Below are positions 1 through 52,457 of a stretch of DNA of 52,457 nucleotides, in pieces (the first letter of the stretch is position 1; every line of letters starts with the position of its first letter). A program made the position numbers and the translations under genes. Location: NCBI GenBank assembly GCA_017504435.1, contig JAFVRD010000014.1, positions 1-52,457 on the forward strand. The letters run 5' to 3'. The DNA comes from Lentisphaeria bacterium. Its GTDB lineage: Bacteria > Verrucomicrobiota > Lentisphaeria > Victivallales > Victivallaceae. The notes beneath the pieces are model-generated. The model saw only the letters and a program-made list of their open reading frames with translations, made no database searches and was not told where the DNA came from.

Positions 1-219
1 CTGCTTTGACTCAATGTGATGAAATCCTGCGCCCTCTTCCCTCTTTTATGAGGAAAGAGGGACTTGTCTTTCATCACGGCTTGCCGCACCCGGGGAAGTT
101 TCCCCGTACCCCTCAGCAAAACGCTCCGCGTTTCGCTCTCCAACCGGGAGACTGCTCCGCATGGCATGAACACAGACGCTTTTAACGGCACATCCGCATG
201 CAAACCCGCGTCGGGAGAC
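1..219. other. Non-coding, hairpin-rich stretch at left edge
   Basis: No convincing gene is present here. Instead there are four consecutive inverted repeats: a compound hairpin at 16-77, CGGGGAA/TTCCCCG at 91-106, AAACGC/GCGTTT at 119-133, and TCTCC/GGAGA at 137-151. The stretch lies just downstream of the stop codon of the GH109-like gene. None of the hairpins is followed by a convincing T tract on either strand, so they are not obvious terminators. They could be part of a structured RNA or a small repeat element that continues beyond the left edge. The identity is unknown. Confidence 0.4.
16..77. repeat. Compound inverted repeat (long hairpin)
   Basis: The outer arms GTGATGAAA (16-24) and TTTCATCAC (69-77) are perfect complements. 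After a symmetric 7-base internal loop, inner arms CCCTCTT (32-38) and AAGAGGG (55-61) pair, followed after one mismatch by CCTC/GAGG around the loop TTTTAT. About 20 base pairs form in 62 bases, which is unlikely by chance. Confidence 0.55.
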
Positions 220-1464
220 TTATTCGTACACCTCATCAAGTGCCCATTCGCCGACTGCACCGCCGCCTTCATAAATCCATTTACCATCTGTAAAATCGGG
301 GAATGCCACCGGCATGCCGCCCATGGAAATGGATTGTTCACTCAGACAGGTAATGCTCATCCACGCGGCACAATCGTAAACATCGATCGGCGGTGCGGTG
401 CGGTTGCGGACTGCATCAAAGAATGCCTTGAGAATCAAACCGTCCATTCCGCCGTGACCGCCGACAAGTTTGTCTTTATATTTTTTCCAGATCGGGTGGT
501 CGTATTTTTCATAGATATCTTCAACCGGGGTCCAATCGTGAACGGTATAGGGATTTCCGGCAACATCGATCTCTTCCCGGGTGGTGCTGACCCCTTCGAT
601 ATACACCGATTTCACATCTTCCAAAAAGATACCTTTAGTACCCTGCACCCGCAGATCCCGGGTATAAGGACGCGGCAGGGAAACGCAATGGGTCATGGTC
701 ACAGTTTCACCGTTGGCGCATTTGATCACAGTCGTCACCACGTCGCCTTCGGCATAAAAAATCTGACCGCGCCCGGAACGTTCAGCTTCCCGCATAAATC
801 CGCGGGCTTTGCTGGCAGTGGAAGTCAAAGTCATAAAACGGTTGCCCCGGTTGATACGGAGGATTTTGGCGACCGGTCCGATACCGTGGGTGGGATAAAG
901 GTCGCCGTTGCGCCGGAAATTGTGTTCTTCGCGTTCCGAACGTTTACCGTCTTTGCGCGCCATTTCCGCAAGATCGTGTTCATAACCGCATTCACAATGG
1001 ATCAATTCACCGAGCAAGCCTTTGCGGGCCAGATTCAAACAGAGCAATTCATTACGTCCATAACAGCAATTTTCCAGCATCATGCAGGATACTCCGGTGG
1101 ACTCTGCAGCTCTGACCAGATGCCACAATTCATCAAGCGATGATGCTCCGCCAACCTCAATACCGGCATATTTGCCCAGCTTCATCGCTTCTTCAGCGAT
1201 ATGCAAATGACTGTTCCAGGAGGTCGGCACCAGTACCGCATCAACTGCATCTGATGCAATCAGCGGCTTATAATCTTTATACACTGCCGGAACCGGATAA
1301 TCATGATTTTTCATAATTTCCAATATCCGGTCGATGCGTTCCTGATTGAGGTCGCAAATCGCAGTAACCAACACATCCTGACGGTCAAAATCAAAAATCG
1401 TTGCCAACAAAGTTTCGGCACGGGCACCAAGACCGATGATACCAATATTAACAGTCTGCTTCAT
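220..1464 (-). CDS. Gfo/Idh/MocA oxidoreductase, GH109 (alpha-N-acetylgalactosaminidase)-like
   Basis: A 414-residue NAD-binding Gfo/Idh/MocA protein. The N-terminal Rossmann motif is IGLGAR at about residues 9-15. The C-terminal half carries signatures typical of glycoside hydrolase family 109: HNFRRNGDLYPTHGIGPVA, NRGNRF, YDHPIWKKY, GGHGGMD and a VYDCAAW stretch. GH109 enzymes cleave alpha-GalNAc linkages by an NAD-dependent redox mechanism. Many GH109 proteins carry a Tat or Sec signal, but none is visible here, so the protein probably acts in the cytoplasm on imported amino-sugar glycosides. The start ATG at 1464 is preceded by a good Shine-Dalgarno sequence, AAGGAG, 8 bases upstream. It has its own promoter (1515-1543) just past trmO. 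A dehydrogenase role on another sugar cannot be excluded. Confidence 0.72.
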   Translation of the reverse strand: MKQTVNIGIIGLGARAETLLATIFDFDRQDVLVTAICDLNQERIDRILEIMKNHDYPVPAVYKDYKPLIASDAVDAVLVPTSWNSHLHIAEEAMKLGKYAGIEVGGASSLDELWHLVRAAESTGVSCMMLENCCYGRNELLCLNLARKGLLGELIHCECGYEHDLAEMARKDGKRSEREEHNFRRNGDLYPTHGIGPVAKILRINRGNRFMTLTSTASKARGFMREAERSGRGQIFYAEGDVVTTVIKCANGETVTMTHCVSLPRPYTRDLRVQGTKGIFLEDVKSVYIEGVSTTREEIDVAGNPYTVHDWTPVEDIYEKYDHPIWKKYKDKLVGGHGGMDGLILKAFFDAVRNRTAPPIDVYDCAAWMSITCLSEQSISMGGMPVAFPDFTDGKWIYEGGGAVGEWALDEVYE

Positions 1465-1514
1465 AAAAAACTCTCCTTTCAGACTTATAATATTTTTATT
1501 GCGAACAAGTGCTT

Positions 1515-1543
1515 ATTATACATCCATTATGCTTGAATTTCAA
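1515..1543 (-). promoter_or_regulatory. Promoter of the GH109-like gene
   Basis: On the minus strand, -35 TTGAAA (1538-1543) and -10 TATAAT (1515-1520) are separated by exactly 17 bases. The predicted start is about 45 bases before the ATG at 1464. The -35 box overlaps the stop codon of trmO, so the downstream gene can be transcribed independently. Confidence 0.7.
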
Positions 1544-2358
1544 TTATTATCCGGATCAATTCGATTTTTTGTACCGAAAACAGCAGTAAAACGGCGGTGA
1601 AAATCTTTATCTTTATAACGGTCATCTGCTCCGGGCAGCAATTCGTCGGCCCGATAATTGGAACGTATTCCCAAGAGCTTCACCTGCCGCCGCAAATCAT
1701 CACAGCTGTAAATCACCTGCCACGTCCGGCAACCCAAAGCATAATTCCCATCCGATACAGCAGTAATACGCTTGCGCTGCTTATCCAGTGGAGCATGACT
1801 GAGCTGAATGCGGCAGAAACTCTCCAAATCCAATCCGGATAACTCTTTTATCAATGCCGCCTGCTTCCGAAATCCGGGTTCAGCAATAACCTCCCAGACC
1901 TCTGCCGCTACTTCGCGCCAACCGGTCGCGGCATCCGGAAATGCATCGGCATCCGGAATATACGGTTTTATATCCAGTACCGGAGTTCCGTCCAGCATAT
2001 CTGCTCCGGAAAAAAGTATCCTGTTACGCTCCACGCTATCCAATTTTACACAACTCAATCCCAATGGATTCACCCGGTACGGAGAACGGGTGGCAAACAG
2101 ACTCCGGCAAGCTCCCCCGGCTGGAAACGGCGGCCGGACTTTGGGTTTCCAGGGATGCTCAAGATTCAAATGAAAACAGAATATTATCCATATCCGGTCA
2201 AATCCGGCAAGATCAGCAATCGCATCACCGCCATATTCAGGCAGTAATTCGACAACTCCGTCAATGCCGTTGAAAACCCCTTGACGCGGAGCCTCAAAAC
2301 GGTATTTGCCGCAGCTGCGGACAAAACCGATGGGATGAAATTCAAAACTCGAATACAT
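1540..2358 (-). CDS. trmO: tRNA (N6-threonylcarbamoyladenosine37-N6)-methyltransferase TrmO (TsaA/YaeB family)
   Basis: A 272-residue protein that matches the TsaA/YaeB fold. The N-terminus FHPIGFVRS is followed by ELLPEY, LAGFDRIWIIFCFH, a long basic insert and FATRSPYRVNPLGLS, then LDGTPVLDIKPYIPDAD. TrmO transfers a methyl group from SAM to t6A37 of tRNA-Thr. The C-terminal extension (about residues 165-272), with the LSHAPLD and GNYALGCRTW segments, is typical of the longer family members. An upstream ATG at 2382 lies inside the loop of the terminator of the secretin operon, so the ATG at 2358 is the better start. No strong Shine-Dalgarno sequence is visible in front of it. Confidence 0.85.
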   Translation of the reverse strand: MYSSFEFHPIGFVRSCGKYRFEAPRQGVFNGIDGVVELLPEYGGDAIADLAGFDRIWIIFCFHLNLEHPWKPKVRPPFPAGGACRSLFATRSPYRVNPLGLSCVKLDSVERNRILFSGADMLDGTPVLDIKPYIPDADAFPDAATGWREVAAEVWEVIAEPGFRKQAALIKELSGLDLESFCRIQLSHAPLDKQRKRITAVSDGNYALGCRTWQVIYSCDDLRRQVKLLGIRSNYRADELLPGADDRYKDKDFHRRFTAVFGTKNRIDPDNN

Positions 2359-2360
2359 AA

Positions 2361-2392
2361 GAAAATAAAACCCCGGCCTCATGACCGGGGTT
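2361..2392 (-). terminator. Intrinsic terminator of the tpiA-secretin operon
   Basis: On the minus strand, AACCCCGG and CCGGGGTT form an 8 bp stem with an 8-base loop. It is followed by the tail TTTTATTTTC and lies 12 bases after the stop codon of the downstream secretin. The stem-loop sits directly before the trmO start. Confidence 0.85.
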
Positions 2393-2403
2393 GAGAGAGT
2401 GTA

Positions 2404-4656
2404 TTAATAACTGCGGGAGAAATCCGGCAATCCGTTATTGTCCACTTTGGGGTTGATCGATGAACCATCCGGTTTGATCATCCGGCAAGTCACAAAAATC
2501 AACAGATGGCTTTTCTGGGATTTCACATATTTACTCTGGAAAAACCGGCCGATAAACGGAATATCTCCGAGAATCGGAATTTTATCATGGATGCTCTGGA
2601 TATTATCCATCGCCATACCGCCGACAAGAACAGTATCACCATCTTTTACAGCAACCACAGTTTTGAGAGTGCGCTCAGAGAATATCGGTTTTTTGATGTA
2701 TTCTCCGTCCTCACCATCTTCTCCGGTACGGGCATCTACGGTCAGCCAGTCCACAAACTGTTTGATCGGAACATTGATCTCCATATCAATCAAACCGGTT
2801 TTTTTGTCAGCTTTGGGAGTGATCTCAAATTTGATACCGGTTTCCTGCTCATCTTCCAGAGAGGGCTGCGGAGATACACTGACAATAAAATCATCGGTAC
2901 TCTCGGTATCCGCAGTTTCCCAATCTTCCGGATAGTAATGTTTTTCACTCATATTGATTTTGGCAGTGGTGTTGGAGCGCGTGGTCACCCGGGGTGAATA
3001 CAGCACATCACTGGAATCTGCCCAATCCAGAGCATACACTCCGGCAGTGAATGCATTTTTGCTGTCTGCCCAGACAAACTGATATGTCAAATCATCCGCA
3101 CGAGCAGTACCGCTTTGAGTCGTACCGCTGTAACGCTCATCTTCAGTAGAGTAGTGACGCAGCAACTCATTACTGCTCACCCCCATGATGGTGCGATTGG
3201 GATTACCCATGTCATCCGCACGATGAGAAAGACGCTGGTAATTCCAGTTGAAACCGAGTTCATCCAAATCATCCTGAGAAACTTCAATAAATTTAAACAT
3301 GACCTGAACCATCGGTTCATTATCCACACGTTTCTCCAACGCGATACCGATCTTTTTCAAATTCTCCGGAGTATTCCTGACAATGACCAGATTGCGGGCT
3401 TTGAGCAATTCCACACTGGCACCTTTACCGAAAGAAATACCTTCCGCTTCCAGCCACTCTTTAAGATTATCCTTGTCATCGTTATCCGTAAGTTCGTAGG
3501 GGAAATAACGAACTTCCATATCCTCCAATTCAGTGCCGGCAGGAGCAATCATGACGGCATTGTCATCGACTTTGAATGTCAATATTTTGCTGGTCTGCAA
3601 ATCGTTGAGCAAATCATATGCGGTGATCTGTTTCTTTGCCAGAATGATTTTGAGTTCTTTTTCATTCTCATCCGCACTGTCCAAACCGCGCACCACGAAA
3701 TTGACACCAAGACGGGAAGGATCATTCGTACGGCAGGCACTGCGAAGTTCTTCAATCAAAGTGCTGAAAGTCAAATCACCCTCATCAAACTCAAACCGGG
3801 GAATCCGGATGCTTTTGAGTTTCACCATCAGCGGACTTTCCACCGTTTTAGCAACCGGAGTATTCAACTGATTCTCCGGTTCACCGACCGGCGCATCGGC
3901 CACGATGGGGATTGCAGCATCCCATTCAACTTTGGCAGTCATCCGCTTGGCTGAGGCATGGGCACGGATAGCAGCATCTTTGCGAATGCGGTTATTGATA
4001 CCCTCCAGGTTCTGGATAGCAACCGCATTGAAAGGATCAATCAGCAAAACTTCCTCAAATTTCCGGCGTGCCTGAGTCAATTCATTACTTCCGGCCAGCG
4101 CACGTCCCTGTTCCAGGAGCAACTGGATTTTGTATTCCTGATCGGCCAGTCCCGGAGCAAGTTTCCCGATGGAAGCGTTTTCACGGGAAAGTGCAGCTTT
4201 GCGGCGGATCTCATAATATTCAATCTTTTTGCCGAGTTCTTCAGCTCTTTCCGGGCAAAACTTCTGTGCCTCCCGGCACATATTGATCGCGGCCTCAAAA
4301 TCCTTGCTGCCGGCAACTTTGTCAGCGTTTTCTATCGCTTTTCCAGCTTTGCTGTAATAGCACTCTTTGATCTGCTGCTGGCAAAATTCAATGCGTTTTT
4401 TGAATACAGTACCGCTTTTATAATTTTCAAGCATTCCAATAATCTGCCGGTAAATCTTGACTGCACCGTCAAAATCATTATCAAGCATTTTTTGATTGGC
4501 ACTCCTGACCAGCCGGTTACTCTCAAACTCCAACTGCTGTCTGCCGGCATTGACCCGCGAGACGAGCTGATCGGCAGAACCGGTCTGTACCTGAGCGGCA
4601 GCCACAACCGCACCCAGAACAATGCCGGGTGCCAGAAACATCATTTTCTTATTCAT
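2404..4656 (-). CDS. Secretin-like outer-membrane channel protein (Amuc_1098/PilQ-GspD type), downstream copy
   Basis: A 750-residue protein with an N-terminal signal peptide (MNKKMMFLAPGIVLGAVVAAA). Tetratricopeptide-like helices at about 50-230 are followed by secretin N-domains (about 280-440) and a C-terminal secretin domain from about 440. The secretin signature is clear near the C-terminus: GDTVLVGG at about 673, then IPILGDIPFIGRFF and LLIFVTCRM. Secretins form the outer-membrane gate of type IV pili and type II secretion. TPR-secretin chimeras are typical of PVC bacteria such as Akkermansia. The gene is the last of the operon and starts 23 bases after the paralogous secretin. The start ATG at 4656 has GGAGG 9 bases upstream. 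Confidence 0.85.
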   Translation of the reverse strand: MNKKMMFLAPGIVLGAVVAAAQVQTGSADQLVSRVNAGRQQLEFESNRLVRSANQKMLDNDFDGAVKIYRQIIGMLENYKSGTVFKKRIEFCQQQIKECYYSKAGKAIENADKVAGSKDFEAAINMCREAQKFCPERAEELGKKIEYYEIRRKAALSRENASIGKLAPGLADQEYKIQLLLEQGRALAGSNELTQARRKFEEVLLIDPFNAVAIQNLEGINNRIRKDAAIRAHASAKRMTAKVEWDAAIPIVADAPVGEPENQLNTPVAKTVESPLMVKLKSIRIPRFEFDEGDLTFSTLIEELRSACRTNDPSRLGVNFVVRGLDSADENEKELKIILAKKQITAYDLLNDLQTSKILTFKVDDNAVMIAPAGTELEDMEVRYFPYELTDNDDKDNLKEWLEAEGISFGKGASVELLKARNLVIVRNTPENLKKIGIALEKRVDNEPMVQVMFKFIEVSQDDLDELGFNWNYQRLSHRADDMGNPNRTIMGVSSNELLRHYSTEDERYSGTTQSGTARADDLTYQFVWADSKNAFTAGVYALDWADSSDVLYSPRVTTRSNTTAKINMSEKHYYPEDWETADTESTDDFIVSVSPQPSLEDEQETGIKFEITPKADKKTGLIDMEINVPIKQFVDWLTVDARTGEDGEDGEYIKKPIFSERTLKTVVAVKDGDTVLVGGMAMDNIQSIHDKIPILGDIPFIGRFFQSKYVKSQKSHLLIFVTCRMIKPDGSSINPKVDNNGLPDFSRSY

Positions 4657-4679
4657 CTATTTCATCCTCCGGCATAAAA

Positions 4680-7355
4680 TTAACGGCCAATTTCCGGAAT
4701 TCCGAAACTCGACTCAGTACGCCGCACCGGAACTCCTGAATTATCCATAAGTTTTGCAGTAACAAAAATCAACGTATTGTTACGGAACGATTGTTCCGAG
4801 TGAGACTGGAAGAGTCTTCCGATAAACGGGATATCCGCCAAAATCGGAATTTTGTCCAATCGTGACGCCGCTCTGCTGTCGGAAAGTCCGCCCAATACCA
4901 GTGTTTCACCGTGGAACACATCCACCTGCACATTCAGCTCCCGGGTCTGGATGACCGGACGCCAAATCTTATAAATTTTACTTTGAGCTGTATCTTCCTG
5001 ATTTGACTCACGGTCAATAATCATCAGTTTGATCTCATAGGTCTCATCTTCACGCTGACCTCCGGATACCGATTTGGGATTGATGCTCATACGGATGGTC
5101 TTGTTATCCGGCTGCACCGTCGGAGTCACCGTAAAAGTTGTTCCCATCAATTCAGATTCACCGAATTCCGGAACCGGTTCAGTGATCGTCAGGTTCCAAC
5201 CGTTGTTGTCACCGCCTTCCTCGACTTCAATTTCCAGCTCATCCCATGATTCCGGGAAATAGTATCTTTTGCCCATGATGACGGTCGCGGTTTCACCGCT
5301 GTTGACCAGCACTTTCGGAGCAGAAATAATCTCAGTACGGTCACTGCGGTCAAGGGCATTGATCGTCAGTGAGAGGTTGAATTCTACCGAAGAGCCAAAC
5401 GGCTTGGTCGAACCGAAAATATCCGGAAAGAGGTTCAAACCCGAAATCAAATGCGGAGTCGTACCATCGGTACTGAGCATATTGCCAAGCATGGACATGA
5501 CCTTTGCCTCGCCACTGGCAGTATAATCGGTGTTGGCCCCCTGACCGGCAGCCCACAAAGAATTTTCTTTTATTTTACCGATGGCTCCCAATGACCAGTT
5601 GAAGCCGAGTTCTTCCAGGTCTTCATCGGTCAACTCAATACTTTTGACTTCGACCTGAACCATCGGTTTGTTGACGTTAAGTTCCTGAAGAATATCGGTC
5701 ATACGACGCCGGTTTTCTTCACTGTTTTTCATATAAATGGTATTTCCGCGCAAAGCGATACTGCTGCCTTCCGGGAATGTCACACCGAAAAGTTCGAAGA
5801 ATTTTTTCAGTGCTTCAGCAGAAACTTTCACACCGGATGCTTTACTGTTGCTTCCCTCTGCAACGCCGCCTTCATCACTGCTTTCTGCACCCAACGCATC
5901 GCTGCTGTTTGAAGCAGCTGCATCATTGCCGGAATCATAGTTCAAAATCAAACGCGGCACTGATGCGGCAACATAGAATGAAGCACTCTGCATGCCAGTT
6001 ACAAATGCCAGAGAAACCTTGCCGTCAGAAACCGAATATTTCAATCCGGTCAGATAGCAGATGTAATTAAGCACTTCGCGCAATGTAACGTTATTCAACT
6101 CCAAAGTAACCAGAATATCGTTACTGCTCCGGACTTTAGGTTTTTCCCGGTTTTCATTCGCTTCAGGAGCTTCCATATCAACAGCCACTGCCGCAGGATC
6201 AACTTTCTCAGGCTCCTTGACTTCAGTGTCTTGCGGTGCCGATGCTTCAAACTCAATGATCACACCTTTCTTATCCACCGGATCGTGCCGGGAATTGTTA
6301 CGATGCAGCCACGCGATCACCGCAGAGATCTCAGTTTTGGCAAAAGAAACTTTCGGGAAAACGATTTTGTCCAATTTAGCCTGAGTTCCGTGATCATCAG
6401 CACCTTTTACAATCGTATCGACCTGCTCTTCAGCGGAACTGTCCTGCGGGAATGTCGGTTCCACCCACTGCCATGCTTCATATGCAAGCATACCGGCGGC
6501 ATCAGCATGGCGGCGTTTATAGCCGCTTACATAAAATTTCTTGTAAAGTTCGTGAGCAAGCTGCGCAGCATCAGCATTAAACGCATTAATGGTAAAGACC
6601 TGTTCAACTTTTTTCAGAGCTTCTTCATATTGTCCGTTTGCCATCAACGTACGTCCGGCAGCCAGCAATGCTTTGATCTGTTCCTGTTTCTGTGCCAATT
6701 TCGGATCAATGGAGTAAGGATTGATCTTCCGGCGGTATTCATTCTGTTTCTGCAAGGTACGTGCCTTGTCAACGGTAACATCGATCCGGCCAGAAACATC
6801 ATTCCCGGCAGACTTTGCATCCTGGGCAATATCAACTGTTGATGATGAAACCCGCGCTCCGGCCCGGTCACCCAGAGAGACATACTGTTGATTATCAACT
6901 GCATTCAAATGAGTCCTGGATGCAGAGATGATCGTATCTGCCTCAGCAGCCATATCCGAACAAAGTTTTTTTGCTTTGTTCGCCAAGTCCACAGCTTTTT
7001 CATAATTTCCGGCGGCATAAGCATTTTGAGCTTCGGTGATTTTCACTTTACCGTAATCCTCACGCCACTGCTGCCACAATGCGGAAAATTCACGGAGACG
7101 CTCTCTGGCGATCCAGGAATCTACACTGGAAACATGCATAGTCAACTCACCGATGACACCAGTTATCATACTGATTGCCTGCTCGTAGTTGCCTTTGGCA
7201 GCCTCGGATTTTGCTTTTTCAATCATCTTGTCCTGATCAGCAAACATTTTCCGATCCACCTGCTCGCGCTCTTTAGCGACAGTCTGAGGCGCAGGAGGTG
7301 CAGCAGACACTCCGACCACAGCCGCCAGACACAGCATCAAGGTTGTTTTTTTCAT
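4680..7355 (-). CDS. Secretin-like outer-membrane channel protein (Amuc_1098/PilQ-GspD type), upstream copy
   Basis: An 891-residue paralogue of the next gene with the same architecture. A signal peptide (MKKTTLMLCLAAVVGVSAA) is followed by TPR-like repeats in the first third, the secretin N-domains, and a C-terminal secretin core with GETLVLGG (about 816), IPILADIPFIGRLF and NTLIFVTAKL. A low-complexity Ser/Glu/Gly stretch, NSSDALGAESSDEGG, lies near residues 480-500 between N-domains. It differs clearly from the second copy in the central region, so the pair is not a recent duplication. It could make a separate or a mixed ring. The Shine-Dalgarno sequence is AAGGA before the ATG at 7355. 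Confidence 0.85.
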   Translation of the reverse strand: MKKTTLMLCLAAVVGVSAAPPAPQTVAKEREQVDRKMFADQDKMIEKAKSEAAKGNYEQAISMITGVIGELTMHVSSVDSWIARERLREFSALWQQWREDYGKVKITEAQNAYAAGNYEKAVDLANKAKKLCSDMAAEADTIISASRTHLNAVDNQQYVSLGDRAGARVSSSTVDIAQDAKSAGNDVSGRIDVTVDKARTLQKQNEYRRKINPYSIDPKLAQKQEQIKALLAAGRTLMANGQYEEALKKVEQVFTINAFNADAAQLAHELYKKFYVSGYKRRHADAAGMLAYEAWQWVEPTFPQDSSAEEQVDTIVKGADDHGTQAKLDKIVFPKVSFAKTEISAVIAWLHRNNSRHDPVDKKGVIIEFEASAPQDTEVKEPEKVDPAAVAVDMEAPEANENREKPKVRSSNDILVTLELNNVTLREVLNYICYLTGLKYSVSDGKVSLAFVTGMQSASFYVAASVPRLILNYDSGNDAAASNSSDALGAESSDEGGVAEGSNSKASGVKVSAEALKKFFELFGVTFPEGSSIALRGNTIYMKNSEENRRRMTDILQELNVNKPMVQVEVKSIELTDEDLEELGFNWSLGAIGKIKENSLWAAGQGANTDYTASGEAKVMSMLGNMLSTDGTTPHLISGLNLFPDIFGSTKPFGSSVEFNLSLTINALDRSDRTEIISAPKVLVNSGETATVIMGKRYYFPESWDELEIEVEEGGDNNGWNLTITEPVPEFGESELMGTTFTVTPTVQPDNKTIRMSINPKSVSGGQREDETYEIKLMIIDRESNQEDTAQSKIYKIWRPVIQTRELNVQVDVFHGETLVLGGLSDSRAASRLDKIPILADIPFIGRLFQSHSEQSFRNNTLIFVTAKLMDNSGVPVRRTESSFGIPEIGR

Positions 7356-7432
7356 TCGTTGGATTTCCTTCTGAAATATTTTATGAATTTTTTGAATTCT
7401 TTACCCGCGATATAACTGCCTGTCTCCGGATT

Positions 7433-8704
7433 TTATTCCACATCCGGCATCATATTTTTATCTTTTTTTTCGATCGGACTATCTGCGACAGGGACTTTGC
7501 CATCCGCAGTAATTTCGATCAAAGGCCGTTCGCCGTTTTCATTAGCTTTGACTCTCATGTCAACGATCCGGACAACCTTTTTATCAGCATCCACTTCTTT
7601 GAGCTGATAGCGTCCGGCACTGCTATCCCGGCGCAAATTGGTGCTGTCCGGATAACCGACATAAAGCAGATCTCCGATACGCATGACATGTAACGAATCC
7701 TCTTTTTTACCGGAATCTTCCAACACCGGACGTTTATCCGATGAATACGCAGGCTGACCGATGGTCATGATCAGCTTATCCGGAGTTTTTCCGGATTCCG
7801 GATCGGTAACTTCGGACAAAAACACCCGGCTTTTATCAATCTGACGATTCTTCTTGTTTTCATCCAATACATTTTCGACATTGCGTTCCACATCATCCAC
7901 CCGGTATTCAGTTTTTTCAATGTCCACAGTATCTCCGATACGCGCATATTGACTGCGGGTACGTCCTTTCAGACGGCGATGCGGCGAATTGAACTGCATG
8001 TCCCAATTCTTCTTATTTTTATCCTCGCCATTAGTGATGGCCATGAATTTGACCGGCAACTCAATTTGAGCGATATCTTTAAGGCGCAAACGCCACCAAA
8101 ACGGCGGATGACTGCTTTTATTACCCGGATCAGTGCCGTTGGCGATTTCAAAGCGGTTGGAGAAACCATCTCCGTCATTGTCAAACAACGCATCATCCGG
8201 ATTATTCGGATCCAAATTATATTTTCTTTCATCATCGTTGGAGATACCATCTCCATCCAAATCATTTTCGGTCTTGACACCAGCCCGCGCTACGGCACGT
8301 TCAGGAGGCACAGGCAGATGCGTTCTGCAGAAAGAACATTTCCCTTTGGGATTCAATGCCGATGAGAATTCCGTCAACGGAATAAGAGCGATTTTACTCT
8401 GATCTTTTTCCCGGCAATACGGACATTCTGCGATTTTGAATACATGGATCAAGTCTGAATAATTGACCGATTGTTCCCGGCTGACACTGCTTTCCCATAT
8501 AAGTTTGGTTTTATCCAACAGTACTCCCGGAGTATCCAACGCCGCCATTTTGGTATAATTTTTGCCTCTGGGCAAACGTAACTCAGTCTTGTCAAGCTCC
8601 CGGGACTGGGCAATAACATCCAGCACCAGGAACATCAAAACAATAAACAGCACAAACAATCCGAGCAGGATCACTTTTTCATAATGACGTTTCAAAAAAT
8701 CCAT
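7433..8704 (-). CDS. Membrane-anchored protein with two CxxC pairs and calcium-loop repeats (Amuc_1099-position)
   Basis: A 423-residue protein with one transmembrane helix near the N-terminus (about residues 10-32), so the rest should be periplasmic. It has two Cys pairs, CPYC (94-97) and CSFC (123-126), arranged like a zinc ribbon. They are followed by acidic loops DLDGDGISNDDE and DNDGDGFSNRFE (about 148-186), which resemble thrombospondin type-3 calcium-binding repeats. Its place between the secretin and the Amuc_1100-like gene corresponds to Amuc_1099 in Akkermansia. That comparison is from memory of the gene order, and the function is not established. GGGAGAAG precedes the ATG at 8704. 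Confidence 0.6.
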   Translation of the reverse strand: MDFLKRHYEKVILLGLFVLFIVLMFLVLDVIAQSRELDKTELRLPRGKNYTKMAALDTPGVLLDKTKLIWESSVSREQSVNYSDLIHVFKIAECPYCREKDQSKIALIPLTEFSSALNPKGKCSFCRTHLPVPPERAVARAGVKTENDLDGDGISNDDERKYNLDPNNPDDALFDNDGDGFSNRFEIANGTDPGNKSSHPPFWWRLRLKDIAQIELPVKFMAITNGEDKNKKNWDMQFNSPHRRLKGRTRSQYARIGDTVDIEKTEYRVDDVERNVENVLDENKKNRQIDKSRVFLSEVTDPESGKTPDKLIMTIGQPAYSSDKRPVLEDSGKKEDSLHVMRIGDLLYVGYPDSTNLRRDSSAGRYQLKEVDADKKVVRIVDMRVKANENGERPLIEITADGKVPVADSPIEKKDKNMMPDVE

Positions 8705-8727
8705 AATTAAACTTCTCCCACTGATCC

Positions 8728-10278
8728 TTACTGATTTTGATTGGGCGCCAAAACAACATAATCAACATCCAAAAAGACCCGGCACTCTGTATTCGGCTCA
8801 ACGTTGCCGATCAGCGGCAAACCGTAATTTCGGCGTTCATGTACCGGCAAATGAGCATCGGCCTCACCATGCTGTACGGCATCATCGTTCTGCGTAATTT
8901 CCGGAGTTTGTTCAACAGCCTGCCGGCGGGAACGACGGCTGCGACGGCGGACCGGTTCACGACGGCGAACTGATTCATAACTTTCAGGTTGTTTCATGAC
9001 GGCAGAATCATCGATCTGTCCCATTATTCTGGCAGGACTCTGGTCATTGGCATACAAACATACGGAACGCACGATATAGGTGCGGTCTTCTTTATATGCC
9101 TGATCCAACTCCTGCAAAACTTTCCGTACACCATCCATGCTGGCGTAAAACTCCAACGTATAATGGTAAATCAAAAATTTTCCGCTATCGCTGCGCACAA
9201 AAGAATTCGCAAAATTAAAACCTCCGCGTTCACTGTCATCAGTTGAATCAGACACCCGCGGCACGATCCGGCTCAATTTCCAAATAGCACCGGTTTGTAC
9301 TTCGGTATTATCAGCTCCTTTTGCAGCTCCGGAAGCAACTGATGCAGCCTGCACCGCACCGATCCGCTTGAAAATATCTCCTATAATATCCCAATGAATC
9401 AGCGAAATCTGATAATCTTCCGCATTCAGACCAGATTCACGGTCGCCATATCTATCAGAACTTTTTCCTCCGAAAAACAAAGCTTCTTCATCAAATTTCA
9501 AATTTTTATCCAACGCATTTTTACGGATCGTTTCAATGATCGAATCAATATTCTGAGCCTGACGTTTCGGGTCATAGGAAACCCGCCGCGTCATTCCCAA
9601 AGCATACAGCAGCAAAGCCTCCTGATTGTGTTCACCGATGGTTTCAGATGTCAAAGTCTTTGCTTTGGCAACAAACGCATTCATTGCATTTTCAAAATTA
9701 CCTTCCGGGAAATAAAGATACAACGTGCGCTTGAAGTTGTTGAGAGTCGTAATATCATTGCGTTTACGATCTTCATCATACTTGTTTTCGCAATATTTAT
9801 CAAACTCAGCGTTAAAAAATTCAACAAATTCCTGCTGGGTCAACCTGCGGATCTTAAGCGGAACCTTGCGGGTTTTATCCCCTTCAGTGATCTCTTCGCC
9901 GGTACCGGGAACCTTGTAAGCCTCGATTTGAGATTCACTCAAACGGCGGCTGACCGGCGGCTGCAATACCTTAAAAAATTCATCCAATGCTGCCTGCAAC
10001 GGATTCCGGAACTGTTTCTGCAGACCGTCACCGGCTTTAACGGCAATTTCAATATCAGCTTTGATAAGCGATTCGTTGCCGCTGCCGGGACTGACACTGC
10101 TGCTGCGAACCAACTGTTCACCATCTTTCAACGCTTTGTTGCTTTTATCCTGATATTCACGCAGCTCAACAATTTGAATGATCACAAAAACCAGGAGAAC
10201 CAGTGATACCGCACCGGCGGCAAAAATCACCACGAACAACGGGAGGTTTTTTTTGATAATACTACTGCTCACGATCAT
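8728..10278 (-). CDS. Single-span membrane protein of the pilus-like locus (Amuc_1100-position)
   Basis: A 516-residue protein with an N-terminal transmembrane helix (about 13-36), then a long coiled-coil and periplasmic domain and a Pro/Arg-rich segment (about 425-455). Topology and gene position (just after the PilM-like gene and before the CxxC protein) match Amuc_1100, the Akkermansia pilus-associated protein, and resemble PilO-type inner-membrane proteins. At 516 residues it is longer than Amuc_1100 (about 317). In front of the ATG at 10278 the GGAGG is only 2 bases away. The GTG at 10272 would have an ideal 8-base spacing and may be the true start. Confidence 0.6.
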   Translation of the reverse strand: MIVSSSIIKKNLPLFVVIFAAGAVSLVLLVFVIIQIVELREYQDKSNKALKDGEQLVRSSSVSPGSGNESLIKADIEIAVKAGDGLQKQFRNPLQAALDEFFKVLQPPVSRRLSESQIEAYKVPGTGEEITEGDKTRKVPLKIRRLTQQEFVEFFNAEFDKYCENKYDEDRKRNDITTLNNFKRTLYLYFPEGNFENAMNAFVAKAKTLTSETIGEHNQEALLLYALGMTRRVSYDPKRQAQNIDSIIETIRKNALDKNLKFDEEALFFGGKSSDRYGDRESGLNAEDYQISLIHWDIIGDIFKRIGAVQAASVASGAAKGADNTEVQTGAIWKLSRIVPRVSDSTDDSERGGFNFANSFVRSDSGKFLIYHYTLEFYASMDGVRKVLQELDQAYKEDRTYIVRSVCLYANDQSPARIMGQIDDSAVMKQPESYESVRRREPVRRRSRRSRRQAVEQTPEITQNDDAVQHGEADAHLPVHERRNYGLPLIGNVEPNTECRVFLDVDYVVLAPNQNQ

Positions 10279-10286
10279 GTCCTCCG

Positions 10287-12056
10287 TTATTTATCGATTG
10301 CTTCTTTCAAAGTCAATTCAACCTCAAAATAGGTAAGATTGACCCGGTCAGAAACTTCATTACGATTAATATGCATCGACTCAAAACAGGTTGTTTCAAG
10401 ATTTCTTTTCTTGAAATTTTCATCGAAACGGTCTACTTCTGTGGAATCTCCGAGAACATATCCCGCCAAAGTGATTTTGGAAACCTGCCGCAATCTATTA
10501 ATACTGTTCACAGTGTGTTCTTTAATCCGCCTGGTGTTGCCACCTTCAATATTCTCGTCGCTGTTTTCAGCGTTGACAGTTGGTTCAAGTTTCACCAGCC
10601 ACATCCGGTCAGGAAGCATCTGCTGCAACTCAGAAAGCATGGCAGTGTATTTGTTACGTCCGGCAAGAAGCCGCTGTACTTCTTCATAGCGTCCGATCTC
10701 ATTATTGCGTTGAGAGAGCAGACGGTTGATTTTATTTACTTCCTGTTGGGCACTCTTCAAGTCGCGCTGGTATTTTTCGGAACGGACTTTTTCGTTCTCA
10801 AGAGATTTGCCCATACCGATCAAACTGATAAGCAAACAGCAGACCAATGCCACCGCCGAAGCGTAAAAATACGGTTTGCGGGCATTGAGTTCAAACTGTT
10901 TACGTATGGAGCGCGGGATCAGCATGATATCCACCGGCAATGTACCGATATTACGCAATGATGCACCGATGAGAGTTTGAGACATTGATGCCACCATCTG
11001 CAAGGCATTGCGATCGACATCAGGTGCAATGTTGATCAAACCGAATGTATTGAGATACTCTACCGGCAGACGCAATTTTTCCTGGAAAAAGTCGGTGGTG
11101 TACTGCATAGTACTGCCGCCACCGGCAAGCAAGACACGTACCGGCGCATTACCGCCATGCTGAGCACGCCACACGCTTATCGAACGGCTGATCTCGCCAT
11201 GCAAACGGGTCATCACGTTACGGGAGATTTTGGAAATTGTTGCTGTCAATTCTGAATCCGGTTCATCATACGCGCCGCCCAATGCGACAAAACCGTGACG
11301 GCGTTTGAATTCCTCGGCCTCAACTTCAGAAACTCCGAACTCTCTTGCGATCTGCATCGTGACGCTATCCCCGCCGATAGGAATATTACGCATAAAAATG
11401 CGGCGATGATCAGCAATCATCAAACTGCTGCTGCGGGTTCCGATATCCAGAATCAAAACACTCTCATCTTCACGGATCTGCGAAACCACTGCGGCGTTGA
11501 AAAGAGCCAATGGTGCCAACTCAACTGAAGCGATGACCTTGCCGGATCTCTCGATAGCATCCGTATAACAGACCACGTCATCACTTTTCATAGCGACAAA
11601 AAGTGCTTCAAACTCCTCGTTGACGACCGGGATGCTCTCCGTAGAGCCATCCTCGTTTTCTACCGGACGCATCTCTTCCCAAGTATGATGCAGCAGCTGG
11701 TACCCCCATTCGACTTCATCAATCGAATATGGTACCGCCTGAGCCGCTTCATACTCAATCAACCGGGAAACTGCAGCGCTGTTTCCTGCAACAGGCGGCA
11801 GTTTGCACAACCGCTGGAAAGAGTTGCTCCCGGAAAGCAGCAACCGTACTGATGATGCTGTAAAACCACCCTCCTCCAACATATCCAGATAGTTGCGTTC
11901 AAAACATTCACTGTCGCTTTCCCCGTCGAGCTTCTCGACTTTACGGAAAAGGAAACCGTTCAGTTGAATACCTCCGCCATTGGGAAAGACAAACTCCGCC
12001 ATTTTCAGGCTGTTGCTGCCAATGTCAACTGCAAGAATTTTGTTTTCTTTTGCCAT
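10287..12056 (-). CDS. pilM: PilM-like actin-fold ATPase fused to a PilN-like membrane domain
   Basis: A 589-residue protein. Residues 1-385 are a PilM/FtsA-like actin-fold ATPase, with VDIGSNSLKMAEF at 10, the PilM-typical LIEYEAAQAVPYSIDEVEWG at about 99, LILDIGTRSSS at about 201 and VLLAGGGSTM at about 308. A transmembrane helix follows at 395-415, then a coiled coil (418-470) and a globular segment with LPDRMWLVKLEP, which resembles PilN. In most bacteria PilM is cytoplasmic and binds the N-terminus of a separate PilN. Here both are one chain, as expected for the Amuc_1101 position. It starts at the ATG at 12056 with a weak Shine-Dalgarno sequence and lies 8 bases before the Amuc_1100-like gene. 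Confidence 0.8.
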   Translation of the reverse strand: MAKENKILAVDIGSNSLKMAEFVFPNGGGIQLNGFLFRKVEKLDGESDSECFERNYLDMLEEGGFTASSVRLLLSGSNSFQRLCKLPPVAGNSAAVSRLIEYEAAQAVPYSIDEVEWGYQLLHHTWEEMRPVENEDGSTESIPVVNEEFEALFVAMKSDDVVCYTDAIERSGKVIASVELAPLALFNAAVVSQIREDESVLILDIGTRSSSLMIADHRRIFMRNIPIGGDSVTMQIAREFGVSEVEAEEFKRRHGFVALGGAYDEPDSELTATISKISRNVMTRLHGEISRSISVWRAQHGGNAPVRVLLAGGGSTMQYTTDFFQEKLRLPVEYLNTFGLINIAPDVDRNALQMVASMSQTLIGASLRNIGTLPVDIMLIPRSIRKQFELNARKPYFYASAVALVCCLLISLIGMGKSLENEKVRSEKYQRDLKSAQQEVNKINRLLSQRNNEIGRYEEVQRLLAGRNKYTAMLSELQQMLPDRMWLVKLEPTVNAENSDENIEGGNTRRIKEHTVNSINRLRQVSKITLAGYVLGDSTEVDRFDENFKKRNLETTCFESMHINRNEVSDRVNLTYFEVELTLKEAIDK

Positions 12057-12128
12057 AAAATTGTTCCAAATGTTTTCGCAATATCAAAAATATCAATAGC
12101 AGGAAATGAGATTTTACTCAATCCTGCA

Positions 12129-12857
12129 TTACTCCAGGGTTATATTTTTCTCCAAATCAAAGTTATCCGGTGCAAACACCATCCATGGCGATCGCGCCCG
12201 GGATACAACTCCGCCGGAAACTTTTATACTCTTTGCCGCGTTTCTGTCAAAGTTCCGCATCTGCACTGCCGGTGAATTTCCGGAAACTCCGTAAAATCCT
12301 TTGGCAAGCGACTTACCGGCAGCTGACAACTCTGCAACTACTTCGAAATTCCGTTCGCCAAGTTTGGGAAATTTTATCGGAGCAAAGTAGCGATCGATCA
12401 TCTTCGCCGGAACAAACATCAACGCCACATGCTTTTCTCCGTCACAGCGAACCGACCAGAATACGGTCTTTCCGGAAAAAAGCACCTTTTCCCGGTTTTT
12501 AAGTTGATAACCGGTTTCCATCAAAACCTTCACGTCCAACTGAACATCATCTGCCCAGGCATAAAAAAGGTTTTTTTTGCGCAGAGAATTATTTGAATAA
12601 CTTTTTTTGCTGTTGCTCAAATCATACTCTGATATCCGCTGCCGCTCCGGGGTATATTCGACCCGGATCATCAACCACTTGCTGCTTGATGAGCTTTTAG
12701 CCGAGAACACTTTGTGTACCCGGCTCTCAAATTCAGGAACATTGACAAACTCAATACCTACAGAAACATCTTTGACTTTGATTTCTTTTTCGGCAGCATT
12801 GCAGGTAAAAAACACCCCTGTTACCGCTGTAATCATCAAAAATATTTTCTTCAGCAT
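12129..12857 (-). CDS. Secreted protein at Amuc_1102 position (pilus-like locus)
   Basis: A 242-residue protein with a signal peptide (MLKKIFLMITAVTGVFFTCNA) and a predicted beta-rich body. There are no catalytic motifs. In Akkermansia the equivalent position after PilM is occupied by Amuc_1102, reported to have an immunoglobulin-like fold related to archaeal pilins. Size and position agree, but the homology here is inferred from context. AGGAGCG stands 8 bases before the ATG at 12857. It is the third gene of the tpiA operon and lies 26 bases after secG. Confidence 0.55.
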   Translation of the reverse strand: MLKKIFLMITAVTGVFFTCNAAEKEIKVKDVSVGIEFVNVPEFESRVHKVFSAKSSSSSKWLMIRVEYTPERQRISEYDLSNSKKSYSNNSLRKKNLFYAWADDVQLDVKVLMETGYQLKNREKVLFSGKTVFWSVRCDGEKHVALMFVPAKMIDRYFAPIKFPKLGERNFEVVAELSAAGKSLAKGFYGVSGNSPAVQMRNFDRNAAKSIKVSGGVVSRARSPWMVFAPDNFDLEKNITLE

Positions 12858-12883
12858 TTTACGCTCCTGAAATCAACCGTTTT

Positions 12884-13213
12884 TCACTTACCCGCCGGTG
12901 TTTCTGCCGGAACTTCCGTTTGAGCCGGCGCTTTTGCACCGAGCAACTTATCAACGCCACTGTTACTGCTGTCACCCAGACCGCGTCCGATAAATGCCGC
13001 CAGAACCAAAGCAATAACAAAGAATATGGTCGTAACGACCACAGTTGTTTTGGTCAGATGGCTTCCTGCCTTGCCGCCGAACACGGATTCACCGATGCCG
13101 CCGAATGCGGCACCCATGCCGCCGGATTTGGACGGCTGAATCAGGATCAGCGCGATCAGCAGCACTGATACGATGAAAATCATCGCATACAGAAGAATGG
13201 TCATAAATTCCAT
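12884..13213 (-). CDS. secG: Protein translocase subunit SecG
   Basis: A 109-residue protein with the SecG pattern: a first membrane helix (about 5-25), the conserved LIQPSKSGGMGAAFGG loop with ESVFGGKAG, a second helix (about 52-75) and a short hydrophilic Ala/Pro/Glu-rich tail. SecG is the third subunit of the SecYEG channel. A longer reading would start at a TTG at 13219. The ATG at 13213 is preferred because GAGGT lies 6 bases in front of it. The order tpiA-secG is common in bacteria, and here the pair heads the pilus-like operon. Confidence 0.93.
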   Translation of the reverse strand: MEFMTILLYAMIFIVSVLLIALILIQPSKSGGMGAAFGGIGESVFGGKAGSHLTKTTVVVTTIFFVIALVLAAFIGRGLGDSSNSGVDKLLGAKAPAQTEVPAETPAGK

Positions 13214-13256
13214 TATCAACCTCGTATTTCCGGAAAATCTCTCCGGAAGTTATTAG

Positions 13257-14030
13257 TTATTTACCGAGAGCTTCGCAAATCAGTTTGGCAAATTCATCAG
13301 CTTTCAATGCGGCACCGCCGATCAGACCGCCGTCGATATCTTTCTGCGCGACCAATTCACGGGCGTTGGCAGCTTTCATGCTGCCGCCGTACTGGATGCG
13401 GACTTTCTCAGCGACTTCAGTACCGAACATGGCGGCAAGTTCTTTGCGGATATGGGCGTGTGCAGCTTCAGCGATTTCCGGGGTAGCGGTTTTGCCGGTA
13501 CCGATCGCCCAGACCGGTTCATAAGCGACCACGATTTTTTCCATTTCAGCACCGCTGATGCCATCGAATCCGCCGCGGATCTGAGTGCTGAGTACGGCTT
13601 CAGTTTTGCCGCTTTCGCGTTCATCAAGCAATTCACCGACACAAACGATCGGGATCAGATCATATTTCAACGCCGCTTTCAGACGGGCATTGACGGTGGC
13701 ATCGGTCTCGCCGAAATACTGACGCCGTTCGCTGTGACCGATAATAACATATTCAACACCGGCAGTTTTCAGCATGTCACCGGAGATTTCACCGGTAAAA
13801 GCACCATTGTCAGCCCAGTGGATATTCTGAGCACCGACTTTGATATTGCTGTTTTTGGCAGCTTCCACAACGGCACCGATGGTGGTGAACGGCGGACAGA
13901 CTACCACATCTGCTTCACAGGAGCAGCTGCAATCGGCAAAAATCTTTTTCAAATCCTCCACGAGAGCGACGCCCTCGCAAGCATTTTTGTTCATTTTCCA
14001 GTTACCGGCGATGATTACTTTGCGGTCCAT
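13257..14030 (-). CDS. tpiA: Triosephosphate isomerase
   Basis: A 257-residue glycolytic enzyme that interconverts dihydroxyacetone phosphate and glyceraldehyde 3-phosphate. All catalytic elements are visible: GNWKMNK near residue 9 (active-site Lys), IIGHSERR (catalytic His), AYEPVWAIGTGK (catalytic Glu and the flexible loop), and IQYGGSMK with GGLIGGAAL near the C-terminus (phosphate binding). It is the first gene of the operon, with a strong promoter at 14106-14133 and GAGGA before the ATG at 14030. Confidence 0.97.
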   Translation of the reverse strand: MDRKVIIAGNWKMNKNACEGVALVEDLKKIFADCSCSCEADVVVCPPFTTIGAVVEAAKNSNIKVGAQNIHWADNGAFTGEISGDMLKTAGVEYVIIGHSERRQYFGETDATVNARLKAALKYDLIPIVCVGELLDERESGKTEAVLSTQIRGGFDGISGAEMEKIVVAYEPVWAIGTGKTATPEIAEAAHAHIRKELAAMFGTEVAEKVRIQYGGSMKAANARELVAQKDIDGGLIGGAALKADEFAKLICEALGK

Positions 14031-14105
14031 TTTTTCCTCACTTCTATTTATTATTTATTTAAAATAAGTATACATTGCGCAGTTATTGACACATACGAAC
14101 AAGAA

Positions 14106-14133
14106 AATATAGCATAACAATGCCATTTGTCAA
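14106..14133 (-). promoter_or_regulatory. Promoter of the tpiA-secG-pilus operon
   Basis: On the minus strand a perfect -35 TTGACA (14128-14133) is followed by 16 bases and -10 TATATT (14106-14111). This gives a leader of about 70 AT-rich bases before tpiA. No other strong promoter is obvious in the 11.6 kb of genes that follow. Confidence 0.75.
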
Positions 14134-14155
14134 GTTTTTACATCCTTATCCATGC

Positions 14156-14173
14156 AGTTTTTTGCAAAAAACT
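14156..14173 (-). terminator. AT-rich palindrome, possible weak terminator of the 9.6 kb operon
   Basis: AGTTTTTT and AAAAAACT form a perfect 18-base palindrome 19 bases after the stop of the small lipoprotein gene and upstream of the tpiA promoter. The stem is nearly all A-T, so it would terminate poorly unless the T run itself serves. No other terminator is visible in this gap. Confidence 0.3.
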
Positions 14174-14191
14174 CTACTTTAGCAGAATTGA

Positions 14192-14599
14192 CTATTTACC
14201 AAGTGTCACGGCCACCCCCTCTGCCCGCATACTCCGCATCCAGATTATCCACAATCCCAGCATGCCGCTGGATTTTTCAGAAATTTTCACATCTTCCACA
14301 TGATCGGCTTCCAATTTATCCAGTTTGCAATCCAGCATCCGCCGCATGTGCGGCCGGGACAGCAGATGTTTACCGATCTCATAATCATGCCGGTTCGGAC
14401 GGGTCGGATAGCCATTCCACAGCGGAATAAAGTAAAAAAGGTACATGCCTTTGTTTTCCGCAACCAGATTCCATTTGACGGCTTTACCGCTTGCGCTGAC
14501 CTGTCCGGGCAGTGCCGGTGTCCATTTCAGAGTCGAAGTATGAGAACAGCCTACTGCCCCAAGCAGTATTGGCAGCAGCAGCAACATCCATTTTTTCAT
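14192..14599 (-). CDS. Small putative lipoprotein, function unknown
   Basis: A 135-residue protein. The N-terminus MKKWMLLLLPILLGAVGC is a lipoprotein-type signal with Cys18, although Ala at -3 is not the canonical lipobox residue. A hydrophobic patch occurs near residues 52-62 and another at about 112-120. I recognise no family. It is translationally coupled to the RsmE-lipoprotein gene: its ATG overlaps that stop codon (ATGA), and the end of the upstream gene provides AAAAGGAG as ribosome binding site. It is the last gene of the long minus-strand operon. Confidence 0.65.
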   Translation of the reverse strand: MKKWMLLLLPILLGAVGCSHTSTLKWTPALPGQVSASGKAVKWNLVAENKGMYLFYFIPLWNGYPTRPNRHDYEIGKHLLSRPHMRRMLDCKLDKLEADHVEDVKISEKSSGMLGLWIIWMRSMRAEGVAVTLGK

Positions 14600-15783
14600 T
14601 TTTTTCTCCTTTTAAGTCTCTTTTGTTTTTCAGCATTAAGTTCAGAATTCATACGAATCAGCATCATTTGCTGTTCGATCATTTTCCGTTCAACCTTTTC
14701 TGACCGTCGTTTCATCGCCGCGATTTGTTCAAGCAATGCCGCATTTTCACTTTTCAGAGCCGCGATATCCGCATATTTTTCTACTGCCCGTTTCTCCAGC
14801 ATCGCACACAATGCTTTTACTGCCTGATGTTCCGGAGCATCAGGCGGAGTATACTGCAAATACATACGGTAACAGTACAATGCCTCCAGCGGATCATCGA
14901 GATGTTCATCACAAAGCTGTGCCAGAGCCAGATATGCCTCCGGAGTTTCCGGATTCAAAGCCACCGCCTGCCGGAAATACCGTCGTGCATGGTCATAATC
15001 TCCGCTGTCCCGTAATTTTGCGCCTTTGATCATCAGAGGATTTTTATCGATCCCGGCTTTTTCACAACCGCAGAAGAATAACGCCGCAGCCGCACATACG
15101 ACCATTCCAAGCATCCGCAAGGCAGTCAAACCGCACACCGCAGCCGTTTCCAGACGCAATATATATGGAGCAAAATTAAACGCTTCAGCTCCGCTATCTT
15201 CCATCAGTGTGATCTCTTCCGGAGCAAATCCTCCCTCCGGCCCGATCAGTAAAGCGCGCTCCGGCTTACGGCTGCCGGGAACTTCTCCTCCCGGCACCAC
15301 TGCTCCGTAATAAACGGCGATATTCTCATCCTGCAGACGTTTCAATGCCGGGGCAAGCCTCTCTTCCGGATACAAGCGGGGCATAAACGGATTGCCGGAC
15401 TGTTTGCATGCCTCCCGCAGCAGCAGATCCCAACGTTCTTTCGGTCCACCCTCCGCCACTGAGCGGATACAATTCAACGGGCGGATACTCCATGCCCCCA
15501 ATTCAGCGGCCTGTTTAAGCATCTGATCCAATTTCTGTTTGCGGGGCAACGCACAGCACAAATGCAGTTTCACCTCCGGTTCCGGATGGACGGTCACGGT
15601 CTCCACCCGGATGAGTTTGCCCGGCTCCACAATTCCCGCCGCGACAGTGCCTCTGCCGTCAAGTAATTCGACCCGGTCTCCCGGAGCCGCCCGGAACACC
15701 TTGAAAAGATGTTCCTTTTCACGCGTTTCGATCTCCGCGATCCCCCCTGCCGCAGGAATATTATCACAAAAAACCCGGTGCAT
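14596..15783 (-). CDS. rsmE: RsmE 16S rRNA m3U1498 methyltransferase fused in frame to a TPR/coiled-coil lipoprotein
   Basis: The 395-residue frame has two parts. Residues 1-225 are RsmE: a PUA-like start (MHRVFCDN, HLFKVFRAAPGDRVELLDG), then the SPOUT knot with LIGPEGGF at about 179-186 and ILRLETAAVCGLTALR at about 208-223, which is where RsmE normally ends. Without a stop codon it continues into LGMVVCAAAALFFCGC (225-240), which looks exactly like a lipoprotein signal and lipobox, then TPR repeats (about 250-315) and a coiled coil to a basic tail. A methyltransferase should be cytoplasmic and a lipoprotein exported. Internal starts at ATG 15114 or 15105 would give a separate lipoprotein of about 170 residues. 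I infer two products from one frame; a frameshift in the sequence is the alternative. Confidence 0.8.
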   Translation of the reverse strand: MHRVFCDNIPAAGGIAEIETREKEHLFKVFRAAPGDRVELLDGRGTVAAGIVEPGKLIRVETVTVHPEPEVKLHLCCALPRKQKLDQMLKQAAELGAWSIRPLNCIRSVAEGGPKERWDLLLREACKQSGNPFMPRLYPEERLAPALKRLQDENIAVYYGAVVPGGEVPGSRKPERALLIGPEGGFAPEEITLMEDSGAEAFNFAPYILRLETAAVCGLTALRMLGMVVCAAAALFFCGCEKAGIDKNPLMIKGAKLRDSGDYDHARRYFRQAVALNPETPEAYLALAQLCDEHLDDPLEALYCYRMYLQYTPPDAPEHQAVKALCAMLEKRAVEKYADIAALKSENAALLEQIAAMKRRSEKVERKMIEQQMMLIRMNSELNAEKQKRLKRRKK

Positions 15784-15799
15784 AAATCTCCATACTTCC

Positions 15800-17476
15800 T
15801 TAAAACTTGAATATCGCTCCGATCTTGCGTCCCAGCAGAATTCCCGCCGACGCCAGAGTCAGAGCCAAAAACAACATCGCCCATACCCCGAATGCACACG
15901 CCGATGCCGGCCCGGAACCCAATATCTGGGAAAGTTCCAGCAGAGCTTTGGTAATGGGGTAAAATATACTTTTCTGTGCCAGAATCAAAGAATCAGAGAC
16001 CTCCAGCATGGAGAAACTGAATGCAAACAGACCGCCGACCAGCAAATTTGCCGCCACCAGCGGCAGTGTGACTTTGAATAATGTTCTTACCGGACCGGCA
16101 CCGAAATTACGCGCTGCAAATTCCAATTCCTCCGGAGTCTGCTCCAAACCGGAAGATACTGCCCGTACCACATAAGGTATTCTCCGTACTGCATACGCGA
16201 TCCCCAACAGCCACAACGGATTCTCTATGGGATCAAAAATCGCCCGCGCCCACGCATAACGGTTGGTCATCCCCAGATAGCCGAATGCGATAACCAATCC
16301 CGGTATCGCCAGCGGCAGCATGCTCAATACATCCAAAATCCATGCCCCGCGCAACTTCCAACGGGAGGAGATCAATGCAATCACCACTCCGACTGCCACT
16401 GCCACTGCCATTGCCAGCAGAGAATAACGCAAACTGTTGACGATCGACGGCAATACCAGCGGATTGGACAGCGCATTGTCAAAATGCTCCAATGTAAACT
16501 GTTCCGGCAGCAAGCTTCCGTGCCAGCGGCGTGAAAACGCACATCCGATCAAAGCAATATGAGGCAGAACCGAAATTCCCGCCACGATCAGAAAAACTGT
16601 CGTCGGCAGAAAACGTTTCCACGATTTCAAACCTGTACCGCGCGAACCCATATTTCCTTTTACCGCCGAACTGGTGCCATCACTGCCGAGAAAATATTTC
16701 ATCAGCGCATAGAGCAGTGCCGAAACCGTCAACATCACCACCACCAGCGCATACGGCAGCGGATTGCTCTCCAATTCTTTCACTCCGTCAAAGACTTGCA
16801 CCGGCATCACCCGGGTGTAGCCAAACATCAGCGGAGTACCAAGTTCCGTGAAACTCCACACCAGCACGATACTGCCTCCGGCAAGAAATCCACTGCGCAG
16901 CAGCGGCAGTCTGATCCGCAGAAATCTTTGCCATTTGGAAGCTCCCAGATTGGCACCGGCTTCATCAAGTGCCGGATCGATATTTCCCAATGCCGTCACC
17001 AAATTCAGGTAAAAAATGGGGTACAAATGCAGAGCTTCGATCAGGCACACCGAATAAAATTTACCGGAACCGCCGAGAAAATCCACTTTGCTCAAACCCA
17101 AATTTTCAAGCAGGGTATTGACCACCCCGTAATGCCCCAGCAATTGCTGAAATCCCAGCGCACCGACAAACGGCGGCAGGATCATCGGCAGCAGCATCAG
17201 CAAAGAACAATACTCTTTACCGGCAAAATCAAACCGGTCATACAGCAGTGCCAATGCCAGCGATATGACTGCGACCATCAAGGTCGTGACCACTGCCACA
17301 TTCAAGCTGTTCAGCAGCCCCTCCCGGTAGACCGGAGAGAGAAACAGCTCTTTGAAAAGTGATACTTCACATCCGCTGCGCACCACGGTAAAAACCGGCA
17401 GCAGCAAAAATGCGCCCAGAAACAGGGCAAGCAGCACCATGAATATGTATTGGATCATCCGACGGTAATTCATCAT
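15800..17476 (-). CDS. ABC transporter double permease (iron/phosphonate/thiamine type)
   Basis: A 558-residue polytopic membrane protein with about twelve helices in two homologous halves, as in FbpB/AfuB/ThiP permeases. Each half carries an EAA-like loop, for example LDEAGANLGASKWQRFLRIRLPLL (first half, read in pieces) and EFAARNFGAGPVRTLFKVTLPL (second half), the sites that contact the ATPase. A longer reading would add 20 residues without membrane character, so the ATG at 17476 is chosen. It overlaps the stop of the binding-protein gene and has AAGGAGG upstream. It works with the preceding binding protein and ATPase. Confidence 0.88.
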   Translation of the reverse strand: MMNYRRMIQYIFMVLLALFLGAFLLLPVFTVVRSGCEVSLFKELFLSPVYREGLLNSLNVAVVTTLMVAVISLALALLYDRFDFAGKEYCSLLMLLPMILPPFVGALGFQQLLGHYGVVNTLLENLGLSKVDFLGGSGKFYSVCLIEALHLYPIFYLNLVTALGNIDPALDEAGANLGASKWQRFLRIRLPLLRSGFLAGGSIVLVWSFTELGTPLMFGYTRVMPVQVFDGVKELESNPLPYALVVVMLTVSALLYALMKYFLGSDGTSSAVKGNMGSRGTGLKSWKRFLPTTVFLIVAGISVLPHIALIGCAFSRRWHGSLLPEQFTLEHFDNALSNPLVLPSIVNSLRYSLLAMAVAVAVGVVIALISSRWKLRGAWILDVLSMLPLAIPGLVIAFGYLGMTNRYAWARAIFDPIENPLWLLGIAYAVRRIPYVVRAVSSGLEQTPEELEFAARNFGAGPVRTLFKVTLPLVAANLLVGGLFAFSFSMLEVSDSLILAQKSIFYPITKALLELSQILGSGPASACAFGVWAMLFLALTLASAGILLGRKIGAIFKF

Positions 17477-19038
17477 CTGCCCTCCTTCGCCAGACGTTCT
17501 GCAATCCGGTAATTTTCTGCGGCATGGACACTCCACTGCCGCAACACCCCGGAAACCTGCGCCGCTGAATTTTTTTCGTTCACCCGCAACGATGCGGCGG
17601 CAGCGGCGGCACCGCTGTATTCAAAGGGCAATTTATTGAAATATTGCATTGCCTCAGGTACTTTCTCCGGGCCGCCGGCGGCAAGGATCGCCCGCCACGC
17701 GTCCTGCATTTCCTGACGTGGATCGAGCATGATACTTTTTATCACCTGCCGCAGCAGAGAATAATATTTTCCTGTCCATTGGGGACGATACCGGAAATCA
17801 GCACCGGAACGGTAGGGATCATAATCTTTACGGAACATATACTGCTGATGCTCTTTGCGGTACAATTCCCGGCGTATCGGCGGACGGCTCAAGGTATTTT
17901 TCACCGGTCCATCCGGTGAACCGGCGGTAAAGCAATGCAGTTTCTGTCCGGCTTCGGAAAGCAGAAAATCCACAAAAATCTCCGCGGTTTTCCGGTTGGG
18001 CGCGCCTCGCAATATCTGCACCGGATCGGCACCGACCGCCGTTCCGCCTTTGGGAGTGATATAAACCACTTTTGATTTGCCGAAGCAATGTTTGCTCCAC
18101 AATTCTTCAGCGAAACCGTAGGTATCTATCGCAGTACCGGCGGCAGCTTCACCCCGGGCGATATCACCGGCGACCCCGGATGCCGAATCGGAGATATTCC
18201 GGGCATTGGCAAAGATTTTTTTCAACAAATTCAAGCCATTGCGCCATCCGGTTTCCGGATTTCCTGCCTGAGCCATACACTGCTGGATCATGATTTCGTA
18301 GCACTTGTTGGCAGAACCTGATTTAGTCGGATCGGCAAGTACCAGATTATTGAAAAACTTTCCATCGCTCAGATCCTGCCACTTTTCAGGTACTTTTTTA
18401 TCCGGAAGCTCATTTATGCGCTCATAATTGCAGAGAATCCCAAATGTGGACAGCACCACCCCGTAATATCTGCCTTGAGGGTCATAGAGTTTATCCCCGC
18501 CGAATTCCGCCGGGATAGAATCCGGGGCAAAGTATTCCGGATGACGCTCTTTTACCTTGCCGTCAACAGCATAACCGTAATTTGCCATCCGCTGATGTTC
18601 AAATGTGCCGCCGCCGGCAAAAATATCAATGCCGATACCGACATCGGATGCCAGAAATTTTTTCCGCACCGGATGTCCGGAGTACCGGGGATCGTTGAAA
18701 ATCCCGGCATACTCTTCCTGCCACTTTCCATTGGCAGGATCGGCTTCAAACGCCAGACGGAATTCGTTGACAAAACGGTCATTGATATAGCGGACTATTT
18801 CCGAAGTTCCTCCGGGAGAGCGGAAATCGATGCGGACATCTCTGCCGGTCTGCGCCCGGTAATATTTGCGGAATGCGGTTTCATATTCATCCCGGATATT
18901 TTTATTATGAGCCGATACCACCACCAATACATCGGCATTATCCGCCGCCGGCGGCAATTCCTCATTGCGGCGAAAATAGAACGGCAAAGCCAATAATCCA
19001 CTCAGCAGTATCAGGCAAATCAGGATTTTGCGGAACAT
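17473..19038 (-). CDS. ABC transporter extracellular solute-binding protein (family 1 type)
   Basis: A 521-residue protein with an N-terminal hydrophobic helix (about residues 3-21: ILICLILLSGLLALPFYF) that acts as signal or anchor. The body looks like a periplasmic binding protein of the ferric/2-aminoethylphosphonate/spermidine class: DVLVVVSAHNKN at about 40, RSPGGTSEIVRYI at about 75, and YGVVLSTFGILCNY and LVLADPTKSGSA further on. The C-terminal 100 residues are longer than in typical family members. The ligand cannot be told from sequence; the double permease suggests iron, phosphonate or thiamine-type substrates. AGGAGAA precedes the ATG at 19038. Confidence 0.85.
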   Translation of the reverse strand: MFRKILICLILLSGLLALPFYFRRNEELPPAADNADVLVVVSAHNKNIRDEYETAFRKYYRAQTGRDVRIDFRSPGGTSEIVRYINDRFVNEFRLAFEADPANGKWQEEYAGIFNDPRYSGHPVRKKFLASDVGIGIDIFAGGGTFEHQRMANYGYAVDGKVKERHPEYFAPDSIPAEFGGDKLYDPQGRYYGVVLSTFGILCNYERINELPDKKVPEKWQDLSDGKFFNNLVLADPTKSGSANKCYEIMIQQCMAQAGNPETGWRNGLNLLKKIFANARNISDSASGVAGDIARGEAAAGTAIDTYGFAEELWSKHCFGKSKVVYITPKGGTAVGADPVQILRGAPNRKTAEIFVDFLLSEAGQKLHCFTAGSPDGPVKNTLSRPPIRRELYRKEHQQYMFRKDYDPYRSGADFRYRPQWTGKYYSLLRQVIKSIMLDPRQEMQDAWRAILAAGGPEKVPEAMQYFNKLPFEYSGAAAAAASLRVNEKNSAAQVSGVLRQWSVHAAENYRIAERLAKEGR

Positions 19039-19049
19039 GCGCGTTCTCC

Positions 19050-20078
19050 TTATTCATCCATTGCCAGCAGATAATCCCGGTCAAACGCCAGATAAACCGT
19101 TTCACCGCATTTGCGTGCCGGAGACGCCATTTCATTGACCTGAAATTTCACCCCGCCGGTTTCACATATCCATTGGGTCAGGTCGCCTCCGTAGATCCCG
19201 GAAACCACCGTTGCTGCAAATGCCCCCGGTGTGTCAGGAGAAACGAAGCGGATCCGTTCCGGACGGATCGCGGCACGACGGGTTTTCCCATTGCACCCGG
19301 AGAGAGGAAATTTACCGAATGAAGTGATGATCTCTCCGTCAGATATTTCCCCGTCAAAGAAATTTATATCACCCAGAAATGATGCACAAAAACAGTTGGC
19401 AGGACGTTCATACAGCTCCCGGGGGGTTCCCATTTGGCTGATTTGTCCATCTTTCAGCACCGCCATTCGGTCAGCCATACTCAACGCTTCCTGACGGTCA
19501 TGGGTCACATATATCGCCGTCTGCTGCCGTTCCCGGCAGATACGGCTGATTTCGGAACGCATGGTATCCCGCAGTCTGGCATCCAGATTGGAAAGCGGTT
19601 CATCCAGCAGCAATACTGCCGGTTTCACCGCCAGAGCGCGCGCCAATGCGACCCGCTGCTGCTGTCCTCCGGAGAGCGACGGCACCCGCCGCGATGCCAT
19701 ATCTGCCAGATGCACGGTATCCAGAGCCGCCAACACTTCCCGGCGCAATGTTTCACCTTTGACACCGAGTATCCGCAACCCGAATGCCACATTTTCAAAA
19801 ACATTCAAATGCGGCCACAGCGCATAATTCTGAAACACCATTGCCGCCTGTCTTTTTTCCGGCGGCAGCGAGGTGATATCTTTACCGTCAAAACTGATTT
19901 TGCCGGAATCAGCTTCCAACAAACCGGCAAGTATCCTCAGCAGTGTGGATTTACCGCATCCGGACGGTCCCAACAGAAAAAAAATCTCTCCGGGAGCAAC
20001 TTCCAGAGACAGTGAATCCAATACCGGTCTGCCGGATGTAAAACTTTTGCAGATTTTTTCCAACTTTACTGCTGCCAT
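19050..20078 (-). CDS. ABC transporter ATP-binding protein (FbpC/PotA-like)
   Basis: A 342-residue ATPase. The nucleotide-binding domain has Walker A GPSGCGKST (about 37-45), Q-loop MVFQNYALWPH, signature LSGGQQQR, Walker B LLLDEPLSNLD and the switch His in YVTHDRQEA. The C-terminal third is a TOBE-type regulatory domain (IRPERIRF). It energises import through the adjacent double permease. It lies 6 bases after the sigma-factor gene and 11 bases before the binding-protein gene, which suggests cotranscription. Confidence 0.93.
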   Translation of the reverse strand: MAAVKLEKICKSFTSGRPVLDSLSLEVAPGEIFFLLGPSGCGKSTLLRILAGLLEADSGKISFDGKDITSLPPEKRQAAMVFQNYALWPHLNVFENVAFGLRILGVKGETLRREVLAALDTVHLADMASRRVPSLSGGQQQRVALARALAVKPAVLLLDEPLSNLDARLRDTMRSEISRICRERQQTAIYVTHDRQEALSMADRMAVLKDGQISQMGTPRELYERPANCFCASFLGDINFFDGEISDGEIITSFGKFPLSGCNGKTRRAAIRPERIRFVSPDTPGAFAATVVSGIYGGDLTQWICETGGVKFQVNEMASPARKCGETVYLAFDRDYLLAMDE

Positions 20079-20084
20079 GATCTT

Positions 20085-21416
20085 CTAAAAACCTCCGGGA
20101 TGAATGCATCCATCAATATATTTCAATTTATCCGGCGAACGCAATGCAGCGAGAATTTTTATCTCTAATTGCCGCACCCGTTCCCGCGTTAAATGCAACT
20201 GTTCACTGATTACACCCAACGGCATGGGTTTGCTGCCGAAAAGTCCGAATCTCATAATGATTATCTGCTGTTCACGTTCCGGCAGAGTTGAGAGCATCTC
20301 ATAAAAACGGTCATACAATATTTTCCGGGCAAGTTCTCCCGCCGGTTCGTAGGCGGCACCGTCAGCGACCAACTCTTCCAGTACTCCGCCGTCTTCATCA
20401 TCACCGATCGGAGTCTGCAAACTGATCGTCTGCATCGCCATTTTCCGCACGGCACTGATCCGCGCCTCCGGCAGTTCCATGAATTTCGCCAATTCTGATG
20501 TCTCCGGCTCTCTGCCATTGAGCTGAATAAAAGCCTGCTCTGCGCGGCGTATCTCCTGAATGAGCCGGATCATGTGCATCGGCAGCCGGATCACCCGGGA
20601 TTGAGAGGCAATTATCCGGAATATTTTGTGCCGGATCCACCATCCGGCGTAAGTGCTGAATTTGAAACCGAGTTTGAAATCAAACCGGTCAAGTGCCTTG
20701 ATCAACCCCAGATTTCCCTCCTGGATAAGGTCATTGAAAGGCACTCCGCAGTTGCGGTATTTCTGAGCGATACTGACCACCAGACGCAAATTTGCCTCGA
20801 CCATATTGTCCCGCAAATGCTGCAAATTTGCGGCGGCGGCATTCAATTTGCACCATTCCGCCTCAAGTTCGCTTGCGGTCATCAAGGTTTTTTCTTCCGC
20901 GATCCCGCAACTGCCAGTATTGCCGGCGGATTCTGCAGAACCGTTTTTGCTCATCTGCACATAACCGCCAATGACATTGACATATTCATCGACCAGAAAT
21001 ATCTGGATCGCATAACGGTCGACCACCTCCGCCAATCGGTCACGCAACATCTCCCGGTCTCCGGCATCAGGAGCGGCAGACTCCAGTGCCAACAATGCCG
21101 CAGCGATATCTTTGCGCCACAACTCCAAAACCGGCAGCGGCGGATTTTTTTTGCCGCCGAATGAAGATGGTAAAAAGATATCCTGAGCATCATTTTCACC
21201 GGCAAGCGCGTTATTTATCTGGACGATCCGTTCCCGGGCCACAAATGCAAAACGGGAAACCTGCCGTCGCAAACCTGCCGCCGCAGATTCAAAACTTTCG
21301 CACAATTTGAGCAATTCTTCCGGAGCAAGCTGATCGACAGCCGATATTTGCCGCAAATAACTCTGCAGCGCACCGGAATCACCATCTCCGTAGAATATCC
21401 CCCGAGCTCTGCTCAT
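20085..21416 (-). CDS. RNA polymerase sigma factor, sigma-70 family (RpoD/group 1-2 like)
   Basis: A 443-residue sigma factor. Region 1.2 is near the N-terminus ([11 protein letters not shown]), region 2 has [39 protein letters not shown] and [15 protein letters not shown], region 3 spans [17 protein letters not shown] to [15 protein letters not shown], and region 4 has [15 protein letters not shown] and the helix-turn-helix [13 protein letters not shown]. The spacer between regions 1.2 and 2.1 (about residues 50-175) is long and Ala/Glu-rich, as in group 1 factors. The C-terminal tail is unusual, ending [14 protein letters not shown]. Region 1.1 is missing, so it could be the housekeeping factor or a group 2 relative. 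Its ATG overlaps the ispD stop (TAATG). Confidence 0.88.
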
Positions 21417-22099
21417 TATTCATGCTCCAAAAATTTTTTCAATTTATCCAGATCCTCAGGCGAGGTCAATTTCATATTCCATTGACCGGATTTGACCAGT
21501 TCGACCTGATAACCTGCCAACCGCATGACCTCAGCGTCATCAGTGGGAGCATTATCCCCCAGAACTGAATATGCCTGTCGAAAAGAATTCAAGTCAAAAA
21601 CCTGCGGAGTTTCAGCCTGAAACATCCTCTCCCTCGATACAGGAGCCGCAATAAAACGGCCGTTTTCATCAGCCAGTTTCAAACTGTCCACCACTGCAGA
21701 TGCAGCGATCGCGCCCCCGCACGCGCGAGCGTGGCAAACCAAACGCTCCAACAGTGCACCGCCTGCCAGCGGCCGGGCGGCATCATGCACCGCCACGATC
21801 CCGCAGCTCAACGGCAAAGCTGCCAAAGCATTCCGTACCGAACCGGTACGATTTCTGCCGCCTGCAACAAAATGCACTGCAATATCCGGCAGATATTCTG
21901 CCGCCAGAGCAGCGTATTCATCCAACGCTTCACTCCGGGCGGCAACGATCAGATTCCCCGGAGCGACCAACGGAGAAAAGTTTTTGACACTGTGCAGCAA
22001 TACCGGCAAAGAGCCGAGCATTTCAGTCAGCTTGTCCTTTTCTCCGTAACGCTGCGAACTGCCGCCCGCAGCGATTATCACTCCGAGATCGGGAATCAT
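21416..22099 (-). CDS. ispD: 2-C-methyl-D-erythritol 4-phosphate cytidylyltransferase
   Basis: A 227-residue enzyme of the MEP isoprenoid pathway that joins CTP and MEP to give CDP-ME. It has [12 protein letters not shown] (9-20) for CTP binding, a [15 protein letters not shown] segment, VHDAARPL at about 104, the [13 protein letters not shown] region and a C-terminal MKLTSPEDL. The size is normal for IspD (about 230). It lies 1 base after the PIG-L gene and overlaps the sigma gene, so it sits inside the long operon. Confidence 0.93.
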
Positions 22100-22100
22100 A

Positions 22101-22865
22101 TTATTTTTTCACCGCAGGGCGGGAAATAATGCTCAACGGGTCAAAGTCCGCAGGACAGAAACCATTGGGGTTATGTCTGATCCAGCCTTCTGCATATTCA
22201 CAGAATCCGCAGAGATCACCCATGATTTTTGCACGGGAAACCATATCATCCAAATAGGCATCCATGCACTGACTTTCATCCAGCCACTGTTTCTGGGTCT
22301 GGTGGCAATTGAGCATTTCGCGTTTAGTCGGGATGGTCGATGTAACATCCACAAATACATCCGGAATCACCGGACGGTTGAGCTGGTCACACAATGACAG
22401 CGGCAGTGAATGATACACGCAGACATCGGTCATTACCGGTTTGAGATCTTCGGCACCGCGGAAGTTGCCCATGCCGCGGCAGAATGCCGCACTGGTGGCA
22501 AGCCGACCGGCGTTGATGTGATCTTCCATATAATCAAACGGACCGTGAGTCAGCACGATTTCCGGATCGACTTCACGGATCACCCGGACGACCTTGGTAA
22601 GCTGTTCGGTATTGTAGAACACCTCAATATCATGGGCAATAGATTCGTGGTAAACCGCACCGATGATCTTCGCTGCAGCTATCGCTTCAGAACGGCGGCG
22701 GGCGGCGAGTTCACTGTGACAAAGCATATTGCCGCCGAGCGCGCCGTCGGCAATATTCATATAATGGATCTCATATCCGGCTTCTTTGAGCCGGATCAAA
22801 GTTCCTGCCATCATGAATTCGATATCATCGGGATGACAGGCAATTGCAATCGCTCTTTTAGCCAT
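22101..22865 (-). CDS. PIG-L (LmbE-like) zinc N-deacetylase
   Basis: A 254-residue member of the PIG-L/LmbE family, which removes N-acetyl groups from GlcNAc-containing substrates with zinc. The metal motif HPDDIE is at about residues 10-15 (canonical HPDDE). The family's third ligand region is seen as THGPFDYMEDHINAG at about 108. The start at ATG 22865 gives MAKRAIAIACHPDD, and upstream in-frame ATGs add only unrelated residues. It follows the NagB-like gene by 2 bases. In some Bacteroidetes NagB and an LmbE domain are fused, which supports a joint role in amino-sugar breakdown. Confidence 0.85.
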   Translation of the reverse strand: MAKRAIAIACHPDDIEFMMAGTLIRLKEAGYEIHYMNIADGALGGNMLCHSELAARRRSEAIAAAKIIGAVYHESIAHDIEVFYNTEQLTKVVRVIREVDPEIVLTHGPFDYMEDHINAGRLATSAAFCRGMGNFRGAEDLKPVMTDVCVYHSLPLSLCDQLNRPVIPDVFVDVTSTIPTKREMLNCHQTQKQWLDESQCMDAYLDDMVSRAKIMGDLCGFCEYAEGWIRHNPNGFCPADFDPLSIISRPAVKK

Positions 22866-22867
22866 GA

Positions 22868-23797
22868 TCAATGCATCTCCACATCGCAAACACCGAATCC
22901 GGGACGGTAGAAGTTGAATACCACATCATCATGGTCACTCAACAGAGACATCGGCACAGCACTGTCCGCGATCTTCTGAGAGATCATGAACGTGGTCAGA
23001 CGCATACCAAACGGATTGTCATGGTGTCCCGGATGCCAGATGGAAACCCGTTCGGATTTCCAGGTCTGAACCGGACCGACGGTGAAAGCACGGTTCGGTA
23101 CATTCTGGACGGTACCGCCGCCGGAGGTACGGGCATTCTGGATCAGAGTGATCGGATGCAGATCGACCAGACGGGTACCTTTCTGACGGTATTCTTCCGG
23201 AGTCGGCGGATTATCTTTGTAAGCACCTTCGCGACGGACGGGGTCGTTGAACGCCCAGTGTTTGGTTTCACCCTGACCGCCCTGCATGATCAGGCATTTG
23301 GCCTCATCATAGGATTTTTCGTAGGCTGCAATATCGCCGTTGGGGAAGTGCATGTTTTCAGCGGGCATACGCAATTCCGGACGGATACGGGAGAAGCAGA
23401 GATCCCAGTCAGCTTTGGCAAAACCGAGGGGGAAATCCATTCCGGCGGGCACATCGCCGTCCAAAGCCCATTCATCCATGCCCCAGAAGTGGGCATTTTT
23501 CAAACTGAGACCGGTTTCATTGACGATCTGGGCGACCAGCGGAAGCTGTTCAGTCGGACCGATGGGACCGCAAATACCGCAGGGGTTGTCAGCGGTGGCT
23601 TTTTTCCAGCAATTGATATATTCCAGAGCTTCAGCGCAGTAGAACTCCTGAAACGTATCAAAGAGATTGATTTTGAATCCGGGACGTTCAAAACTTTTCA
23701 GATTTTCGATGGTGATGCGGGATGCGGCATCCAGGATTTCACGGTCAAGTGTCGTGTAATCCCACCAATCAGCAGAAATTTTCGAATAAGCTCTCAT
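22868..23797 (-). CDS. Glucosamine-6-phosphate deaminase-like protein (NagB/RpiA fold)
   Basis: A 309-residue protein of the NagB/RpiA isomerase fold. Supporting features are the [17 protein letters not shown] segment (phosphate loop position, about 92-108), [14 protein letters not shown] (about 120-133), which corresponds to the catalytic MDE(Y/W) of NagB, and a late [10 protein letters not shown] stretch. The overall match is clear but divergent, so the exact substrate is unknown; GlcN-6-P or a related amino sugar is likely. AAGGAG lies 8 bases before the ATG. It is the first gene of the roughly 9.6 kb operon and is controlled by a promoter with an overlapping inverted repeat. Confidence 0.75.
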
Positions 23798-23818
23798 TTT
23801 TTCAACTCCTTTTTTATA

Positions 23819-23843
23819 TTGATAAGGGCTTGCACTTTATCAA
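23819..23843. promoter_or_regulatory. Inverted repeat, candidate operator of the NagB-like operon
   Basis: TTGATAA (23819-23825) and TTATCAA (23837-23843) are perfect 7-base arms separated by 11 bases. On the minus strand a weak promoter, -35 TTGCAA (23865-23870), 17 bases, -10 TACTTT (23842-23847), places the start near 23835. The repeat therefore covers the edge of the -10 box and the transcription start, a typical repressor position. Confidence 0.45.
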
Positions 23844-23884
23844 AGTATCACCACTGTGTAATTTTTGCAAGTTTTTGCAGATGA

Positions 23885-25174
23885 TTATTCCGCTTTTTCT
23901 GCGAAAATCCGGATTATTTCCCGCTCCGGTCGTACCGGATGGTGTGCGGAGTGACGGACAAATGTCATCCACAATACCACATCATCGCCCCCGCGCAGCA
24001 GCGGCAGCACCGGAACCGCCGGTATCTTGCGGTCGATCCGCAATTTTTTCACTTTCACCATTTTCTGACCGCCGAAAGGCAGCATCTTTTCGCCATCCCG
24101 GGGCGCACCGACATTCAGGATATCCGGCAGGGATCCTCCGTCAAAAAAAGCCTCGTTCAAGCTGACCTGTGCCGGAAGGCTGTCAACTTTTTCCGCCTTG
24201 AAAAGGTATCCGTTCCATAATATCTGCGGATATTTGCGCCAATTCCACTCTACTGCCGACGGATTTTCCCTGCCGGGCAGGATCATGCCGTTGACAAACA
24301 CAAGTGTCCGTTTTTTATCCAGTTCCAGTTTACCGTTGCCGCCGCCGGAAACCATATTCATAAACCTTGCAAATGAAGCTGTGGACACAGGAGCATCATC
24401 CGCAAAAAATTCCCGGCACAGCAAACGGAGCATCCGCACCGCCAATGCCGTTTCATTTTCGTAAAGCTGCCAGAATGCCGTTTCGCAATGAGATTTTCCG
24501 GCATTATCAAAAAAAGCCGCCGCCATACGGTCAAGTGCGGCAGCATCCTCCTGCAGATTCTCCAAAGTCTGTGCCACCGCTTTTCTGCCGCCGGGGAACA
24601 GCCGGTACAACTCCGGCAATATTTTGTTTCTCAATACGTTACGGCTGTATTCACACTCCAGATTGCTGGAATCCACAGCCCAGGAGGTCACTCCGCGTTC
24701 CGCCAGAAATTTCTCAATATCGCTGCGGCTCATGATCAGCAGCGGCCGGAAAAAATTCACGCCTTCCACCTCGGAGCAAAGGTGCAGACCGGTCAAACCG
24801 GAAACATTGCTGCCTCTGCCGATACGGAGAAACATATTTTCGATGCAGTCATCCTGATGATGACCGGTGACGACTACCGGATTTTCATATTCACCGCACA
24901 ATTTTTTCCATGCATCCAACCGGGCACGCCGCGCCCGGGCCTCCAGATTGCCTCCGGGAGCTATATCCAGATCGATCAAACGGAATTCCACTCCGCGGTC
25001 TGCGGCAAATTTCCCGGCATTTGCGGCTTCGGCATCGGATTCACTGCCGCGCAAATGGTGATTGAAGTGGACAGCAATGATTTGGGCTTTGCCCTGCATT
25101 TTTTCCAGAGTCCACAGCAATGCCGCCGTACTGTCAGCACCGCCGGAAAACCCGATCAAATATGTATGACTCAT
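23885..25174 (-). CDS. tilS: tRNA(Ile)-lysidine synthase
   Basis: A 429-residue N-type ATP-pyrophosphatase that makes lysidine at C34 of tRNA-Ile2. The PP-loop SGGADS is at about residues 11-16. HFNHHLRG, VVTGHHQDDCIENMFLRIGRGS and LRNKILPEL follow, and the C-terminal part is the TilS substrate-binding region. A GTG 12 bases upstream is in frame, but the ATG at 25174 has AGGTGG 8 bases upstream and is preferred. It is divergent from rdgB, with overlapping promoters. Confidence 0.93.
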   Translation of the reverse strand: MSHTYLIGFSGGADSTAALLWTLEKMQGKAQIIAVHFNHHLRGSESDAEAANAGKFAADRGVEFRLIDLDIAPGGNLEARARRARLDAWKKLCGEYENPVVVTGHHQDDCIENMFLRIGRGSNVSGLTGLHLCSEVEGVNFFRPLLIMSRSDIEKFLAERGVTSWAVDSSNLECEYSRNVLRNKILPELYRLFPGGRKAVAQTLENLQEDAAALDRMAAAFFDNAGKSHCETAFWQLYENETALAVRMLRLLCREFFADDAPVSTASFARFMNMVSGGGNGKLELDKKRTLVFVNGMILPGRENPSAVEWNWRKYPQILWNGYLFKAEKVDSLPAQVSLNEAFFDGGSLPDILNVGAPRDGEKMLPFGGQKMVKVKKLRIDRKIPAVPVLPLLRGGDDVVLWMTFVRHSAHHPVRPEREIIRIFAEKAE

Positions 25175-25203
25175 TTGCAATTCCACCTTTCACGTTCTAT
25201 AAT
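25175..25203 (+). promoter_or_regulatory. Promoter of the rdgB-Bax1 operon
   Basis: -35 TTGCAA (25175-25180), 17-base spacer, perfect -10 TATAAT (25198-25203). The predicted leader is about 45 bases long. The -10 box overlaps that of the divergent tilS promoter. Confidence 0.75.
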
Positions 25204-25228
25204 ATATACCCGACAGAAAATTATGCAA
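25201..25228 (-). promoter_or_regulatory. Promoter of tilS
   Basis: On the minus strand, -35 TTGCAT (25223-25228), 16 bases, -10 TATATT (25201-25206). The transcript would start about 20 bases before the tilS ATG. The two -10 boxes share three base pairs, so only one polymerase can bind at a time. Confidence 0.6.
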
Positions 25229-25254
25229 AGAAAATTTAACGAAAGGTCTTTGTT

Positions 25255-25854
25255 ATGGCATATATAGTCGCCGCCACCGGAAACGCTCATAAGCTGGATG
25301 AATACCGTCAACTGCTGGACGGTCAGGATGTGGAGCTGCGCTCTTTGCGGGATTACCCGGGTTATCAGGAACCGGAGGAAAACGGTTCCACTTTCAAAGA
25401 AAACGCCTCCATAAAAGCTCTTGCCGCCAGCAAACACTGCAATGCTCTGGCGTTTGCCGATGATTCCGGTCTGGAAGTCGAAGCTCTGGACGGCCGTCCC
25501 GGTATCCATTCATCGCGTTATGCGCCGACTGATACGGAACGTATTGCCAAACTGCTGGAGGAAATGAAAGGACAGAGCAACCGCCGCGCCCGCTTTGTCT
25601 GCGTGATCGCGATCGCCGTCAACGGTGAAGTCATTGAAACTTTTGAAGGCGAAGTCAAAGGAACCATTCTCGATGCCCCCAGAGGAGAGAACGGTTTCGG
25701 TTATGACCCGGTTTTTCAGCCGGACGGCTTTGAAAAAAGTTTTGCCGAACTTTCCCAGGATGAAAAAAACCGCATCAGCCACCGCGCCAACGCCTATGCC
25801 AAAGTGCAGGAATTTGTGGAGGATGAACTCGCTTTTCTCAGCGACTCATTCTGA
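25255..25854 (+). CDS. rdgB: XTP/dITP diphosphatase (RdgB/HAM1 family)
   Basis: A 199-residue housecleaning NTPase that hydrolyses dITP/XTP to monophosphates. The motifs ATGNAHKLDEY (7-17), ADDSGLEVEALDG, GRPGIHSSRYA, GENGFGYDPVF and ISHRANA are all present. The length is typical (about 200). It is the first gene of a plus-strand operon that also carries the XPB-Bax1 pair, so the operon has a nucleotide-quality and repair flavour. Confidence 0.95.
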   Translation: MAYIVAATGNAHKLDEYRQLLDGQDVELRSLRDYPGYQEPEENGSTFKENASIKALAASKHCNALAFADDSGLEVEALDGRPGIHSSRYAPTDTERIAKLLEEMKGQSNRRARFVCVIAIAVNGEVIETFEGEVKGTILDAPRGENGFGYDPVFQPDGFEKSFAELSQDEKNRISHRANAYAKVQEFVEDELAFLSDSF

Positions 25855-25859
25855 ATATC

Positions 25860-26822
25860 ATGAAACATACTCCCGGCTCTCTGGAAACCCGGATCATCCG
25901 TTCCACAGTGGATTGGAGTTCGGCAGGATTGACGTTGGCGGATATGCTTGCCGGACGCTTCACCTACCGTTCCCGTTCCGAATGGTGCAACCGGATCGAT
26001 TCCGGTGAAATCACCGTCAATGACCACGCCGCCGTACCGGAAATGATTTTACAGCTCCATGACCGGATCGAATACCGTCCCGGAGATATCGTGGAACCTC
26101 CGGCGGATCTGAATTACAAAATCGTTTTTGAAACCGGCGATCTGCTGGTCATTGACAAACCGGGCAATCTGTGCATGCACCCGGCAGGACCTTTTTTCAA
26201 ACATACGCTGTGGCATCTGCTCTGTTCAAAATACGGAGACATCCACTTTATCAACCGTCTTGACCGGGAAACCAGCGGGTTGCTGCTGGCGGCAAAAAAC
26301 CGCAGCTGCGCCAAACTTTTCACCCAAAAAAACACCGTTTCGGCAAAAAAATATCTGGTGATCGTCCACGGAGACTTTCCGGATGAGCTGACTGCCGACG
26401 GTTTTCTCAGCAGTTCCGGCAGTATCATCCGCAAAAAACGGCAATTCACCTTTGCAATGCCTGATGCACCGCCGTTTGAAAGTGCCTCCACCAAATTCAA
26501 ATGCCTCCGCCGGAGCAAAGGATTGTCTCTGGTCAAAGCTGAATTGGGAACCGGACGGATGCATCAAATCCGTGCCACATTGAATTCACTGGGATTTCCG
26601 GTTGCCGGAGATAAACTTTACGGATTGGATGAGAACTTATATTTGAAACAGCGCAGTGATGAATTGACCGATGCTGACCGGGCAAAACTCATCTACTCCC
26701 GACAGGCACTTCACTCTGCGGAACTCTCCTGGTGCGATCCGGAAACTTCAGAAATCCGCACATTCACCTCCCCGCTGCCGGCAGAACTGGCGGGCGGAGA
26801 ATTTGCATCTTTTTCTGAATAA
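25860..26822 (+). CDS. RluA-family 23S rRNA/tRNA pseudouridine synthase
   Basis: A 320-residue protein. An S4-like N-terminal segment (about 20-75: LADMLAGRFTYRSRSEWCNRIDSGEITVN) precedes the catalytic domain with LLVIDKPGNLCMHPAG at about 96. The catalytic Asp is in NRLDRETSGLLLAAK (about 137). HQIRATLNSLGFPVAGDKLYG closes the active site. The target uridine cannot be told from sequence. It starts 5 bases after rdgB. Confidence 0.9.
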   Translation: MKHTPGSLETRIIRSTVDWSSAGLTLADMLAGRFTYRSRSEWCNRIDSGEITVNDHAAVPEMILQLHDRIEYRPGDIVEPPADLNYKIVFETGDLLVIDKPGNLCMHPAGPFFKHTLWHLLCSKYGDIHFINRLDRETSGLLLAAKNRSCAKLFTQKNTVSAKKYLVIVHGDFPDELTADGFLSSSGSIIRKKRQFTFAMPDAPPFESASTKFKCLRRSKGLSLVKAELGTGRMHQIRATLNSLGFPVAGDKLYGLDENLYLKQRSDELTDADRAKLIYSRQALHSAELSWCDPETSEIRTFTSPLPAELAGGEFASFSE

Positions 26823-26863
26823 TGATATATTATGCCGCAAACCATTCCCGGAGGAAATTGATT

Positions 26864-27112
26864 ATGAATGATGAGAAACTCGCTCCCGAATTGCAGGAAA
26901 AAATCGATGAAGTCGCAGTTCAGGCTGCCAAAGAACACAAAAAACGTTTTGACCCTCAAAAAGGTTTGCTGCATGGGTTGCTCTGTTTCGGACTCTTTTT
27001 TGCATTCGGCATTGTGATGCGTGCCGGATTGTTCAATGCTCTCGGATTCGGAGTCATCGGCGGCGGAGTCGGATTTATCTGCGGAGCCTGTCAGCGGCCC
27101 TCCAAACAATGA
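26864..27112 (+). CDS. Small predicted inner-membrane protein, unknown
   Basis: An 82-residue protein. A charged N-terminus (MNDEKLAPELQEKIDEVAV) is followed by two hydrophobic helices (about 37-53 and 58-75) rich in Gly and Phe. No family is recognised. An upstream in-frame ATG at 26822 exists, but GGAGG sits 9 bases before the ATG at 26864. The stop overlaps the start of the helicase gene (ATGA). Confidence 0.65.
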   Translation: MNDEKLAPELQEKIDEVAVQAAKEHKKRFDPQKGLLHGLLCFGLFFAFGIVMRAGLFNALGFGVIGGGVGFICGACQRPSKQ

Positions 27113-28491
27113 TCCTGATTCAGTTTCAAAGCGGCACTTTGACCTTATCCGGCATTGACACTCTGCCGGATTGTCTGCAGCATCTGGCGAAACCGGATCC
27201 ACGGTGCGGCAATTTCCGCGCCAGAGCATGTGATTATGCACCGATCGTGCTGGCACTGTTGGCAAACGGCATCAAATTTTGTGATCAGGTTCGCGATTAC
27301 GCCCCATTGACCGATCTGCATTTATGTATGCAGATAACTCCGCACCCTCATCAGCAGCAGGCGTTGGATGCGTGGAAGAAAAATCAATGCCGGGGCATTG
27401 CCGCCTTACCGACCGGGGCAGGAAAAACCATTCTGGCGATGCTGGCGATCGCTCACTTGCAGCGGCCGGCACTGATACTCGTACCGACCATTGATCTGCT
27501 GACCCAATGGTGCGGTGTGATCGAAAAATTTTTTCATTACGCTCCCGGCATGCTCGGCGGAGGTGCCCGGGAAATAAAACCCATCACCGTCAGCACCTAT
27601 GATTCGGCACTGCTGAATATTGAATTTATCGGCAACCGCTTCGCATTGCTGATCGCCGATGAGTGTCATCATCTGCCCTCCCCGGAAAACCGCCTGTGTG
27701 CCGCCATGTCCATCGCCCCGTTCCGGTTGGGGTTGTCTGCCACTCCGGAACTCAATGAAGAATATTCTGCGGTAATGAAAGAACTGCTGGGGGATGTGGT
27801 ATGTGAAATCAATATTTCGGAATTGACCGGCACTGTCCTCTCCTCATACGATGTGGTAAAAATCCCGGTGGAACTCTCCGGCGATGAAGCTGCAGTGTAT
27901 GCCCGCAACCGTGCCGTATACACCGCATTTCTGCGCCGGTGGGGAATAAATTTTTCGCATCCGTCCGACTGGGCGGATTTTCTCATTGCTTCAGCCCGTT
28001 ATCCGAGTGGCAAAGAGGCGTTTCAGGCATTTCTGACCCAGCGGCGGATCGCCCGTGCCGGCAAAGCCAAATTGGATGCCGTCGCCCAAATCCTGCTCCG
28101 GCATCCCGGCGAAAGCACGATTATTTTTACCGCGGACAATGATGCCGCCTACGAAATCGGCAGAAAATTTGTCCTTCCGGTGCTGACTCATCATACCAAA
28201 GCCGCAGAAAGAAAAGATTTTCTCGACCGTTTCCGTTCCGGAGAATACCCGATACTGGTCACCAGTAAAGTGCTTAATGAGGGTGTGGATGTTCCGGCAG
28301 CGGCAGTCGGGATCGTGGTTTCCGGTTCCGGGAGTGTCCGTGAACATGTCCAGCGGTTGGGGCGTATTCTCCGTCCGGCACCGGACAAACCGCGGGCGGT
28401 ACTCTACGAATTGGTCAGTGCCAATACCTCGGAAGAGTCCATCAGTGAAAGGCGGCGCGCCCACAATGCTTACCGGAGGCGGTCATGCTGA
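27109..28491 (+). CDS. XPB-like superfamily 2 DNA helicase
   Basis: A 460-residue helicase of the XPB/SSL2 type. A short N-terminal domain (about 1-80, with DPRCGNFRARACDYAPIV) resembles the damage-recognition domain of archaeal XPB. The core follows: Walker A LPTGAGKT (about 103-110), motif Ia LVPTIDLLTQW, motif II ADECHH, motif III LGLSATP, then IIFTADND, VLNEGVDVPA and motif VI QRLGRILRP. It is immediately followed, with a 7-base overlap, by the DUF790/Bax1 nuclease partner, as in archaea, where XPB-Bax1 acts as a repair helicase-nuclease. ATGA overlap with the preceding gene. Confidence 0.85.
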   Translation: MILIQFQSGTLTLSGIDTLPDCLQHLAKPDPRCGNFRARACDYAPIVLALLANGIKFCDQVRDYAPLTDLHLCMQITPHPHQQQALDAWKKNQCRGIAALPTGAGKTILAMLAIAHLQRPALILVPTIDLLTQWCGVIEKFFHYAPGMLGGGAREIKPITVSTYDSALLNIEFIGNRFALLIADECHHLPSPENRLCAAMSIAPFRLGLSATPELNEEYSAVMKELLGDVVCEINISELTGTVLSSYDVVKIPVELSGDEAAVYARNRAVYTAFLRRWGINFSHPSDWADFLIASARYPSGKEAFQAFLTQRRIARAGKAKLDAVAQILLRHPGESTIIFTADNDAAYEIGRKFVLPVLTHHTKAAERKDFLDRFRSGEYPILVTSKVLNEGVDVPAAAVGIVVSGSGSVREHVQRLGRILRPAPDKPRAVLYELVSANTSEESISERRRAHNAYRRRSC

Positions 28492-29684
28492 AAAAAGAAC
28501 ATCTGAAATTCCGTATTGCCAATGGCAGAATCAAACCGGTTTTTATCTCACCGGAAGCTCCGGAAAATACTGCTCTGGCGCAACGCTTTATCGCGCTTTA
28601 TGAACATGCCGCGGCGGCAGCCATGCGACGGGGCGAATTGAATGATGCCGCCGAAGCCCTCATCCGGGCGGAAAAAGATTTGAAATCAGCTGCCGGATTG
28701 AATAAACTTCTGCTTGACCGTACGTTGTTTTCGGCGGCTTTGGAATGTGATTATCCGGCTTTGCGCCGGAAACTTTTTCTTGATTCAGCACAAAAATTCA
28801 CCAATGGCATACTGCCTGCCGGCGGAGAAGTAGATTTTTACGGTGATCTGCCGGATTTTGAAATAATCTGCGGCTTTACGACAATCACTCCGACCGCCCT
28901 GCTGCACCGTTACAATCTCGCCCAGGCTCAAGGATTGATGTTTTTTACCGAAAAATTATCTTTCACTGCCCAAAGCAGCGATGCTGCTGAATTGCGGAAA
29001 CTATTGAAAGCAATCAAATTTTTCCGCCTGCTCGCGCACTTCAAAGCCATTGGCAAAGGCGGAATTTCCGCAGAGATCAGCGGACCATTTTCCCTTTTCG
29101 GCCCGACTGCCAAATACGCGCTCAATCTCGCCAACATCCTGCCTGCGCTGGTCAATTTGCCCCAATGGTCTCTGGAAGCAGAACTCAAAATAAAAGACCG
29201 GATATTGCATTTGAAACTGGATAATAAAGCGGCATTAGTCTCTCATTACCGCAATCTGTCCGGCTATATCCCGGAGGAGATCCGGCTCTATCACCGGCTG
29301 TTTGCGGAAAAATCCGGCGATTGGCAAATCACCGGCGACACCCCGTTCCTTGATGCCGGAGAACAGGAGATCATTTTTCCGGATATATCTTTCACCTCCG
29401 GCACGACCGGCAAAACCATCCATCTGGAACTATTTCACCGGTGGCACGCATCGCTGCTTGACCGCCGCATCGACCTGCTCAAACACCATCCCGAACTGCC
29501 CTTGATACTGGGTATTGACCGGGCATTGGTCGCATCTCCGGAAGTGTTGGCAGAAAAATTATCCGATGCTCCACATCTGCTTGACCGGTGCTGGCTGTTC
29601 CGGGATTTTCCCGGTGTGGACAGCACTTTGCGGGTTTTGAAAAAATGGGAATGTCAAAACCGTTCCCGAACCGTCAATTCCTGA
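28485..29684 (+). CDS. Bax1/DUF790-like nuclease
   Basis: A 399-residue protein resembling Bax1 (DUF790), the nuclease partner of archaeal XPB. Conserved features are the DLPDFE-like start of the central part, a GP(F/S) strand SGPFSLFGPTAKYALNLANILPAL (about 205-230, read in pieces), and a PD-(D/E)xK-type core with FPDISF (about 299) and LELFHRWHASLLDRRIDLL (about 315). It overlaps the helicase gene by 7 bases, so translational coupling is likely. The end overlaps the convergent membrane-protein gene by 11 bases. Confidence 0.78.
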   Translation: MLKKEHLKFRIANGRIKPVFISPEAPENTALAQRFIALYEHAAAAAMRRGELNDAAEALIRAEKDLKSAAGLNKLLLDRTLFSAALECDYPALRRKLFLDSAQKFTNGILPAGGEVDFYGDLPDFEIICGFTTITPTALLHRYNLAQAQGLMFFTEKLSFTAQSSDAAELRKLLKAIKFFRLLAHFKAIGKGGISAEISGPFSLFGPTAKYALNLANILPALVNLPQWSLEAELKIKDRILHLKLDNKAALVSHYRNLSGYIPEEIRLYHRLFAEKSGDWQITGDTPFLDAGEQEIIFPDISFTSGTTGKTIHLELFHRWHASLLDRRIDLLKHHPELPLILGIDRALVASPEVLAEKLSDAPHLLDRCWLFRDFPGVDSTLRVLKKWECQNRSRTVNS

Positions 29685-31218
29685 ACCAGCTGTAAAAACG
29701 CACTGCTGCTGCAATCAGAATAACCTGCAGTTCCGGCACTGCCAGCACATGCATCAGCCATACTGCACTGACACCGAGTGCGATCGCCATAAAGCGCAGC
29801 GGTTCCACCGGATATTCACCTGCCCGCAATTCATTGTCCAATTGGGCGCACGCATAACCGCCGCAAAAAAGTGCCGCTGCCAAAAGCCACCAGCCGAATA
29901 CCGGCATCAGCAGCAGTGCCAGTACGGATATCAACCCCTGAACTCTTGACCATTTTCTGCGGTTCTCTGCCGGACGCCGAAAAAACCATATCACGCTCAA
30001 TACCACAAATAATTGCGGAATGAAGGGTAGATTCATCTTTACGCACAGCATCGGCAAAAATGCCGCCGCCATAAATGCGTACCCGCCGCAATTGAGCATG
30101 ATCCGCACATATTCTCCATGCGGACGGCTCATCCGCCGGTAAAAAATATATCCGCCCAGAATCACCAGCATCAATATACACACACCACCCCAAATCATTC
30201 TCCGGTCATTACGCCACGGAGTCAAAATTTTCACCGGTTGCAGCTTTTCTCCGGTCAGCATCCCGGACAACGCTCCCGCCAGCGGTTTGCCTTCATAATC
30301 ATCCGGAAAAAACGAAATAAATGCCGCATCCATTTTATCCGTATCAAATTGCAATTCTTTTTCCGCCCTGCCAATGGCAAGTTTCCCGTTGCTGCCCGGC
30401 AGGATATACCAGTGCCATTCCGGCAATACACCGGTCATTTCCACCGGGATCACCAGCAATCCGCCAGGCAAAAGCAATTCGGTCAACTGCCAGACCCCGC
30501 CGTCGGAAATGGGGGACAGAGTCCCGGCGAAAATCAAATCCGCTTTTTCCCGGACCCCGGACAAATTCCCCGCACAAATAACTTTACCGGCAGCAAAAAT
30601 CTCCGCCGCGCCGGTACGCATTTTCAGCTCATTATCTCCGGTCAGGATCACCCGGGGCTCTATTCCGGCCGGTTCTGTCATTGACAATGCCGTTATCACC
30701 GCACCATGCCACAATTCGGGAAGTTCATTTTTTTTCCGGAAACCGGGCTGCATATACAAAACCGCCAATGCCAGTACAACTGCAGCGAAACGTCCCCACT
30801 TCACCGGCAAACCCATTCCGGTACACCCGATCAATCCAGCTATAAAAATTTTCTGGGGGATCAGAATATTCAACACTGCCCCCAATAAGATCCCTCCGCA
30901 TAATTGCCGGGAAATATACCATTCATCCGCTGCACGGCAAAGCGTATTGGCACACGACATACCGAATACTGCCGGAACGAGTGCCGAATAAATATCGGCA
31001 TCGCGCATCAAGGCAGTAATACTCAACAATATCAGCTCTGCAGGTGTCCGGAGCCATTCCGGAAGCAGACGGCTCAACAGATAACCGCATCCCGCCCCGG
31101 CGGCACAATAGACAAAGAACCATAACTCCGGGTAAGAAAGCAATTCATTGATGAATATTCCTCCCCAGCACAATCCGGACAGGAAAAAAAGCTGCAGTGG
31201 AAATATTTTCTTTTTCAC
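29674..31218 (-). CDS. Polytopic membrane protein with a large soluble insert, unknown
   Basis: A 514-residue protein. Six or seven helices in the N-terminal 170 residues are followed by a soluble insert of about 190 residues, then four or five C-terminal helices. The insert contains VILTGDNELKMRTGAAEIFAA, LLLPGGLLVIPVEM and a GNLSGVREKADLIFAGT segment, a Rossmann-like pattern loosely resembling membrane-bound spermidine-synthase-like proteins; I cannot assign it. The longest reading starts at a TTG in the T tract of the serS terminator, so GTG 31218 is chosen with low certainty about the exact start. It is convergent with the Bax1 gene. Confidence 0.6.
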   Translation of the reverse strand: MKKKIFPLQLFFLSGLCWGGIFINELLSYPELWFFVYCAAGAGCGYLLSRLLPEWLRTPAELILLSITALMRDADIYSALVPAVFGMSCANTLCRAADEWYISRQLCGGILLGAVLNILIPQKIFIAGLIGCTGMGLPVKWGRFAAVVLALAVLYMQPGFRKKNELPELWHGAVITALSMTEPAGIEPRVILTGDNELKMRTGAAEIFAAGKVICAGNLSGVREKADLIFAGTLSPISDGGVWQLTELLLPGGLLVIPVEMTGVLPEWHWYILPGSNGKLAIGRAEKELQFDTDKMDAAFISFFPDDYEGKPLAGALSGMLTGEKLQPVKILTPWRNDRRMIWGGVCILMLVILGGYIFYRRMSRPHGEYVRIMLNCGGYAFMAAAFLPMLCVKMNLPFIPQLFVVLSVIWFFRRPAENRRKWSRVQGLISVLALLLMPVFGWWLLAAALFCGGYACAQLDNELRAGEYPVEPLRFMAIALGVSAVWLMHVLAVPELQVILIAAAVRFYSWFRN

Positions 31219-31234
31219 GACAAAATCAAAGGTC

Positions 31235-31272
31235 AAAAAAAGGCGCCCCGGAGCCGACGGTTCCGACGCGCC
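31235..31272 (-). terminator. Strong terminator of the metF-glyA-serS operon
   Basis: On the minus strand, GGCGC/GCGCC outer stem and TCGGA/TCCGG inner stem (one G-T pair) with a small internal loop, followed by seven T residues. It lies 20 bases after the serS stop codon. Confidence 0.88.
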
Positions 31273-31291
31273 GTATTGTTAATATACGCGA

Positions 31292-32539
31292 TTATTTCTC
31301 CGGAGCAGTGATCCGGTCAAATCCGGTATACGGACGCAGCACTTCCGGGACAATGATCGAGCCGTCCGGCTGCTGGAAGTTTTCCATAATGCAGATCAGC
31401 ATGCGGTCGGTCGCCGCAGTTGCGCTGATGGTATGGACGAAACCGCGCTGATCTCCGTCTTTGTAACGGATATCCAGACGACGGCTCTGGAATTCGGTCA
31501 AATTGGTATTGCTGGTAACTTCGCGATAGCCGCCGAAACTGGGGAAATATGCTTCGATATCGTATTTCTTGTATCCCGGAGCTCCCAAATCGCCGACGCA
31601 GACATTGACCACATGGTAAGGCAATCCGAGTGCCTGCAGCAGGGCCTCTTCATTTTCCAGACAGAATTCATGGTACTTCGGAGAATCTTCCGGTTTGCAG
31701 AATACGATCTGTTCGACTTTGTGAAACTGATGCACCCGGAAAATACCTTTGGAAGCACGTCCGTAACTGCCTGCTTCAGTACGGAAACAGGGAGTGTAAG
31801 CCGTATAACACAACGGCAATTTTGCACCATCAAGCACATCATCGGCATGATAACCGACCAATGTCTGTTCACTGGTACCGATCAAAGCCAGATCTTCGCC
31901 GTTGATATTGTAAGTCTGATCGGCAAAAAACGGCAGATAACCGGTTCCGAAAAGTGTCCGTTCTTTGGCGAGGCACGGAGTCATGAATACGGTAAAACCG
32001 CGTTCCGCCAGAAATTTCTGCACCCAGAAAAAGAATGCCTGTGCCAGCATCGCGCCCTGACCTTTCCAGTAATAAAAACCGGTCTGGGCAACTTTGGAAC
32101 CGCGGGCGATATCCAGAATATCCAATGCTTCTCCCAGCTGCTGATGATCTTTGATCTGGAAGTCAAAAGTCGGGATAGTACCGACTTTACGGATCTCCAC
32201 ATTGCCGGTATCATCGGTGCCTTCGGGCACATCATCAGCGAGCAGATTGGGCATCCGGATCAAAACTTCCCGGATCCGTTTTTGAAGTACATCAAGTTTA
32301 TTTTCCTTTTCGCCCAGAGCCAATTTGATCTGTTTGACCTGATCGCGGGCGGCAGGATCTTTGGCACACTCTTTGCTCAAACGGTTGCGTTCGCCGCGCA
32401 GAGATTCGATTTCTGCAGCAAGCTGCCGGCAATCGGCATCAATTTTCACCAAACCGTCAATATCCACGGGATAACCGCGGCGGATGCAGTTTTTACGCAC
32501 CATTTCCGCATTGTCACGAATAATTTTAATGTCTATCAT
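31292..32539 (-). CDS. serS: Seryl-tRNA synthetase
   Basis: A 415-residue class II synthetase. The N-terminal helical arm (about 30-100) with SLRGERNRLSKECA binds tRNA. Then come LIGTSEQTLVGYH, motif 2 CFRTEAGSYGRASKGIFRVHQF, and EVTSNTNLTEFQSRRLDIRY. Motif 3 reads HTISATAATDRMLICIMENF, where most SerRS have NGSG and GR; the Arg is kept but the glycine-rich part is altered. It is last in the serine/one-carbon operon and is followed by a strong terminator. Confidence 0.92.
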   Translation of the reverse strand: MIDIKIIRDNAEMVRKNCIRRGYPVDIDGLVKIDADCRQLAAEIESLRGERNRLSKECAKDPAARDQVKQIKLALGEKENKLDVLQKRIREVLIRMPNLLADDVPEGTDDTGNVEIRKVGTIPTFDFQIKDHQQLGEALDILDIARGSKVAQTGFYYWKGQGAMLAQAFFFWVQKFLAERGFTVFMTPCLAKERTLFGTGYLPFFADQTYNINGEDLALIGTSEQTLVGYHADDVLDGAKLPLCYTAYTPCFRTEAGSYGRASKGIFRVHQFHKVEQIVFCKPEDSPKYHEFCLENEEALLQALGLPYHVVNVCVGDLGAPGYKKYDIEAYFPSFGGYREVTSNTNLTEFQSRRLDIRYKDGDQRGFVHTISATAATDRMLICIMENFQQPDGSIIVPEVLRPYTGFDRITAPEK

Positions 32540-32579
32540 GATATTTTCTCTTTTCGTTGGATTTTATATATTGACCGTC

Positions 32580-34298
32580 TCAGAATTGCGGCATCGGGAA
32601 GTTGACCATAAATGCTTTGACCTCTTCACCGATGGCACGGAGAGCCGCCTCATCTTCACGCACCGCCACGGCACGGTCGATAAATTCAGCGACTTTGACC
32701 ATATCTTCCTCTTTCATACCCCGGGTGGTGATCGCCGGAGTGCCGATACGGATACCGCTGGTCACAAAGGGTTTTTCCGGGTCAAAGGGGATCATGTTTT
32801 TATTGGCGGTGATGCGGGCAAGATCCAATGCGTTGGCAACAGCTTTACCGGTGGCACCTTTCGGGCGCAGGTCGATCAGAGAAAGATGGTTGTCAGTACC
32901 GCCGGAAACGATACGGAAACCGCGTTTTGCCAATTCAGCAGCCAGACGGGCTGAATTCAAACGCACCTGACGCTGATAAGCTTTGAACTCATCTTTGAGT
33001 GCTTCACCGAAACAAACTGCTTTCGCAGCGATGACATGCATCAGCGGACCACCCTGCAGACCGGGGAACACTGCGGAATTGATCGCTTTGATGTACTGTT
33101 CTTTGCAAAGGATCAGACCGCCGCGGGGACCGCGCAGAGTTTTGTGAGTGGTGGTAGTGACGACATCGGCATACGGAACCGGTGACGGATGTTCTCCGGC
33201 GGCGACCAGACCGGCAATATGAGCCATATCGACAAAAAGCAACGCGCCGACTTTATCTGCAATTTCACGCAGCCGGGGGAAATCCAGGATCCGCGGATAA
33301 GCACTGGCACCTGCCAGGATCATTTTGGGTTTGCATTCCAGAGCCAGACGTTCGACTTCATCATAATCGATCTGTTCAGTTTCGGCATTGACTCCGTAGG
33401 GCACCATATTGTAAAGTTTGCCGGAGAAGTTCAACGGATGGCCGTGGGTCAGGTGACCGCCGTGATCCAGACTCATTGCCAGCACCGTATCTCCCGGCTG
33501 GCACAAAGCAGTGTAAACCGCCTGATTGGCTCCGCTGCCGGAATGGGGCTGAACGTTGGCAGCTTCCGCGCCGAAAAGTTTTTTAGCACGTTCGATCGCC
33601 AAAGTTTCCACTTCATCAATAAATTCGCAGCCGTTGTAATAACGTTTGCCGGAGTAACCTTCAGCGTATTTGTTGGTCAGCACAGAACCCTGGGCGGCAC
33701 GGACGGCGCAGCTGGCAAAGTTTTCACTGGCGATCAATTCGATTCCGTCGCTCTGACGGGCGGCTTCACGGTCGATCATCGCCGCCAGATCCGGATCAGC
33801 ATCCCGCAATGCGGCAATATCATCATAAGTGGCACGTTCCATTTTCTGCAAACGGCGGGTGTGACGTTCTTCCTTACTGTAAAAAGTTCCGAGCCAAGCC
33901 TGAGCCAGATCTTTCATTTCCGACACAGAAAGAATATCTCCGCCGAGTACCAGACAGTTGGAATTGTTGTGTCTGCGGCTGAGTTCCACGATTTTGGCAG
34001 TAGATGCGATCACAGCACGCACACCATGGAAACGGTTGGCAGAGATCGCCATACCCTGACCGGAACGGCAGAAAAGCATAGCCGCATCAACTTTGCCGGC
34101 AGAAACCATTTTAGCAGCCGGAGCTGCGAAATCAGGATAATCATCGGTGCTGACGATCGAATAAGCACCGCAATCCACGATCTGATGACCGGCAGCTTCC
34201 AAAAATGCCGCCAACTCTTTTTTGGCCTCAAATCCGCCATGATCTGCACCCATGGCGATAACCAGTTTACGATTGGCGATGTCAGAGATTTCTTTCAT
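32580..34298 (-). CDS. glyA: Bifunctional fusion: ribose-5-phosphate isomerase B and serine hydroxymethyltransferase
   Basis: A 572-residue fusion. Residues 1-150 are Rpi[13 protein letters not shown] (18-29), active-site Cys77 in [17 protein letters not shown], and His110 in [13 protein letters not shown]. From about 155 to the end is a complete SHMT (serine + THF to glycine + methylene-THF): [10 protein letters not shown] (185-194), [29 protein letters not shown], the PLP lysine Lys386 in [14 protein letters not shown], and [13 protein letters not shown]. The RpiB motif CGTG is changed to CRSG, so it should be tested whether that half is active. Downstream of the phosphatase gene by 42 bases and upstream of serS by 40 bases. 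Confidence 0.95.
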
Positions 34299-34340
34299 TG
34301 TCCACTTCCTTTTGTTTTATATTTCCGGTTATATTGTTGT

Positions 34341-34802
34341 TTAAGCTTTATGTAAAATTTCCACTGTTTTTTCCAAAGCCGGTATCATCTGTTCCAGACA
34401 ATGCCGGTAAACCGTATCATTCCCGCCGAACGGGTCTGCCACATCCCCCCCGCAGGTGAGCTCCAGCAGACGGATCGTTTTGTCCGCACACTCCGGAAAA
34501 CGTTTCACGATCTCCCGGCAATGCCCGGAACCCATTCCGACGATCAAATCCGCCTGTGCCGCCAATTCTGCAGTCAACTGCCGGGAAACAAATCCGGTGC
34601 AGCTGATCCCGCGTGCTTCCAGAGCCCGTTGTGCCCCGAAACTCATCATACTGCCGGCATCGGCATACAATCCCGCCGACATGGCAACGATACCGTCAAC
34701 TGCACACACCGCATTGAAATACCTTTCCGCCATCGGACTGCGGCAGGTATTGCCGGTACAGACAAACAACACTTTTTTTTCAGCCGTATTTTTGTTTGCC
34801 AT
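34341..34802 (-). CDS. Low-molecular-weight protein phosphatase, arginine-phosphatase (YwlE)-like
   Basis: A 153-residue protein. The P-loop VCTGNTCRSPMAE (14-26) has Thr after Asn, as in the protein-arginine phosphatase YwlE, whereas tyrosine phosphatases have Ile there. The general-acid loop is seen as VADPFGG at about 116-122, with Asp-Pro. The best Shine-Dalgarno sequence in the region, GAGGAGGT, is 7 bases before the ATG. It is the second gene of the metF-glyA-serS operon. Confidence 0.88.
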   Translation of the reverse strand: MANKNTAEKKVLFVCTGNTCRSPMAERYFNAVCAVDGIVAMSAGLYADAGSMMSFGAQRALEARGISCTGFVSRQLTAELAAQADLIVGMGSGHCREIVKRFPECADKTIRLLELTCGGDVADPFGGNDTVYRHCLEQMIPALEKTVEILHKA

Positions 34803-34815
34803 ATAATATACCTCC

Positions 34816-36210
34816 TCAACGCCGGGATTCCAAACCGGATTTGCTGCTTAAATGCCTTTCATACCGCATAATCCGCACAAAAACACAATCTTTGCCGCTG
34901 ATTTCACATTTTCCATCGCTTTGCACACCTCCGCACGGACCGGACTGCAAACGTTTCGGACAGTTGCCAATACAGTAAAAATGGTGTTGCGGCAAAGTAC
35001 ACTTCTGACACCCCCGGCATCCGGCAAGGATTTTTTTAAGCAGTCTGTCCCGTCCCGGGCGCATTTGATCGGCTTTGCGGAAAAATATTTTTTTCAATTT
35101 GTAAGCGGTCCGTTCTTTCAGCGTCACGCCAGCTTCACCCGGGTCACTGATATCCGGAGGAGCTTCAAACGGATATTGACGGCGGAGCACCCGGTCGAAC
35201 ATGTGATATGCCCGGAAGCCGTTACCCATCTCCGCAGATGCCTGATGCTCATTGTATTCGCTCAGAAAATGTTCAAAACTTTTGAATTCCTGCAGTGCGG
35301 ATCTGATCCGCGATGCCACCAGTGCCGCCCGGCCCGGTACATCCACTCCGGAAATTATCACCCCGCTGAATCCCATGTGACGGCAGCCGGCAACCTGTAA
35401 TTCCAAACGGCGGTACTGGGCAGCTTCAAATTGCGCTCTGGAACCGAGCAGTTCCCGGGAGATCAATTTCCGGAATGCAGCAGACATCCGGACACCGGGG
35501 ATCTCGCCGGCAATGATCTTTTCCACTTTATCCGGGGTAAGAAATGTCAGATGAGCAAGCATGGGCAGATATTGTTTCTGCCGGAGCAAATACCACGCCA
35601 AAGCTTGATAGTGCAGCATATCCCAGCCGCTTTGAGCAATGATAAACTGAGCTCCGGCGGCAATTTTTTTATCCAACGCCCGGTATGAGGCCAATGCCGT
35701 ACACCCATCATATTGAAACGGATTGAAAACCGTTCCCGGAAAAACCTCTCTATTCTGCAGCATCTCCAACTGTTCCAAACTGCCGCAATACTTTCTGCTG
35801 CGGCACTCCCGGACAGAAAACGGATAACCATGTCCGGAAACCGGAACCACATTCACCGCACCGCTGGAAAGTGCCAGTTCGTGCTGCGCTCCGGCGGCGG
35901 CGGCATCCCGTCCATCTCCGGAAACAAAGGCGATATTGCGTTTACGCAACTCTTCCGGCAATGCCGAAGCGAGCTCCAATGCACTCCATGAAGCATCCCG
36001 GAAATCGGTCAACGCCACTCCGCCGTAAAGATCTTTCTGTTCTGCCATGGTCGTTATCAATGGCAAAATCCTCTCCACTGCACTCTGACAACGCATCTCA
36101 TTGACAGGGGCACTGCATTCGGCAAGAAAAATAAACTTCCCGTCATCAAGTGCTTTTTTAAACACATTTTCATTTTGTGCCAGAGGCATGTCCAACTGCA
36201 GTGAACTCAT
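34816..36210 (-). CDS. metF: Methylenetetrahydrofolate reductase-like protein with fused MTHFR_C (MetV-type) cysteine domain
   Basis: A 464-residue protein. Residues 1-290 have a weak MetF (TIM-barrel) pattern: FLAECSAP (about 28), GGVALTDFRDA, AFVSGDGRDA, QFIIAQSGWDM and MLAHLTFLTP. Residues 385-455 form a cysteine-rich zinc- or Fe-S-type domain: CRGCQKC, YCIGNCPKRL, GPCGGVQSDGKCE, with DCVFVRIMRYER. In acetogens the two parts are separate subunits (MetF and MetV). Here they are one chain. The protein likely makes methyl-THF from the methylene-THF produced by GlyA. GGAG precedes the ATG at 36210. It is first in the operon with serS. Confidence 0.78.
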   Translation of the reverse strand: MSSLQLDMPLAQNENVFKKALDDGKFIFLAECSAPVNEMRCQSAVERILPLITTMAEQKDLYGGVALTDFRDASWSALELASALPEELRKRNIAFVSGDGRDAAAAGAQHELALSSGAVNVVPVSGHGYPFSVRECRSRKYCGSLEQLEMLQNREVFPGTVFNPFQYDGCTALASYRALDKKIAAGAQFIIAQSGWDMLHYQALAWYLLRQKQYLPMLAHLTFLTPDKVEKIIAGEIPGVRMSAAFRKLISRELLGSRAQFEAAQYRRLELQVAGCRHMGFSGVIISGVDVPGRAALVASRIRSALQEFKSFEHFLSEYNEHQASAEMGNGFRAYHMFDRVLRRQYPFEAPPDISDPGEAGVTLKERTAYKLKKIFFRKADQMRPGRDRLLKKILAGCRGCQKCTLPQHHFYCIGNCPKRLQSGPCGGVQSDGKCEISGKDCVFVRIMRYERHLSSKSGLESRR

Positions 36211-36401
36211 AATCTCCCTCCGGATATCACATTCTGCCGGAAATCAAAAAATTCTCTTCCGAATGACAAGGCCGCTCCGGCTGCGGCAGCACTGAGCCGC
36301 AGCCGCCAAACAGCAGAAGTCACAGAAATACAGTGGAATACTGTCTGCAACTTTTTAATTATAAATGTTTTACACTCTGCTGTCATTTCTCTTTTTTCCA
36401 T
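36207..36401 (-). CDS. Possible short leader ORF before metF-like gene
   Basis: A 64-residue reading frame whose stop overlaps the metF start (ATGA) and whose ATG lies just inside the predicted transcript (start near 36424). It contains a strong hairpin, GGCTGCGGC/GCCGCAGCC (about 36280-36305). There is no good Shine-Dalgarno sequence and no recognised family. It may be a regulatory leader or a chance frame. Confidence 0.25.
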   Translation of the reverse strand: MEKREMTAECKTFIIKKLQTVFHCISVTSAVWRLRLSAAAAGAALSFGREFFDFRQNVISGGRL

Positions 36402-36430
36402 CCCGGACAACTCAACGATGTTATCTTTAT

Positions 36431-36459
36431 AAAATAGCACATCTCAATTGTTTTCTCAA
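36431..36459 (-). promoter_or_regulatory. Promoter of the metF-ywlE-rpiB/glyA-serS operon
   Basis: On the minus strand, -35 TTGAGA (36454-36459), 17-base spacer, -10 TATTTT (36431-36436). It gives a leader of about 215 bases before the ATG at 36210, containing the GC-rich hairpin and the possible leader ORF. Confidence 0.55.
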
Positions 36460-36543
36460 GTTTTTTCCAAAAAAAATTCCACCGCTAAAAAAGGTAATGT
36501 CCCAATTTTTGCGAAACTCGCATAAAGAAGTTGTCAGTGAAGT

Positions 36544-36696
36544 TTATTGCAGCTGCCCAAACATATCATCGCTGCAGAGCGTGGCAACTGCGTAATAACA
36601 ATTCAGATCCGCCCGGCTGATATCGTACCGCCGCAGAAAATCACCCGATGTGCAGTACACAACCTGATAAAAATCGCCCGGCACAACTTTTTTCAT
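36544..36696 (-). CDS. Possible 50-residue protein, unknown
   Basis: A small minus-strand frame (MKKVVPGDFYQ ... DDMFGQLQ) in a 670-base intergenic region. GAAAGAG lies 7 bases before the ATG at 36696. The composition is protein-like, with several Tyr, Phe, Arg and Asp. It could be real or the tail of the long frame antisense to the aminotransferase gene. No family is known. Confidence 0.3.
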   Translation of the reverse strand: MKKVVPGDFYQVVYCTSGDFLRRYDISRADLNCYYAVATLCSDDMFGQLQ

Positions 36697-36763
36697 CAAT
36701 ACTCTTTCAATGCCAGTCATCTTAAAAAAATACGTTTTTTGAGCAAAAGATACTTTTTTACAG

Positions 36764-36792
36764 TTGCTTTTGAAACTGTTTCGTGCTATAAT
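36764..36792 (+). promoter_or_regulatory. Promoter of the DegT/DnrJ aminotransferase gene
   Basis: -35 TTGCTT (36764-36769), 17-base spacer, perfect -10 TATAAT (36787-36792). The leader is about 85 bases. The rest of 36211-36882 shows only the minus-strand metF promoter and leader, and the small doubtful frame. Confidence 0.7.
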
Positions 36793-36882
36793 ATATTTGT
36801 GACAGAATTGGTATCCGGTCAAATCAGAGGCAGATTTGCCCCAAAGATACCGTTTCAACCCCAAATCATGTGGAGGCATTAA

Positions 36883-38223
36883 ATGGCTATCGACAAAAAA
36901 CACTACACCGGCGGCAATACCGAAGGCGGTATCACCAGCAGTTACGCCACCGATGACGGCGTGAAACTCAAAGTCCCCTATTCCTTTATGGGCAGTATCT
37001 ATGATGAAGCTGAAGAGCAGGCTGCTCTCGCGGCAATGAAACAAGATACTTTGACCATGGGTCCGAAAACCCAGGAATTCCAGACCAAATTTGCTCAGAA
37101 GCACGGCACAAAATATGCTTACGCCTGCAGTAACTGCACCACCGGTATGCATGTGGTCACCCAGTTGTTCGATATCAAACCGGGCGATGAAGTTATCGTC
37201 ACCCCCAACACTTTCGTTGCCACCAGTCTGGTGATTCTGAAAGAGGGCGGTATTCCGGTTTTTGCTGACATCGATCCGCGTACATTCAACATCGATCCTG
37301 CTGATGTTGAACGCAAGATCACCAAAAAAACCAAAGCTATCTACGTCGTTCACTATGCCGGTCTGATGGTCGATATGGATCCCATCATGGAGATTGCCCG
37401 CAAACATGGTCTGAAAGTCCTCGAAGACTGCGCTCATGCCACCGGTTCTTCCTATAAAGGCCGCATGGCGGGTTCCATCGGTGATGCCGGTGCATTCAGC
37501 TTCCACAGCTTGAAAAACATCACCACCTGCGGTGAAGGCGGTATGATCACCACCAACAATGATGAATATGCCAAAGGTATCCAGAACCTCCGCTGCATGA
37601 GCAATCAGCCCCAGAGCTGGAACGATCAGCTGGCGGATATCAACAATCCGGTCTGGAACTTCGGTAAGATCACCTGTAAAAAAACCGACCCGATCGAATA
37701 CTGGCTGCCGGCTCACTTTGACGTCATTCCGTGGAATGGTCACTGGGGCAGTAACTACCGCATGAACGAAATCCAGGCTGCTGTCGGCTGCTGCCAGCTG
37801 GACAAACTGGACATGCTGATCAACAAACGCCGCGATATCGCGCACCAGATCACTGCCGGGATCCAGGATGTCGAAGGTATTGAAGCGGTTTACGAACCCG
37901 AAGATTGCTACCACAGCTTCCACCTCTACACGGTTTGTGTGGATGAGAAAAAACTTGGTGGCAGCCGTGATGAATTCATGCGCGTACTCTACGAAGAAGA
38001 AGGCGTGCAGGGTATTCTCCACTATCAGCCGACGTTCCACTTCACCGGCTTGAAACGCATGGGTTATGATCCTGACCAGTGCCCGAAAGCCAGCGAATTC
38101 TTCTACAAACGCGAGCTCAATATCCCGATGCATCCGCGTTTGACCGAGCAGAACATCGCTGATACCATCGAAGGTATCAAAAATGCTGCTGCCAAAGTCC
38201 GCAAACGGCACAACAAAGCCTGA
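36883..38223 (+). CDS. DegT/DnrJ/EryC1/StrS aminotransferase
   Basis: A 446-residue PLP-dependent sugar aminotransferase. Supporting motifs are PYSFMGS, GTKYAYACSNCTTGMHV (about 84-100), PNTFVATSLVI, DIDPRTFNIDP, EDCAHATGSSYKG, and FSFHSLKNITTCGEGGMI, where the Lys in SLKN binds PLP. NYRMNEIQAAVG and the C-terminal NIPMHPRLTE are also family-typical. The family makes amino sugars for surface glycans or antibiotics; the substrate is not known. GGAGG precedes the ATG by 6 bases. Codon use is strikingly uniform (ATC, GGT, AAA, CGC, AAC) compared with its neighbours, which suggests high expression. Confidence 0.92.
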   Translation: MAIDKKHYTGGNTEGGITSSYATDDGVKLKVPYSFMGSIYDEAEEQAALAAMKQDTLTMGPKTQEFQTKFAQKHGTKYAYACSNCTTGMHVVTQLFDIKPGDEVIVTPNTFVATSLVILKEGGIPVFADIDPRTFNIDPADVERKITKKTKAIYVVHYAGLMVDMDPIMEIARKHGLKVLEDCAHATGSSYKGRMAGSIGDAGAFSFHSLKNITTCGEGGMITTNNDEYAKGIQNLRCMSNQPQSWNDQLADINNPVWNFGKITCKKTDPIEYWLPAHFDVIPWNGHWGSNYRMNEIQAAVGCCQLDKLDMLINKRRDIAHQITAGIQDVEGIEAVYEPEDCYHSFHLYTVCVDEKKLGGSRDEFMRVLYEEEGVQGILHYQPTFHFTGLKRMGYDPDQCPKASEFFYKRELNIPMHPRLTEQNIADTIEGIKNAAAKVRKRHNKA

Positions 38224-38309
38224 TAATTACGGCTGAAATTAAAAGGCAGTTGCAAAACCTCAAAAGAGGTATGATGTGCCCCCCAAATTTTGGATGGGTT
38301 AAATTATGT

Positions 38310-38346
38310 GGAATGAGTCCGGTATTTTACCGGGCTCATTCCTTTT
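38310..38346 (+). terminator. Intrinsic terminator of the aminotransferase gene
   Basis: GGAATGAG-T-CCGGT and ACCGG-G-CTCATTCC form a 14 bp stem (one G-T pair) with a 5-base loop, followed by TTTT. It lies about 90 bases after the stop codon. Confidence 0.92.
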
Positions 38347-38367
38347 AGTGTTAAAAGAAATCTTTCA

Positions 38368-38667
38368 TTATTGAAACAGCAAATGTATTCTTCGAAATCC
38401 GCCGTGCCAAACACCTAATACGATCAATATTTTTCGGTGAAGTGATGATCCGGTTTTATCATAACAATTTCCCAAGATGACAGCGGTTGCTAACTGGATC
38501 AGAAACAAAACGGCAAGAAAAGCACAATTAAAAGGTAAATCTATGTAATTCCCCGTTTTCATTGCAGCAGGAAGATTTCCGGCAAATATCGTTCCGCACC
38601 AGCAAAGCGCGGTAATATTGGCAGAAGACAAGTTCCTCAAAGATATTTTTTCTTTCCAGTTGCTCAT
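38368..38667 (-). CDS. Small predicted membrane protein of the Sel1 cassette
   Basis: A 99-residue protein with two or three hydrophobic stretches (about 17-32, 41-65 and 78-90). No family is recognised. The ATG at 38667 overlaps the stop of the preceding gene (ATGA), with AAGGAGGT 9 bases upstream. Because it is translationally coupled and last in the three-gene unit, it is probably a partner of the 258-residue protein. Confidence 0.55.
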   Translation of the reverse strand: MSNWKEKISLRNLSSANITALCWCGTIFAGNLPAAMKTGNYIDLPFNCAFLAVLFLIQLATAVILGNCYDKTGSSLHRKILIVLGVWHGGFRRIHLLFQ

Positions 38668-39440
38668 TGGTACATTACCTCCTTTTTTTTCATTTCTTCG
38701 CAAATTTCCAAAAATTCAGCAAATGTTGTACTTTTTGAGTAAAATATTTTTGACTCTTCATAAAATCGATCCCGGTCAAAACCATCTAAATAGCACCAAA
38801 CGCAATCCAAATAAAATTCAATATCAGGCTCAATCATCTTTTCTTTGCCTCCCCCCCAACGCCACTGGCAAGATATTCTCCACCGCCGTCCGTAAAAAAG
38901 CAGTAACAGCGGATCATTCGGGTAAAGCATTTTTTTGTGCAAATACCAGTAGTTTCTGGTTGAAACAAGTACGCTGGTGGCGGCTCTTGCCTGATCTTCA
39001 TCTTGCCAATATTTGCAAAAATCTGCTTCATTAAAGTCCGGGCGTTCTGCCAGAACATCGCCGATCTCTTTTGAAATATCCGGACGGTTAAGTTTCCGCA
39101 TAGAAAATCCGTACCGTTGGGAAATCTTGTGTTTGGCGATCCAATAAAAAATTTTATGGCATATTTCATATGGAACAAGGGCTGCAAAAAATCCGACTGT
39201 GCCTCCTGTTATGATACGCGCAAATATATCATCCCAGTTATTTCCCCACAGCCAATGGTTGAATATTGCAGCAGATAATATCCAAAGAGCAAACATCCCG
39301 CCACACCCCCATTTGTTTTGCAAAGGGGTTCTTATCTCTTCGACTTCTTCCCAATAAGCTTCATGTTCAGGCGTATCGCGCCATTCCGGTAGTTTGGGCG
39401 GTTTCGGTAAAGGGGGATATTTTGACCAATCTACACTCAT
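38664..39440 (-). CDS. Protein of unknown function with two transmembrane helices (Sel1 cassette)
   Basis: A 258-residue protein. A Pro-rich N-terminus (YPPLPKPPKLPEW) precedes two membrane helices (about 48-65 and 76-95). A soluble C-terminal domain is rich in Trp, Tyr and Asp. No conserved catalytic motif is recognised. It starts in the stop codon of the Sel1-repeat gene. It could be the effector or immunity-like partner of the Sel1 protein, but this is speculation. It may be more AT-rich than its neighbours, which would fit an accessory cassette. Confidence 0.6.
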   Translation of the reverse strand: MSVDWSKYPPLPKPPKLPEWRDTPEHEAYWEEVEEIRTPLQNKWGCGGMFALWILSAAIFNHWLWGNNWDDIFARIITGGTVGFFAALVPYEICHKIFYWIAKHKISQRYGFSMRKLNRPDISKEIGDVLAERPDFNEADFCKYWQDEDQARAATSVLVSTRNYWYLHKKMLYPNDPLLLLFYGRRWRISCQWRWGGGKEKMIEPDIEFYLDCVWCYLDGFDRDRFYEESKIFYSKSTTFAEFLEICEEMKKKEVMYQ

Positions 39441-40837
39441 TCGCCGGACTCCAATTTTTTCAATATTTTCCGGGCTTTGGGATAGCCGAGTTCGGCAGAT
39501 TTACGCAAGTATTTTAACGCAAGTTGACGGTTTTTGCGGACTCCGCGCCCATTGGTATAGCATTTATACAGGGCGTAGTACGCTGATGGATGATCCTGTT
39601 TTGCGGATTTACGAAACAGTTTCACTGCCAGTTTTTCATCAGGTTCGATACCGTCATATCCATTCAAATAGCGCAAGGCAAGATTGTATAATGCCGTATC
39701 ATCGTTCAAGTCAGCGGCTTTTTTCAGCCACATAATGCGCTCTGAATCAGGGATTTCAACGCCGTAATCAACTACGGCAATATCATTCATCCCGGTAATT
39801 TCACCGAGTTCAGCCGATTTTCTGTGCAAGAGAAATGCTTTTCCCAAATCTTTTTCAACACCTCTGCCGTTGTAATAACAACTGCCAAGATAATAAACCG
39901 CTTCCGGATAGTCATCTTCAGCGGCTTTCTGAAAACACTCAAAGGCTTTTACGGGATTTTTCTTTACCCCCAAGCCTTCTTCATAACAGATGCCCAATTT
40001 GTAACACGCCTTGCTGCTGCCAAGTTCGGCGGCTTTGGTATAATACTCTACCGCTTTTTTATAACACTTTTTTACACCGTCGCCGTAATAGTATTCACCC
40101 AAGTTACAAAGTGCAATAGCGTCATCCTGTGCGGCAGCAAGTCTATACCATTTGACCGCCTGAACCGAATCCTGCTTTACTCCGGTTCCATTTTCATAAC
40201 AGACACCGAGATTGCATTGAGCTTCGGCATATCCCTGTTCAGCGGCTTTTCTATACCATTTGACAGCAAGAGCCATATTTTTTCTGACACCGGTTCCATA
40301 ATCGTAACAAAGACCGAGGTTGTATTGGGCTGTTGCGTAACCTGCCGCCGCAGCAATTTTATAGAAATCAACTGCCAGAGCCGGATTCTTTTCTGTTCCG
40401 ATGCCTTCTTCGCAGCAATAGCCCAGCCGGTTCACCGCAAGCGAGTTACCCATACCTCCCGCTTTGCGGTAAAATTCAACAGCTTTGACCGGGTCCGGAT
40501 CGCACCCGATACCTTCTTCATAAAAAATGCCGAGTTGACAAATAGCGTGCTGATCACCTTGTTCAGCGGATTTTTCATACCAATAAAAGGCTTTTTTACA
40601 GTCAATTTCAGTCCCGGTTCCAAGTTCGTAACACATCGCCAGATTGAATTGTCCGGTTGCATCGCCTGCTTCGGCTGAACGGGTGTACCAGTAGAAGGCT
40701 TTTTCGTGATCGACTTCCACACCAACTCCCTCATCATAGCACCAGCCCAAATGGGTTTGAGCTTTCGCATTGCCCGCTTCGGCAGCCTGGATAAGTTCTG
40801 CAATATTATTTTCAGTTCCCGGATCGTGATTTGACAT
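39437..40837 (-). CDS. Sel1-like repeat protein
   Basis: A 466-residue protein made of about 12 Sel1-type (TPR-like) repeats of 36 residues plus a half repeat, with the pattern A.LG.CY..G.GV..D..KA..WY.KAAE. No signal peptide is visible, so it is probably cytoplasmic. Sel1 proteins are adaptors for protein complexes and are common in pathogens and symbionts. It heads a three-gene cassette and has its own promoter at 40867-40895 and GGGAG before the ATG. Confidence 0.9.
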   Translation of the reverse strand: MSNHDPGTENNIAELIQAAEAGNAKAQTHLGWCYDEGVGVEVDHEKAFYWYTRSAEAGDATGQFNLAMCYELGTGTEIDCKKAFYWYEKSAEQGDQHAICQLGIFYEEGIGCDPDPVKAVEFYRKAGGMGNSLAVNRLGYCCEEGIGTEKNPALAVDFYKIAAAAGYATAQYNLGLCYDYGTGVRKNMALAVKWYRKAAEQGYAEAQCNLGVCYENGTGVKQDSVQAVKWYRLAAAQDDAIALCNLGEYYYGDGVKKCYKKAVEYYTKAAELGSSKACYKLGICYEEGLGVKKNPVKAFECFQKAAEDDYPEAVYYLGSCYYNGRGVEKDLGKAFLLHRKSAELGEITGMNDIAVVDYGVEIPDSERIMWLKKAADLNDDTALYNLALRYLNGYDGIEPDEKLAVKLFRKSAKQDHPSAYYALYKCYTNGRGVRKNRQLALKYLRKSAELGYPKARKILKKLESGE

Positions 40838-40866
40838 ACTGTAACTCCCTGATTGACCGCAGATAC

Positions 40867-40895
40867 AATATACTGCTCATGGAGAATTTTTTCAA
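40867..40895 (-). promoter_or_regulatory. Promoter of the Sel1 cassette
   Basis: On the minus strand, -35 TTGAAA (40890-40895), 17-base spacer, -10 TATATT (40867-40872), about 24 bases upstream of the Shine-Dalgarno sequence. It lies directly after the pyrE terminator, so the cassette is an independent unit. Confidence 0.75.
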
Positions 40896-40903
40896 TTCTG
40901 CAA

Positions 40904-40950
40904 AATAAAAAGGGGCGGTTGCTTGCCTTTTTGAGGTTTTGCAGCCGCCC
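40904..40950 (-). terminator. Intrinsic terminator of pyrE with a conserved loop
   Basis: On the minus strand, GGGCGGCTGC and GCAACCGCCC form a 10 bp stem (one G-T pair) around the loop AAAACCTCAAAAAGGCAA, followed by CTTTTTATTTT. The loop resembles those at 38245-38280 and 51978-52018. Confidence 0.85.
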
Positions 40951-40971
40951 GGATGAATCGAAAAAAAACGG

Positions 40972-41646
40972 TTATTTGGCACCGTATTGTTCGTAATAGG
41001 CGTTGATTGCCGCCATTAAGGTATCATCAATGATGACTTTGCCTTTGTACGGACGGTTGTAGAGATGCTCAATGACCTCTTGCATGGTCACGATGGCACA
41101 GGTTTTGAATCCGTATTTTTCTGATATTTCGCAAAGAGCACTTTTTTCACCCTGACCGCGTTCCATCCGGTCAACGCTGACGACCAGTCCGAGGACATTT
41201 ACATTGCCCTGAGCCTGAAGGATCGGCAGCGTCTCGCCGATGGAAGTCCCGGCAGTGGTAACATCTTCAATGATGACAACTTTATCGCCGTCGCCGACCG
41301 GTCCGCCGAGCAGAATACCTTTATCACCGTGGTCTTTCACCTCTTTGCGGTTGGAACAGTAACGGATATCGGCACCGTATTTCTCCGACAGGGCGATCGT
41401 GGTGGTCACGGACAGCGGAATGCCTTTGTAGGCAGGCCCGAACAGCACGTCGAATTCGACTCCGAAGGTCTCTTTTACCGCCTGAGCATAATATTCACCC
41501 AGTTTGCGCAATTGAGCTCCGGTGCGGTAATAGCCGGTATTTACGAAAAACGGAGTTTTCCGTCCGCTTTTGGTTACAAAATCGCCAAATTTCAACACTT
41601 GGCAATCGATCATAAATTCAATGAATTCCTGTTTGTACTGTTCCAT
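40972..41646 (-). CDS. pyrE: Orotate phosphoribosyltransferase
   Basis: A 224-residue enzyme of pyrimidine synthesis (orotate + PRPP to OMP). Its PRPP loop is VVIIEDVTTAGTSIGE (about 131-146), preceded by the FGPAYKGIPLSV segment (about 70-81) and YCSNRKEVKDHGDKG (about 95-109). Size is normal. AAGGAG lies 7-8 bases before the ATG. It lies downstream of the cyclophilin gene and has a strong terminator. Confidence 0.94.
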   Translation of the reverse strand: MEQYKQEFIEFMIDCQVLKFGDFVTKSGRKTPFFVNTGYYRTGAQLRKLGEYYAQAVKETFGVEFDVLFGPAYKGIPLSVTTTIALSEKYGADIRYCSNRKEVKDHGDKGILLGGPVGDGDKVVIIEDVTTAGTSIGETLPILQAQGNVNVLGLVVSVDRMERGQGEKSALCEISEKYGFKTCAIVTMQEVIEHLYNRPYKGKVIIDDTLMAAINAYYEQYGAK

Positions 41647-41689
41647 GATAAACTCCTTTTTGCAACAACTGCAGACAACAGTGCCCCAC

Positions 41690-42181
41690 TTAGGCTTCTT
41701 CGATATCCAGAATAACTACATTTTCGACCGGAACATCCTGATGCATACCGCGGTTGCCGGTTTTTACCTGCGCGATCGCATCGACAACCTCCATGCCTTC
41801 GGTAACTTTGCCGAATACGCAGTAGCCGTAGAGCTGGGGCATCGGAGCGCGGTAATTGAGGAAATCATTGTCCACCAGATTGATAAAAAACTGGCTGGTC
41901 GCAGAATCTACCACCATAGTGCGCGCCATGGCAATGGTGCCGCGTTTATTGGCAACTTGATTGGCAGCTTCATTTTTGATCGGTTCACGGGTCGGTTTCT
42001 GAGTAAAACCGGTGTCAAAACCGCCGCCCTGGATCATGAAACCGGGAATGACCCGGTGAAAAATGGTGTCTTTATAGAATCCGTCTTTGATGTAAGAGAG
42101 GAAATTTTTTACAGTTTCGGGAGCTTCTTTTTCAAACAATTCCAGTTTGATGTCGCCTTTGGAAGTTTTGATGATGACCAT
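41690..42181 (-). CDS. Peptidyl-prolyl cis-trans isomerase, cyclophilin type
   Basis: A 163-residue single-domain cyclophilin without signal peptide, so cytoplasmic. Motifs: [19 protein letters not shown] (about 56-74), [25 protein letters not shown] (about 99-123, read in pieces) and the end [21 protein letters not shown]. The usual SQFFI and F/I/GGD positions are kept. It lies 43 bases upstream of pyrE. Confidence 0.93.
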
Positions 42182-42222
42182 GATGTTTTTCCTTGGGGAT
42201 TAAAGTTGATAATGCAGGTAAT

Positions 42223-42250
42223 GAAAACGCGCCGGAACAGGTTCCGGCGC
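42223..42250 (-). terminator. Intrinsic terminator after the membrane-anchored unknown gene
   Basis: On the minus strand, GCGCCGGAAC and GTTCCGGCGC are perfect 10 bp arms with a 2-base loop (probably 8-9 pairs in practice), followed by GTTTTCATT. Confidence 0.85.
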
Positions 42251-42273
42251 GGCGATCTGTTTACTGCGGAAGA

Positions 42274-43023
42274 TTATTCAAAACTGTTTTTGAATTCATT
42301 GTAATTGTCTTTGTTGACAACAACATAGAGTTTGTCAAACGCTTCTGCCAGTTTGTCGGCATCGGGTTCATAGTTGGGATCACGTTTGCCGGGTTTGCCG
42401 ATGACCACACCGGCGATTTTGCCGTCTTTGATCATTTTGCTGATAACTTTGCCGCTGGCAGCACCGGAATTGGTCAGGAAAACGACCGGGCGTTTGGCTT
42501 CGGGGAGTTTCAAAGCAGCGATCCGGTCAGCTCTTTCCGGGAAACCGATCTCGATCACAAATGCAGCATCGGGATATCTGCTGATAATATCATCAATGTG
42601 TTTGGGTTTGAGGTACGTGGTCATATCCAAACCCTGTTCGATAGCTTCCGGAGGAACGTCGATAGTGGCAAGTTCCACATCATCAGAGCCGAAAGCTTTT
42701 TTGAATGTCTCCAATCCTTTCCGGGCGATCTCACTCTGCATCATGCCCGGATCGACCAGATACACGATTTTTTTACCGGCGGCATAATTTTTCATCTCTT
42801 TGCCGGCACGGTCAGTGATCGAGCAGTAATAAACATGTCCGATTTCCGCACCGCTGCTGTCATCGCTGAAGGTACCGACACCATAAATCACCGCACCGAC
42901 AAGCACGATCAGCAGACCGCCGAGAGCTCCCACTTGAATATCTTTTTTTGCACAGATAATCACGCCGACGAATGCAACGGCCATCATGACAATGCCGATG
43001 ATTTGAGTGGAGTTTTCAAACAT
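42274..43023 (-). CDS. Membrane-anchored protein of unknown function with periplasmic-binding-like domain
   Basis: A 249-residue protein. Two N-terminal helices (about 7-24 and 31-50) are followed by a soluble domain of 195 residues with an alpha/beta pattern: KKIVYLVDPGMMQSEIARKG (about 85), AFVIEIGFPERADRIA, PVVFLTNSGAASGKVIS and AGVVIGKPG. This looks like a two-lobe periplasmic-binding or Rossmann fold, but I recognise no family. AGAGGT precedes the ATG, and it has its own promoter and terminator. Confidence 0.65.
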   Translation of the reverse strand: MFENSTQIIGIVMMAVAFVGVIICAKKDIQVGALGGLLIVLVGAVIYGVGTFSDDSSGAEIGHVYYCSITDRAGKEMKNYAAGKKIVYLVDPGMMQSEIARKGLETFKKAFGSDDVELATIDVPPEAIEQGLDMTTYLKPKHIDDIISRYPDAAFVIEIGFPERADRIAALKLPEAKRPVVFLTNSGAASGKVISKMIKDGKIAGVVIGKPGKRDPNYEPDADKLAEAFDKLYVVVNKDNYNEFKNSFE

Positions 43024-43088
43024 AAAGACCTCTTTCCTGTAAATTATTTATTCTGCGGCACGCTTTTCCCGTGCCTGTTACATCCTAT

Positions 43089-43117
43089 AGTGTACACACA
43101 CTGAACAAAAAAGTCAA
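43089..43117 (-). promoter_or_regulatory. Promoter of the membrane-anchored unknown gene
   Basis: On the minus strand, -35 TTGACT (43112-43117), 17-base spacer, -10 TACACT (43089-43094). The leader of about 60 bases contains a short hairpin, GCACG/CGTGC, at 43059-43075. Confidence 0.55.
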
Positions 43118-43148
43118 GTCATAAATTGAAAAAAAGCGTTATTTTGCA

Positions 43149-43177
43149 TTGAAAAAGCCTGTCTGCAGTGTTATATT
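43149..43177 (+). promoter_or_regulatory. Promoter of the nagA-galM pair
   Basis: -35 TTGAAA (43149-43154), 17-base spacer, -10 TATATT (43172-43177). The leader is about 47 bases, with GAGG 8 bases before the ATG at 43231. Confidence 0.65.
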
Positions 43178-43230
43178 TGAGCTGAAACTTTGAAAAATAT
43201 TGAACACTTCTAAAAAACGAGGTTTGACAA

Positions 43231-44145
43231 ATGATTAATCACGGATGGGTCGATTTGCAGGTCAATGGACATAATGGAGTTGATTACAGTGATCCGGCAT
43301 TGACCAAAGACGGTATTTTGAAGTCAATCGAAGAACTGCTTGCCACCGGTACTGCGATGTTTCTGCCTACCATCATCACCGGTGATCTGCACCGCAATGT
43401 CCGTCATGCCATGATGATCCGGGAGGTCGTTGAGGCCAATGGTTTGAACAAACATGTTCCCGGTGTCCATTTTGAAGGGCCGTTTATTTCCAATGTCCCC
43501 GGTGCAGTCGGCGCTCACGATCCGAAATTTGTCTGTCCGCCGACTCCGGAAAATATGGCAACTTTGTTTGATGAATTGCCCGGTTGGGTAAAAATCGTTT
43601 CCATCGGTGCAGATACCGAGGGCGCGCCGGAAGCGGTCGCGGCAATGAAAGAGCGTGGTATTGTGGTCAGTGTCGGGCACCACATGGCGACGTCTGAACA
43701 GGTGCGCGCCGCAGCTGATGCCGGAGCAAAATTACTCACTCACCTGGGCAATGGCTGCCCAAATCTGCTTGACCGTCACCGTAATCCGTTTTATGCCGGA
43801 CTTGCCGAGGATCGTCTGACCGCCATGATCATTTCTGACGGCCATCATTTGCCGGGTGAATTGGTCAAAATCATTCTCCGGGTCAAGGGTGTCGACCGCA
43901 CCATTATTACCAGTGACGCATCCAGTATCACCGGATTCCCGCCGGGAACTTACAACACGCTGGGAAATATCGCGGTACTTTCTCCGGATGGCAAACTTTA
44001 TAATCCTGAAAAACAATGTCTGGTCGGTTCTGCATCCACGATCAGTGACTGCATGAAGTTCCTCGCTTCGCTGGATATTCTCACTGATGATGAGCTTAAA
44101 CGGGTCGGCAGAGATAATGCGCTGGCAGTGTTGGGTTTGAAATGA
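43231..44145 (+). CDS. nagA: N-acetylglucosamine-6-phosphate deacetylase, QxN (E. coli) metal type
   Basis: A 304-residue amidohydrolase of the NagA family that lacks the N-terminal beta-sandwich (about 45 residues). Evidence: GWVDLQVNG at 5-13 (the E. coli enzyme has QxN where other amidohydrolases have HxH), PTIITGD, GVHFEGPFIS, GHHMAT, THLGNGCPNLLD, ISDGHHLPGE and ITSDASSITG, which contain the metal ligands and catalytic Asp. NagA removes acetate from GlcNAc-6-P. The galM gene overlaps its stop codon (ATGA). The shortened N-terminus is unusual and may mean a related amino-sugar or other substrate. Confidence 0.82.
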   Translation: MINHGWVDLQVNGHNGVDYSDPALTKDGILKSIEELLATGTAMFLPTIITGDLHRNVRHAMMIREVVEANGLNKHVPGVHFEGPFISNVPGAVGAHDPKFVCPPTPENMATLFDELPGWVKIVSIGADTEGAPEAVAAMKERGIVVSVGHHMATSEQVRAAADAGAKLLTHLGNGCPNLLDRHRNPFYAGLAEDRLTAMIISDGHHLPGELVKIILRVKGVDRTIITSDASSITGFPPGTYNTLGNIAVLSPDGKLYNPEKQCLVGSASTISDCMKFLASLDILTDDELKRVGRDNALAVLGLK

Positions 44146-45182
44146 CAACTGCAGTGAAAAAAACTTTTTTCAAATTGCCGGATGGCAGAGAAGTTTCGCT
44201 GTACCAGTTGCGGCTTGCTGATGGATTCGGCGCAGACATCACTGACTTCGGCGGTTGTTTGACGGCACTTTACACTCCGGATCGTCAAGGGGTGTTGCGG
44301 GATGTGGTTTTGGGCTGGCGCGAACCGGAAGCATATCTGGAGAATCCCGGATATCTCGGCGCGCTGGTCGGCAGAGTTCCGAACCGGATCGGCGGCGGCA
44401 GATTCATGCTGAATGATCAGGTATACCAATTGAGTTTGAATGATCGCGACCACAGCACTTTGCATGGCGGAAACGGATTTTCTCACCGGCTGTGGACGGT
44501 GGAAAGTTTTGCTGCTGACCGATTGGTATTGACTCTGGATAGTCCGGACCAAGATGCCGGATTCCCGGGAAATGTTCGGGTACGGGCGGTTTATGCGCTG
44601 TATGAAGATCACACCCTGGAACTGAAATTCACTATTGAGAGCGATTCATTCACCGTTGCAGATCTGACCAATCATACTTATTTCAATCTGGAAGGTGAAA
44701 ATACCGGAGTTTGCGATACCCATTTTATCACTTTGAATTCAGACCGGGTAACTGAAACCGATGAATATCTGGTACCGACCGGGAATTTGCTCAAAGTGGA
44801 TCAGACCCGTTTTGATTTGCGGGAAGGCAAAAGTTTCCGGCAGATATTAGCTGAGACTCCCGGCGGTTTTGATGATAATTTTATTATCGCAGAAAAAGAT
44901 GGCATCTATCAGGAAAATGCGGCAGTGGTGTACGGCAAAAACAGCGGTATCATCATGCGTATTCACACCTCCCGCCCCGGTATCCAGTTCTACATGGGAG
45001 AATATCTGGAAGACTCCTGTGGATACAGTGGTAAAAGATGTTCTTACATCCGTAACGGCGGATTCTGTCTGGAAACCCAATGCTGGCCGGATGCGGTCAA
45101 TAACCCGGAGTTTCCCCAGATACACGTTGCTCCGGGCAGACCGCGTCACGGCATGACCAGATGGCAATTCGGGGTTATCTGA
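44142..45182 (+). CDS. galM: Aldose 1-epimerase (galactose mutarotase)
   Basis: A 346-residue mutarotase that interconverts alpha and beta anomers of hexoses. Motifs: GRVPNRIGGGRF (about 81-92), LHGGNGFSHRLW (about 107), the catalytic His in DLTNHTYFNLEG (about 184), GGFDDNF and the catalytic Glu in GFCLETQCWPDAVN (about 307). Overlaps the nagA stop codon, so the two are translationally coupled and act in sugar breakdown together. Confidence 0.93.
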   Translation: MTTAVKKTFFKLPDGREVSLYQLRLADGFGADITDFGGCLTALYTPDRQGVLRDVVLGWREPEAYLENPGYLGALVGRVPNRIGGGRFMLNDQVYQLSLNDRDHSTLHGGNGFSHRLWTVESFAADRLVLTLDSPDQDAGFPGNVRVRAVYALYEDHTLELKFTIESDSFTVADLTNHTYFNLEGENTGVCDTHFITLNSDRVTETDEYLVPTGNLLKVDQTRFDLREGKSFRQILAETPGGFDDNFIIAEKDGIYQENAAVVYGKNSGIIMRIHTSRPGIQFYMGEYLEDSCGYSGKRCSYIRNGGFCLETQCWPDAVNNPEFPQIHVAPGRPRHGMTRWQFGVI

Positions 45183-46407
45183 CGTAGCTGTCAAAGGTAC
45201 GGAAGAAAAATTCTTTTTCAGCGGCAGATGCTGCCGGAGCAGAATATTCGGCAGCATCCAGCGGCAGCGCAAGCCGCACTGCCGGAGCTGAGTAACGGTC
45301 AAGGGAATCTTTCAGGAATTTTTCGGTTTTTATCCGGTCATTCACCAATGCAGTCAATGTATTTACTGCCTTGTTGAATTTTTCCGGGGCATCATCTTCC
45401 ACACCTGCATTACGGATCTCGCTGATAATAAAAAGGCACTGTTTTCTCTCTGCAGAGGTAAGTACAGAACTTAATTGCCGCCATGTTTTGATATTGGCAT
45501 CCCTTATCTGAGCTGCATCCGGACGGTCGCTTTTGAGCAGTCCGGCAAACGTTGTGAAATCAACTGACAGCATATTGCCTGAAAATTCCCCGGTTTCAGT
45601 CAATTCCGGAATTTGGAATACCAACATGGTTTTCATCCTCTCCAAAACTCTCTGCGGCGGCAACGGCGAGAAACGGTTCCATAATATTTTCCGGGCTTGA
45701 ACATCCAGGATGTTGCGGGCATTGCCGGCAGATAAATACCATTGGAGCCAGAAATCAGGTTTTTCTCCGGTGATCAATCCTTGAAAAAGGTCTCTGATCC
45801 GGCGATTCTCCGCCATTATATGCAGCAGCAGCCGGGCTTGTTCTCCCGCCGGAGATGCGGTCGCTGCGGTTGAAAAAAGATCCTGACGGCACAAAGCGAT
45901 AAAATCCGGCAGTTTACCGGAAACAGCATGAATTGAGGCCAATTGCGGAAAAGTGATATTGCCGGAGACATATTTTCCCATTGATACTGCGGCACGGCAG
46001 GCATCATCCAATCCGTATGCTGCCCATGCAGCTGCCGGCGGCGGTTCCCCCGGACAATCAATGCTGAAACGGTGCGCTGCCAGTGCGGTATATATCCGGT
46101 GCCGCAGCAGAGTATCTGTTTCCCAAAGGTTGGCATCGCCGGGGATGAATAATTCAGTTCCGGCGCAATGCAGACGTCCGGCTCCGGGGATGATGCGGAG
46201 CGTGGTCTCCGGCAAATCCATGCCGGCGGTACGGCGCAGGCGGTCAAGCTGCCGGACGATATTCCGGATAAAGCGGGCGTCACGTCCGGATATTTCCCGC
46301 CGGAGCTGAACTCTGGAGGCAACCGGGATATCGGCACGAAGTGCCGGAATAAATATCATGGCATGCAAAAAAATCAAAAATATGCCAATAATTTGCCTTT
46401 TATTCAT
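45175..46407 (-). CDS. Exported protein of unknown function
   Basis: A 410-residue protein with a signal peptide (RQIIGIFLIFLHAMIFIPALRA). The body is mainly helical, with no recognised family and few motifs. A GTELFIPG stretch and a Cys pair near residue 115-135 are visible. It runs convergent to galM with an 8-base overlap at the ends and divergent from thiD. No good Shine-Dalgarno sequence is seen before the ATG at 46407. It may act in the envelope. Confidence 0.6.
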   Translation of the reverse strand: MNKRQIIGIFLIFLHAMIFIPALRADIPVASRVQLRREISGRDARFIRNIVRQLDRLRRTAGMDLPETTLRIIPGAGRLHCAGTELFIPGDANLWETDTLLRHRIYTALAAHRFSIDCPGEPPPAAAWAAYGLDDACRAAVSMGKYVSGNITFPQLASIHAVSGKLPDFIALCRQDLFSTAATASPAGEQARLLLHIMAENRRIRDLFQGLITGEKPDFWLQWYLSAGNARNILDVQARKILWNRFSPLPPQRVLERMKTMLVFQIPELTETGEFSGNMLSVDFTTFAGLLKSDRPDAAQIRDANIKTWRQLSSVLTSAERKQCLFIISEIRNAGVEDDAPEKFNKAVNTLTALVNDRIKTEKFLKDSLDRYSAPAVRLALPLDAAEYSAPAASAAEKEFFFRTFDSYVR

Positions 46408-46490
46408 AAAATCAATTTGTTTTTTTCTTATTGCGGATGTAAGTTACCACGAATATTACTTAAGATAACCTCTATTCCGGATGAAAACAA

Positions 46491-47336
46491 ATGAAAAACA
46501 ATGATAAATCCCAATTTTATCCAGTGGCCTTAACTATTGCCGGATCAGATTCCGGCGGCGGTGCCGGAATTGCTGCAGATCTGCGGACATTCAATGCTCT
46601 CGGCGTGTACGGATGTTGTGCGGTCACCGCAGTTACCGCCCAGAATCCGGCGGCAGTACGGCGTATCGACGCGCTTGCCGCCGCAAGTGTAACGGCGCAA
46701 ATCAATGCGGTTATGGAGAATATTGCTGTAACATGCTGCAAAACCGGCATGCTGTTTACCGCAGAAAATGTGCTGGCGGTTGCTGCGGCGGTGAAAGAAC
46801 ACAAATTGAAATTGATCTGCGACCCGGTAATGGTCTCCACCAGCGGTTCCAAACTTTTGCAGAATGATGCCATTGAAGTCATCAAAAGTCAGCTTTTGCC
46901 GCAGGCAGCATGGATAACTCCCAATATCCCGGAGGCGGAATTGCTGCTGGGGCGCAAAATCATTTCTGATCAGGATGCCGGCGATGCAGCCGGAGAATTG
47001 GCAAACCGGTTCGGTTGTGCGGTGCTGCTCAAAGGTGGTCATGCTTCCGGGCCGCAAAGTTGCGATTTCGTGGCCAGAGAGAATAAACTCTATACTCTGA
47101 CCTCTCCCCGTCTGGATGTGCCGAAGCTTACCGGACACGGTACCGGATGTACGCTTTCAGCGGCATTGACTGCGGCATTGGCACTGGGATTGCCGTGGAA
47201 ACGCGCACTGTGTGAAAGCAAAGCGTTTGTTTTCGGTTCGTTGTCCCAGAGCGTTGAGATCGGCAAAAAGATCCATGCCATGTATCCTCCGGTGGAAGAT
47301 TCCATCGGGATGGTCAAACTTGCAGAAGTGGAGTGA
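46491..47336 (+). CDS. thiD: Hydroxymethylpyrimidine/phosphomethylpyrimidine kinase
   Basis: A 281-residue ribokinase-type enzyme of thiamine synthesis (HMP to HMP-PP). Motifs: LTIAGSDSGGGAGIAADLRT (about 14-33), TAVTAQNP, CDPVMVSTSGSKLL (about 119-132), WITPNIPEAELL (about 142) and the catalytic GHGTGCTLSAAL (about 214-225). Its stop is 3 bases before the amidase gene. No thiamine riboswitch is recognised upstream. Confidence 0.95.
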   Translation: MKNNDKSQFYPVALTIAGSDSGGGAGIAADLRTFNALGVYGCCAVTAVTAQNPAAVRRIDALAAASVTAQINAVMENIAVTCCKTGMLFTAENVLAVAAAVKEHKLKLICDPVMVSTSGSKLLQNDAIEVIKSQLLPQAAWITPNIPEAELLLGRKIISDQDAGDAAGELANRFGCAVLLKGGHASGPQSCDFVARENKLYTLTSPRLDVPKLTGHGTGCTLSAALTAALALGLPWKRALCESKAFVFGSLSQSVEIGKKIHAMYPPVEDSIGMVKLAEVE

Positions 47337-47339
47337 CCG

Positions 47340-48296
47340 ATGCGGAAGATCCTGATTCCCGCACTGCTTTTGCTGCTGACATTTTCAGTATCGGCAGCAC
47401 CGGTTATCCGGCAGAGACAATTCGCCCGGCTCAATTATTGCAACGTTTATGATCTGCTGAAAATAAACCGCTTCAATGTGCGCATCCAGCAAAAAAAATT
47501 GCTTGCCTCTGCCAGGAACCGGAATTTGGTATTTGAACATAAGCAACGGAAATTTCAATTCAACGGTCAGCGGGTCGAATTAGGATTTCCGCTGGTATAC
47601 AATGGAAATCAATCATGGTTGACTGTAGCTGACTGGCAGAAAACTTTGCGGCCGCTGCTTTATCCTGCCACCGCTGCGAAACACCGGATATACACGATAT
47701 ATCTGGACATGGGGCACGGCGGCAGTGATCCGGGGGCCATAGGACGTTTCTCCAAAGAGAAAAATATCACGTTGGCTCTGGGGCGGCGGGTAGCGGCTTT
47801 TTTACGCAGTTACGGGTACAGGGTGATAATGACCCGCAATTCTGATATTTATGTGCCGCTGACTCAGGTAAGTGCCCGGCAGAGACTTTCCAGAAGTGAT
47901 CTGTTTGTGTCCATACATGTGAATTCCGCGGCTGATAAAAGTATTTCCGGAATTGAAACTTTTTGTCTGACTCCGGCAGGGATGGCTTCCAGCAACGGCG
48001 GTAAAGTTGACAAAAAGAGTTATCCGGGCAACCGCCTGGACAGCAATAATATTTTACTGGCATGGAATATTCAGCGGTCTTTGTTGAAGTTCACTTCCGG
48101 CAGGGATCGCGGAATAAAACGGGCGCGTTTTGCAGTGTTGAAAGAGTTGAATGTTCCCGGGGTTTTGATCGAAGTCGGTTTTATCAGCAACCGCATTGAG
48201 GAAAAACTGCTCAATCAACGGGCGTATCAGGACAGGATCGCCGCCGGGATTGTCAACGGGATAGTAAATTACAGCCGGACAGTACGGCAGAAATGA
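47340..48296 (+). CDS. N-acetylmuramoyl-L-alanine amidase (Amidase_3 family)
   Basis: A 318-residue exported zinc amidase that cleaves the bond between MurNAc and the L-Ala of peptidoglycan stems. The signal peptide is MRKILIPALLLLLTFSVSAAP. The catalytic domain (about 115-315) has the zinc ligands in LDMGHGGSDPGAIG (about 122-135), a Glu in KEKNITLALG, SIHVNSA (about 193) and the catalytic Glu in LIEVGFISN (about 278). The N-terminal 100 residues are a short region of unclear fold. GGAG precedes the ATG. Confidence 0.92.
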   Translation: MRKILIPALLLLLTFSVSAAPVIRQRQFARLNYCNVYDLLKINRFNVRIQQKKLLASARNRNLVFEHKQRKFQFNGQRVELGFPLVYNGNQSWLTVADWQKTLRPLLYPATAAKHRIYTIYLDMGHGGSDPGAIGRFSKEKNITLALGRRVAAFLRSYGYRVIMTRNSDIYVPLTQVSARQRLSRSDLFVSIHVNSAADKSISGIETFCLTPAGMASSNGGKVDKKSYPGNRLDSNNILLAWNIQRSLLKFTSGRDRGIKRARFAVLKELNVPGVLIEVGFISNRIEEKLLNQRAYQDRIAAGIVNGIVNYSRTVRQK

Positions 48297-48297
48297 C

Positions 48298-48326
48298 TTG
48301 AAAAAACAGTAAAAAAGGGTTATATT
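48298..48326 (+). promoter_or_regulatory. Promoter of the leader RNA and nagA
   Basis: -35 TTGAAA (48298-48303), 17-base spacer, -10 TATATT (48321-48326), starting two bases after the amidase stop. The predicted transcript starts near 48333 and includes the folded leader. Confidence 0.7.
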
Positions 48327-48332
48327 TTCAGC

Positions 48333-48466
48333 GGTATGATAAAATATTTCAGTTCTGTCCCCAAAGAGTACTGATAAAAAGACAAAATCCGCCACCGGGT
48401 GCTGCCCGGATGCGCTCGATCCGGCTTCGTCAGGAGACTGCGCCGTGACAGGGCGGTGAAATATCT
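48333..48466 (+). ncRNA. Structured leader RNA, possible compact cobalamin riboswitch
   Basis: A 200-base leader precedes nagA. A perfect 8 bp closing stem, ATATTTCA (48344-48351) with TGAAATAT (48457-48464), encloses: CTGTCCCC then ACTGATAA; GCCACCG with the hairpin CCGGG-TGCTG-CCCGG (48395-48409); GATGCG; and GTCAGGAGAC (48429-48438), which matches the first ten bases of the B12 box of cobalamin riboswitches, followed by TGCGCC and a hairpin. A second hairpin with T residues (CTGTGT/ACACAG, 48484-48500, then GTGTTTTT) could be a terminator. The match is by eye, and the downstream gene is not a known cobalamin gene, so this is uncertain. Confidence 0.5.
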
Positions 48467-48531
48467 GCCTCAGAAAAATCAGTCTGTGTTCAGTACACAG
48501 CCGGTGTTTTTACAGAGAATTGTAAATTGAG

Positions 48532-49743
48532 ATGGTTGTAATGAGAGAAAATACGAAAAAACAGCGGATCAGACGGCTTTACATTGCCGATTATCTTATC
48601 ACCCCCGATCACGTTATCCGGGACGGAGCGGTTTTGTGTGAAAACAGCAAGATCATTGCTGTGGGCGGAGTTTCCGGATTCAACCTCAATGAGGAGCTGG
48701 AAGTATATACATTTGAGAATGGCTATATTACTCCCGGTTTTCTGGATACTCACATCCACGGCAGCTGCGGTTTTGATTGCTCACGGGTAAATGATTCTCA
48801 CAATCCGCTTGCCGCCATGAGTGCCAGTTTGGGCGAGCGGGGTACGACGGGATTTTTCCCCACAGTTGTAGCTGATGAACCGGAAAAAATGATCGCCAAT
48901 TTGCATGTTCTGGCGCAGGAGATGAATAAAACCCTGCCCGGTGCTGATGCTATCGGCATAAATATTGAAGGACCGTTTCTTAATCCTGAAAAATCCGGAG
49001 CCCAGCCCAGCTGCTTTTTGCGGGAAATCGATTTGAAACTGGCGGCTGACCTGATCGATGCCGGTGAAGGTTTGGTTAAAGTTATGACTTTCGCTCCGGA
49101 ATTGCAAGGTTCTGAAGCGTTGATCAAGCTGCTCCGTGAACGCAATGTTATCGCTTCGATGGGACACAGCCTTGCCGGGGAACAGGAAACTTTGCGTGCC
49201 ATTGCCGCCGGAGCCAATCACTGCACTCACCTTTTCAACGGAATGAATCCGCTGCACCAGCGGCAGGTCGGTCTGCCCGGTATCGTGCTTACCGATGACC
49301 GGGTAACTGTGGAATTGATCATTGACGGCAGACATGTCCATTCCCGCATGGTCGATCTGGCGTGCCGCTGCAAACCGCTGCGTCAGATCATCGGAATAAG
49401 TGACGGCACGATGGCAAGCGGCATGCCGGATGGAGCTTATCACATCGGCCCGTCGGAAATATTGGTGCGTGACGGATTTTCACAAACTGCGGGCGGCAAA
49501 CTTGCCGGTACGACTGCCATGCTGGATTCCGGATGGCACAGTTTGATGAGCTGCGGTCATCTTTCTGAGACCAAAGCGGCACAGGCAGTGACATTCAACC
49601 CGGCGGAGCATTTCGGTTTCGCAGACCGTGGCGAATTGCTGCCCGGCAAGCGTGCAGATCTGGCGATTTTTGAAAAAGGCAGCAACCGGACATTGATGAC
49701 GGTTCGCCGGGGAGAAATGATTTACCGTGCCGAGGGGATTTGA
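48532..49743 (+). CDS. nagA: N-acetylglucosamine-6-phosphate deacetylase, HxH metal type
   Basis: A 403-residue amidohydrolase. It has an N-terminal beta-domain (RLYIADYLITPDHVIRDGAVLC), then GYITPGFLDTHIHGSCGFD (about 64-82) with the HxH metal motif that the first NagA lacks. Further motifs are GINIEGPFLNPEKSGAQ, SMGHSLA (about 208), NHCTHLFNGMNPL (about 224), IDGRHVH and ISDGTMASGM. A second start codon at ATG 48541 is possible; Shine-Dalgarno support is weak for both. It lies behind a structured leader with its own promoter. Together with the first NagA this gives two enzyme types. Confidence 0.93.
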   Translation: MVVMRENTKKQRIRRLYIADYLITPDHVIRDGAVLCENSKIIAVGGVSGFNLNEELEVYTFENGYITPGFLDTHIHGSCGFDCSRVNDSHNPLAAMSASLGERGTTGFFPTVVADEPEKMIANLHVLAQEMNKTLPGADAIGINIEGPFLNPEKSGAQPSCFLREIDLKLAADLIDAGEGLVKVMTFAPELQGSEALIKLLRERNVIASMGHSLAGEQETLRAIAAGANHCTHLFNGMNPLHQRQVGLPGIVLTDDRVTVELIIDGRHVHSRMVDLACRCKPLRQIIGISDGTMASGMPDGAYHIGPSEILVRDGFSQTAGGKLAGTTAMLDSGWHSLMSCGHLSETKAAQAVTFNPAEHFGFADRGELLPGKRADLAIFEKGSNRTLMTVRRGEMIYRAEGI

Positions 49744-49745
49744 AT

Positions 49746-50579
49746 ATGAAAAACGATTATCAGCTTTTGGACAGCGGTAATTTGCGAAAACTTGAACAGG
49801 TCGGTCCCTACCGCTTGATCCGTCCGGCTCTCAATGCATTTTGGAAACCGGTTCTGCCGGAAAAAGAGTGGCGCAGTGCCGATGCCGAATTTATCCGGGA
49901 CAGTTCCGGACGCGGCAGCTGGCGCAACCGGGAGCGTATTCCGGATCAATGGAGTGCCGTATGGGGCGGCATGGTCATGCGGATCAAACCGACAGCCTTT
50001 GGTCATCTGGGATTTTTTGCAGAACAATTCCGCAACTGGCAGTATTTCCGGGAGAATTGTCATGGCATGGATGCCTTGAATTTGTTTGCTTACTCCGGTC
50101 TTGGTTCACTGGCAATGGCGGCGGGGGGTGCAAAGGTCTGTCATTTGGATGCTGCCCGCGGTATGATCGAATGGGGCAGAGAAAATCTTGAATTGAACAC
50201 CGACATTCCCTCCAACATCCGCTGGATCGCCGATGATGTCAATAAGTTTATCAATCGGGAGATGCGCCGAAACAATAAATACGATTTGATCGCATTGGAT
50301 CCGCCCACATTCGGCAGAGGTTCATCCGGACAGTTGTGGAAAATTGAAAGTGATTTGCCGAAACTGCTGGCAAATTGTCTTGCTTTACGTAAAACTGATC
50401 GTCCGTTTACGCTGGTGCTCAGCTGCCATTCCCCGGGATTTTCCCTGCTGGTGCTGGAGCGCATGGTGCGTGAAGTTACCGGAGATGAGGTGGAGATCAC
50501 GGCGGATGAGATGTATATTCCCGAAAGTACCGGACGCAAACTGCCGTCCGGGATCGGACTGCGTTGTATCGTGAAGTAA
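49746..50579 (+). CDS. RlmI-like class I SAM-dependent RNA methyltransferase
   Basis: A 277-residue methyltransferase. SAM-binding motif I is NLFAYSGLGSLAMAAGGA (about 99-116), followed by CHLDAARGMIEWGRENL. The catalytic segment is ALDPPTFGRG (about 181), as in m5C methyltransferases of the RlmI/YccW family. The N-terminal PUA-like part is shorter and divergent. The ATG at 49746 overlaps or follows the nagA stop by 2 bases; an in-frame TTG upstream is less likely. The target RNA is unknown. Confidence 0.83.
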   Translation: MKNDYQLLDSGNLRKLEQVGPYRLIRPALNAFWKPVLPEKEWRSADAEFIRDSSGRGSWRNRERIPDQWSAVWGGMVMRIKPTAFGHLGFFAEQFRNWQYFRENCHGMDALNLFAYSGLGSLAMAAGGAKVCHLDAARGMIEWGRENLELNTDIPSNIRWIADDVNKFINREMRRNNKYDLIALDPPTFGRGSSGQLWKIESDLPKLLANCLALRKTDRPFTLVLSCHSPGFSLLVLERMVREVTGDEVEITADEMYIPESTGRKLPSGIGLRCIVK

Positions 50580-50650
50580 ATTTTACGTGGATGAGATCAG
50601 GAATATTTCATTAAATATTTTGAAAAAATATAAAAGTAAGGTGTTTTAAG

Positions 50651-51946
50651 ATGAGTGATTTATTTCCCCGCCGGTATGCGATATGCGGAGTGTCCGCCCG
50701 GGCGATCGGCATGTTTTTGAAACCGATGGTTTCTGAATTTACGGAATATGCGGAACCGGTGGCATTACTGGATATTGATCCATTGCGTTTTAAGATCGCC
50801 AAAGAGGATGTTCCGCAAATCGCCGGTGTTCCGGAGTATAAAGCTGAAGAATTTGACAAAATGGTCGCCGAAACCAAACCGGATGTGATCCTGGCTCTCG
50901 GTATGGATTGTACCCATGTGACCTATATTCTGCAGGGGTTGGCGCATGATCTGGACGTGGTCAGCGAAAAACCGATGGCAACTACATCTGAAGACTGCCG
51001 CCGGATCGTTGCAGCTGAAAAACGTTCCAAAGGTAAAGTTATTTGTTCATTCAATTACCGTTATCCGGCAATTCACCGGAAAATGCGGGAAATGATCCTT
51101 GCCGGAGCTGTGGGCAGAGTAACCAATGTGGATCTTTCCTGGTACATCGATACTCAGCATGGAGCCAGTTACTTCAAACGGTGGAACCGGATCCGGGCGA
51201 ATTCCGGCGGTCTGTCTATCCACAAAGCCAGTCACCATTTTGATCTGGTGAATTGGCTCATCGACGGGGTGCCGGACACGGTACATGCATTCGGTGCGTT
51301 GAATTATTACGGTCCGGACGGTGAATATAATCCCAGCCGCAAAGACGGCAGGACTTGCGGCGATTGTGCTGAACGGGCAAAATGCCGTTATTACCGCCGT
51401 TGGGCAACCCGGTCAAGTGCCTTGAAAGTTGTTGATGATCATATCGGAGCTTTCGCCGGCAGCAGGAAACAATATACTGATTACCGTCCGGATCGCTGCA
51501 TTTTTGATTCTGCAATAGATATTGAAGATACCTATGTCGCCAATATCCGTTATGCCAATGGGGCGTTGCTCAATTATTCCTGCAACTTCTCCATGCCTTA
51601 TGAAGGATACCGGCTGGCGATCAACGGTACCAAAGGGCGGATCGAGACACAGGAATGGCATGCTCCGTTCCGGACTCCCTTCCCCATTGAACATGAGCGG
51701 CAATATATTGATTATTTCCCGATATTCGGTTCTCAGGAACGCTTCTATGCAGTGGAAAACGAGGGCGGTCACGGCGGCGGAGATCCGTTGATCCGGGAGG
51801 ATATTTTTATTGAACCTGATCCGGAACGTCCTTATGCTATTCTTTCCGGAGCGCAGGAGGCATGGCATTCAGTGGCGATCGGTGAAGCGGTCTGGCGATC
51901 GGTCAAGGAAGAACAGATCATTCATCTGGACTTTTCTCTGGATTGA
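50651..51946 (+). CDS. Gfo/Idh/MocA family oxidoreductase
   Basis: A 431-residue NAD(P)-dependent sugar oxidoreductase. N-terminal Rossmann segment YAICGVSARAIG, then VSEKPMATT (about 99) with the EKP catalytic Lys, FNYRYPAIHRKM, ANSGGLSIHKASHHFDLVNWL, and GRTCGDCAERAKCRYY with four Cys spaced C-x2-C-x5-C. The Cys cluster is unlike typical family members and may bind metal. The Shine-Dalgarno sequence is AAGGTG 8 bases before the ATG. It is separated from the methyltransferase gene by about 70 bases, so its operon membership is open. Confidence 0.87.
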   Translation: MSDLFPRRYAICGVSARAIGMFLKPMVSEFTEYAEPVALLDIDPLRFKIAKEDVPQIAGVPEYKAEEFDKMVAETKPDVILALGMDCTHVTYILQGLAHDLDVVSEKPMATTSEDCRRIVAAEKRSKGKVICSFNYRYPAIHRKMREMILAGAVGRVTNVDLSWYIDTQHGASYFKRWNRIRANSGGLSIHKASHHFDLVNWLIDGVPDTVHAFGALNYYGPDGEYNPSRKDGRTCGDCAERAKCRYYRRWATRSSALKVVDDHIGAFAGSRKQYTDYRPDRCIFDSAIDIEDTYVANIRYANGALLNYSCNFSMPYEGYRLAINGTKGRIETQEWHAPFRTPFPIEHERQYIDYFPIFGSQERFYAVENEGGHGGGDPLIREDIFIEPDPERPYAILSGAQEAWHSVAIGEAVWRSVKEEQIIHLDFSLD

Positions 51947-51970
51947 TCCGGAGTTTGTGGATCTGCACAG

Positions 51971-52018
51971 ATAAAACGGGGCTGCAGCTTACCTTTTCTG
52001 AGGTTCAGCTGCAGCCCC
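51971..52018 (-). terminator. Intrinsic terminator of the surface protein-peptide operon
   Basis: On the minus strand, GGGGCTGCAGCT and AGCTGCAGCCCC are perfect 12 bp arms around the loop GAACCTCAGAAAAGGTA, followed by GTTTTATC. It lies 22 bases after the peptide gene. It may also act on the plus-strand oxidoreductase gene, but no T run follows in that direction. Confidence 0.8.
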
Positions 52019-52039
52019 GCAATGTATTATTGTTTATTA

Positions 52040-52153
52040 TTATTCGTCATCATCATCCGGCAGAGTATTGCCGACAGACTCCCCGGCGATGAATTGACCG
52101 AATTTCGCCTCTTCCAAAGCCGGTGATTCGTAAGTGAATTTCTCTTCTTTCAT
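52040..52153 (-). CDS. Short peptide gene with RiPP-leader-like motif
   Basis: A 37-residue reading frame (MKEEKFTYESPALEEAKF at the N-terminus, ending LPDDDDE). The motif Y-x-x-P-x-L followed by G-x-F resembles the leader of lasso peptide precursors and other small ribosomal peptides; the acidic tail DDDDE is unusual. It begins 15 bases after the stop of the upstream surface protein gene and is followed by a strong terminator. A purine-rich stretch, AGAAAGAA, stands in front of the ATG. No modification enzymes are visible in the window, so it could equally be a short conserved envelope peptide. Confidence 0.55.
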   Translation of the reverse strand: MKEEKFTYESPALEEAKFGQFIAGESVGNTLPDDDDE

Positions 52154-52168
52154 TTTTTATTCTTTCTG

Positions 52169-52457
52169 TTATGCCAGTTTTGCAAATTTGATATCTTTTT
52201 CATCTTCAAAGACTTTGAAGCCGCCTCCGGTGTAAACGCTGCCGGCAAGCTCCATTTCGGTCTCTCCGATCATGAATTTGGCGTTTTCAAACTCATTCAG
52301 ACTTACCCCGGTCATCACGGTCCAATCGGCGTTATCCAGCACGGCATCTTCCAGATCGAAGCAGATTTCGGTCAGTCCGGCAAAATCCGCATTGGTCAGA
52401 TTCAATGTACTGCCGTCGGTAATGGTGAGTTTATCAATACCGTCGAGCAATGCAACC
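52169..52457 (-). CDS. C-terminal fragment of a large surface or adhesin-type protein, cut by the window edge
   Basis: The frame is open to the right edge of the window, so only about 95 C-terminal residues are seen. The sequence has repeated LT-x-D/N, NLTNADF and LDNADW patterns typical of beta-helix or repetitive surface proteins of Lentisphaerota and other PVC bacteria. It has no membrane anchor at the C-terminus. The stop (52169) is 15 bases before the small peptide gene. Confidence 0.6.
   Translation of the reverse strand, partial: VALLDGIDKLTITDGSTLNLTNADFAGLTEICFDLEDAVLDNADWTVMTGVSLNEFENAKFMIGETEMELAGSVYTGGGFKVFEDEKDIKFAKLA

Follow-up and report, generated by a model that had tools for sequence, protein, structure and literature searches.

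The closest described relative of the locus reported here is the Amuc_1098-1102 gene cluster of Akkermansia muciniphila, in which Amuc_1099-1102 are known as MUL2 and Amuc_1098 is PilQ. Synteny of MUL2 has been reported for the Akkermansiaceae and the Verrucomicrobiales (PMC13174399), and PilQ homologues have been reported as far as Lentisphaera araneosa (PMC4960237). Two other systems bear on the reading of the locus, the type IVa pilus genes pilMNOPQ of Myxococcus xanthus, Pseudomonas and Thermus, and the type II secretion system (T2SS) platform GspL-M-C with its secretin GspD. GspL is itself a fusion of PilM-like and PilN-like parts.

The window, the whole stretch of 52,457 nucleotides that was analysed, comes from a fragmented metagenome-assembled genome, consisting of 61 contigs, of a Lentisphaeria bacterium that lives in the gut and belongs to the Victivallis family. 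Six envelope genes fill the interval 2404-12857, and the putative operon start lies ~1.2 kb further upstream, at tpiA. All the genes, from tpiA through the second secretin, are on the minus strand with intergenic gaps of 8-77 nt. Very probably the locus encodes a divergent type IV pilus alignment complex with a duplicated PilQ, in a probable operon headed by tpiA. The homologies, the folds, the gene order, the duplication and the conservation of the signals were computed here. Two neighbouring genes lie outside the locus. A TrmO-type tRNA methyltransferase gene (1540-2382, minus strand) comes after the terminator. Upstream, a single ORF at 14596-15783 (minus strand) couples an RsmE-type rRNA methyltransferase (residues 68-222) to a hydrophobic, lipobox-like stretch, MVVCAAAALFFCGC, and to TPR repeats, all in frame; by tblastn, at least 20 relatives have these parts joined in the same way within one frame.

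The order 1102, PilM (1101), 1100, 1099, secretin (1098) is contiguous and on one strand in the window as it is in Akkermansia. The first of these genes (12129-12857) encodes an exported-looking, Amuc_1102-like (MUL2A) protein of 242 aa. It is followed by a 589 aa PilM-like protein related to Amuc_1101/MUL2B (10287-12056; Amuc_1101_fam E 1.2e-111), a 516 aa Amuc_1100-like protein (8728-10278), and a 423 aa Amuc_1099-like protein (7433-8704; Amuc_1099_fam 6.6e-13, TSP3_bac 4.9e-10). The last two genes encode secretins, secretin A or PilQ-A of 891 aa (4680-7355; Secretin E 3.3e-30, Amuc_1098_fam 2.4e-75) and secretin B or PilQ-B of 750 aa (2404-4656; Secretin E 7e-33, Amuc_1098_fam 1.9e-74). In both, the Secretin domain scores above its cut-off and the best-scoring NCBIfam entry is the pilus family Amuc_1098.

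The homology to Amuc_1098-1102, which the original prediction had proposed, was borne out by these family matches and by profiles built from Lentisphaeria only. For the 516 and 242 aa proteins the profiles consisted of the window and other Lentisphaeria rows, with every Akkermansia sequence left out. Profile A1, of the 516 aa family, matches the Amuc_1100 crystal chains 6lad/6kny with E values of 4e-10 to 8e-10 (best 4.3e-10). Profile A2, of the 242 aa family, matches the Amuc_1102 chain 7dsz (E 2.1e-14) and reaches 1e-18 to 1e-22 against whole Akkermansia genomes. In whole Akkermansia genomes both profiles locate the correct places. The Akkermansia locus used (L083) belongs to A. muciniphila or to a very close relative of it, since its proteins are identical at every aligned residue to the solved Amuc_1100 and Amuc_1102. 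As single sequences the 516 and 242 aa proteins had no match in PDB, Pfam or NCBIfam; only profiles worked for these two, so the missing single-sequence match is not counted against homology. Within the families, Amuc_1100_fam is matched by 73/78 members of the 1100 family and Amuc_1099_fam by 72/73 members of the family of the 423 aa protein, whose own best stretch, 153-277, lies mostly outside the TSP3 repeats. The window proteins do not reach the Amuc equivalog cut-offs of NCBIfam: the secretins score 251 and 254 against 750 for 1098, the PilM-like protein 374.5 against 650 for 1101, and the 423 aa protein 48.9 against 50 for 1099, while the 516 aa protein is not matched by the Amuc_1100 equivalog. 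A lack of structural similarity of the 423-, 516- and 242-residue proteins to their Akkermansia counterparts would have spoken against the prediction; all three were checked and show a relationship, to Amuc_1099, Amuc_1100 and Amuc_1102 respectively. The relationship of the window locus to Amuc_1098-1102 has thus been tested directly.

The same arrangement is found throughout the phylum. A search with the Amuc_1101 family gave matches in 188 of 195 genomes, the weakest of which, near 1e-5, are perhaps FtsA or other relatives. Gene order was read from all six-frame ORFs in ~20 kb around the best PilM match in 80 genomes of GTDB Verrucomicrobiota. PilM-1100-1099-secretin was found in 73/73 testable loci, those with sufficient sequence downstream; they comprise 28/28 from Victivallales, 8/8 from other Lentisphaeria and 37/37 from elsewhere in the phylum. 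As the loci were picked by their PilM match, the counts show how well the order is conserved where the cluster occurs and are no census of the cluster itself. The 1102 gene was found in 24/30 Victivallales, 9/10 other Lentisphaeria and 36/39 other loci. Six Victivallales genomes (G006, G028, G135, G138, G037 and G049) do not have it at the locus, nor a copy elsewhere in the genome at E up to 0.01, and keep the rest of the cluster; its absence from some locus-bearing genomes makes 1102 an accessory component. The idea of an Akkermansia-like island, standing alone or gained by horizontal transfer, was rejected, the locus being present in every order of the phylum sampled and the secretin tree grouping by taxon. 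Occurrence outside Akkermansia, which had been put forward as a distinguishing feature of this locus, is not special, since the order is phylum-wide and both the L. araneosa PilQ homologue (PMC4960237) and the Verrucomicrobiales synteny (PMC13174399) were already published. A phylum-wide order that includes the Lentisphaeria exceeds, as far as we found, what the literature describes.

The individual proteins resemble parts of a pilus machine. First, profile A4, which represents the PilM-like protein, has two matches to the M. xanthus pilus machine (3jc8): its positions 1-353 match PilM with 1.3e-55, and its positions 359-491 match PilN with 8.8e-6. These matches follow one another along one profile, and the protein is therefore best read, from its sequence, as a PilM-PilN fusion. 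In the 589 aa protein residues ~1-370 are PilM-like (PilM_2 E 2.7e-21, above cut-off; TIGR pilM 1.1e-29), followed by a hydrophobic segment near 394 and then the PilN-like part. The untruncated PilM-like copies examined are all ~550-700 aa long. Support for the PilN part is modest: besides the profile match, Pfam PilN is weak, matching 5/25 members of the PilM-like family at up to 0.1 (best 0.0037).

Second, the 516 aa protein has a PilO/GspM fold. Its AF2 model (mean pLDDT 78) gave a VIA Z of 16.1 to Amuc_1100 (6lad) and of 9.6 to Pseudomonas PilO (2rjz), the latter with an rmsd of 2.0 over 92 residues; PulM/PulL domains followed at 6.4-6.6. Pfam scans of the 1100 family returned mostly scattered weak matches, among which only PilO and GspM were recurrent or sensible by position: one member matched Pfam PilO at 9.5e-6, and some matched GspM models. 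The 516 aa window protein itself did not match the PilO or GspM models. It is ~13% identical to Akkermansia Amuc_1100 in the alignment. With an identity this low, an inner-membrane PilO fold and no sign of surface exposure here, the framing of the cluster around an immunomodulatory surface protein was not carried over to the window.

Third, the 423 aa protein, which like the 516 aa protein begins with a membrane-spanning helix, has two CxxC pairs, TSP3-type calcium-binding repeats and two beta domains after its N-terminal helix. Residues 216-317 of its model (pLDDT 85) align with PilP of 3jc8 at Z 8.8, the next unrelated row being at 4.9; the match is confined to one domain, with 73 residues aligned, and to one architectural model. 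Plain Foldseek with the same model returned no match with E < 0.04. Taken with the secretins, the locus would read pilM(N)-O-P-Q-Q, which is the order typical of type IV pilus alignment complexes.

In the proposed mechanism the PilM-PilN fusion, the 1100-like PilO, the 1099-like PilP and PilQ would form an envelope-spanning alignment complex, with the accessory, exported 1102-like protein encoded ahead of them. Docking to the motor platform would fall to the cytoplasmic PilM part; the PilN-like part with PilO and PilP would build a periplasmic cage, and the secretin would serve as the outer-membrane exit. We infer that a pilus is assembled by this complex and that it uses both secretins. The assembly and retraction ATPases, PilC and the pilins are encoded at other loci in the genome, which was probed by family searches. 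PilB, a second PilB/GspE-like ATPase and PilC are found side by side on one contig of the window's genome, and two PilT-family ATPases score above the curated cut-off. The 2.26 Mb genome (G000) has 35 N-terminal-methylation pilin-like matches and nine secretin matches, spread over many contigs. It also has a separate T2SS-like cluster, L227 (G000:C26:8000-20000), with a 784 aa GspD, GspE, GspF, pseudopilins and GspK.

The same parts could be read as the L-M-C-D portion of a type II secretion system, in which GspL would correspond to PilM-PilN, GspM to the 516 aa protein, GspC to the 423 aa protein and GspD to the secretins, or as a machine shared between pilus and T2SS. The fused PilM-PilN recalls the architecture of GspL, but the PilM part scores as PilM (the TIGR pilM and PilM_2 matches given above) and no GspL family is among the matches listed. 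PulM/PulL domains do match the 516 aa model (Z ~6.5), as GspM models match some members of its family; the PilO match is nevertheless the higher. For the 423 aa protein PilP, and not GspC, is among the matches listed. The neighbouring ORFs scanned around the T2SS-like cluster L227 included none that was obviously L, M or C, which favours the T2SS reading. The retraction ATPases of the PilT family point to a pilus. The Akkermansia secretin has been named PilQ and linked to pili (PMC4960237, PMC10688800), which also counts against the T2SS reading. We consider a secretion system improbable, and the pilus alignment complex is retained as the preferred reading.

Upstream of the envelope genes on the same strand are secG, encoding a Sec translocase subunit (12884-13219; SecG E 2.9e-17, TIGR00810 above cut-off), and tpiA, encoding triosephosphate isomerase (13257-14030; Pfam TIM E 2.8e-96). 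A promoter-like site, TTGACA-16-TATATT with an extended -10 TG, lies upstream of tpiA at 14106-14133 (minus strand) with 11/12 consensus matches. An intrinsic terminator with a 10-pair stem and a T run is located 3' of the last secretin at 2369-2392 (minus strand). Both signals had been predicted, and both are present and conserved beyond shuffles. The relatives have the promoter in the form TTGA(C/A)A, 16-17 bases, TG-TATATT, at -51 to -136; a match of at least 10/12 was found in 13/33 tpiA upstream regions (window and named relatives) against 5% of shuffles. In 35/58 loci the last secretin has a strong terminator behind it, against 0.6% of shuffles; strong terminators occur at just 6/374 internal gene junctions. 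Given the conserved promoter, the conserved end terminator and the few internal terminators, the simplest reading is one operon, and eight genes are probably transcribed together from the promoter before tpiA to the terminator after the second secretin.

Upstream sequence was sufficient at 71 named Lentisphaeria loci, of which 53 have tpiA and 62 have secG directly upstream. Outside the Victivallales neither gene is upstream in any of 47 testable loci. Of 30 tpiA loci drawn from across the phylum, among them a few from Victivallales, 20 have secG after tpiA. The tpiA-secG pair is older than its link to the pilus locus, and this old pair would have become the head of the transcription unit in the Victivallales. 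One possibility, which we infer, is that a constitutive promoter is the reason for housekeeping genes at the locus. The occurrence of tpiA-secG upstream in the Victivallales, between a promoter and a terminator that are both conserved together with the pilus genes, is new as far as the literature consulted shows.

Alternatively, tpiA and secG are mere neighbours and the pilus genes use a promoter of their own, upstream of the 242 aa gene or of PilM. A weak promoter-like site, matching 9/12, does lie before PilM at 12087-12060, where the gap between 1102 and PilM is 72 nt, and tpiA is missing from 18/71 and secG from 9/71 of the named loci. Against this, the window has gaps of 26-38 nt and those of relatives are mostly short, the conserved promoter is the one at tpiA, and strong terminators are rare at the internal junctions. 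Separate transcription is rather unlikely on this evidence. The joining of a glycolytic and Sec pair to an envelope machine, as originally predicted, holds in that a joint unit is present and co-transcription appears likely from the layout; a functional link between glycolysis, Sec and pilus does not follow, the pair also standing alone elsewhere.

The doubled secretin is the second feature of the Victivallales loci. In a tree of 106 secretins the tandem copies form two clades, A with the first copies (support 100) and B with the second (support 99), and A and B together split from all other secretins with a support of 97. Secretins A and B of the window belong to the respective clades. Both are kept in tandem in 52/52 named Victivallales loci with room downstream, and within one genome they are ~28% identical. 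The simplest history suggested by these sequences is a single PilQ duplication in the stem lineage of the Victivallales, after which both copies would have been retained side by side. Other tandem secretins occur in families f9, f32 and f42 outside the Victivallales (loci L076, L089 and L096, with three copies in L076); the separate tandem copies elsewhere in the tree mean that secretin doubling arose more than once. A limited literature search found no description of the tandem PilQ pair. The duplication, with clades A and B in tandem throughout the Victivallales, is new as far as the literature consulted shows.

The second secretin might be no more than a redundant paralogue of the first, kept for dosage or as a backup and having no separate role. 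In the secretin domain A and B share their conserved residues, and no position there is 90% conserved yet different between the copies. The N-terminal part, however, has positions conserved in B only (Y69, Y100, I124, P135 and I145), the low identity is accompanied by a separate clade for each copy that tracks the families, and both copies were retained in all 52 named loci with room downstream. Such long co-retention argues for distinct roles, and redundancy is considered unlikely. What the roles might be can be stated tentatively: the two paralogues could form one obligate mixed or stacked heteromeric channel, or they could pass two alternative filaments through one inner-membrane platform. 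A heteromeric A/B secretin, if true, would break with the homomeric ring make-up of secretins. With a single duplication in their stem and the two copies still in tandem, the Victivallales offer a clean natural case for asking if a secretin may be heteromeric or specialised, and Victivallis vadensis, a cultured relative, carries the same layout.

These results place the much-studied probiotic locus of Akkermansia within a phylum-wide family. By fold and position Amuc_1100 is suggested to be PilO, an inner-membrane anchored alignment protein and not a pilus-specific adhesin, which makes the claims of its surface exposure testable. Two results deserve to be followed up, the interpretation of the Akkermansia locus as pilMNOPQ and the ancient pair of PilQ copies; the novelty of the window locus as an outlier was overstated.

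Compared with Akkermansia muciniphila Amuc_1098-1102, the window has the same five families in identical order. Its 1100-like protein is longer (516 versus 317 aa), it has two secretins where Akkermansia has one, and tpiA-secG lie upstream. The resemblance to the T2SS platform GspL-M-C with GspD consists of the fused PilM-PilN and the PulM/PulL-like fold of the 516 aa model, but the window proteins score as PilM, PilO and, probably, PilP, and no GspL family is among the matches listed for them. Relative to type IVa pilMNOPQ, equivalents of M, N, O and Q and a probable equivalent of P are present in the window in the same canonical order. The window locus differs by the fusion of M with N, by a second PilQ, by the exported 1102 protein encoded before PilM, and by the CxxC pairs and TSP3 calcium repeats of the probable PilP. 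The window proteins are too distant for the standard PilO and PilP sequence models, and keep the gene order of the type IVa alignment complex.
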